Shown: one piece after another, positions 1-33,348 of the stretch | Position numbering within the stretch: the first letter of the stretch is position 1 | Layout: every line of letters begins with the position of its first letter | DNA from: a virus | DNA length: 33,348 nt | Virus record (IMG/VR): IMGVR_UViG_3300028025_002231 | Span: 1 to 33,348 of that record | Reading direction: 5' to 3' (one strand) | Program-made: the position numbers and the translations under genes | The notes under the pieces: generated by a model | Told to the model about the DNA's origin: nothing | The model's database searches: none | The model's input: the letters and a program-made list of their open reading frames with translations, nothing else

Positions 1-1
1 C

Positions 2-109
2 AATAAGGAGACGTACTCCAAGATGCCGGGCATGGGCTGTCACGGCACCATTCCGTCGGGCACCAACGTCAAGGCAACGGTGGCTAAGGTTCTGAGCAAG
101 ATCAAGTAA
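2..109 (+). CDS. 3' end of an upstream gene (partial, unknown)
   Basis: An open frame enters from the left edge and stops with TAA at 107-109, leaving 35 residues that end in KVLSKIK. The portal ATG follows two bases after the stop, so this looks like the last part of a gene in the same late operon. The visible tail has a Gly/Cys patch (MPGMGCHG) and a Lys-rich end. In P22-type phages the gene before the portal is usually the large terminase or a small protein between terminase and portal. The visible part does not resemble the end of a terminase that I recognise, so no function is assigned. Confidence 0.6.
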   Translation, partial: NKETYSKMPGMGCHGTIPSGTNVKATVAKVLSKIK

Positions 110-111
110 TC

Positions 112-2259
112 ATGCCTCAAGACTACACAGGAATCGCCGCCGCTGGGGCGGTCAGCGAGGGCGGCTCGGCCAAGGACAAGAGCGACTCTGAGGTGCTCTC
201 GACGGCCAGATCCCGCCTCGACATGGCGATTTCTGCGTTGTCTGAGTCGCGTGAGGACGAGCTTGACGACCTGCGGTTCTACGCCGGCTCACCCGACAAC
301 CACTGGCAGTGGCCGGCTGACGTGCTGGCGACCCGTGGCGCGGTGCAGGGTCAGACGATCAACGCCAGGCCGTGCCTGACAATCAACAAGCTGCCGCAGC
401 ACGTCCACCAGGTGACCAACGAGCAGCGGCAGAACAGGCCGCAGCCCAAGGTCATCCCGGCAGACGACGGCGCTGATGTTGAGGTGGCCGAGGTCTTCAA
501 CGGCATGATCCGGCACATCGAGTACATCTCGGACGCCGACGTGGCCTACGACACGGCCTGCGAGAACCAGGTGTCCTACGGTGAGGGCTACGCCCGTATC
601 TTGACCGAGTATTGCAACGACAACACGTTCGATCAAGACATCAAGATTGGGCGTATTCGCAACAGCTTCTCGGTCTACATGGACCCGATGATTCAAGACC
701 CGTGCGGCTCGGACGCCCGCTGGTGCTTCATTACCGAGGACATCCCCAAGGACGAGTACGAACGCCAGTACCCGGACGCCGCGCCCATCACCACGCTGCA
801 AACGCTGGGTGTGGGCGACCAAGGGTTTAGCCAGTGGATGAACGAAAACACGGTGCGTATCGCCGAGTATTTCTACATCGAAAACACCAAGGAAACGCTC
901 AATCTGTACCCCGGCAACGTCACCGCGTTCCAAGGTTCGCCCGAGGACAAGATGATGCGGGCGCAGTTTGGCAAGCCCCTGCGCTCACGCCCGGCAGACC
1001 GCAAGAAGGTCAAGTGGCTCAAAATCAACGGCTACGAGGTGCTGGAGCGCTCTGACTGGGCCGGCGCCCACATCCCGGTGATCCGCTGCGTGGGCAACGA
1101 GTTTGAGGTTGAGGGCCGGCTGTACGTCAGCGGCCTCGTGCGTAACGCCAAAGACGCGCAGCGCATGTACAACTACTGGACCAGCCAAGAGGCAGAGATG
1201 CTGGCGCTGGCCCCCAAGGCGCCGTTCATCGGCTACGGCGGTCAGTTCGAGGGTTACGAGATGCAGTGGAAGACTGCAAACACCCAAAACTGGCCCTACC
1301 TTGAGGTCAACCCAGACGTTACAGACGGCTCTGGCGCCGTTTTGCCGCTGCCCCAGCGGGCAGCCCCGCCCCTACCCCAGACCGGCCTCATACAGGCCAA
1401 AATGGGCGCTGCTGACGACATTAAGTCGGTCACCGGGCAGTACAACGCAGCCTTGGGCCAAACGTCCAACGAGCGGTCGGGCAGGGCCATCCTGGCCCGG
1501 CAAAGGGAGTCGGACACCGGCACCTACCACTACGTTGACAACTACGCCCGGTTCATCCGCTACATTGGGCGTCAGTTGGTCGATCTGATCCCGAAAATCT
1601 ACGACACGCAGCGCATCGCCCGGATCGTCGGCGAGGACGGCGAGTCCAAGATGATCAAGATCAACCCGATGCAGCCCGAGCCGGTCAAGAAGATCCGCGA
1701 CGAGCGTGGCATTGTGGTCGAGAAGATCTACAACCCCGGCGTCGGCAAGTACGACGTGATGGTCATCACTGGGCCCGGCTTTGCCACCAAGCGTCAGGAG
1801 TCGCTGGAGGCGATGGCCCAACTGCTGCAAGGCAATCCAGACCTGTGGAAAGTTGCCGGCGACCTGTTCATCAAGAACATGGACTGGCCGGGCGCACAGG
1901 AGATGTCGCAGCGCTTTGCCAAAGTCATCGACCCGGCAATCATTGGCGATGATGAGGACAATCCGGCGCTGGCTGCGGCCAAGCAGCAGATGGAGGCCAT
2001 GAACCAAGAGATGCAGCAGATGGCCGGAATGCTTCAGAACGTGCAGAAGTCAATGGAAGCCCGCGACCTGTCGATCAAGGAGTTTGAGGCCGAGATCAAG
2101 GCGTACCAGGCCGAGACGCAGCGCATCAGCGCGGTGCAGGCCGGCATGTCCGAGCAGCAGATTCAGGACATTACTATGGGCGTCGTGGCTGCTGCGATGG
2201 AGAGCAACAACCTGAACGCGCAGGTGCCTGAGATGCCACCCGAAGGAGTCCCGCAATGA
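112..2259 (+). CDS. Portal protein, P22-type
   Basis: Portal protein of 715 residues, expected to form the dodecameric ring at the capsid vertex through which DNA is packaged and ejected. It matches the P22 gp1-type family in length (P22 gp1 is about 725 residues). It also has the family's N-terminal pattern: acidic helices, a (R)FYAGSPDNHW segment, an INKLPQHVHQVTNEQRQNRP block near residue 100, and a metal-site-like stretch around DPMIQDPCGSDARW near 195. The C-terminal 120 residues are rich in Gln, Met and Glu and predict as helical, like a portal barrel/crown. It starts two bases after the preceding stop and overlaps the next gene by ATGA, so it is translationally coupled. Family assignment is from recognised sequence pattern; confidence is high. 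Confidence 0.93.
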   Translation: MPQDYTGIAAAGAVSEGGSAKDKSDSEVLSTARSRLDMAISALSESREDELDDLRFYAGSPDNHWQWPADVLATRGAVQGQTINARPCLTINKLPQHVHQVTNEQRQNRPQPKVIPADDGADVEVAEVFNGMIRHIEYISDADVAYDTACENQVSYGEGYARILTEYCNDNTFDQDIKIGRIRNSFSVYMDPMIQDPCGSDARWCFITEDIPKDEYERQYPDAAPITTLQTLGVGDQGFSQWMNENTVRIAEYFYIENTKETLNLYPGNVTAFQGSPEDKMMRAQFGKPLRSRPADRKKVKWLKINGYEVLERSDWAGAHIPVIRCVGNEFEVEGRLYVSGLVRNAKDAQRMYNYWTSQEAEMLALAPKAPFIGYGGQFEGYEMQWKTANTQNWPYLEVNPDVTDGSGAVLPLPQRAAPPLPQTGLIQAKMGAADDIKSVTGQYNAALGQTSNERSGRAILARQRESDTGTYHYVDNYARFIRYIGRQLVDLIPKIYDTQRIARIVGEDGESKMIKINPMQPEPVKKIRDERGIVVEKIYNPGVGKYDVMVITGPGFATKRQESLEAMAQLLQGNPDLWKVAGDLFIKNMDWPGAQEMSQRFAKVIDPAIIGDDEDNPALAAAKQQMEAMNQEMQQMAGMLQNVQKSMEARDLSIKEFEAEIKAYQAETQRISAVQAGMSEQQIQDITMGVVAAAMESNNLNAQVPEMPPEGVPQ

Positions 2260-2621
2260 GCACCGCAGCAGACTTCATGGGCCTCTTGTTCTTGGCCCGA
2301 GATGTGGCCCACTCGGTGCATCTGAACACGCGCAGCTACTCCAAGCACCAAGCGCTCAACATCTTCTATGACCGCATCATTGGCGCGGCTGACGACTTTG
2401 CCGAAACGTACCAAGGTCGTCACGGACTGATTGGCCCCATCACCTTACACTCGGCCAAGAAGACGACCAACATCACCGAGTTTCTTGAGGCATCTCTGGC
2501 CGAGGTCGAGGAGATGCGCTACAAGGTGGCGAAAAAAGAAGACTCAACATTGCAGCAGTTGATTGATAATATCGTCGAGATATATCTGCGAACGCTGTAC
2601 AAGCTCAAATTCCTGGCATAA
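2256..2621 (+). CDS. Small helical protein, Dps/ferritin-like pattern (DUF5856-like)
   Basis: 121 residues, overlapping the portal stop by ATGA. The protein predicts as nearly all helical. An N-terminal segment has a spaced H-x3-H pattern (VAHSVHLNT), then KHxALNxFYD, then ADDFAETYQGRHG. This pattern is reminiscent of the DNA-starvation (Dps)/ferritin-like four-helix bundle and of the phage family DUF5856. It could be a minor head component or an early-infection protein carried in the late operon. The resemblance is by eye only. Metal-site residues cannot be confirmed from sequence alone, so catalytic function is not claimed. Confidence 0.7.
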   Translation: MSTAADFMGLLFLARDVAHSVHLNTRSYSKHQALNIFYDRIIGAADDFAETYQGRHGLIGPITLHSAKKTTNITEFLEASLAEVEEMRYKVAKKEDSTLQQLIDNIVEIYLRTLYKLKFLA

Positions 2622-2630
2622 GGACACACG

Positions 2631-2939
2631 ATGGAACTCCTCAACCCGATGAGCCAAGCGGATTTTCCCGCTTACTCCGCAACTGCCGGCGCTAGCGCGG
2701 GCAACACGACCGCATGGGGCCCTGGCCCGCAAGGCGTACTGGTGTGGTGCGACCAATCCTGCTACGTTGAAGTGGGCGTGGGGGCCGTGGCTACCAGCGC
2801 CAGCACCCCGATCCCTGCCTTCACGCCCATCCCGTTTGTCGTGCCGCTGAACACGACTGGCGCCCCCTGGCGCGTCAGCGTGCTGCGGATCGGCAGCACC
2901 GACGGCACTGCGTACGCCAAACCCATCAACAAGCAATGA
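2631..2939 (+). CDS. Hypothetical small beta-rich structural protein
   Basis: 102 residues with no family I recognise. The sequence is rich in Gly, Ala, Thr, Pro and Val, has almost no charged residues in the middle, and shows alternating hydrophobic stretches (VLVWCDQSCYVEVGVG, PIPFVVPLN, WRVSVLRIG) typical of a compact beta-sandwich. It has an acceptable ribosome site (AAGGACAC) upstream and overlaps the following gene by ATGA. The position between portal and tail fibre suggests a small virion or decoration protein; this is inferred from context only. Confidence 0.75.
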   Translation: MELLNPMSQADFPAYSATAGASAGNTTAWGPGPQGVLVWCDQSCYVEVGVGAVATSASTPIPAFTPIPFVVPLNTTGAPWRVSVLRIGSTDGTAYAKPINKQ

Positions 2940-3097
2940 GCTTCGGTGTAGCCTTTCGCAACGCCGTTGGCCTTGGGCTGGGCGGCATCATCTCGCTGTT
3001 TGGCGGGCGCGGGAGCGAGCAGGCCCAGAGCAACCTTCTCACCGAGTCCGGTGACAACCTCGTCCAAGAGGACGGTGGCCTCATTTTGTTGGAGTGA
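2936..3097 (+). CDS. 53-aa Gly-rich small protein with repeat-like acidic tail
   Basis: A 53-residue gene that starts in an ATGA overlap with the previous stop and ends with TGA at 3095-3097, five bases before the fibre gene. The first half is a Gly-rich hydrophobic helix (VGLGLGGIISLFGG) that could insert in a membrane or pack against other helices. The second half carries two related units, NLLTESGDNLVQEDG and a closing GLILLE, of the LLTEDG-type seen at the ends of small phage structural proteins. Tight packing between coupled genes supports it being real. No function is known to me. Confidence 0.65.
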   Translation: MSFGVAFRNAVGLGLGGIISLFGGRGSEQAQSNLLTESGDNLVQEDGGLILLE

Positions 3098-3102
3098 ACT
3101 AA

Positions 3103-5457
3103 ATGGCCGTCAATCTTTCCCCCGTGGGCGGCGTTGCGGCCCAGTTCTTCACCAACACCGGCGCTGTCCTGACGGGCGGCAAGCTGTTCACCTACTTGGC
3201 TGGCACCACCACGCCTGCGGCTACATATACGACTAGCGCAGGCAATGTGGCGCACACAAACCCAATTGTGCTGGATTCTGCTGGCCGCGTGCCCAGCGGC
3301 GGTGAAATTTGGCTGACTCAAAGTGTTATTTACAAGTTTTTATTGAAAGACTCTGCTGACGTTTTAATTGCAACTTACGATAATGTAAGCGGCATTAATG
3401 ACGTAGATGCCCAACAAGTAACGTATACGGCACCGTTTGCTAATTCTGTAACAACAAATGTTGAGGCTAAACTATCACAATACGTTAGCCCTACGGATTT
3501 TGGTGCGGTTGGTAACGGCGTCACTAACGATACAGCGGCGATTGCATCTGCTATATCAAACAAGAAGTCAGGCGGCGTCAACGTTGTAAGCGCGTCTGCT
3601 TATGACTACGGTTTGCTAAATGCCGGGTTTGTAAACGTCAACACAGCAAATGAAGCCACCATTGGAACAAACGAAATTTTGTCTAATGGCACGTTTACAG
3701 GCAGCGCAACTGGTTGGACGCTCTCTAACTTTACATACAGTGCGAATACCATCACTCATGTTGCGGGAACAGTTGGTACAGCCACTCAATCAATTGTTGT
3801 TAAGCCATTTCGTACTTATCTGGCGACAGTCACATTGACGACCTCCACGTTTGGAACAGTTGACATATTGGTCAACGGTACTTCCTATTTGGAAAGCGGG
3901 TATCAGTATGCTGTTGGATCAACATCAAATCAATTTGCTCTTCTAATATCCGATACAGGCTCTGTAAATTTTCAAATTGCCTGCAACACTGCGTGGGCAG
4001 GTTCAATTGACTCCATAAGTTTGATTGAAGTTGCTAGCGAATGGCGACCAAACACAATTTGGGCGGCTACTGACGACATTCAACTTCGCATTCCGCAAGG
4101 CATTAAGTTTGGCAGGTACAACGCTGGAAACATTTCAATTGGCGACCGCCAAACAATGGCGCTTATACAAAACGCTGGTGTTTGGAATGTAGCTGTTGGC
4201 GCACGCGCATTGGCGACCAATCAAACAGGGCTTGAGAACACTGCCCTTGGCACTTTTACACTGCAATACAGCACAAGCTCAAGAAACACTGCTGTTGGCT
4301 ACTCGGCGCTTAAGTATTTGAGCAACGGAGAACAGAACACTGGCTTAGGTTTCAAGAGTTTTGCTGCTACGGCAGGGGGATCGCGAAACACTGGCGTTGG
4401 GTATCATTCAGGCTTAGGTAATGTTTCTGGCTCTGGCAATACGTATTTGGGCTGGCAAACTGGCTATCAAGCTAAGACGGCCAGCGGCAACACGTTTGTT
4501 GGTGATCAAGCTGGTATGGCCCACACGGGCGGCAGCAATACTCTTGTTGGCGCACTTGCGGGCTACTTAAATTCAGACGTAAACATTCTGTACAACTACG
4601 TTGGCACGACCAGCATTGGTAGCGAATCCAAGGTGTACGGCGACAATGGAACCGCTGTTGGCTTCCAAGCAAAAATTGGAAACGACGGCGCTGTTGCAGC
4701 CAGTGCTGTGGCTGTCGGCTATTTGGCTAAAGCACAAGGTAACGACAACACCGCGCTCGGTGCCAACGCCGATGCTCAACTTGGCACAAACGGAAAAAAT
4801 ACGGCAATTGGCTCGGCTAGCGTTGCTAGCGGCGTAGAGCAATCGACTGCGGTCGGATATCTGTCCAAAGCCGCTGGTCTATACGCATCTGCTTTTGGTT
4901 CCCAAGCCGGCGTAAAAATGGCCGGCAATGAAAATACTTTTCTTGGCACAAGCGCGGGAAACATAACGGTAAACGCTTATACAAACTGCACGTTAGTTGG
5001 GTACGCGACCGATGTGACTGGCAACAATCAAGTCCAGCTTGGAGACTCTCGCACTACCACTTATGCCTACGGCGCCGTCCAAAATCGTTCTGACAACCGC
5101 GATAAAGCAGATGTTCGGCCCACTGTTTTGGGGCTGGAGTTTATTTTGTCTTTGCGTCCAGTGGACTTCAAATGGGATTATCGTGACGCATACCGCGAAA
5201 TTGATTCTGAAGGAAATGTTGTTGAATTTCCGCAAGACGGTAGCCGCAAACGTAACCGTTTTCATCACGGCCTGATCGCACAAGAAGTTAAGGCTGCGTG
5301 CGACGCCGCTGGCGTGGATTTTGGTGGATACCAAGACCACAGCGTTAAGGGCGGCGAAGACGTTTTGTCTCTTGGCTACGAAGAACTAATTGCACCACTT
5401 ATCAAAGCAGTGCAGCAGCTTTCCCAAGAATTGGTCGAGCTGAAGTCAAAACTTTAA
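3103..5457 (+). CDS. Tail fibre / receptor-binding protein with S74 chaperone domain
   Basis: 784 residues. Residues 1-105 form a virion-attachment-type N-terminal domain with a GGKLFTYLAGT motif. Around residue 130 comes a DFGAVGNGVTNDTAAI segment, the start motif of tailspike/pectate-lyase-like beta-helices. Residues about 190-310 look like a carbohydrate-binding beta-sandwich. Residues about 345-640 are many degenerate repeats of the NTAVG / NTxxG type, as in YadA-like left-handed beta-rolls. The end (from about 660) is an intramolecular chaperone, Peptidase_S74 type: Ser663 and Lys668 lie in SDNRDK, the self-cleavage motif of endosialidase-type chaperones. After trimerisation the last 120 residues are expected to be cut off. 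The gene is visibly poorer in G+C than the portal, which suggests exchange. Confidence 0.9.
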   Translation: MAVNLSPVGGVAAQFFTNTGAVLTGGKLFTYLAGTTTPAATYTTSAGNVAHTNPIVLDSAGRVPSGGEIWLTQSVIYKFLLKDSADVLIATYDNVSGINDVDAQQVTYTAPFANSVTTNVEAKLSQYVSPTDFGAVGNGVTNDTAAIASAISNKKSGGVNVVSASAYDYGLLNAGFVNVNTANEATIGTNEILSNGTFTGSATGWTLSNFTYSANTITHVAGTVGTATQSIVVKPFRTYLATVTLTTSTFGTVDILVNGTSYLESGYQYAVGSTSNQFALLISDTGSVNFQIACNTAWAGSIDSISLIEVASEWRPNTIWAATDDIQLRIPQGIKFGRYNAGNISIGDRQTMALIQNAGVWNVAVGARALATNQTGLENTALGTFTLQYSTSSRNTAVGYSALKYLSNGEQNTGLGFKSFAATAGGSRNTGVGYHSGLGNVSGSGNTYLGWQTGYQAKTASGNTFVGDQAGMAHTGGSNTLVGALAGYLNSDVNILYNYVGTTSIGSESKVYGDNGTAVGFQAKIGNDGAVAASAVAVGYLAKAQGNDNTALGANADAQLGTNGKNTAIGSASVASGVEQSTAVGYLSKAAGLYASAFGSQAGVKMAGNENTFLGTSAGNITVNAYTNCTLVGYATDVTGNNQVQLGDSRTTTYAYGAVQNRSDNRDKADVRPTVLGLEFILSLRPVDFKWDYRDAYREIDSEGNVVEFPQDGSRKRNRFHHGLIAQEVKAACDAAGVDFGGYQDHSVKGGEDVLSLGYEELIAPLIKAVQQLSQELVELKSKL

Positions 5458-5470
5458 TCTGGAGTCCCAC

Positions 5471-5998
5471 ATGGCTGACTTAAAAATTTCACAACTAACT
5501 TCGGCGACAACACCCTTAGCAGGGACAGAGTTAGTGCCAATTGTGCAAAGCAGCACAACCAAAAAAGTGGCTGTGTCAGCTTTTACGTCGTATGGTCCTG
5601 CTTTTAGGGCAGAGAGCGCGTCTAATCAAAACATCAACAATGGTGCATGGACAAAAGTAACTCTTGGTACTGAAACTTTTGACACCAACAGCAACTTTGC
5701 AAGTAGCACATTTACACCGACTGTTGCGGGTTACTATCAAGTAAATCTTCTGGCTCAGATCAACACTCCAAATTTTCCGGCAGCCGTGCGTTTGTACAAA
5801 AACGGGTCTGGCACAACATATAACGTAGGCGGTTATCAAATTGCTGCATTGAACGGAACTGTTTCTTTGTCAGACCTTGTATATATGAATGGTACAACCG
5901 ATTATTTGGAAATGTACGCCATTCAGATTTCTGGCGGCTCAACCGATTTGGTCGCCGGTCTGTGCGTGTTCTCAGCTTCATTTGTGCGAGGTGCATGA
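5471..5998 (+). CDS. C1q-like tail/fibre-associated protein
   Basis: 175 residues. The first 40 residues (KISQLTSATTPLAGTELVPI) are a widespread phage tail-protein N-terminus that probably anchors it to the virion. The rest looks like a C1q/TNF-type jelly-roll: a GAWTKVTLGTETFD strand, STFTPTVAGYYQVNL, RLYKNGS, and a closing FSASFV strand, in the usual C1q order. Such trimeric domains are used as adhesin tips. A ribosome site (CTGGAG) precedes the ATG. The gene lies directly behind the S74 fibre in the same lower-G+C block. It may be a second adhesin or a fibre accessory; the target is unknown. Confidence 0.75.
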   Translation: MADLKISQLTSATTPLAGTELVPIVQSSTTKKVAVSAFTSYGPAFRAESASNQNINNGAWTKVTLGTETFDTNSNFASSTFTPTVAGYYQVNLLAQINTPNFPAAVRLYKNGSGTTYNVGGYQIAALNGTVSLSDLVYMNGTTDYLEMYAIQISGGSTDLVAGLCVFSASFVRGA

Positions 5999-6168
5999 TG
6001 AACCTTTTCGACAAAATTAAAAGTTTGTATCCCGATCTTGAAAATATTGATTTTTTTACCGTTATCACACTGCAAAATGATGCGGATGGAAAAGACGATT
6101 ACATTGCAGATTGGAAACACCCCACCATTCCCAAACCAACAGAACAACAGCTTGACAGCATAGAATAG
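5995..6168 (+). CDS. 57-aa tail-assembly-chaperone-like protein
   Basis: 57 residues starting at either of two adjacent ATGs (5995 or 5998), which overlap the previous stop, with GCGAGG as a ribosome site. The C-terminal half has a DYIADWKH segment followed by PTIPKPTEQQLDSIE. This (I/V)xxW...P.PTxEQL arrangement is typical of small phage tail-assembly chaperone or XkdW-like proteins encoded just after fibre genes. It probably helps folding or attachment of the preceding fibre proteins. The resemblance is short, so the role is an inference from motif and position. Confidence 0.6.
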   Translation: MMNLFDKIKSLYPDLENIDFFTVITLQNDADGKDDYIADWKHPTIPKPTEQQLDSIE

Positions 6169-6172
6169 TTGC

Positions 6173-6199
6173 TTGACAAGCGCCTTCTTAGCGCATAAT
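6173..6199 (+). promoter_or_regulatory. Putative sigma70 promoter before scaffold/coat genes
   Basis: A perfect -35 box TTGACA (6173-6178) is followed by CATAAT (6194-6199), five of six matches to the -10 consensus, with a 15-base spacer (shorter than the ideal 17). A second TTGACA lies 21 bases upstream (6152-6157). The site is in the short intergenic gap between the fibre module and the scaffold gene, where a separate strong promoter for scaffold and coat would make sense. Confidence 0.5.
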
Positions 6200-6235
6200 C
6201 TGAGAACTGTACCGGCCCAGTAGACCGGGGTTCCA

Positions 6236-7036
6236 ATGGAACAAGAAATGACTGAAGAAGTCCAAGCCTTAGCGGAAGTTGAATCCGCGCCAGCAGCCGA
6301 GGTGACGGCCACCACGGACACTGCACAAAACGCGCCGGAAGTAGCTGAGAGTCAACCCGAGCAAACGCCCGAGGAGAAGAAATTTTCTCAGGCTGAGATC
6401 GATGCGATGATCAGCAAGCGCCTTGCTAGAGAGCAGCGCAAATGGGAACGTGAGCAGCAGGCTAAACTTGCCCAACCGCAAGCGCCAAGAGAAGTCCCGC
6501 CTATCGAGCATTTCGAGTCCCCTGATGCCTACGCGGAAGCGCTGGCCGTCAAAAAGGCTGAAGAACTGATCGCGCAGCGAGATTTCCAACGGCAGCAGGC
6601 TGAGATTAACGACGCATACCACGACCGTGAGGAAGAGGCCAGGGCCAAGTACGACGACTTTGAACAAGTCGCCTACAACCCGCAGCTTCGAGTCACTGAC
6701 GTGATGGCCGAGACAATCAAGGCGTCCGACATGGGGCCGGACCTAGCCTACTGGCTGGGAACAAACCCGAAGGAAGCTGATCGCATTTCCCGCTTGGCAC
6801 CTCTTTTGCAGGCCCGAGAGATTGGGAAGATTGAAGCCAAACTTGGCTCCAATCCTCTTGTGAAACCGACTACGTCTGCGCCTACGCCTATTTCGCCTGT
6901 TACCGCACGCACCAGTGGAAGCCCGTCCTACGACACGACTGATCCTCGCTCGACGAAGACCATGACTGATTCGCAGTGGATTGAAGCTGAACGTGCTCGG
7001 CAGATGAAGAAGCTGCAAGCACAAATGAACCGCTAA
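6236..7036 (+). CDS. Scaffolding protein, P22-type
   Basis: 266 residues, hydrophilic, acidic at the N-terminus and dominated by Glu, Ala, Gln and Lys. A helical middle region (residues about 50-135) contains ISKRLAREQRKWEREQQ. The C-terminus is basic (RARQMKKLQAQMNR), as expected for a scaffold that binds the coat protein through a C-terminal helix and leaves the procapsid before or during packaging. It lies directly before the coat gene, as gp8 does in P22. The start could be 6236 or the ATG at 6248, which has GGAA about nine bases upstream; I kept the longer form. Confidence 0.85.
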   Translation: MEQEMTEEVQALAEVESAPAAEVTATTDTAQNAPEVAESQPEQTPEEKKFSQAEIDAMISKRLAREQRKWEREQQAKLAQPQAPREVPPIEHFESPDAYAEALAVKKAEELIAQRDFQRQQAEINDAYHDREEEARAKYDDFEQVAYNPQLRVTDVMAETIKASDMGPDLAYWLGTNPKEADRISRLAPLLQAREIGKIEAKLGSNPLVKPTTSAPTPISPVTARTSGSPSYDTTDPRSTKTMTDSQWIEAERARQMKKLQAQMNR

Positions 7037-7057
7037 AACTTTGAAAGGACCGCCGAA

Positions 7058-8266
7058 ATGGCTAATAGCATTCTTACCATTGACATGATCACCCGGAAGG
7101 CTCTCGAAATCCTCGAGAACAACCTGGTGCTCACCCGTAACGTGAATCGCCAGTACGACGACAGCTTTGCTGTTGAAGGTGCCAAGATTGGTTCGACCCT
7201 GCGTATCCGTCTGCCTGACCGCGCTCTGGTCACCGACGGCGCCGCCCTGCAAGTGCAGGACGACAACGAGCAGTTCACCACCCTGACTGTGTCTTCGCAA
7301 AAGCACATTGGCGTGAACTTCACGTCTGCCGAACTGACCATGCAGTTGGACGACTTTGCAGAGCGTGTTCTGAAGCCTCGTATCAGCCAGTTGGCCTCCA
7401 GCATCGACGCTGACGTGGCAAACAGCTACAAGTACATCGGCAACACCGTTGGCACCCCTGGCACCACTCCCGCCACCTCGCTGGTTCTGCTGCAAGCTCA
7501 GCAGAAACTCAACGAGAACGCTGCTGTGATGTCGCCTCGCTACGCCACCGTCAACCCGGCTGCTAACGCTGGTTTGGTCGAAGGCATGAAGGGTCTCTTC
7601 AACCCCACCGACACCATCAGCAAGCAGTTCAAGAACGGCATGATGGGCATGGGCGTGTTGGGCTTTGACGAGATCAACATGTCTCAGTCGATCAAGCAGT
7701 TCACCACCGGCTCGCGTACCGCTACTGGCGGCACCTTGTCCGCTGCTGTGACTGCTGAAGGTGCTACGACCATTGCCATCACCGGCGCTGGCGCGGCAGC
7801 TACCATCAAGATCGGCGATGTGTTTACCGTTGCTGACTGCTTCGCTGTGAATCCGCAAACCCGTGAGTCCACTGGCTCGCTGTTCCAGTTTGTGGCTGTG
7901 GCTGACGTAACCCTGTCAGGCGCTGGCGCGGGCAACATCACCGTGGCTCCGATGTACTCGGCTAACCATGCCCTGGCTACCGTGGACGTTCTGCCGCAAA
8001 ACGGCAAAGCCGTGGTGTTCGTGGGTGCGGCTTCCAGCCAGTACGCTCAGAACTTGGTGTACCACAAGGATGCGATCACCTTCGCCACCGCCGACCTGCT
8101 CCTGCCGCAAGGTGTGGACATGGCCGCTCGCGCTGTCCATAACGGCATCAGCCTGCGCGTTGTTCGTCAGTACGACATCAACAACGACCGTATGCCCTGC
8201 CGTATTGACGTGCTGTACGGCTACAGCGTGATTCGTCCTCAGATGGGCGTTCGCCTCTGGGGCTGA
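7058..8266 (+). CDS. Major capsid (coat) protein, P22 gp5-like
   Basis: 402 residues, close to P22 coat (430). It begins with a helical N-arm (ILTIDMITRKALEILENN), continues with a QYDDSFAVEGAKIGSTLRIRLP segment typical of the gp5 family, and has an inserted Gly/Ala/Thr-rich beta domain at about 225-300, comparable in position to the P22 insertion domain. The end contains an RVVRQYDINNDRMPCRIDVLYG block, again typical of the family. It should build the icosahedral shell in an HK97-type fold. A strong ribosome site (GAAAGGA) lies upstream. A GC hairpin follows the stop. Confidence 0.92.
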   Translation: MANSILTIDMITRKALEILENNLVLTRNVNRQYDDSFAVEGAKIGSTLRIRLPDRALVTDGAALQVQDDNEQFTTLTVSSQKHIGVNFTSAELTMQLDDFAERVLKPRISQLASSIDADVANSYKYIGNTVGTPGTTPATSLVLLQAQQKLNENAAVMSPRYATVNPAANAGLVEGMKGLFNPTDTISKQFKNGMMGMGVLGFDEINMSQSIKQFTTGSRTATGGTLSAAVTAEGATTIAITGAGAAATIKIGDVFTVADCFAVNPQTRESTGSLFQFVAVADVTLSGAGAGNITVAPMYSANHALATVDVLPQNGKAVVFVGAASSQYAQNLVYHKDAITFATADLLLPQGVDMAARAVHNGISLRVVRQYDINNDRMPCRIDVLYGYSVIRPQMGVRLWG

Positions 8267-8272
8267 TTGAAT

Positions 8273-8288
8273 GGGGGCTTCGGCCCCC
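8273..8288 (+). terminator. UUCG hairpin after coat gene (hairpin copy 1)
   Basis: GGGGGC (8273-8278), loop TTCG, GCCCCC (8283-8288): a six-pair stem closed by the very stable C(UUCG)G tetraloop, seven bases after the coat stop. Only a weak T-rich stretch follows, so it could be a partial terminator or a 3'-end stabiliser. Two near-identical hairpins follow at 8733 and 9258. Confidence 0.65.
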
Positions 8289-8319
8289 TTCTACACATTT
8301 ATTTTGAAAGGATTTCATC

Positions 8320-8727
8320 ATGGCTCTCCCTAATGGCGCAGGTGGTTATCAAGTCGGCGACGGTAACCTGACCGAGGCACAACTCACCGTACAAACTATT
8401 CCCGCAACCTTGACCGGCGACACTACGTTGACCGCTGCTCAAGTGGCTGTTGGCCTGGTTGTGTGCAACAAAGGCAGCGATGCCACGCTGACCGTGACGC
8501 TGCCCACCGCAGCGTTGCTCGACGCGGCTGTCCCCAGCGCAAAGGTTAACTCCGCTTTTGAGCTGACCATTTGCAACAACAACAACACCGGATCATCGTC
8601 TACCGTTCCTGTCACCACGGGCACTGGTATCACGATCTTCGGCTCGGTGACCGTCCCACGCTTCGGTGCCCACACCTACCGCTTCGTGCGTACTGGCGAA
8701 GCAGCTTACTCGGCGTTCTTGATATAA
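8320..8727 (+). CDS. Small beta-rich head protein (decoration candidate)
   Basis: 135 residues with a good ribosome site (TGAAAGGA). The sequence is rich in Thr, Val, Ala and Gly with few charged residues and several amphipathic beta strands (ATLTVTLPTAALL, SAFELTICNNN, TIFGSVTVPRFG, HTYRFVRTG). No enzyme motif is visible. Its place directly after the coat gene, and the terminator-like hairpins on both sides, suggest an abundant virion protein such as a capsid decoration protein. Family not recognised; the role is inferred from context. Confidence 0.75.
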   Translation: MALPNGAGGYQVGDGNLTEAQLTVQTIPATLTGDTTLTAAQVAVGLVVCNKGSDATLTVTLPTAALLDAAVPSAKVNSAFELTICNNNNTGSSSTVPVTTGTGITIFGSVTVPRFGAHTYRFVRTGEAAYSAFLI

Positions 8728-8732
8728 ATAAT

Positions 8733-8754
8733 GGGGGCTCCGGCCCCCGTTTTT
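8733..8754 (+). terminator. Rho-independent terminator (hairpin copy 2)
   Basis: GGGGGC (8733-8738), loop TCCG, GCCCCC (8743-8748), followed by GTTTTT. This is the best terminator of the three copies because a T-run directly follows the stem. It lies between the two small structural genes. Confidence 0.8.
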
Positions 8755-8766
8755 AAAGGATAAAAC

Positions 8767-9249
8767 ATGCCTAATACCAAGCCTGTAGGCGTCGCGTTTA
8801 GCGACCCTGAATTGACTTCTGGCACCACTGTAAGTGGTGCAGTAATTGACGGCAGCGCAATCGGTGCAACAACGCCATCAACCGTGGTCGGCACTACTGT
8901 TTACGCTACAACCGAAATCGGCTACACCGCCGCCGCACAAGGTACTGTGACGCAGGCAACCAGCAAATCTACGGCGGTTACGCTGGACAAGTCTGCTGGC
9001 CGCATCACAATGAACAACGCATCGTTGGCAACCGCTACCAATGCGACGTTCGTTTTGAACAACAGCACCATTAGCGCCAACGACGCGGTGATTTTGACCA
9101 TTTCTGGTGGGCAAGCTACTCCTGGCTCATACAACGTATTTGCCAATGCTTTGTCTGCTGGTCAAGTCAGCATTACCTTACGCAACATTTCGGGCGGTTC
9201 ACTGTCTGAGGCCGTAGTGATCAACTTTGCTGTGATCCACGTACTGTAA
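8767..9249 (+). CDS. Beta-rich virion protein, fibre/decoration type
   Basis: 160 residues. The C-terminal 100 residues follow a pattern I recognise from many phage structural proteins: GTVTQATSKSTAVTLDKSAG, then ITMNNASLA, a TFVLNNSTI strand, and a closing NISGGSLSEAVVINFAVI. It is a small all-beta domain found at the ends of head or tail fibres. The N-terminal 50 residues are Ser/Thr/Gly-rich and may attach it to the capsid. The ribosome site is AAAGGA. It is transcribed with the coat genes and flanked by hairpins on both sides. The exact location in the virion is not known. Confidence 0.75.
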   Translation: MPNTKPVGVAFSDPELTSGTTVSGAVIDGSAIGATTPSTVVGTTVYATTEIGYTAAAQGTVTQATSKSTAVTLDKSAGRITMNNASLATATNATFVLNNSTISANDAVILTISGGQATPGSYNVFANALSAGQVSITLRNISGGSLSEAVVINFAVIHVL

Positions 9250-9257
9250 AACCGAAT

Positions 9258-9277
9258 GGGGGCTTCGGCCCCCGTTT
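9258..9277 (+). terminator. UUCG hairpin (hairpin copy 3)
   Basis: GGGGGC (9258-9263), loop TTCG, GCCCCC (9268-9273), then GTTTC. It has the same core as copies 1 and 2 and sits nine bases before the ATG of the next small gene. The T-run is short, so termination is probably partial. Confidence 0.6.
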
Positions 9278-9285
9278 CTACACAC

Positions 9286-9477
9286 ATGGCAGCAATCTAT
9301 CTCACCCACCCCATCCACGGGGCCAAAGTCGCTACGATGGACCTAGAGGCCGAGTCGGATGTTCAAAATGGCTGGTCGCGGTACAATCCCGAGCCAGCGG
9401 CTGAAGAAGCCAGCCCCGAGCCTGTAGCACGGCGCGGCCGGCGCAGCAAAGTCGAGACACCCGACGAAGGAGAGTAA
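9286..9477 (+). CDS. 63-aa hypothetical protein, basic tail
   Basis: 63 residues, starting at 9286 rather than at the ATG at 9256, which lies inside the hairpin. No clear ribosome site is present at either. The N-terminal half (IYLTHPIHGAKVATMDLEA, then NGWSRY) is a compact, recurrent small-phage-protein pattern found next to the tail adaptor gene. The second half is an Ala/Pro/Glu linker with a basic patch ARRGRRSK. It ends one base before the next gene. Possible head-tail joining or DNA-contacting role; not demonstrated. Confidence 0.65.
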   Translation: MAAIYLTHPIHGAKVATMDLEAESDVQNGWSRYNPEPAAEEASPEPVARRGRRSKVETPDEGE

Positions 9478-9478
9478 G

Positions 9479-10210
9479 ATGGCGACCTACACCGCAGGCG
9501 AACAGATTAACCGGGCGTTGCGGCTGCTAGGCGTCTTAGCCGAGGGCGAAACGCCATCGGCCTCAGTGTCTCAGGACTCCCTGATGGCGCTAAATCAGAT
9601 GATCGACTCGTGGAACACCGAGCGGTTGGCTGTCTTTGCCACCATCGACCAGATTTGCAATTGGCCGGTCGGCGCAATCAACGCAACCCTTGGCCCCAGC
9701 GGCTCGCTGGTGCGGCTCAACGGCACTGCTGTACGCCCGATTCTGGTGGACGACGCCACCTACTTCAAAGACCCCGGCACTGGCGTGTCGTACGGCATTA
9801 AGCTGATCAACCAGCAGCAGTACGACGGCATCGCGGTCAAGACCGTGACCTCGACGTACCCGCAGGTGATGTTCGTCAACAACACCTACCCGGACTTCGA
9901 CATTTACATCTACCCGCGCCCGACGCGGCTGCTGGAGTTCCACTTCATCAGCGTCCAGGAACTGACGCAGCCGGCCAATCTGTCCACCCAGATTTTGTTC
10001 CCGCCAGGCTACCTGCGGGCGTTTACCTACAACTTGGCCTGCGAGATCGCGCCAGAGTTCGGCGTTGAGCCCAGCCCCCAGGTGCAGCGCATTGCGATGT
10101 ACAGCAAGCGCAACCTCAAGCGCATCAACAATCCGGACGATGTGATGTCGATGCCGTACTCGCTGATCGCCACGCGGCAGCGCTTTAACGTGTACACGTC
10201 GAACTATTGA
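9479..10210 (+). CDS. Head-to-tail adaptor, P22 gp4-like
   Basis: 243 residues. It opens with TAGEQINRALRLLGVLAEGE, followed by SLMALNQMIDSWNTERL, the helical N-terminus typical of P22 tail accessory factor gp4, which binds under the portal and closes the packaged head. The middle is a beta-rich domain with YPDFDIYIYPRP. The C-terminal helix contains the LACEIAPEFGV-type segment of the family. It is longer than P22 gp4 (about 166 residues), as in many environmental relatives. AAGGAGAG lies just upstream of ATG 9479. It is followed immediately by the stop of an antisense HNH gene. Confidence 0.88.
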   Translation: MATYTAGEQINRALRLLGVLAEGETPSASVSQDSLMALNQMIDSWNTERLAVFATIDQICNWPVGAINATLGPSGSLVRLNGTAVRPILVDDATYFKDPGTGVSYGIKLINQQQYDGIAVKTVTSTYPQVMFVNNTYPDFDIYIYPRPTRLLEFHFISVQELTQPANLSTQILFPPGYLRAFTYNLACEIAPEFGVEPSPQVQRIAMYSKRNLKRINNPDDVMSMPYSLIATRQRFNVYTSNY

Positions 10211-10693
10211 TTAGATGGTGCAGGTGGAATGATACAGCCGCTTAAGCTCCAAGTATCTTTGATGCGCCTGCTCGGGCGTGTCAAAGCCGCTTTCGCGGAT
10301 GCGTTCGCCGTTTGCCATAATCTGCACTCTCCATTTTCCTTGGTGGGCGCTGACACCAAGGAACCCCGCTTTGTTGGCTTTGGTTGGGTGCCTCATGTTT
10401 TGCAAATTGCCAAAACGAGAAACTTCTCGAAGATTGCTGAACTTGTTGTTTTGTTTGTTTCCATCTCGGTGATCTATGTGAAACGATGGAAAAGCGCCGG
10501 TCATGTACAGCCATGCAAGTCTGTGCGCCAGCCGTTTTTGGTTATTGATGGCAATTGCCCAATACCCCGTGTTGGTCGGGCTACCGGCACGTTTACCGAT
10601 AAGATCGGGGCGGCGATGATGTTTTTTCCAGACAAAATTGCCAGTCTCTGGGTTGTAGTCAAGAATGGATTGGATATGGTCAGCGGTAATCAT
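10211..10693 (-). CDS. HNH homing endonuclease with AP2-type domain
   Basis: 160 residues from ATG 10693; an upstream in-frame extension would overlap the start of the next structural gene. The first half has HRLAWLYMTGAFPSFHIDHR followed by DGNKQNNKFSNLREVS, the HNH_3 signature. The metal/catalytic His lies in the HIDHRDGN block and the downstream Asn residues complete the fold. The second half (GFLGVSAHQGKWRVQIMANG, then FDTPEQAHQRYLELK) is an AP2-like DNA-binding domain. This domain pair is typical of free-standing phage homing endonucleases that spread between genomes. It is antisense to the late operon and fills the gap between the gp4- and gp10-like genes exactly. The region is visibly less G+C-rich than its neighbours. 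Confidence 0.9.
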   Translation of the reverse strand: MITADHIQSILDYNPETGNFVWKKHHRRPDLIGKRAGSPTNTGYWAIAINNQKRLAHRLAWLYMTGAFPSFHIDHRDGNKQNNKFSNLREVSRFGNLQNMRHPTKANKAGFLGVSAHQGKWRVQIMANGERIRESGFDTPEQAHQRYLELKRLYHSTCTI

Positions 10694-10722
10694 GACTTTG
10701 AGTTTACCATGAAAGCGGCCAA

Positions 10723-12162
10723 ATGAAAAGCCCCATACTTGGATCAAGTTATGTTGCTCGGTCGGTAAACGCTGCTGACAACAGACTTGTCAACTTGTTT
10801 CCGGAAATTGTTCCGGAGGCGGGCAAGGAGCCGGCGTTTCTGAATCGCGCCCCCGGCCTGCAACTGCTCAACACCGTCGGCACCGGCCCGATCCGTGGCC
10901 TGTGGGCCTTCTCGCCGCAGGACGGCACTGGCTTCGTGGTGTCGGGCACACAACTCTACAAGATCAACAACAGCTACGCGGCTACGCTCATCGGCACCGT
11001 GGCCGGCACTGGCCCGGTCAGCATGGCCGACAACGGCACCCAGTTGTTCATCGCGGCCAATGGCCCGAGCTACATCTACAACAACACGACTAACGCCTTT
11101 GGGGCCATCACCGACCCGGACTTCCCCGGCGCGGTGACCGTGTGCTATCTGGACGGCTACTTCGTCTTCAACGAGCCGAACAGCCAGAAGATGTGGATCA
11201 CGCAGCTTCTGGACGGCACGTCGATTGACCCGCTGGAGTTTGCCAGCACCGAGGGTTCACCTGACGGTTTGGTGGCCGTGGCGTCCAATTTCCGCGAAGT
11301 CTGGGCCTTTGGCACCAACTCGATTGAAGTCTGGTACGACTCTGGCGCAACCGACTTCCCGCTCCAGCGCATCCAAGGTGCGTTCAACGAGTTGGGCTGC
11401 GCTGCCCCGTTCTCGGTTGCCAAGATGGACAACGGCCTGTTCTGGCTCGGGCGTGACCGCCGGGGCCAAGGCATGGTCTACCGCGCCAACGGCTACACCG
11501 GCCAGCGCATCAGCACCCACGCTGTCGAGTGGCAGATCCAGCAGTACAGCGACTTGACGGACGCCGTCGCGTACACCTACCAGCAAGACGGTCACAGCTT
11601 CTATGTGCTGATCTTCCCCACGGCCAACACGACCTGGGTGTACGACATCGCCACCCAAGCCTGGCATGAGCGGGCTGGCTGGAACAACGGCGAGTTCACC
11701 CGGCACCGCAGCAACTGCCAGATGGCGTTCAACAACAAGGTGGTCGTCGGCGACTACGAGAACGGCAACATCTACGCCTTTGATCTGGAAGACTACTCGG
11801 ACAACGGCAGCATCCAGAAGTGGCTGCGGTCGTGGCGGGCGCTGCCCACTGGCGCCAACAACCTCAAGCGCACCGCGCAGCACAGCCTGCAACTCGACAT
11901 TGAGGCCGGCACTGGCTTGAACTTGGGCCAAGGCAGCGACCCCGAGGTCATGCTGCGCTGGTCAGACGATGGTGGTCACACATGGTCCAACGAGCACTGG
12001 GCAAAGATTGGCAAGATCGGCGAGTACTACCGCCGGGTATTCTGGCGGCGCATGGGCATGACCCTGAAGCTGCGCGACCGCGTTTATGAGCTATCGGGCA
12101 CCGACCCCGTGAAGATCAGCATCATGGGCGCAGAGTTGATTCTGAGTCCAACGAATGCTTAG
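10723..12162 (+). CDS. Packaged-DNA stabilisation protein, P22 gp10-like
   Basis: 479 residues, the usual length for P22 gp10 (472), the tail hub that seals the portal and to which fibres attach. It begins with SSYVARSVNAADNRLVNLFP, followed by NRAPGLQLL, the family's N-terminal signature. The body is a series of beta-propeller-like repeats with Gly/Thr/Tyr turns (VVSGTQLYKI, LFIAANGPSYIYN, VWAFGTNSIEVWYDSG). The C-terminal part has HWAKIGKIGEYYRRVFWRRMG. The start ATG 10723 has only a weak ribosome site and sits next to the HNH insertion. It overlaps the next gene by eight bases. Confidence 0.92.
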   Translation: MKSPILGSSYVARSVNAADNRLVNLFPEIVPEAGKEPAFLNRAPGLQLLNTVGTGPIRGLWAFSPQDGTGFVVSGTQLYKINNSYAATLIGTVAGTGPVSMADNGTQLFIAANGPSYIYNNTTNAFGAITDPDFPGAVTVCYLDGYFVFNEPNSQKMWITQLLDGTSIDPLEFASTEGSPDGLVAVASNFREVWAFGTNSIEVWYDSGATDFPLQRIQGAFNELGCAAPFSVAKMDNGLFWLGRDRRGQGMVYRANGYTGQRISTHAVEWQIQQYSDLTDAVAYTYQQDGHSFYVLIFPTANTTWVYDIATQAWHERAGWNNGEFTRHRSNCQMAFNNKVVVGDYENGNIYAFDLEDYSDNGSIQKWLRSWRALPTGANNLKRTAQHSLQLDIEAGTGLNLGQGSDPEVMLRWSDDGGHTWSNEHWAKIGKIGEYYRRVFWRRMGMTLKLRDRVYELSGTDPVKISIMGAELILSPTNA

Positions 12163-12865
12163 CCCAACCACGCCAATCATTACGCCCCCACGGGTGCCGC
12201 TAGTTGACCCTCGCACGGGGCTGATCAGCCGGGCTTGGTACTTGTTTTTCCTGTCGCTCAACAACGCGGCCACGGCGATCATTGACGACTCGGGCATTAC
12301 GTTCAGCGCCGAGTCAACGATTGCGTCTGTTGAAGCAGAACTGCAAACGCTGGCGCAGTTTGCGGAGACGCTGCCGCCCGCACTTGACTTGAGCGATGAG
12401 TTGGTCAAGTTGATCGACGCAGCGACGTTGGCAGACTGCTGCTCGGCGTTGGTGTCGCAGGTTGCCGAGTTGCAAAAGCAGATTGACGCGCTGCAAGTTC
12501 AGCCCATCGTTGATGCCGGCGCGATCAATGCAGCGATTGCTGCGCTGTCCAGCGCCCCGGCAACGTACACCGCCGACTTCTCGGTGGCCGCTACGAATGT
12601 CTGGATTATCAACAACAAGTCCGGGTCATCCTGCACCGCGACGCTGCCAACGGCCAGCATCAGCGCCGGGCGAGTGCTGTACTTTCAGAACTACCAAGCT
12701 CAGACGCTGGTGTCAGCGTCGAGCAACGTGGTGCCTCTGGCTGGCGGTGCGGCCACCACGGCGATCTTGGAGGCCGTAGCTGGGGCAAACGCCACCTTGG
12801 TTTCCGATGGAACAAGTTGGATAATGACGCAATACTCGTCTAACAACTCTTTGCAATTGGAGTAA
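12155..12865 (+). CDS. Needle-position virion protein (coiled coil plus beta domain)
   Basis: 236 residues. In P22 this slot between gp10 and the injection genes holds the tail needle gp26. Here the first 30 residues contain VDPRTGLISRAWYLFFLSLN, which is comparable in hydrophobicity and layout to the needle tip that plugs the hub. Residues about 55-125 are Leu/Ala-rich heptad-like helices (SVEAELQTLAQFAE, SQVAELQKQIDALQ), and the last 110 residues form a small Thr/Ser/Ala-rich beta knob. The order of short anchor, coiled coil and globular knob is that of a needle or short fibre. Homology to gp26 cannot be shown by eye. Confidence 0.75.
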   Translation: MLSPTTPIITPPRVPLVDPRTGLISRAWYLFFLSLNNAATAIIDDSGITFSAESTIASVEAELQTLAQFAETLPPALDLSDELVKLIDAATLADCCSALVSQVAELQKQIDALQVQPIVDAGAINAAIAALSSAPATYTADFSVAATNVWIINNKSGSSCTATLPTASISAGRVLYFQNYQAQTLVSASSNVVPLAGGAATTAILEAVAGANATLVSDGTSWIMTQYSSNNSLQLE

Positions 12866-12868
12866 GCC

Positions 12869-13204
12869 ATGACCGTTTCAGTCAAAGTCCTCGTTCCGGC
12901 CAAAACGGTCGAGAACACTCAAACCACCCAGTACACCGCAACTGGCGTGACGACCATCATCGACAAGTTCACCGCGACAAACTACAGCGCCAGCGCTGCG
13001 ACAATCAGCGTCAACCTCGTCACGGCGGCTGGCTCGGCGGGCAATCAGAACTTGATCACCAAGACCAAGACCTTGCAGGCGTCCGAGGTTTACACCTTCC
13101 CCGAACTGGTGGGCCAGGTGCTTGGCATCGGCGACTTCATCAGTACAATCGCTGGAACTGCCAGCGCCATCAACATGCGCGTCAGCGGGCGCGAAGTGAC
13201 GTAA
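12869..13204 (+). CDS. Hypothetical beta-sandwich virion protein
   Basis: 111 residues with a weak ribosome site (GGAGTAAGCC). The sequence alternates Thr/Ser/Ala/Val strands (VSVKVLVPAKTV, TTIIDKFTATNYS, ATISVNLVTAAG) with a short helical segment VGQVLGIGDFISTI, and ends IMRVSGREVT-like. It looks like a small Ig-like structural protein that associates with the preceding needle/fibre protein. No enzyme motif is present. Function unknown to me. Confidence 0.7.
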   Translation: MTVSVKVLVPAKTVENTQTTQYTATGVTTIIDKFTATNYSASAATISVNLVTAAGSAGNQNLITKTKTLQASEVYTFPELVGQVLGIGDFISTIAGTASAINMRVSGREVT

Positions 13205-13215
13205 GGAGAACGGCT

Positions 13216-14019
13216 ATGGGCTGGGGTCAAATAATTGGTGCTGGTGCAGGCTTTCTTTTAGGCGGCCCTGCCGGCATGGCGATAGGAGCATCGCTTGGTG
13301 GCGCGGCTGAAGAAGCCACCGGAGGAGGCGCAACTGGCGCTGCTCGCGACGCTGCCAACGCCGCTAACGCTGGCGCTGCTAATGAACTGGCGCTGCGGCG
13401 TCAAATGTACGAAGAAGGCGTCGCTCGGCAAAAGCCTTTCTACGAGGCTGGTGTTAACGCGCTGCCGGGGTATTTGGCCGGCATCCAACAAGGCGGCGAA
13501 TTGGTGCGCGGGTTTACCCCCGCAGACTACCAGGCTGATCCCGGCTACGCATTTCGCATGTCTGAGGGCATGAAAGGTTTGGAGCGCTCTGCGGCGGCGC
13601 GTGGCGGCCTAATGTCAGGCGCTACTGTCAAAGCGCTGACACGCTACGGCCAAGACGTTGCGTCTCAAGAATTTAGCAATGCTTACAACCGTTTCCGCGA
13701 CACGCAAGGATTGCGTCGTAATGCGCTTGCCGGCGTTGTTGGCTACGGCCCGACTGCGGCTGGCGCTATGACAAGTTCTGGGCAGAACTACGCCGCAGGC
13801 GCTGGGCCTGTAATGTCCGGTCAAGGTGAGACAACGGCTAATGCTTTGTTGGCCGCTCAGCAGGCCCGCTCGTCGGCTTACGGACAAGTTGGTAGCGCAT
13901 TGAGCAAATACCTAAATCCGTCTTCTGCTCAGGCGTCGTTTAGCCAAACAGGTTTAGGTAGCTCTGGTTTTGGCACCGGCCTTGCCTACGGAAACCAAGA
14001 TTACGGCCAATTCTTTTAA
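13216..14019 (+). CDS. DNA injection protein, P22 gp7-like
   Basis: 267 residues with an excellent ribosome site (AAGGAGA). The N-terminus is a Gly/Ala-rich hydrophobic segment (GAGAGFLLGGPAGMAIG) of the kind used to enter the cell envelope. The core has the hallmark YQADPGYAFRMSEGMKGLER followed by SAAARGGLMSGATVKAL and YGQDVASQEFSNAYNRF, which I recognise from P22-type DNA transfer proteins of the gp7 class. The C-terminus is Gly/Ser-rich. Such proteins are packed in the head and leave ahead of the DNA to form a channel across the periplasm. Confidence 0.85.
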   Translation: MGWGQIIGAGAGFLLGGPAGMAIGASLGGAAEEATGGGATGAARDAANAANAGAANELALRRQMYEEGVARQKPFYEAGVNALPGYLAGIQQGGELVRGFTPADYQADPGYAFRMSEGMKGLERSAAARGGLMSGATVKALTRYGQDVASQEFSNAYNRFRDTQGLRRNALAGVVGYGPTAAGAMTSSGQNYAAGAGPVMSGQGETTANALLAAQQARSSAYGQVGSALSKYLNPSSAQASFSQTGLGSSGFGTGLAYGNQDYGQFF

Positions 14020-14029
14020 GGGCTGAACT

Positions 14030-15475
14030 ATGCCAGTCAATTTCAACGTCTTACGCCGCGAAGGCCCGATGAACCTTTATGAAGGGTTTGAGCAAGGGCA
14101 GCAAATGGTTGCCCAAAACGCGTTGGCGCAACAGAAGATGGCACAAGAGCGGGAAATGAACGCGCTGAACCGGCAAAAGATGCAAGTTGAGATGGAGTCT
14201 GCTCGACTTGGGCAGGAGCGCACCCGCGCTGAAATGGCTGCGGCGGAGGAAAACCGCGTCCGCGCCCGCCGCGCTGAACGCGTCGGTATGTTCCGCGACC
14301 GTTTGCTGCGTGCATCTACGCCAGAAGCGGCGCGTGAAATTGTAAAAATGCAGTACGCTGACCCTGATCTTGCGCCCGTGCTGTCGCAAGCCGGCACGAT
14401 TGACCAAGCGCTTGCAGAAGTGCCTGACGATCCCGTGCAGTTCCAGACGTATCGTCAGCAAGAAGCAATGGGCATGAGCGAGTGGATGAAGTCGCAACTA
14501 CCCAAGACAGTCGGCAACGCAATCTATCTGCCTAGCGAAAACCGATTTGTCACGCCACCCGCGCCGCCAAGAGAGCCAATCAAGCCTGCTGAAATTGCAT
14601 TGCTGGAGTCTCTTGGACTTGAGCCTACACTCGAAAATCTTGCAAGGCTCAAACAAGCGCAGACCGCGCCTGCACAGCCCCGCGCTCCGGGCGCGCCTGT
14701 TGCAGTTATAGGCCCCAACGGTCGGCCAGTTTATGTAACTCCCGAGCAAGCAATTGGCCAATCGCCTGTGCGCCCTGCGTCAGCAGCAACAGGCGGCGAG
14801 TCTCGCGCAAAAGCGCCGGCTGGGTATCGCTACACACCTACCGGCGATCTTGAGCCTATCCCTGGCGGACCGGCCTCGCCGGGGCTGACGCCAAAAGACA
14901 TCCAGAAACGCGAAGCGGCGTTTCCGCAGGCTAAACAAGCTGTTAGCACGGTTCGCAATACCATGTCGGTTATTAGACAAACTATTGACCGGCTGCTGGA
15001 AAATGAAGCCGGGCTAAACGGGGTTACTGGTTTGATTGGGGGTATTACCCCCGGCATAACCGATGCTGCACGGCAAGCCGTGGCTGATCTTGATCAGCTA
15101 AAAAATCTTGCGTTTATACAAGGGATCACAGAACTTCGGAATGCGTCTAAAACCGGCGCAGGCGTGGGTAACGTGTCTAACAAAGAAGGCGACAGGTTTG
15201 AGAACTTAAAAGCCTCGCTGGCGCGCTCACAATCGTTAGACAGCATGAAAAATGCTTTGAAACGGCTAAGAGATCAAGCCGACATCACAGACACTACCAT
15301 TCAAGATGCGTTTGATGAAACGTATGAGTACCGCACGCAACGCGGCGCTGGTGGTGGGGCACCTGCTGCTGCAAAGCAGCTTTCGCCCCAAGACAAACAA
15401 GCGTTAGACTGGGCAAACAGCAATCCAAAAGATCCTCGGGCAGCGCAAATCAAGGCACGTTTGGGAGTCCAATAA
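14030..15475 (+). CDS. Internal/injection protein, gp20-like position
   Basis: 481 residues, soluble and charged. Residues about 18-85 are a Gln/Glu/Met/Arg-rich coiled coil (EREMNALNRQKMQVEME), followed by a Pro/Ala-rich linker (about 180-290) and a helical C-terminal domain with LDQLKNLAFIQGITELRNAS and RFENLKASLARSQSLDSM. It lies between the gp7-like and the largest injection gene, the place of P22 gp20. Sequence identity with gp20 is not evident by eye, so the assignment is positional. It overlaps the next gene by one base (TAATG). Confidence 0.75.
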   Translation: MPVNFNVLRREGPMNLYEGFEQGQQMVAQNALAQQKMAQEREMNALNRQKMQVEMESARLGQERTRAEMAAAEENRVRARRAERVGMFRDRLLRASTPEAAREIVKMQYADPDLAPVLSQAGTIDQALAEVPDDPVQFQTYRQQEAMGMSEWMKSQLPKTVGNAIYLPSENRFVTPPAPPREPIKPAEIALLESLGLEPTLENLARLKQAQTAPAQPRAPGAPVAVIGPNGRPVYVTPEQAIGQSPVRPASAATGGESRAKAPAGYRYTPTGDLEPIPGGPASPGLTPKDIQKREAAFPQAKQAVSTVRNTMSVIRQTIDRLLENEAGLNGVTGLIGGITPGITDAARQAVADLDQLKNLAFIQGITELRNASKTGAGVGNVSNKEGDRFENLKASLARSQSLDSMKNALKRLRDQADITDTTIQDAFDETYEYRTQRGAGGGAPAAAKQLSPQDKQALDWANSNPKDPRAAQIKARLGVQ

Positions 15476-17907
15476 TGGCTTTTGACCCGGATGCGTATTT
15501 GGCGCAAAAACCCGCTGCACCGCCAGCCGCGTTTGACCCTGACGCGTACTTGCAAGCCACAGCAGCGAACATTCCTGGCCCTCGCCGCACGGGCACCCGC
15601 GCCGATCAGATCCCCGGCTACGGTGGCCCTGTGCCCGCGCCTACGGCAACGCCAGCACCGACTACACCCGCGTCGTTTACCGAACGGCTGCTTGCGCCCG
15701 TAGAGACAGCGGTTGCTCTTGGCACAAGCGCGATCACTGCGCCGGTTGTTGAGGCCGCCAAGATTTACGGCACCTTGACCAGCGGCAAGTACGGCACGCA
15801 AGCGGGTATTCAGGCAGGCGAAGCTACGGGCCGACGTGTGCAGCAGTTCTTCCAGCCGGCGCTTAGCCCCACAGCGCAGGCGCAAACTGAAGCGATTGGC
15901 AACGCTTTGGCGGCTACTGGTTTGCAAGGCGTACCGCTGAACATGATGGGTGACATTGCTACGCTTGCGCGTCCGGCAGTCCAACAAGTTGCGCCAGTTG
16001 TTCAGGCGCCTATTCAAGCGCGGCAGCAGCGCGTTCAGCAGCAGCGCGTTAAAGAAAGCGAACTAAACGCGCCTCGCATTGACGCGGCCAAAGATGCTTT
16101 GGCGTTGGGCCTAGCTCTCGATCCATCTATTTCGGCGCCCAGCGCTACCACGCGCCTTAAAACGGCGGCGGTCGGCTCTGCCGGACTGCAAGGCAATCTC
16201 TCTAAGATCAATTTGCCTCAAGTAGCAAAAGTTGCTCGTGAAGATTTGGGCCTGCCTGAAACTTCGCGGCTTGATGCCAAGGCGTTTGAGACATCGCGGG
16301 CGCGGCCTGAGATCAGTGGCGCGTATGACAAAGTGCGAGATTTACCGCGTATCGTTGCAGATGACGCGGTGTTGGCCGATATTGATAGCCTGCGCGTTGT
16401 GCCGACGATTGGCGACACCGGGCAAGCCGCCGCTGTCAACAACTTCCTTGACACGGTTAAGCAGCAACTTCAAGCCGGCGCCAACGGCAAAACGATTGTT
16501 GACAGCATTAGGCAGCGCCGGCGAGACGCGCAAGCAATTTACAACCAGCAGTCGGCCGGCGTTAATCCTCCTTCGCCTGACGCTATCGCCCGCGCCGATG
16601 TCAGCATGGGTGTGGCTAGAGCGTTAGAAACGGCCATCGAAAACAGCATCACCGACCCTAAGTTGGTAACTGATTTCCGCAACGCCCGCACGGCGCTGGC
16701 GCGTACATACGATTACGAGCGCGCCACCAATCTGGCAACCGGCGTGGTTGACCCGCAAGCACTGGCGCGGTTGGCCGCTGAAGGCAAGCCGCTGTCTGGC
16801 AAGTTGCAACAGTTGGCAAACGTAGCCGCTAACTTCCCCGAAGTCATGCAAGGCGGCGTCGTTCGTGAGCCAACATGGCGCGAAAAGCTCACTCGCTCTA
16901 GTGCCGGCGGTACCGTAGGCGCGCTTGTTGGCTCGCCTTTCGGTCTGCCTGGCGCCATTGTTGGCGGCGGCGCTGGCGCTGCGGCGGGGAACATTGCGTC
17001 TGCGCTGATGGCGCGACGCATAGCGTCGCCCGAACACCAGCGGTCTGTGGCTATGCCCCGCGACTATCGGCCTGTGCCGATGGGCACGACGCCAGGCGAA
17101 GTGCGCTACGGCCCCAACGCGTTGGTGCCTTACGACTACTCGCAGCAGGCATTTACGCCGCCCAACTTCGTCATGATGGGTGAGCAATATGCCCCGCAAG
17201 TGACTCCAGTTGCGCCTGACTTGGCTCGCGCTTTGCCTGCGCCTAGCGCAGAAGGCACCATGAACGCGCTGCGTGCAGAACAGCAGCGCGCTGCCGGCAT
17301 GTCTCGCACGCTCGGCCAGCAGGCCGAAGCACAACAGGCAGCAGCCGAGGCTGCGGCGCGGCGTCCGGCTAGCGGCGAAGTTATTCTTGATTTTGACCCA
17401 GTCACCGGGCGTTTTCGCACTGGAAGCCAAGGCTTGCCTGGCGCTACGCCAGAAATCATAGAGTCCACTGGCAAAGCCGCAATCACCGGCGCTGAAAAGA
17501 TGCGTGCCGGTCAGTCATTTTTGATGACCGCTGAAGAAAAAATTCAGTGGGGTAAGAGTTTGCTGGAAGGTATGCCCGTAGCGCAAGGCGAAGTTGTGTT
17601 CGGCAAATTGTCGCCGCAGCAGATCGCCAACAAAATGGCAGACCGCGAATGGGTGGCGTCTAAGATTGCCAAAGCGCGCGAACAAGCCGTTGCGTTTGAG
17701 CAGATCGCCGCCCGCGCTAAAGACGAGCGCGCACGTCAAGCCGCAATGGCTAACCGCGAACGCATGATGGACTTGGCTGACATGTTGGACGAGAATATGC
17801 GGGCGCCGCGTCCCGACGTGTCTGGCAAATCGCAAGGCCCGAAGACCCGCGAAGCAATTCGCAACCGCCTGCGCGGTGGTGACAAGACCAACAATCTCGC
17901 CCCTTGA
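15475..17907 (+). CDS. Large internal virion/injection protein, gp16-like position
   Basis: 810 residues, Ala-rich. The N-terminus carries two copies of the motif AFDPDAYL (residues 2-9 and 19-26), separated by a Pro/Ala linker; this is a recurrent start of injection proteins in environmental podoviruses. Middle segments contain hydrophobic Gly-rich stretches (AGGTVGALVGSPFGLPGAIV) that could insert in a membrane. The rest is helical and Gln/Arg-rich. It is the last virion gene before the lysis cassette, like gp16 in P22. No peptidoglycan hydrolase motif is seen. It probably travels with the other two injection proteins. Confidence 0.75.
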   Translation: MAFDPDAYLAQKPAAPPAAFDPDAYLQATAANIPGPRRTGTRADQIPGYGGPVPAPTATPAPTTPASFTERLLAPVETAVALGTSAITAPVVEAAKIYGTLTSGKYGTQAGIQAGEATGRRVQQFFQPALSPTAQAQTEAIGNALAATGLQGVPLNMMGDIATLARPAVQQVAPVVQAPIQARQQRVQQQRVKESELNAPRIDAAKDALALGLALDPSISAPSATTRLKTAAVGSAGLQGNLSKINLPQVAKVAREDLGLPETSRLDAKAFETSRARPEISGAYDKVRDLPRIVADDAVLADIDSLRVVPTIGDTGQAAAVNNFLDTVKQQLQAGANGKTIVDSIRQRRRDAQAIYNQQSAGVNPPSPDAIARADVSMGVARALETAIENSITDPKLVTDFRNARTALARTYDYERATNLATGVVDPQALARLAAEGKPLSGKLQQLANVAANFPEVMQGGVVREPTWREKLTRSSAGGTVGALVGSPFGLPGAIVGGGAGAAAGNIASALMARRIASPEHQRSVAMPRDYRPVPMGTTPGEVRYGPNALVPYDYSQQAFTPPNFVMMGEQYAPQVTPVAPDLARALPAPSAEGTMNALRAEQQRAAGMSRTLGQQAEAQQAAAEAAARRPASGEVILDFDPVTGRFRTGSQGLPGATPEIIESTGKAAITGAEKMRAGQSFLMTAEEKIQWGKSLLEGMPVAQGEVVFGKLSPQQIANKMADREWVASKIAKAREQAVAFEQIAARAKDERARQAAMANRERMMDLADMLDENMRAPRPDVSGKSQGPKTREAIRNRLRGGDKTNNLAP

Positions 17908-17909
17908 TC

Positions 17910-18131
17910 ATGGACTATCAAATCCTCTTCAACATCGCCGTCGCCATCGCTGGGTTCTTTGGGGGCTGGACGCTCAACCGCATCTACCAGGCCATCGACC
18001 GGCTCGACGCTGACGTGCGCCAGATGCCGTCGCACTACGTCGCCCGCGACGACTACCGCGCCGACATGGCCGACATCAAGTTGATGCTGGGGCGCATCTT
18101 CGACAAGCTCGACGGCAAGGTGGACAAATGA
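17910..18131 (+). CDS. 73-aa membrane protein, holin/hemolysin-like
   Basis: 73 residues from ATG 17910; the in-frame TTG at 17904 overlaps the previous stop and is less likely. A single N-terminal membrane segment (ILFNIAVAIAGFFGGW) is followed by an amphipathic, charged region with DRLDADVRQMP, DYRADMADIKLMLGR and IFDKLDGKVDK. This layout (short TM then coiled coil with the IKxxLxRIFDKLD pattern) recurs in phage lysis cassettes, sometimes called hemolysin XhlA-like. A membrane role in lysis is likely; it could be a holin partner. No convincing Shine-Dalgarno is visible. Confidence 0.7.
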   Translation: MDYQILFNIAVAIAGFFGGWTLNRIYQAIDRLDADVRQMPSHYVARDDYRADMADIKLMLGRIFDKLDGKVDK

Positions 18132-18367
18132 TTCCAAAAGACAAACTGCTGCACCTAGGCATGGGCGTTGGCTCGACCATCGTCTTTGGTGCGGTTCACT
18201 TCCTATCCGTGGGCTGGGCCGTCGCCATCGGCGGCATTGTGTTCGGCGTCTTCTACGAGTTCCAGCAGTGGTATCGCAAAGAAGGTCAGCCTGACGTTTG
18301 GGACGCCATAGCGACCGCGCTGCCTGGCGTTGTTGCTGGCGTGGCTCTGGAACTGCTGAAGGTGTAA
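18128..18367 (+). CDS. 79-aa two-pass membrane protein
   Basis: 79 residues in an ATGA overlap with the previous gene. It has a KDKLLHLGMGVGST start, then a hydrophobic segment (VHFLSVGWAVAIGGIVFGVF), the polar EFQQWYRKEGQPDVWDAIAT, and a second hydrophobic segment (ALPGVVAGVALELL). The K.KLLH...(Y)EFxQ...D..D...G pattern is that of small phage membrane proteins, some grouped with DUF2279-like periplasmic/membrane proteins. It sits in the lysis cassette, so it may be a holin or an antiholin. Precise role not known. Confidence 0.7.
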   Translation: MIPKDKLLHLGMGVGSTIVFGAVHFLSVGWAVAIGGIVFGVFYEFQQWYRKEGQPDVWDAIATALPGVVAGVALELLKV

Positions 18368-18369
18368 GT

Positions 18370-18786
18370 ATGTCAGACCAAGACTTGAACCACGAACTCG
18401 CGCTTATCAAAGAGCAGGCCAAAGTTGAGCTGAGCAAACTGCAAGCGCAGAGCACAGCCAAAGAAGTTGCCGGTAAGGCGATTGGTGAAAGCGGCCTCTT
18501 CTACATCACTTTGATCATCGTGATCGGCGTCGGCTCCAGCGTTGTGCTGGAGAATGAAAAGATCGCCGCTGTCATGGGCTTGCTGGGCGCCGCTTTGACC
18601 GCGCTCATCTCCATGCTCAACGGCATCGCTGGCGCAAACACCAAACAAGAGAAGCCCGAGTTTGAGGTCATGAAGCAATTGATTGACAAGCTCGACCGCC
18701 TTGAGCAGCCAATGCGCGTTGACGTTGAAGGCGACAAAGTCACTGTTCGCAAGGGTGATGACGTTGTCACCACGAAGAAGGAGTGA
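18370..18786 (+). CDS. 138-aa membrane protein, lysis cassette
   Basis: 138 residues from ATG 18370, two bases after the previous stop. A charged N-terminal helix (EQAKVELSKLQAQ) leads to two adjacent membrane segments (LFYITLIIVIGVGSSVVL and IAAVMGLLGAALTALISML). A charged C-terminus with FEVMKQLIDKLDRLEQP and VTVRKGDDVVTTKKE follows. The arrangement fits a two-pass holin-type protein with cytoplasmic ends. It is one of four membrane genes in a row before the muramidase. Which one is the true holin cannot be told from sequence. Confidence 0.65.
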   Translation: MSDQDLNHELALIKEQAKVELSKLQAQSTAKEVAGKAIGESGLFYITLIIVIGVGSSVVLENEKIAAVMGLLGAALTALISMLNGIAGANTKQEKPEFEVMKQLIDKLDRLEQPMRVDVEGDKVTVRKGDDVVTTKKE

Positions 18787-18788
18787 GC

Positions 18789-19274
18789 ATGGACTGGCTT
18801 AAACAGATCGCGCCCACCGTCGCCACCGCGCTGGGTGGCCCGCTAGCCGGCATGGCCGTGTCGGCTATCTCCAAGGCCATCGGCGTGGACGAGGATAAGG
18901 TCCAAGACATGATCTCCAGCAACAAGCTCAGCGCCGATCAAGTGGCGCAGCTAAAGCTGGCCGAGATTGAGCTTGCCAAGCAGGCGCAGGAGTTGGGGCT
19001 AAACTTCGAGAAGCTGGCTGTGGACGACCGCAAGAGCGCCCGCGAGATGCAGGCCACCACCCGCTCGATGATGCCGCCTATCCTGGCTAGCGCGGTCACC
19101 ATCGGGTTCTTTGGCATCGTGGTGATGATGTTCTTCAATCAAGTCGACAGCAACAACCCGGCGATCTTGATGATGCTGGGGTCGCTGGGCACCGCTTGGA
19201 CGGGTATCATTGCCTACTACTTTGGCTCGTCTGCCGGCTCTCAAGCCAAAACAGAAATGATGGCGAAAAAATGA
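18789..19274 (+). CDS. Holin, GTA 3TM-type
   Basis: 161 residues from ATG 18789, with AAGAAGGAG six bases upstream; the GTG at 18783 overlaps that site and is rejected. The N-terminal half is a helical soluble region (LAGMAVSAISKAIG, then VAQLKLAEIELAKQAQELG). It is followed by DDRKSAREMQ and membrane segments (MMPPILASAVTIGFFGIVVM; LMMLGSLGTAWTGIIAYYFG). This arrangement, with the S(A)R-M-region and the final YYFGSSAGS motif, matches the holin family described for gene-transfer-agent release (GTA_holin_3TM). The gene overlaps the muramidase start by ATGA, so it is the best holin candidate of the cassette. Confidence 0.8.
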   Translation: MDWLKQIAPTVATALGGPLAGMAVSAISKAIGVDEDKVQDMISSNKLSADQVAQLKLAEIELAKQAQELGLNFEKLAVDDRKSAREMQATTRSMMPPILASAVTIGFFGIVVMMFFNQVDSNNPAILMMLGSLGTAWTGIIAYYFGSSAGSQAKTEMMAKK

Positions 19275-19780
19275 AACACAATTGGGAAGAAGCGCTCAAG
19301 CACATCCTCAAGTACGAGGGTGGTTACGTCAACCATCCTGCCGACCCTGGCGGCATGACTAACCTAGGAGTGACAAAACGTGTCTGGGAAGATTGGTCCG
19401 GTGGTGCTGCCACCGAAGCCGACATGCGCTCGCTCACGCCTGAGATGGTTGCGCCGCTGTATAAGAAGCGCTACTGGGATGTCGTTCGCGGTGATGAGCT
19501 TCCTTCTGGTGTTGATCTGTGCGTTGTTGATTGCGCCGTTAATGCTGGTCCTGGCCGGGCTGCTCAGTTCCTCCAGCAAGCCGTAGGCGTTCCAGTTGAC
19601 GGGCAGATTGGCCCCAAGACATTGGCCGCTGTAACAGATATGCCCGCTGATGAACTCATCGAGAAGTTCTGCGACCTGCGTGAGGCTCACTACAAGAGCC
19701 TGCCCACCTTCGCCACGTTCGGCAAAGGCTGGATGCGTCGATTAGACTCGGTTGAGGCCGAGTCCAAACACTTAGCGTAG
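19271..19780 (+). CDS. Endolysin, GH108 muramidase with peptidoglycan-binding end
   Basis: 169 residues from ATG 19271. The start KYEGGYVNHPADPGGMTNLG contains the GH108 signature ExGGxxxxxxDxGGxT; Glu16 is the expected catalytic acid. The middle has WDVVRGDELPSGVDLCVVD and NAGPGRAAQFLQQAVGV, then VDGQIGPKTLAAV, the peptidoglycan-binding PG_binding_3 end typical of this family. It hydrolyses the glycan backbone of peptidoglycan when the holin opens the inner membrane. No signal peptide is visible, so release depends on the upstream holin. It is the last plus-strand late gene, 11 bases from the converging early operon. Confidence 0.93.
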   Translation: MKHNWEEALKHILKYEGGYVNHPADPGGMTNLGVTKRVWEDWSGGAATEADMRSLTPEMVAPLYKKRYWDVVRGDELPSGVDLCVVDCAVNAGPGRAAQFLQQAVGVPVDGQIGPKTLAAVTDMPADELIEKFCDLREAHYKSLPTFATFGKGWMRRLDSVEAESKHLA

Positions 19781-19790
19781 TCACAGCAAT

Positions 19791-20000
19791 TCAAGATGAC
19801 CCCTCTCTTGTTTGTCTGTCCCAAGCCAGCGCCAGGGTCAGTCGGTTAGGATAACCCAGTTTTTTGATCAGCCGGCCAAGATACTGCTCTGTAGTCCTTT
19901 CGGTCAAGCCCGTCTTCCGTGCCACTAAGTCTGTCTCCCCCAGTTCGCACAAGGCGTCCAGCAGCTTGGCTTCATTCGGCGTGACGCTGAGTTTCCTCAT
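19791..20000 (-). CDS. Small LuxR/GerE-type HTH DNA-binding protein
   Basis: 69 residues consisting almost only of a LuxR-type helix-turn-helix: TPNEAKLLDALCELGETDLV, then TGLTERTTEQYLGRLIKKLG and PNRLTLAL (residues 7-58). No receiver or ligand domain is present. It should bind DNA, perhaps as a dimer. It is the last gene of the minus-strand early operon, coupled to the gene before it by ATGA, and its end faces the last late gene. A role in switching on late genes or shutting off early ones is an inference from this position. Confidence 0.8.
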   Translation of the reverse strand: MRKLSVTPNEAKLLDALCELGETDLVARKTGLTERTTEQYLGRLIKKLGYPNRLTLALAWDRQTREGSS

Positions 20001-20266
20001 TTCCAGTCTTTGCCCCAGTCGTCGAACAGGGGCATAGGATCTTGCCCCCTTGCTCTGATAGCGGCGTCGTATTCAGCCTGCGTCTTGAACCATGTTCCCG
20101 CGCTCATTTGCAGGATTGCCTCGCGCTCATCAGCACGGGCTTTTTCCGCTTGATCTTGCCAGTAGTGATGGTCACAGTACTCGCCCTGATCAATCCCTTC
20201 TTGCCAGAGATTAAAAGCATAGCTGCCGCAGTTGTACTGGCCCTGTTTAAATGTGCATCGCGTCAT
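19997..20266 (-). CDS. 89-aa hypothetical protein with Cys/His cluster
   Basis: 89 residues from ATG 20266, two bases after the stop of the preceding gene, with GGGGGT as a weak ribosome site. The first 40 residues hold Cys4, Cys13, Cys30 and His33-His34 (RCTFKQGQYNCGSYAFNLWQ, EYCDHHYW), a layout compatible with a small zinc site. The rest is acidic and aromatic (MPLFDDWGKDWK). I recognise it only as a recurrent small phage protein. Function unknown; the metal site is a suggestion. Confidence 0.65.
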   Translation of the reverse strand: MTRCTFKQGQYNCGSYAFNLWQEGIDQGEYCDHHYWQDQAEKARADEREAILQMSAGTWFKTQAEYDAAIRARGQDPMPLFDDWGKDWK

Positions 20267-20268
20267 GC

Positions 20269-20490
20269 TTACCCCCACGCAAGCAAAACTGCCCGACCGC
20301 AGTTGTTACCCAAACGTGCAAATATCTCATCACGCTCATCGATCAGCTCGCGCCAAAGGAACAAGTATTTCCAAGCCACTTGGTCATCCTTATACTCAAA
20401 ATGCCACCTTGCCACTCTCATCGCTTGGATGACCTGTATGTTGGTTGCGTAGTAATCTTCAAGCAAGCCCAGTAGTTTTTCATCAGTCAT
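20269..20490 (-). CDS. 73-aa hypothetical protein
   Basis: 73 residues, coupled to the gene before it by ATGA. It is helical, with aromatic and acidic residues (LLEDYYATNIQVIQAMRVAR, YKDDQVAWKYLFLWRELIDE), and ends RAVLLAWG. No motif recognised. Tight packing with neighbours on both sides supports a real gene in the small-protein block at the end of the early operon. Confidence 0.65.
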   Translation of the reverse strand: MTDEKLLGLLEDYYATNIQVIQAMRVARWHFEYKDDQVAWKYLFLWRELIDERDEIFARLGNNCGRAVLLAWG

Positions 20491-20930
20491 GCATGCCCCC
20501 TTGCTCTGATCGCTTTTGCCGCCTTGATGGCGGCTTCTTCAACACAAGCAATTGCCGCATCGAGTCGGATCAATGCATCTCCGGAGTCGTTCTCCTTGAT
20601 CATCTCGGTGTTGTAGCAAGCGTGTAGGTCTTCAATGATCTCATCTGCCCACGACACAGGCTCCTGCACAGGTGCTGACTGTGCTGGCAGCGACTCCTCA
20701 ATCGTGTACTGCTTACAGTGCTTGCAATAACCGGGTGCAGGCTCCTGCTGCTCAGCCGCCTCGATGGCGGTGCGGAGGGCAGGCAACACCTGCCTTGCCT
20801 TCCGAAAACCTTCTACAGCGTAGTCCTCGGCAAGGTACTTGTCGGATGTATCCGGGCCGTCGTGATGGATTGCGGCAAAACGCAGGAACGCTTCCAGCGC
20901 CTCCAGCGCCAGCTTCATTGCTTCAATCAT
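20487..20930 (-). CDS. 147-aa hypothetical protein with CxxC
   Basis: 147 residues. The N-terminus (MKLALEALEAFLRFAA) is a helix seen in many small phage proteins. A CKHC pair (residues about 69-72, in PGYCKHCKQYT) might bind a metal. A Pro/Gln/Ala-rich linker separates it from a helical, acidic second half with EIIEDLHACYNTEM. Its last residues AIRARG match a segment of the 89-aa gene below, because both genes carry the same 17-base sequence. It starts in an ATGA overlap with the 25-aa gene before it. No known function. Confidence 0.65.
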   Translation of the reverse strand: MIEAMKLALEALEAFLRFAAIHHDGPDTSDKYLAEDYAVEGFRKARQVLPALRTAIEAAEQQEPAPGYCKHCKQYTIEESLPAQSAPVQEPVSWADEIIEDLHACYNTEMIKENDSGDALIRLDAAIACVEEAAIKAAKAIRARGHA

Positions 20931-21004
20931 TTGAATTGCTCCTTAATTGGCGGCTGACCGGGCTTGTCCAGCGGGTTGGGGAACGGTGGGAACGGCCAGG
21001 TCAT
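20927..21004 (-). CDS. 25-aa Pro-rich micro-protein
   Basis: A 25-codon frame beginning MTWPFPPFPNPLDKPGQPP and ending KEQFK. It is bound into the operon on both sides: its ATG at 21004 overlaps the upstream stop as TGATG, and its stop overlaps the next start as ATGA. A strong ribosome site GGAGGTG lies about six bases upstream. Such exact coupling with a near-ideal ribosome site argues for translation rather than a leftover spacer. Eight prolines in 25 residues mean it has no stable fold on its own; it may bind a host or phage protein. Confidence 0.6.
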   Translation of the reverse strand: MTWPFPPFPNPLDKPGQPPIKEQFK

Positions 21005-21210
21005 CACTTCACCTCCGTGGCATTGTGCAAGTAACTGGTCAGGCGCTTGATCTTGGCCTCGTAGTACTTGCACATGGAGTCCGAGTACTCCCGCGCCGAT
21101 TGTGTCTCGAGCAGCCTGCGCCTGGAGTCTTCCAACTCCTTGAGCGCCAGCGCCTCGGCACTGGGCGTCTTGTACAGTGACTTGACGAATTCAACGGTGT
21201 CTTTCAGCAT
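21004..21210 (-). CDS. 68-aa coiled-coil hypothetical protein
   Basis: 68 residues, highly charged and helical with KELEDSRRRLLETQSAREYS and CKYYEAKIKRLTSYL. It resembles small phage proteins of unknown function found in replication operons. It has the shared leader GGAGTAATCGTA before the ATG and stands first after a possible promoter at the end of the helicase gene. Its stop overlaps the 25-aa gene's start (TGATG). Confidence 0.65.
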   Translation of the reverse strand: MLKDTVEFVKSLYKTPSAEALALKELEDSRRRLLETQSAREYSDSMCKYYEAKIKRLTSYLHNATEVK

Positions 21211-21241
21211 TACGATTACTCCTTGGTGGTTGGTGTGACAC

Positions 21242-21272
21242 AGTGTATCACGGGTTACGCACCCTTTGTCAA
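21242..21272 (-). promoter_or_regulatory. Putative minus-strand promoter with CCGTGATAC core
   Basis: Read on the minus strand, TTGACA (21272-21267) is followed, 19 bases on, by TACACT (21247-21242) preceded by TGA (extended -10, TGn). The core CCCGTGATACACT is nearly repeated at 28246-28257 and, in weaker form, at 33017-33029. It overlaps the last codons of the helicase gene and would drive the block of small genes from 21,210 to 19,791. Confidence 0.45.
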
Positions 21273-22661
21273 GCGGTATTGTTTAACTGCGTTACGAAGC
21301 CCTGCCTGCGTTGTGGCCTTCTCGTCAAGCGCCATCGCCTGCGCCTGGTCCAGCGTGTCCTGCATCAAGATGCGGTGGCAGATCACGGGCACCCCTTGGC
21401 CCTGCCGGCGTACCCGGGCGTTGAACTGCTCGTACAGGTCTAGGCTCCAGTTCAACCCGTACCATACGAGGATGTGGCCGTTCTTCTGAAGGCCGTCAAT
21501 GCCGTGACCCATGCTGGCCGGGTGGCCGATCATCAGGGAGCAGTCACCCGTCTTCCAGCGGTGCATGGCGTTGGTCAGGGACGCTTCGCTCTTGCACTCG
21601 GTCAGGTTGATCGGGTCGAGGTGCTTGAACTTGTCCATGATGCGTTGGGCGTCTGAGCGGTAGGCGTAGGCGCACAGCACCGGACTACCCTGGGCCTCGT
21701 CAAGGATCTCCTCAAGCGCCTCGAGTTTGAGGTCATGCACCGGCTCCCACAGCGGCATCCCGGCGATGGGGTACATGGCCCCGTTGGAGAACTGGAGGCA
21801 CTTGTTGGTCAGCGCCGCCTGGTTGAACGCTTCGATCTCCTTGCCGCTGTCAAGCACCAAGAAGAACTCGCGCTCGAGCTTGTCGTACTTGGCCCGCAGG
21901 TCGTCGGGCATCTCAATCTCGATGTTGTTGACCATGAGGTCGGGCAGCGGGTTGTAGTCCTCCGCTGACATCTCAAGGGTAATGTCGCCAATGAGCTTTT
22001 TGATCGTGTCCTCGGTGTCCTCGTAGGGCACCTCCTTGTACGGCCCCACCTTCTTGTAAAACCGCGTCCTGAAGGCCGTCTTGCTGGTGCCTAGGCGCTC
22101 ACCCCTGTCCACCACGAGGAACTGGCCGTGGAGGTCTTTGTAGCCGTTGCTGGCAGGCGTCCCGGTCAAGCCCGTCGTCCAGTCGAACTTGTCCGCGATC
22201 TTGCGAAACGCCTTGACCCGATTGGTCGCGCTGTTCTTCATCTTGCTGATCTCATCCCAGATGATGCCGTTGAACGGCAGCGGGCGATCCTTCTTGACGA
22301 AATAGGTCTGGAGTGTCTCGGCCAGCCAGCCCAGGTTTTCGTAGTTGATCAGGTACACGTCAGAGGGTCGCAGCAGCGCCCGGGTGCGCTGATCCTTGGT
22401 GCCCGTGACCATGCTGAACTTCAGGTGTTTGGTCTGCTCCCACTTCACCGCCTCTTGCCGCCACACCAGCCGGATGACGCGGATCGGGGCCACGATGATC
22501 ACGCCCCGCAGGAACCCCGTGCGTAGCAGATGCGCGAGGCTGGTGAGCGTGATGACCGTCTTGCCCAGGCCCATGTCGAGCCACAGCATCGAGTGTGGAT
22601 GGGTGCATTGGAAGTTGACAGCCTTTTGCTGGTAGCCGTGGAGCAGGTCAGGAGTCAGCAC
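21255..22661 (-). CDS. SNF2-type DNA helicase/translocase
   Basis: 468 residues. Motif I is DMGLGKT (residues 29-35, Lys34 binding ATP phosphate), motif II is DEIS (136-139), motif III is TGTPA (166-170), and motif VI is ARVRRQGQ (415-422). Together with the HGYQQKAVNF start, this is the superfamily 2 SNF2 core as found in many phages next to a VRR-NUC nuclease. It probably acts in replication or recombination, possibly by fork remodelling, with DNA translocation powered by ATP. The catalytic DExx box has DEIS instead of DEAH, which is normal for this phage subgroup. It overlaps the VRR-NUC gene by 14 bases. Confidence 0.9.
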   Translation of the reverse strand: MLTPDLLHGYQQKAVNFQCTHPHSMLWLDMGLGKTVITLTSLAHLLRTGFLRGVIIVAPIRVIRLVWRQEAVKWEQTKHLKFSMVTGTKDQRTRALLRPSDVYLINYENLGWLAETLQTYFVKKDRPLPFNGIIWDEISKMKNSATNRVKAFRKIADKFDWTTGLTGTPASNGYKDLHGQFLVVDRGERLGTSKTAFRTRFYKKVGPYKEVPYEDTEDTIKKLIGDITLEMSAEDYNPLPDLMVNNIEIEMPDDLRAKYDKLEREFFLVLDSGKEIEAFNQAALTNKCLQFSNGAMYPIAGMPLWEPVHDLKLEALEEILDEAQGSPVLCAYAYRSDAQRIMDKFKHLDPINLTECKSEASLTNAMHRWKTGDCSLMIGHPASMGHGIDGLQKNGHILVWYGLNWSLDLYEQFNARVRRQGQGVPVICHRILMQDTLDQAQAMALDEKATTQAGLRNAVKQYRLTKGA

Positions 22662-22941
22662 GCGGCACCCAGAACCTGTCGATTACCCACTTGCCTGTGG
22701 TCACATCGTCCACGACATACACCTGAACCCCGTGACCCCGCATACGGTTATGCTCGCGCTCCTGAGCAGGCGTGGGCTTCATGCCCTCGCGCTTGAACTC
22801 GATGAAGAAGACCTTGCCATCGGGCCGAATGAACATGCGGTCAGGCACCGCCATCCGGGCAGGGCTGGTGAACTTGTACACAAGCAGGCCGCGCTCTTTG
22901 GCGTAGTCGCAGACCTTGGCCTCAATCTGTTTTTCGAGCAT
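22648..22941 (-). CDS. VRR-NUC domain nuclease
   Basis: 97 residues forming a minimal PD-(D/E)XK nuclease of the VRR-NUC family. The order fits: helix LEKQIEAKVCDYAKERG, then TSPARMAVPDRMF with Asp34, then FFIEFKREG with Glu48 and Lys50, and a final VYVVDD strand. Related proteins cut branched DNA such as Holliday junctions; phage forms are coupled with SNF2 helicases. It overlaps the DUF3310 gene by 20 bases and the helicase by 14. It probably resolves replication or recombination intermediates before packaging. Confidence 0.88.
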   Translation of the reverse strand: MLEKQIEAKVCDYAKERGLLVYKFTSPARMAVPDRMFIRPDGKVFFIEFKREGMKPTPAQEREHNRMRGHGVQVYVVDDVTTGKWVIDRFWVPRADS

Positions 22942-23182
22942 TGCGGTTCTCTAGTTGGATCAACAACTCAATGTAGTGCTTGGCCTTCTCAAGATCGGCA
23001 ATGCCGTTCTTCTTGCGCCAGCGGCTGACGTACTTGATCACGTTGCCCTCAAAGTAGCCCAGCGCGTTGGCATGGATGTACTCGACGGGCTGGATCGGCA
23101 GATCTTTGTAGTGACTGCCTGCAACTTGCTTGTTCAAAGCGTTCAGTTCTTCAATGCTCATTTCAGTAAATTCACTGCTCAT
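22922..23182 (-). CDS. DUF3310 protein (T7 gp1.7 C-terminus-like)
   Basis: 86 residues. The core VAGSHYKDLPIQPVEYIHAN, then GYFEGNVIKYVSRWRKKNG and DLEKAKHYIELLIQLE, is the DUF3310 signature, seen as a stand-alone protein in many phages and as part of the T7 gp1.7 nucleotide kinase. It may act in nucleotide handling, but that is known only for the T7 protein. It lies between a 58-aa gene and the VRR-NUC gene with overlaps on both sides. Confidence 0.85.
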   Translation of the reverse strand: MSSEFTEMSIEELNALNKQVAGSHYKDLPIQPVEYIHANALGYFEGNVIKYVSRWRKKNGIADLEKAKHYIELLIQLENRNARKTD

Positions 23183-23348
23183 CTTGCTGCTCCTGCTTGG
23201 TCAGTTCAATGAACCGCTCCAGCGATTCCCTGGTGAACACATACTGCACCACGAACTTTCGAGGGTCGGCATACGCGGACCGCTCTTCAATACGTCCATT
23301 GGCTTCCAGTACCCTAGTTTGCAAATCTCTCAAGCTAGACCCAGACAT
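23172..23348 (-). CDS. 58-aa hypothetical protein overlapping two neighbours
   Basis: 58 residues in a third frame between the polymerase and DUF3310 genes. Its ATG (23348) lies 19 bases inside the end of the polymerase gene and its stop (23174-23172) lies 11 bases inside the DUF3310 gene. A good ribosome site GGAGAAG precedes it. The protein is charged, with RDLQTRVLEANGRIEERSAY, and RKFVVQYVFTRESLERFIEL. This looks like a small alpha/beta or helical protein. No family recognised; coupling and the ribosome site support it. Confidence 0.6.
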   Translation of the reverse strand: MSGSSLRDLQTRVLEANGRIEERSAYADPRKFVVQYVFTRESLERFIELTKQEQQDEQ

Positions 23349-25165
23349 AGCTTCTCCACTTCTCTGATGTAGTACTCAAACTCAACGGGCAGCGTGGCGT
23401 CCTTGATGTCGTTGCAGACCTGCACGCCCCAGCCACTCTCGACGCCAATCTTGCGCCATTCGGTCTTGTCCTTCAAAGGCGGCATCCACTTGAACAGGGG
23501 CTTGCCACCCTGGGCAATGTAGTACCGCGAGGTGTTCTGCACCCTGCCGTCGCCCCACTGAAGATAGCTCGACCTGGGCACCTTGGTACGCAGCATGAAG
23601 TCCATGATGTCGGGCCACTGCTGCACGGTCTGCCGGATCGGAGCGCCCTCGACCAGCACCTTCTCAGCCACCTTGGCGATCACCAGCCCGCCGGCGTTCT
23701 GGTGCCACTCCATGTCGTACTCGTAGGCGCCCTTGCGCTTGACAGAGCCATCCTCGTACTGCCCGATGTAGTTGTTCACGTCCCGGATGAACACACGCTT
23801 GTAGATCGCCTCCTCAAGGTTCAACCCGGTGCGCGTCTGCCAGGCTGCGCGGGCCACGTCCACGAGCCACTTGTTGGCTCTGGGCACCCGCACGGTCAGG
23901 CCGTCGGTGTTTACTTGGATCAGGCGCAGACCGGGGATGTGCATCAGCCCCTCGGCCAGCAGGCACAGCAGCAGTTGCCCGTTGAGCGTGATGGTCATCG
24001 TGTACAGCGGGTCGTAGAACACGCTGAACTGGTTGTTGCTGTCACCGTATACCCCGTTGAGCGCCAGCTTGAGCATCGCGCTCTCTGCGGACTTCTTGGG
24101 GTACTGCTTGCGCTGCTCGAACAGATGCTTGTAGATCGTGACGAAGGTGCTGCCCAGGTGCGCTGGGTGGAACCCGTTCACGATAGCCAGATTAGGGTAG
24201 TAAGAAGTAACGTCGAGATCAACAATGATGTGATCATCGTCAGACTCGATGACCTCCGACTCCACTGAACCGTGTATGCCACCAAGACCAAATACAAAAG
24301 TAAAGCCGTCAATGGTAGCGGTAAGGTCATTGAAGACTCCCTTGGTTTCCGTGATCACTTGCCCCTTGAGCCAGCCCAGCACCCGGTTGAACTCGGGCTG
24401 CTCGAACGCGATCCAAGGCAGGATGGCGTCCTTGAGTGCGATGCTCGGGCGCCTGGTCTGCCGGGGCGTGCGCCCCTTGCTGCCGTAGTCGTAACAGGCG
24501 ACACCGGCCTCCTCGAGCTTCATGACGAAGTAGTCTTTGCCGATCTTCGTGTCGTTGTGGTTGATGAAGTCGCGGCTGTATTTGTGCGTAAGCTCCTCGC
24601 GGAACTTGAGCATGCTGAAGGTGTGCTCGTAGAACGCCTTGGTCTGCGCCACATCGTGCGCGTTGTACCGCTTGAGCACCGGCACCTGGGCCTGCGTCAG
24701 CGTGGTGCCCACCGGGAACGGCAGGTCTTCGATGTTGTCGCTACGCATGTTGAACTCCAATACCTTCAGACTGGTGGCCCGGGCCTTGTTGTCGAAGTGG
24801 TGAATCTTGAACAGGTCGATCTGCGGCACGAAGCGGTCGGACGGGTTGATCTGGTGCGCCCACTTGCCGTCACCCTCGTCTTGCGAGTTGATGATCGACA
24901 TCGCCTTCTGATACAGCGTGGGCGCGTCTGAGCGGCCCATGCGGATCAGCGTATGCAGGACGGGGTAGTCGAACCCCAGGTTATTGAACCCGACCATGCG
25001 GGCATTCGTATCCTTGAGATACTGGAGAAACGCGACGATGTCGCGGGAGTCGTTGCGCCAGTCGCTGATCTCAAAAGACCAGCGTAACGGCGCTTGTGAA
25101 TGCTCCACCGCCAGCGTGAAGACGTTGGGGTAGGTTTCGATGTCGTACACATAGTCGTTACTCAT
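23330..25165 (-). CDS. Family B DNA polymerase with 3'-5' exonuclease
   Basis: 611 residues, the replicative polymerase. Exonuclease motifs: YDIETYP with Asp8 and Glu10 (Exo I), NNLGFDY with Asp66 (Exo II), YNAHD with Tyr167 and Asp171 (Exo III). Polymerase motifs: DLDVTSYYP with Asp318 (motif A), K-x3-N-x2-YG as KLALNGVYG from Lys366 (motif B), and VNTDGL with Asp421 (motif C). The first Asp of the usual DTD is Asn419 here, while the metal-binding Asp is kept. It is shorter than most B-type polymerases, mainly by lacking extra N-terminal and thumb insertions. It carries the shared leader CGAGTAACCGTA and lies next to the SSB gene. Confidence 0.93.
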   Translation of the reverse strand: MSNDYVYDIETYPNVFTLAVEHSQAPLRWSFEISDWRNDSRDIVAFLQYLKDTNARMVGFNNLGFDYPVLHTLIRMGRSDAPTLYQKAMSIINSQDEGDGKWAHQINPSDRFVPQIDLFKIHHFDNKARATSLKVLEFNMRSDNIEDLPFPVGTTLTQAQVPVLKRYNAHDVAQTKAFYEHTFSMLKFREELTHKYSRDFINHNDTKIGKDYFVMKLEEAGVACYDYGSKGRTPRQTRRPSIALKDAILPWIAFEQPEFNRVLGWLKGQVITETKGVFNDLTATIDGFTFVFGLGGIHGSVESEVIESDDDHIIVDLDVTSYYPNLAIVNGFHPAHLGSTFVTIYKHLFEQRKQYPKKSAESAMLKLALNGVYGDSNNQFSVFYDPLYTMTITLNGQLLLCLLAEGLMHIPGLRLIQVNTDGLTVRVPRANKWLVDVARAAWQTRTGLNLEEAIYKRVFIRDVNNYIGQYEDGSVKRKGAYEYDMEWHQNAGGLVIAKVAEKVLVEGAPIRQTVQQWPDIMDFMLRTKVPRSSYLQWGDGRVQNTSRYYIAQGGKPLFKWMPPLKDKTEWRKIGVESGWGVQVCNDIKDATLPVEFEYYIREVEKLCLGLA

Positions 25166-25281
25166 TACGGTTACTCGGTAGGGTGGGGCCTACTCGCTGC
25201 GTCTGTGCTTGTCGCCATCACGGCGCTGGTCACCGGCAGCTTTCCCGATAAGGCACAGCATCCGCTTTCGGCCCCAAAAAC
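25166..25281 (-). other. Intergenic gap between SSB and polymerase genes
   Basis: 116 bases with no convincing gene. Two tiny frames (15 and 23 codons) lack ribosome sites. A weak hairpin CCGCTTTCGG lies near the SSB stop. The last bases hold the polymerase leader GAGTAACCGTA. Confidence 0.4.
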
Positions 25282-25965
25282 TTACTGGCTCATCATGAAG
25301 GGCGGCAGGCCCGCAGGAAACGGCGCAGCAGGCATCGCAGGCGCACCTTGAGGCGCAGCACCGAACATTCCAGCCGGAGCAGTCGCAACCGCACCGAATA
25401 AGTTAGACGCATCGACGGCTCCTTCACCGAATGCAACATCATCACCAGCAAACTGAACAGCGATCAGGTCGCAGCGGATGCCACGGCCATGCTTGTTGTC
25501 TTGCAGCCAAGGCTTGACCGCAGCGTTGACCCGGCAACCGCCGTACATCTTGCGAGCAAGCTGCTGGTAGGCCATCGTGTTGGTCGGGTCGATGGGCTGA
25601 CCGTCAGCCTGGATCATCTGCGGCTGGGAGTCCCGGCCAGCAGTGATGAACACATGGCCGGCGTAGCCGTCGTAGGGCTGGAAGGTCTTCTTGTTGACCT
25701 TCTCCTCACCGCGACCGTAGCAGCGGGTCTTGCGGTCGCCTTGAATCATGCCCATGACGGTCTGGGCGTGTTCTTTCCACTTGTCCAGCGCTAGGGCGCC
25801 GTACTTCTGCATGAACTGCTGGAAGCCAGCGTGGTCCTGCGGCATGATGAACTCGCAGTTGTACGAGATGCGCTCTTTGCCAGTCTGCTCGTTGACCTGG
25901 CGCTGAGGTTCAGCGAGGTGGGGGAAAGACAGACGGACGGTAGACAGAAAAATGATGTCGGACAT
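25282..25965 (-). CDS. Single-stranded DNA-binding protein, DUF2815
   Basis: 227 residues of the DUF2815 family, regarded as phage single-strand-binding proteins comparable to T7 gp2.5. Recognisable features: LSTVRLSFPHLAEPQRQ at the start, YNCEFIMPQ, a YGRGEEKVNKKTFQPYDGYA block, and GGCRVNAAVKPWLQDN with IRCDLIAVQFAGDD. The end is a flexible Ala/Pro/Gly tail. It probably coats unwound DNA and works with the neighbouring polymerase. The ribosome site is the shared leader GGAGTAACTGTA. It lies next to the Cas4-like nuclease, a usual partnership in phages. Confidence 0.88.
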   Translation of the reverse strand: MSDIIFLSTVRLSFPHLAEPQRQVNEQTGKERISYNCEFIMPQDHAGFQQFMQKYGALALDKWKEHAQTVMGMIQGDRKTRCYGRGEEKVNKKTFQPYDGYAGHVFITAGRDSQPQMIQADGQPIDPTNTMAYQQLARKMYGGCRVNAAVKPWLQDNKHGRGIRCDLIAVQFAGDDVAFGEGAVDASNLFGAVATAPAGMFGAAPQGAPAMPAAPFPAGLPPFMMSQ

Positions 25966-25980
25966 TACAGTTACTCCAGT

Positions 25981-27267
25981 TTAAGAAAGCCACGAGGGCA
26001 GGGACAGGGACTCAACTGCGCCAAACAAAGGCGCAGCATTCAGTGTGACGGCTGGACGGCCATCGGATTCGGGGACGACGGTGAGCTTGCCGGCCATCTT
26101 GACGACGTAATCAGTCTCCATCGTCTTGAGTTGCCGGTCAGTCAGTTGCACCTTGGTGCCATCGCGCTTCTCCCAGGTCAGCTTCTCAGCCTTGGCCGGG
26201 GTCACCAGCTTCGTCTCGTAGATTGCGCCCTTGGGAATGCCCATCTTGATGAGCTTTTCAGCCATCTGCTCCTCGGGCAGCGCCCAGGCACGAGAGCCGC
26301 GACCGTTGACCAGCTTGAGGCCGGGGATGGACTGACCTGCCTCCAGCCGGCGCAGGGCTTCCTTCTCCACGCCTTCGAGTAGCTGACGCATGAGCGGTGC
26401 CGCCTCCATGATCTGTCTGATCTGGGCGTCATCCATCGTAAATGGATCTCTGTCGGCGGTGCTGATTGAAATGTCCGAGTCAGTGGATGTGACAATAGAT
26501 GGGAACATGATTCCGACCTCCTTCATTACGTTACTTGCAAGAGCGGCGCAGGAGCCTTTGGCTTTGCAAAATTTACATTGACTGTCACCCGGTACAAGCG
26601 GCGCGTCTGGTCGATCAGTGGCAGCGGCTTGACTCACCAGTGTACCCATTTTTGCCAATAAGTCACGCACAGAAACTTCATGCGAGGTAATCGGTTTCAT
26701 GCCCTTGAGCGCCAGCTTGGGCTGGATGATGGTCATGCGGATCGTGCTGATCGGGTAGTTGCCGTTGACGGGCAGCTTGTAGCCTGCCAGGACACCATAG
26801 GCGTACTGCTCAAGCTGCATGTTGCCCTCGGCCTCCACCACGCCCATGCCGTCTTTGTAGTCGATCAACTCGATCCAGTCAGGGCCGATGATCTGGCAGT
26901 CCACGGTGCCCGACAGGTCATCGCGGCCCAGCAGATGCTTGGGGTCCACGCGCTCCTCGGAGATCACCTTGAGCATCCCGCCCATCGAGCGCTCGCGGAT
27001 GTACTCAACGGCAGTCTTGACCCGGGCGGCGCGGTCAGCGTCTACCTTGAACTCGCCATCGTCGTCAGCCATGACCTCACCGACCTGGGTGGTCGGGTCA
27101 ATCAGGCCAGCGTCGATGCAGTGCTCAAGCAGCGTGTGCGAGTGGGTGCCGTCAATGGCAGCAGGCCCGCTGGTGTCATCGGGGTACTTGGCCTCCTCGC
27201 GCACGCTGCCTGGGCACAAGGCCCAGCGATGCCGCTTGGAGGGTGACAGGTTAGCGTGGGTGCTCAT
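25981..27267 (-). CDS. Cas4/RecB-like PD-(D/E)XK nuclease (DUF2800) with Fe-S site
   Basis: 428 residues from ATG 27267; a longer in-frame form would read through the 55-aa gene upstream. The nuclease core is GTVDCQIIGPDWIELIDYKD: Asp123, Asp136 and Lys138 form the PD-(D/E)XK site. Four cysteines, Cys18 and Cys231-x2-Cys234-x5-Cys240 (CKFCKAKGSC), give the C...CxxC-x5-C layout of the 4Fe-4S cluster in AddB and Cas4. It is a DUF2800-type phage exonuclease, likely used in recombination or in degrading host DNA. A GGGGG-type ribosome site precedes it. No CRISPR array or Cas1 is near, so an adaptation role is unlikely. Confidence 0.88.
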   Translation of the reverse strand: MSTHANLSPSKRHRWALCPGSVREEAKYPDDTSGPAAIDGTHSHTLLEHCIDAGLIDPTTQVGEVMADDDGEFKVDADRAARVKTAVEYIRERSMGGMLKVISEERVDPKHLLGRDDLSGTVDCQIIGPDWIELIDYKDGMGVVEAEGNMQLEQYAYGVLAGYKLPVNGNYPISTIRMTIIQPKLALKGMKPITSHEVSVRDLLAKMGTLVSQAAATDRPDAPLVPGDSQCKFCKAKGSCAALASNVMKEVGIMFPSIVTSTDSDISISTADRDPFTMDDAQIRQIMEAAPLMRQLLEGVEKEALRRLEAGQSIPGLKLVNGRGSRAWALPEEQMAEKLIKMGIPKGAIYETKLVTPAKAEKLTWEKRDGTKVQLTDRQLKTMETDYVVKMAGKLTVVPESDGRPAVTLNAAPLFGAVESLSLPSWLS

Positions 27268-27434
27268 CAAAATACCCCCAACCACACGCCGGTGCCATGC
27301 ACACATCCGACGGGGAAAAAGACGGCTCCGGCCAAAAGAAAAATCCATTTGGAAGAACCGATGCACACCACAACATGAGTCAACCACGCAAGACCGACCC
27401 ACAGCACAAAACCAAGGGACAAAAAATTGCTCAT
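27267..27434 (-). CDS. 55-aa two-pass small membrane protein
   Basis: 55 residues starting with ATG 27434 in an ATGA overlap with the preceding stop, and ending TGATG at the nuclease start. Two hydrophobic segments (FLSLGFVLWVGLAWLTHVVV; KWIFLLAGAVFFPVGCVHG) are separated by a short Ser/Lys loop. A ribosome site GAGAGGGG lies upstream. The tight coupling at both ends and the typical membrane layout make it a real gene. It resembles small conserved membrane proteins of phage early operons whose role is unknown. It could act on the host membrane. Confidence 0.65.
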   Translation of the reverse strand: MSNFLSLGFVLWVGLAWLTHVVVCIGSSKWIFLLAGAVFFPVGCVHGTGVWLGVF

Positions 27435-27631
27435 TGACCCCTCTCTTTCAGCATGGCGTCAGCGAATGCATAGGCTTTTCGTGCAATTAAGTCGCGGTCA
27501 GAAAAATCATAGTTGTCGTCGAGCAAAAGTGTCTGCATCGCCTTGGCCGCGAAGTAATCGCGCAGAGACATGCCTGTGCCGTAGTCAAATTTCTCGCCAC
27601 AAACGTATGGAAACGCTGGCCCGCCGTTCAT
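27431..27631 (-). CDS. 66-aa hypothetical protein (GMSLRDYFAAKA type)
   Basis: 66 residues, in ATGA overlap with the gene before it. The segments GGPAFPYVCGEKF and TGMSLRDYFAAKAMQTLLLD recur in many phage and prophage small proteins. The C-terminal helix ARKAYAFADAMLKERG is typical too. No function has been established to my knowledge. It is a good marker for conserved early operons. Confidence 0.8.
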   Translation of the reverse strand: MNGGPAFPYVCGEKFDYGTGMSLRDYFAAKAMQTLLLDDNYDFSDRDLIARKAYAFADAMLKERGQ

Positions 27632-28038
27632 TTCAGTGCCTCAACACCAGCGAACAGGGCGCCGTAGTGCTCGGGCTTGACATCGTTGATGTTGCCGTAG
27701 CCCAGGCCCGTCAGGACAGTCTGGATCTGGGCACCCTTTTGGGGGCCAAGCGCCTTGTAGGACGACATGACGTAGTCAATCAGCCCCTTGGGGTCGCTGA
27801 ACGGGGCGCCGGCGGGGGCTGGTGCAGGGGCTACAGGTGCGAAGCTGGGCGGCGCGGGCATCGCCACCACTGGAGCGGCCACTGGGGCTGGTGCAGGCAC
27901 AGTCAGCGTCACAGGGGCAGCGGGTGCTGCGGCGGTGATGACTTGCGGCGCAGGGGCTGCTACATTGTTGGACTCTAGCTTCGCGGTCAAGGCGATGACA
28001 GCAGCGGTGAGGGCTTCAATCTTGGATTCGAGGGACAT
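27628..28038 (-). CDS. 136-aa protein, coiled coil plus Ala/Pro linker
   Basis: 136 residues. An N-terminal helix (SLESKIEALTAAVIALTAKL) with leucine/alanine heptads suggests a coiled coil. A long Ala/Pro/Val linker (residues about 26-80) joins it to a small C-terminal domain (LIDYVMSSYKALGPQKGAQI, VLTGLGYGNINDVKPEHYG). The layout is that of a protein bridging an oligomer and a partner. Found near exonucleases and SSB in phages. No assigned function. The leader GGAGTCACTGTA before its ATG resembles the shared leader of other early genes. Confidence 0.75.
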   Translation of the reverse strand: MSLESKIEALTAAVIALTAKLESNNVAAPAPQVITAAAPAAPVTLTVPAPAPVAAPVVAMPAPPSFAPVAPAPAPAGAPFSDPKGLIDYVMSSYKALGPQKGAQIQTVLTGLGYGNINDVKPEHYGALFAGVEALK

Positions 28039-28219
28039 ACAGTGACTCCTTACGGGGGTTGGGTTGGATTACAAGTCGATCATCAAGAAAAGCCTCGATG
28101 AGTTCACGCAAGACATCGGACGGTTTCCCGTAGCGCTCTGCCTTGCGATTGAACGCGGTGCGGACACGCTGGTTGACCCGTAGAGTCATGTGCGTGTCAA
28201 AGGATTTGAGAGTGGACAT
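28016..28219 (-). CDS. Ribbon-helix-helix DNA-binding protein
   Basis: 67 residues from ATG 28219; a GGAG site lies nine bases upstream. The core HMTLRVNQRVRTAFNRKAER, then GKPSDVLRELIEAFLDDRL, has the beta strand and two helices of a CopG/Arc-type ribbon-helix-helix repressor, with the strand TLRV expected to enter the major groove. It is the first gene of the large early operon and may control the promoter between it and the divergent primase. Such proteins usually bind palindromes near their own promoter, and two inverted repeats lie there. Confidence 0.8.
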   Translation of the reverse strand: MSTLKSFDTHMTLRVNQRVRTAFNRKAERYGKPSDVLRELIEAFLDDRLVIQPNPRKESLYVPRIQD

Positions 28220-28245
28220 CAGAAAAATCTCCGTTGCATGTTGAA

Positions 28246-28275
28246 ATCGTATCACGGTTGCTGTACGATGTGCAA
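28246..28275 (-). promoter_or_regulatory. Putative early promoter with overlapping inverted repeats
   Basis: On the minus strand TTGCAC (28275-28270), an 18-base spacer, then TACGAT (28251-28246) preceded by TGA (extended -10). The core ACCGTGATACGAT matches the promoter at 21242 and resembles the one at 33017. Two inverted repeats overlap it: ATCGTA/TACGAT (28246-28251, 28264-28269) and GTTGC/GCAAC (28257-28261, 28272-28276), candidate operators for the RHH protein. Confidence 0.5.
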
Positions 28276-28307
28276 CAGGTCACGCAAAATATTTTTTGGA
28301 GCAGGAA

Positions 28308-28409
28308 ATGACAAGCGCAAAAAGAAACGCCCCGGGGGTTAGCCGGGGCGCAAGAGATGGAGACAGGAAATGGTCGGCAACTGCAATCACCAACGGGCCG
28401 AGTATATGA
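28308..28409 (+). CDS. Possible 33-aa leader ORF before primase
   Basis: A 33-codon frame with a good ribosome site (GGAG, seven bases before ATG 28308), ending TGA at 28407-28409, overlapping an ATG at 28406 that is in frame with the primase. The frame runs through the hairpin at 28328-28350. The product is basic, beginning MTSAKRNAPGVSRGARDGDR. If translated, it could couple or regulate primase translation. It may instead be an accident, since the primase has its own site at 28370. Confidence 0.35.
   Translation: MTSAKRNAPGVSRGARDGDRKWSATAITNGPSI
28328..28350. terminator. Strong GC hairpin upstream of primase
   Basis: CGCCCCGG (28328-28335), loop GGGTTAG, CCGGGGCG (28343-28350): eight perfect pairs. 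On the minus strand it is followed by TTTCTTTTT, so it would be a terminator for antisense transcripts coming from the primase region. On the plus strand no T-run follows; there it may act on translation of the primase leader. A sister hairpin lies at 31306-31327. Confidence 0.55.
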
Positions 28410-30898
28410 CAGCGGTTCAGTCAGTGCAACAACACCCTGCATCAGTCGATGCGTACATCCGGCACGGCTGGAGCCTTGTGCCCATCCCCCCAGGCACCAA
28501 GGGGCCGACGGGCGCTGCTGCCGTGGGCTGGAACAAACGAGAGCGGTGCCTGAAGGACCAGACCCAACTGCCCCAGGGCTACGGCATCGGCCTGGCTCAT
28601 GCGTACAGCGGCACGATGGCCTTTGACATCGACAACTGGGACGCCACGGTAGCCCAGGGCATCGACCTCGACGTGCTCTACGCTGCCCCCGATGCGGTGG
28701 TGATCAACAGCGGTCGCCCGGGCCACGGCAAGCTGCTCTATCAGATGCCCTTCGGCATGGCGCTACCATCGAAGAAGATCATTGTCAATAGTCAGACGGC
28801 CTACGAGCTACGCTGCGCCACGGCCAACGGGTTGACGGTGCAGGACGTGCTGCCGCCATCAATCCACCCCGACACACGCCAGCCCTACCACTGGGCCGGG
28901 CTGGGCCACTGGATGCGCCTGCCCACGATCCCGCAGCAACTGCTGGACATCTGGCAGGAACTGCTGGCGCAGGACAAGGAGCGCACCATCGCCACGGGCG
29001 AGCAGGTTGACGCCTCGTGGGAGGAGATACGCCAGGCGCTCGAGGCCATCCCTGCCGACTGCGCCCGCGAGGAGTGGATCAACGCGGGCATGGCGCTGCA
29101 CTGGGCTGGTACCCAGACCGATCAGCTTGAGCAGGCGCTGCAACTGTGGAACGAGTGGTCAGCCCAGTCCGCAGCCAAGTACCCGGGCGAGCGGGGAATC
29201 ATCACCCAGTGGGCGAGCTTTCGTAACGACAAGGCCACAGCGGTCAAGCTGGGTACGCTCTTTCACATTGCCAAGCAGCACGGCTGGGTCAGGCCCATGC
29301 CCGATGCGGCTCAGTTGTTCAGCAAGGTGGAAACCCCACCGATGGCCCCGGTTGATGTGCTCCAGGGGCTGCGGCCACCGCCGCCCGAGATGGACATGGG
29401 CCTGTGGCCGTCGGTTCTGCAAACACGGGCGCTGGAGATCTCCGACAGCGTCGGGTGCGACCCTTTGGTCCCTTTGTTCGCTGGGTTGAGCGCTGTCTGC
29501 GGGGTGGTTGACGCCCGCATCAGGCTCGAGCTTATGCCAGGCTTTCGCGTGCCCCCGGTGCTTTGGCTCATGACCCTGGGCGATCCAGCCGACAAGAAGT
29601 CCCCAGGCTCACGCCCCATGCTGGCATCGCTCAAGGACATCGAAGCAGAGGACCGGCCACGGTATCAGAAGGAATTGCTGGACTGGGAGGGCAAGGAGGC
29701 AGCGTACGCCAGCGCCAAGAAGTCGTTCCTCGAGTTCAGCGCCAGCCCCGATGCCCTGCTCGGAGGCCAGCCCCCAGCGGTGCCCGAGATGCCACCGCAG
29801 CCCGTGCCGCTGAAGATCACGGTCAGCGACATCACGAGTCAGAAGCTCGTGCGCTCGGCATCTGAGCGGCCCCGGGGGCTGCTGTGCCACCTCGATGAGA
29901 TGAACTCGTGGATCAGGAAGCTGACGGACAAGACCAGCGGGGAGGATCGCTCCGCGTGGGTGGTGTCCTACGAGAGTGAGCGTTACGAGATGGACCGCGT
30001 GGGGGCCGGGGCCATCCACTGCGAGAATCTGGCCGTTTCGATCTACGGGAACATCCAGCCCACAGTTTTTAAGCAAAACTTGGCCTCTCTCGCAGCGGAT
30101 GGCTTGTTGCAGCGGTTTATACCAGCGATCCTGCGAAGCAGCAAGACGCGCCTGGGTAACCCGGTGCCCGAGTACATGACGAGTGCCCAAGCGTGGGAGA
30201 ACACGCTGCGCTTGGTGTACGCCCTGCCCCCGCAGACATACAAGTTATCGCCCGAGGCGTACACCGCCTATCGGGATTTCCAGGCATGGTACGAGGGGGC
30301 CAAGCAGGACGAGCGGCTGCTCAACGCCTCAAGCGAGTACATGACCGCCTTCGGTAAGCTCGAGGGCACTGCGGGTCGCTTGATCTTGTTGATGCACCTC
30401 ATGGAGAACCCGTTCAGCCCCAGCGTGGATGCAGCCATCGTGGAGCGCGTGGTGGCACTGGTCAAGGGGTACATCATCCCCGCGTTCCGTTACGCCCTGG
30501 GCGAGCTTGCCGGGGTGCTGGATGACTCGTTCGACCAGTGGATGACCGACTACATCATCCAAGTGAGCGGGGAGACGCAGATGGTGGACCTACGCAGCCT
30601 CAAACGGTCAGCCCGCCGGCGCCTGGAGGGCAAGACCGAGTGGCAGAAGGACCAGATGGTGCTCGATGCCATGTACACCCTCGAGAAGGCCGGCTGGGCG
30701 ATGCAGGTCGAAGAGAAGATGACCAAGCACCATGTAGTGTGGGCCATCAACCCGAGCATCGCCACCATGTTCCGTGATCACCGGGAAAAGGTGATCAAGG
30801 CCAAGCAGCGCCACGCAGATTACATCTACCGCTACGCCACGGCCAAGGGGTACGAGCGCAAGCTGGTCAAGGGGTATGACCCCGAGTCGATGGAGTGA
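28370..30898 (+). CDS. Prim-Pol primase with DUF3987 helicase-like domain
   Basis: 842 residues. The N-terminal Prim-Pol (archaeo-eukaryotic primase) domain has HGWSLVPIPPGTKGP, the metal site AFDID (Asp86, Asp88), and SGRPGHGKLLY around 114-124. A Primase-C-terminal 2 (PriCT) domain lies at about 215-310 (EEIRQALEAIPADCAREEW, GIITQWASFRNDK). The rest is a DUF3987 helicase-like domain: a degenerate P-loop-like GDPADKKSPGSRP (about 400-412) and CHLDEMNSW (about 506-514) in place of Walker B. It probably primes and helps unwind DNA at the origin. It is the only early gene on the plus strand. Start 28370 has GGAG seven bases upstream; 28406 is an alternative. Confidence 0.9.
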   Translation: MVGNCNHQRAEYMTAVQSVQQHPASVDAYIRHGWSLVPIPPGTKGPTGAAAVGWNKRERCLKDQTQLPQGYGIGLAHAYSGTMAFDIDNWDATVAQGIDLDVLYAAPDAVVINSGRPGHGKLLYQMPFGMALPSKKIIVNSQTAYELRCATANGLTVQDVLPPSIHPDTRQPYHWAGLGHWMRLPTIPQQLLDIWQELLAQDKERTIATGEQVDASWEEIRQALEAIPADCAREEWINAGMALHWAGTQTDQLEQALQLWNEWSAQSAAKYPGERGIITQWASFRNDKATAVKLGTLFHIAKQHGWVRPMPDAAQLFSKVETPPMAPVDVLQGLRPPPPEMDMGLWPSVLQTRALEISDSVGCDPLVPLFAGLSAVCGVVDARIRLELMPGFRVPPVLWLMTLGDPADKKSPGSRPMLASLKDIEAEDRPRYQKELLDWEGKEAAYASAKKSFLEFSASPDALLGGQPPAVPEMPPQPVPLKITVSDITSQKLVRSASERPRGLLCHLDEMNSWIRKLTDKTSGEDRSAWVVSYESERYEMDRVGAGAIHCENLAVSIYGNIQPTVFKQNLASLAADGLLQRFIPAILRSSKTRLGNPVPEYMTSAQAWENTLRLVYALPPQTYKLSPEAYTAYRDFQAWYEGAKQDERLLNASSEYMTAFGKLEGTAGRLILLMHLMENPFSPSVDAAIVERVVALVKGYIIPAFRYALGELAGVLDDSFDQWMTDYIIQVSGETQMVDLRSLKRSARRRLEGKTEWQKDQMVLDAMYTLEKAGWAMQVEEKMTKHHVVWAINPSIATMFRDHREKVIKAKQRHADYIYRYATAKGYERKLVKGYDPESME

Positions 30899-30914
30899 TC
30901 GATTTGGCCTATCG

Positions 30915-30989
30915 GCTGGTTCGATGCCTTAATCGGCTTGACCGCTGGTTCGATGCCTTAATCGGCTTGACCGCTGGTTCGATGCCTTA
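30915..30989. repeat. 29-bp tandem direct repeats (2.6 copies)
   Basis: Two identical 29-base units starting at 30915 and 30944, and a partial third at 30973, each beginning GCTGGTTCGATGCCTTA. They fill the gap between the 3' ends of the primase and the convergent HTH gene. Iteron-like replication sequence, regulatory repeat or a local slippage duplication are the options; sequence alone does not decide. Confidence 0.9.
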
Positions 30990-31286
30990 GTCCGAAGTTT
31001 TGCGCGGCCTCCCCCTGCGCCCGGTGGGGGCTGGCGCCGGCTCGGCCGCTGGGGCCGCTGGCCCGGGCGCCGGCTCGAGGGCGCCCAGCAGGGCGGGGGC
31101 CAGGGCTTCGAGCATGCCCAGCACGCCCAGCAGTCGGACCGCTGAGGCACTGGGCGCCCGCTGGCCTGCGGCCCACTTTCGAAGGGTAAACACCGGCACG
31201 CCCAGTAGATCAGCGGCCCGGGCTTCAGAAAGCCCCCGGCGGGCGATCAGGGCCAGTAAATCAGTAGAGAATTGTTTATCGGTCAT
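30987..31286 (-). CDS. HTH DNA-binding protein with AT-hook
   Basis: 99 residues from ATG 31286; TTG at 31298 is in frame but less likely. The N-terminal domain LALIARRGLSEARAADLLG, then VPVFTLRKWAAGQRAPSAS (residues about 18-52) is an Xre/Cro-like helix-turn-helix. A hydrophobic helix follows (VRLLGVLGMLEALAPALLGA), perhaps for dimerisation, then a Pro/Ala linker. The end GRRGRPRK (residues 89-96) holds the RGRP core of an AT-hook that grips the minor groove of AT-rich DNA. It is the last gene of the second early operon. It is a likely regulator of early or late promoters, role inferred. Confidence 0.8.
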   Translation of the reverse strand: MTDKQFSTDLLALIARRGLSEARAADLLGVPVFTLRKWAAGQRAPSASAVRLLGVLGMLEALAPALLGALEPAPGPAAPAAEPAPAPTGRRGRPRKTSD

Positions 31287-31305
31287 ATCAGGGTCCAATT
31301 GGAAA

Positions 31306-31327
31306 GCCCCCGGGGTTGACCGGGGGC
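31306..31327. terminator. GC hairpin between HTH gene and small membrane gene
   Basis: GCCCCCGG (31306-31313), loop GGTTGA, CCGGGGGC (31320-31327): eight perfect pairs, closely similar to the hairpin at 28328. On the minus strand only TTTCC follows, so termination would be weak; it could lower expression of the HTH gene behind it. Confidence 0.55.
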
Positions 31328-31340
31328 GGGGGTTACGGGG

Positions 31341-31427
31341 TTATTTGCGAAAGATCAGGGATAAAAGGATCAGGATCAGCCGGGCCAGCACTGCGGCCCC
31401 GCCGACGATCAGGGCCAGGGCGCTCAA
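31341..31427 (-). CDS. Possible 28-aa single-pass membrane protein (TTG start)
   Basis: 28 codons with a TTG start that overlaps the previous stop as TTGA and a GGGGG-type ribosome site six bases upstream. Product: SALALIVGGAAVLARLILIL and a short RK end, a single hydrophobic helix with positive C-terminus. It fills an otherwise empty gap of about 100 bases. The weak start codon makes it uncertain. Confidence 0.4.
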   Translation of the reverse strand: MSALALIVGGAAVLARLILILLSLIFRK

Positions 31428-31615
31428 TCGGTGCCCCCATAAGCCCGCTCATAGCGGTCTACAAATCGAGCGATTCGCAGATCCTCCTCAAGCGATTCGA
31501 TTTCTGCGACGGCATCGCCTAATGCCCGCTGCAAATCAGCGATCCGGGCCAGTAGGCCCGCAGTGGTCAGATCTCCCCGGGAATACGCGGCCCGCTCCAA
31601 TTCTTCGTCGGTCAT
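31424..31615 (-). CDS. 63-aa coiled-coil hypothetical protein
   Basis: 63 residues, overlapping the gene before it by ATGA. Long helix with heptad-like spacing (TTAGLLARIADLQRALGDAV, AEIESLEEDLRIARFVDRYE). It may form a homo-oligomeric coiled coil or bind a partner. No family recognised. Real because of coupling on both sides. Confidence 0.7.
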   Translation of the reverse strand: MTDEELERAAYSRGDLTTAGLLARIADLQRALGDAVAEIESLEEDLRIARFVDRYERAYGGTD

Positions 31616-31962
31616 ACGGTGGTTTCCTTTGCTTTTTGTGCTTCGCTCAGTACCCGGGTAAAGCGCTCGAGTCCTACGCGGTCAACAGTGGTGTCCAAAT
31701 CAGCCAGGGCAGCGGCCCGGGCCTGCGGGACCGTCAGATCACGCGATGCGACTGGTAAACCCTTGTAAGTGGCGCTCACCCGGCAAACCCGGTACCCGCT
31801 GACCGGGTCCGACACAATCCAATTACCTTTGCCGGCGAGCACTGGTTCTCGGTGCAAGGCTAGGCGCCAAACATCGGACCCCCGGATGAAAATAATCGGG
31901 TGATACGGGATATCGTCCGACTGCACGCCCCCGGGCAGTGCGATCTTGAATGTTTTCTTCAT
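31612..31962 (-). CDS. 116-aa hypothetical protein
   Basis: 116 residues. The first part is beta-rich (KKTFKIALPGGVQ, PIIFIRGSDVWRLALHREP, GNWIVSDPVSGYRVCRVSA) and the last 40 residues are helical (VPQARAAALADLDTTVDRVG). No motif known to me. It stands between the GP88-like gene and the coiled-coil gene of the same operon, with a ribosome site AAGGGGG just upstream. Function unknown. Confidence 0.7.
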   Translation of the reverse strand: MKKTFKIALPGGVQSDDIPYHPIIFIRGSDVWRLALHREPVLAGKGNWIVSDPVSGYRVCRVSATYKGLPVASRDLTVPQARAAALADLDTTVDRVGLERFTRVLSEAQKAKETTV

Positions 31963-31974
31963 GGTTTCCCCCTT

Positions 31975-32637
31975 TTAAGCGGCAAGCCGCAGATTAATTA
32001 CCCGGTGGCGCGACCCATGAGCGGGAAAGCCTACGATAGTGTCCCGCTGACGCTGGCACAGCTGGCACGTCGCACAGCTGATATCAGCCCGCTGGGTCGC
32101 TGGGCAAACCACTACACGGCGACCCGCTGGGGTTACAGTGTTTTGCGATTGTGTGCTGGGCAGCACCACCACCACCGGCCCGGCCCCTGTATCGGCCAGG
32201 GTATCCGCATCGCGCAGATCATTGGCGCTTAGGTTGACGGTAAAGCCCCACTCGTTGGCGTGTCTGATCCAGCCTAGGCTTGCCCGGTCCCTATGGTGTG
32301 AATAAGTAAAGCCCCGCTTACCCCGGTTTGCCGCTACAAGTTGACCTAATTTGACCGCATCAACAGTGCCGTTTATCTGGGGTAGATCCCCGGCTTGATT
32401 GTGGCGCCACAGTTGACCCTCGGGCAGTGCTTCGATCGATTGACAAAACCGGCCCCAGTCGGTGCCGCGCGTGCCGGCGCTGACCGCTGCCCAGTGCAGC
32501 GCGAGCGGCCCGGATGCGGCATAGCACTCTGACCGCATGGCGCAGTCTGAGGGGCACGAATCCCGTTCAGTGGTGCTCACGGGTATCGGGCCAGTCTTAA
32601 CATTGGCCGATTTAAGGGAAAGATGAACCCGCATCAT
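31975..32637 (-). CDS. GP88-like Cys-rich protein
   Basis: 220 residues. It opens with NVKTGPIPVSTTERDSCPSD, then CAMRSECYAASGPLALHW: Cys28, Cys32 and Cys38 form a C-x3-C-x5-C-Y-A cluster like those of GP88-family and some Fe-S phage proteins. The middle has LPEGQLWRHNQAGDLPQI and ANRGKRGFTYSHHRD, typical of this group. The end has Cys188, Cys191 and Cys194 (CATCQLC) before VGFPAHGSRH. Two three-cysteine clusters suggest Fe-S or zinc binding. Its biochemical role is not known. It overlaps the gene before it by ATGA. Confidence 0.75.
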   Translation of the reverse strand: MMRVHLSLKSANVKTGPIPVSTTERDSCPSDCAMRSECYAASGPLALHWAAVSAGTRGTDWGRFCQSIEALPEGQLWRHNQAGDLPQINGTVDAVKLGQLVAANRGKRGFTYSHHRDRASLGWIRHANEWGFTVNLSANDLRDADTLADTGAGPVVVVLPSTQSQNTVTPAGRRVVVCPATQRADISCATCQLCQRQRDTIVGFPAHGSRHRVINLRLAA

Positions 32638-32942
32638 TTACCCCCTTTGCGAGCGCTCACGCGGACCACATGATAGGGGTCACCATGCGAAGTGTGGGCG
32701 GTGATCAATTGGTGCGACGGGTCAAACCGACGGGCGATTGTTTCCCAGTCGATCCGCTCACGCCCGGCCAACAATGACACAGTGGCGCGATGCAAGGTAC
32801 CGTCAATCGCTGGCATGTTCGAAGAGATGAGGAATTCCTTGATGGTGTCCGCTTCAGCGGTCAGATCAGCGGTCAGGGCTTTTATCTCGGCCAGGCGGTC
32901 AACGAGTCCAGCCAGGATAGCGGGGGCTTCGGGTTTAGTCAT
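32634..32942 (-). CDS. 102-aa hypothetical protein, first gene of right operon
   Basis: 102 residues from ATG 32942, with AGGA eight bases upstream; the in-frame TTG at 32948 is rejected. An N-terminal helix (ILAGLVDRLAEIKALTADLT, AEADTIKEFLISSN) is followed by IDGTLHRATVSLLAGRERID and WETIARRFDPSHQLITAHTS, a pattern recurring in phage early proteins of unknown role. It is first behind the right-end promoter region, so it is probably among the earliest genes expressed. Confidence 0.75.
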   Translation of the reverse strand: MTKPEAPAILAGLVDRLAEIKALTADLTAEADTIKEFLISSNMPAIDGTLHRATVSLLAGRERIDWETIARRFDPSHQLITAHTSHGDPYHVVRVSARKGGK

Positions 32943-33016
32943 GGTCAATCCTTTTTACAGTTACGGGTTACAGTGCGAGTGCTCAAAAATTAAGCAATTC
33001 CTAAGCACTCCCGATC

Positions 33017-33044
33017 ATCATAACACGGGTTGACCCACTGGGTG
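33017..33044 (-). promoter_or_regulatory. Putative early promoter with palindromic operator
   Basis: On the minus strand the extended -10 TGTTATGAT (33025-33017) follows AACCCG, the same CCGTG-n-TA core as at 21242 and 28246. The -35 area has no TTGACA; instead the palindrome CACCC-AGT-GGGTC (33044-33032) sits there. This looks like a promoter controlled by a protein bound at the palindrome (activated, or blocked). It would drive the operon from 32,942 leftwards. Confidence 0.5.
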
Positions 33045-33141
33045 ATAGATAGGGAAAACACCTAGTCAATCTTACGAAGTTGTAAGAATTGAGTTACCAG
33101 GGAGCAAAGTTATCGGTTGAACCCAATGGATATTGCTTTCC

Positions 33142-33156
33142 TGACCCGCTGGGTCA
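33142..33156. repeat. Perfect palindrome TGACCC-GCT-GGGTCA
   Basis: A 15-base perfect inverted repeat, second of three copies of the GACCC-n3-GGGTC motif in the right-end region (others 33032-33044 and 33336-33348). Typical size for an operator bound by a dimeric repressor. Confidence 0.75.
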
Positions 33157-33335
33157 TATCTAGGTAAGTGGTGACAAAGTGCCCTTTTATCTCAGGGGGT
33201 CGATTCTCGGAAAACGGAATTTCTTGTGCCGTTTCAAAAATCGCATAAATCGGGGGGTCGCCTGCGCGAAAGGCGCAACTGTCACAATCGCCCCCGCCCC
33301 CTCGGCGCCAAACCCGGCACCCGGCGGCACCCGGC

Positions 33336-33348
33336 GACCCGCTGGGTC
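33336..33348. repeat. Palindrome GACCCGCTGGGTC at window end
   Basis: Third copy of the palindrome; may continue beyond the window. It is preceded by three ACCCGGC repeats (33312, 33319, 33329). Confidence 0.7.

Follow-up and report, generated by a model that had tools for sequence, protein, structure and literature searches.

Palindromes between the divergent early and terminase operons of DSL-LC05-type phages as putative operators of an HTH autorepressor and possible late activator

Gene layout and palindromes at the right end of the window

The IMG/VR record IMGVR_UViG_3300028025_002231 is a linear virus record of 33,348 bases, and the window analysed here spans all of it (positions 1-33,348). 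Among annotated phages, only Phage DSL-LC05 (OR003940) matches it at the DNA level. This phage was assembled from a lake metagenome, carries P22-like structural genes and is lytic by prediction (PMC10611076). The right end of the window holds a leftward early operon (32948-30987) and then a gene-free stretch in which the record stops (Table 1); in DSL-LC05 and other relatives, a rightward terS-terL-structural operon follows beyond this intergenic region. The window lacks about 4 kb including terS and terL, and its own late promoter lies beyond the record end. No other IMG/VR contig carries an exact copy of the 34-mer from the window end, so the terS side was read from relatives. The record breaks at the last base of a perfect palindrome (33336-33348) and several relatives also end in this region, which may be explained by assembly breaks at repeats. 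Several of the early genes besides that for the helix-turn-helix (HTH) protein are widespread in relatives, and PADLOC, which lists defence and not acr genes, returned no match for five early proteins.

The initial annotation reported three palindromes in the gene-free stretch, and all were located where it had placed them: two are perfect (33143 and 33336, the former within 15 palindromic bases at 33142-33156) and one is near-perfect (33032), with a single mismatch in the outer pair and a perfect ACCC/GGGT core. L005, one of the nearest relatives, retains the sites of the window with small changes, and its counterpart of operator 2 reads GATCCGCTGGGTC. Exact copies occur only twice in the 33 kb, both in the gene-free end, where by our own arithmetic about 0.03 would be expected across the whole window. 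The related half-matches that had been pointed out in coding DNA, near 32086 and 32121, do exist; they are attributable to chance, because at up to two mismatches the whole window contains 22 matches against 16.4 expected. One palindrome had also been described as covering the -35 position of a putative promoter, and a minus-strand extended -10 indeed sits 10 bases from the core at 33033-33043. A strict sigma-70 scan of the window found nothing, since this -35 is non-consensus and the early promoter of the window is of the extended -10 type.

Table 1. Predicted genes, putative operators and promoter elements at the right end of the window
Feature	Sequence and position	Strand	Remarks
Putative operator 1	GACCCACTGGGTG, 33032-33044; core ACCCnnnGGGT, 33033-33043	-	Over -35 of predicted leftward early promoter
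Putative operator 2	GACCCGCTGGGTC, 33143-33155; with flanking T/A TGACCCGCTGGGTCA, 15 bases, 33142-33156	+	Kept in L005
Putative operator 3	GACCCGCTGGGTC, 33336-33348, final bases of the record	+	First of the middle array
Degenerate fourth copy	ACCCAATGGAT, 33121-33131	+	Perfect in near relative L005 (ACCCAGTGGGT)
Extended -10	TGtTATGAT, 33017-33025; hexamer 33022-33017	-	From sequence; equivalent promoters in relatives
First early gene, 102-104 aa	32634-32948; likely ATG 32942	-	Conserved in relatives
Early gene, DUF7227	31975-32637	-	PF23872, E=2e-82
Early gene, 116 aa	31612-31962	-	Conserved in a subset of relatives
Early gene, 63 aa	31424-31615	-	Conserved in relatives
99-aa HTH (XRE/MqsA-like) regulator	30987-31286	-	Final gene of the early operon; predicted palindrome binder
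Element of about 115 bp	33171-33285	no strand	Inverted repeats GTGACA/TGTCAC at its ends; located between putative operators 2 and 3

Conservation of the palindromes and their position at the two promoters

The primase protein led to 80 related loci. In most of them ACCC-n3-GGGT recurs several times upstream of terS. The terS-upstream regions of 45 non-redundant loci (40.5 kb) contain 219 copies, whereas the remaining 610 kb of these loci contain 8. Of the 2304 dyads (256 x 9 four-base dyads) tested in the stretch of about 0.9 kb before terS, none is more common. With a variable RNY centre (ACT, AGC/GCT, AAT, AGT and others), the word reads RACCC-RNY-GGGTY in full. The sites occupy a region of about 0.8 kb between the divergent early and terminase/structural operons, where the array continues for about 0.4-0.6 kb beyond the position of operator 3 to terS; complete or near-complete records show one main cluster, and the two such records of a palindrome-free clade carry one stray site each. 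The early-promoter signature was found in 111 IMG/VR stretches, and every new stretch examined carries genes of the same phage family. The 120/143 count is partly circular, because many loci from L084 upwards were retrieved by the promoter signature itself, and the independent set is the fair one.

The initial annotation had taken the palindromes for a multi-operator switch or an origin, a reading open to doubt if relatives lost them and kept the flanking genes. The palindromes are conserved: almost every relative has them in this intergenic region, at fixed places in both early and late promoters, which supports the switch. Their distribution suggests binding sites probably kept across more than 100 related uncultured lytic phages. 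Three groups depart from the common pattern. L049-L052 have the HTH gene and degenerate sites only; L074-L082 keep the HTH gene and the early operator and miss the phased late operator described below; L067-L071 have lost, or never had, the HTH gene and the palindromes. Other repeats lie upstream of terS in this last clade, e.g., CGTGTTAC-n4-GTAACACG in L069/L070, which suggests that it uses a different regulator. The middle array of L074-L082 contains tandem GATCC[AG]CTGGGTGC words, in places about 16-17 bp apart, all in the same intergenic region.

On the early side, read leftward, the operator usually fills the spacer of a strong promoter, TTGACA-n5/6-ACCCnnnGGGT-TAnnnT. Among the primase-selected relatives, which were not chosen by this arrangement, the -10 abuts the operator at 22 of 86 early-side sites and lies at 11-13 bp from 12 more, with almost none among the middle sites, and the strict form TTGAC-n-operator-TAnnnT is present in 22 of 42 array-bearing loci. 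In a second class the operator lies on the -35, one helical turn further. The 33032 site of the window belongs to this class, and its offset of 10-11 bp from the -10 is common to L009, L019, L020, L037, L047 and L056. Both positions would block RNA polymerase, as expected of a repressor site, and overlap the early core promoter, as in a dual phage switch of the phi29 p4 kind. The early promoters score as strong (9.6/12) and the late promoters as weak (7.9/12, compared with 6.9 for shuffled sequence). A block composed of an operator, AAGGGAAAGCACCTAGAAACTTTTTTC and an early promoter is conserved after the second early-side operator in many relatives; the window carries the operator-AAGGGAAAGCACCTAGAAACTTTTTTC block in reverse orientation beside 33032.

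On the late side, terS starts at a conserved CACTATG, and a TA...T -10 hexamer lies 15 or 16 bases before its ATG in 131 of 133 leaders, so that a leaderless or nearly leaderless terS mRNA is expected. The annotated terS start of DSL-LC05 (33277) lies too far downstream; the CACTATG start is seen, e.g., in L044 and L017. In 126 of 133 loci the terS-proximal operator is centred 47-49, 57-60 or 67-69 bp upstream of the ATG (roughly at -44, -54 and -64 from the expected transcription start), distances set apart by whole helical turns. For 60 non-redundant promoters this corresponds to a vector strength of R=0.86 at 10.5 bp (Rayleigh p about 5e-20). Common descent of three families does not explain these distances, since the terS-terL DNA tree of 109 loci requires at least 34 changes between distance classes, a count that recombination between promoter and gene could inflate. 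Spacings from operator to operator are unphased (R=0.03), and looping between operators was rejected on this ground as the source of the phasing; a neighbouring A-tract was rejected as the phased element, being more weakly phased than the operator (0.66). In the relatives, therefore, as would be needed for activation, the late site lies upstream of a weak promoter on a fixed face of the helix; the window itself stops short of it. Phasing relative to the promoter, weak late promoters and the lack of phasing between operators together fit contact of an activator with RNA polymerase, and we infer that the terS-side operator occupies an activator position.

The HTH protein as candidate binder

The likely binder of the palindromes is the 99-aa HTH protein, whose counterpart in DSL-LC05 is annotated as 'repressor protein C'. 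In loci spanning primase to terS, its gene is present in 93 of the 94 loci that have three or more sites and was found in no member of the palindrome-free group of five, L067-L071, a co-occurrence in which the independent absences are few and all belong to one clade. No other recognised DNA-binding gene tracks the sites. The small terminase subunit was considered as the binder and rejected: in L067-L071, where the sites are missing, TerS is about 80% identical.

The AF2 model of the protein has five helices forming an XRE domain, with pLDDT mostly 92-97 over residues 1-70; the predicted structure comprises an N-terminal HTH of the five-helix HTH_3/XRE fold and a short disordered tail. Its Foldseek neighbours are HigA2, C.AhdI, MqsA and P2 C, with probabilities of 0.99-1.0 but E-values of 0.03-0.2. 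The window protein scores just below the Pfam cut-off (21.5 vs 23), and 18-22 of 50 family members match HTH_3 or HTH_31 at E<=0.01. Compared with the PDB, the family profile matches MqsA best, weakly (E=0.0027) and over the HTH only. The MqsA models PF15731 or TIGR03830 are matched at E<=0.01 by 16 of 50 members (best 3.2e-4 and 4.3e-7), and by the window protein at this threshold not at all.

MqsA contacts its operator ACCT-n3-AGGT through Asn97 (N97) and Arg101 (R101) (PMC4901048; operator also PMC4894380). This operator and ACCC-n3-GGGT have equal half-site spacing and three of the four core half-site bases in common (PMC4901048, PMC4894380), and the profile-PDB alignment places N97 and R101 opposite F33 and K37 of the window protein. 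In L074-L082, K37 of the recognition helix is replaced by H, and the array words there are mostly GATCC-n3-GGGTGC; as a single event, this joint change is suggestive only. By sequence and fold of the HTH, the MqsA and HigA2 antitoxins are thus apparently the nearest relatives of the 99-aa protein, which itself does not seem to belong to a toxin-antitoxin system: the N-terminal zinc- and toxin-binding domain of MqsA and an adjacent MqsR gene are absent, no toxin partner was recognised, and its neighbours are phage early genes. In contrast to a toxin-antitoxin autorepressor, it is predicted to be both repressor and activator.

A proposed early-to-late switch and its alternatives

We consider it probable that the palindromes are operators (RACCC-RNY-GGGTY) of a phage HTH autorepressor that also activates the late operon of these non-integrating phages. 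The identity of the operator, its early position, its phased late position, the promoter strengths and the co-occurrence with the HTH gene were established by comparison of loci. An operator in the early core promoter, a phased site upstream of the late promoter and the difference in promoter strength fit occlusion and face-of-helix activation by one protein. Host RNA polymerase would start the early operon, the last gene of which yields the HTH protein, presumably a dimer on the palindromes. As it accumulates, the protein would occlude the early promoter and repress its own operon, and at the terS-proximal operator it would touch RNA polymerase from the same helix face and turn on the late operon. 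By titration or cooperative binding, the one to eight middle operators would probably adjust the timing, which is the weakest step of the proposal.

The phages lack a recognisable integrase, hence we would regard this as an early-to-late switch of the lytic cycle rather than an immunity switch. No tyrosine integrase (PF00589) was found in the window or 11 relatives and no PF00239 member (serine integrase/resolvase) in the 11 relatives searched; together with the finding that none of 84,980 bacterial and archaeal genomes holds a related prophage with the promoter signature, this makes an immunity system improbable. The group does not appear to exist as prophages and in this respect departs from a lambda-like lifestyle.

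The closest system by logic is p4 of the Bacillus phage phi29, an early protein that acts between divergent operons: it represses A2b/A2c, early promoters whose -35 its sites cover, and activates the late A3 from upstream (PMC3100819). It differs in that p4 has another fold, acts with p6 and uses four sites of the form CTTTTT-n15-AAAATG, compared with an XRE/MqsA-like HTH and up to ten 13-bp palindromes here. At OR/PRM of phage lambda, a dimer of the HTH protein CI occludes one promoter and, at the divergent promoter, activates transcription from a site at about -42, immediately ahead of the -35; the activated transcript is leaderless. CI maintains lysogeny, whereas no integrase was found in the present phages, and their regulator lacks a CI-type C-terminal domain. 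The operon layout resembles that of the Aca autorepressors, in which a phage early operon made up of small variable genes ends with the gene for a small HTH protein and an inverted repeat lies within the core promoter (PMC9410906). Aca proteins are known only as repressors, and their system does not include late-promoter activation from such a site. The controller (C) proteins of restriction-modification systems are small XRE dimers that both activate and repress from adjacent palindromes. One of them, C.AhdI, is among the Foldseek neighbours mentioned above, but the HTH gene lies outside any restriction-modification locus and the operators differ.

A pure repressor would account for part of these observations: it would block the early promoter, and from the upstream site block or trap RNA polymerase at terS by contact repression or looping, the late genes being switched on otherwise. 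The early operator position is clearly repressive, repression is the usual role of Aca and MqsA-type HTH proteins (PMC9410906, PMC4894380), and L074-L082 keep terS though they have no late operator, which indicates that late activation would not be universal. However, helical phasing to the promoter, weak late promoters and unphased operator spacings are what an activator predicts, and the late operator lies upstream of the -35 and not over the promoter; we regard repression alone as rather unlikely. Binding by another phage protein or a host factor, which would leave the promoter logic unchanged, is improbable. Binding by the HTH protein is a prediction and other early genes are also widespread, but it is the sole recognisable DNA-binding protein that follows the sites, and for TerS the site-less clade argues against it. 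A site of a host regulator might be enriched in bacterial genomes, whereas 257 Gb of bacterial and archaeal genome sequence gave 9 hits of the early-promoter signature, scattered and unrelated, about the chance level by our own arithmetic.

The origin that the initial annotation had offered as its second reading, with the array serving as replication iterons or as a packaging (pac/cos) site, fares worse and is very improbable. It draws on the repeats, the AT-rich stretches and the conserved 115-bp inverted-repeat element that lie together upstream of terS. The palindromes nevertheless stand at fixed or phased distances from promoter elements, L067-L071 keep terS, the 115-bp element and the rest of the region with neither palindromes nor HTH gene, and the cumulative GC-skew extremes of L003 (30.2 and 36.4 kb) lie off the array. 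An artefact of chance or of the composition of GC-rich noncoding DNA, suggested by the unremarkable window total at two mismatches, has practically no likelihood in view of the enrichment in relatives (219 vs 8 copies), the first rank among the dyads and the conservation.

We found no earlier description of late-gene control in DSL-LC05-type freshwater phages, a group represented among annotated phage records by DSL-LC05 alone, one metagenome-assembled genome. Sequence alone yields a specific model with a named protein, sites and promoters. The terS side is an unusually clear natural record of helical phasing, in which an activator-type site moved at least 34 times, each time by whole turns and with no intermediates. 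If the model is true, a lytic phage uses an HTH module of toxin-antitoxin type for dual switching, and the protein, with its short palindromic operator of the GACCCnnnGGGTC type, would be a candidate orthogonal repressor/activator. As a bolder and somewhat doubtful extension, an antitoxin-like MqsA-type HTH could be the master early-to-late switch of widespread uncultured lytic podoviruses, repressing its own early operon and activating the whole late operon through helical-phase-dependent contact with host RNA polymerase, with the one to eight middle palindromes as a titration timer or as a nucleoprotein scaffold formed with the 115-bp element.

The 115-bp element itself does not seem to be part of the operator system proper. 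Equivalents lie between the early promoter and the middle operators in L003, L028, L031, L044, L067, L068, L072 and L076, with the conserved blocks CCCTTTT, GGGGGT and GCGCGAAAGG, and the element is retained in L067/L068, which lack the palindromes, and in the clade with K37H. In nearly all members folding is better for the + strand than for the - strand; a single common RNA fold was rejected, as only the outer 6-bp GTGACA/TGTCAC stem persists in the consensus, and an Rfam scan of 30900-33348 returned no family. The element may function as an origin or packaging site, or as a structured RNA. In DSL-LC05, the 'hypothetical protein' WJZ48182.1 (L003:33492-33857), which is probably not a gene, crosses the operator array, and its HPVGQ repeats are translated palindromes.
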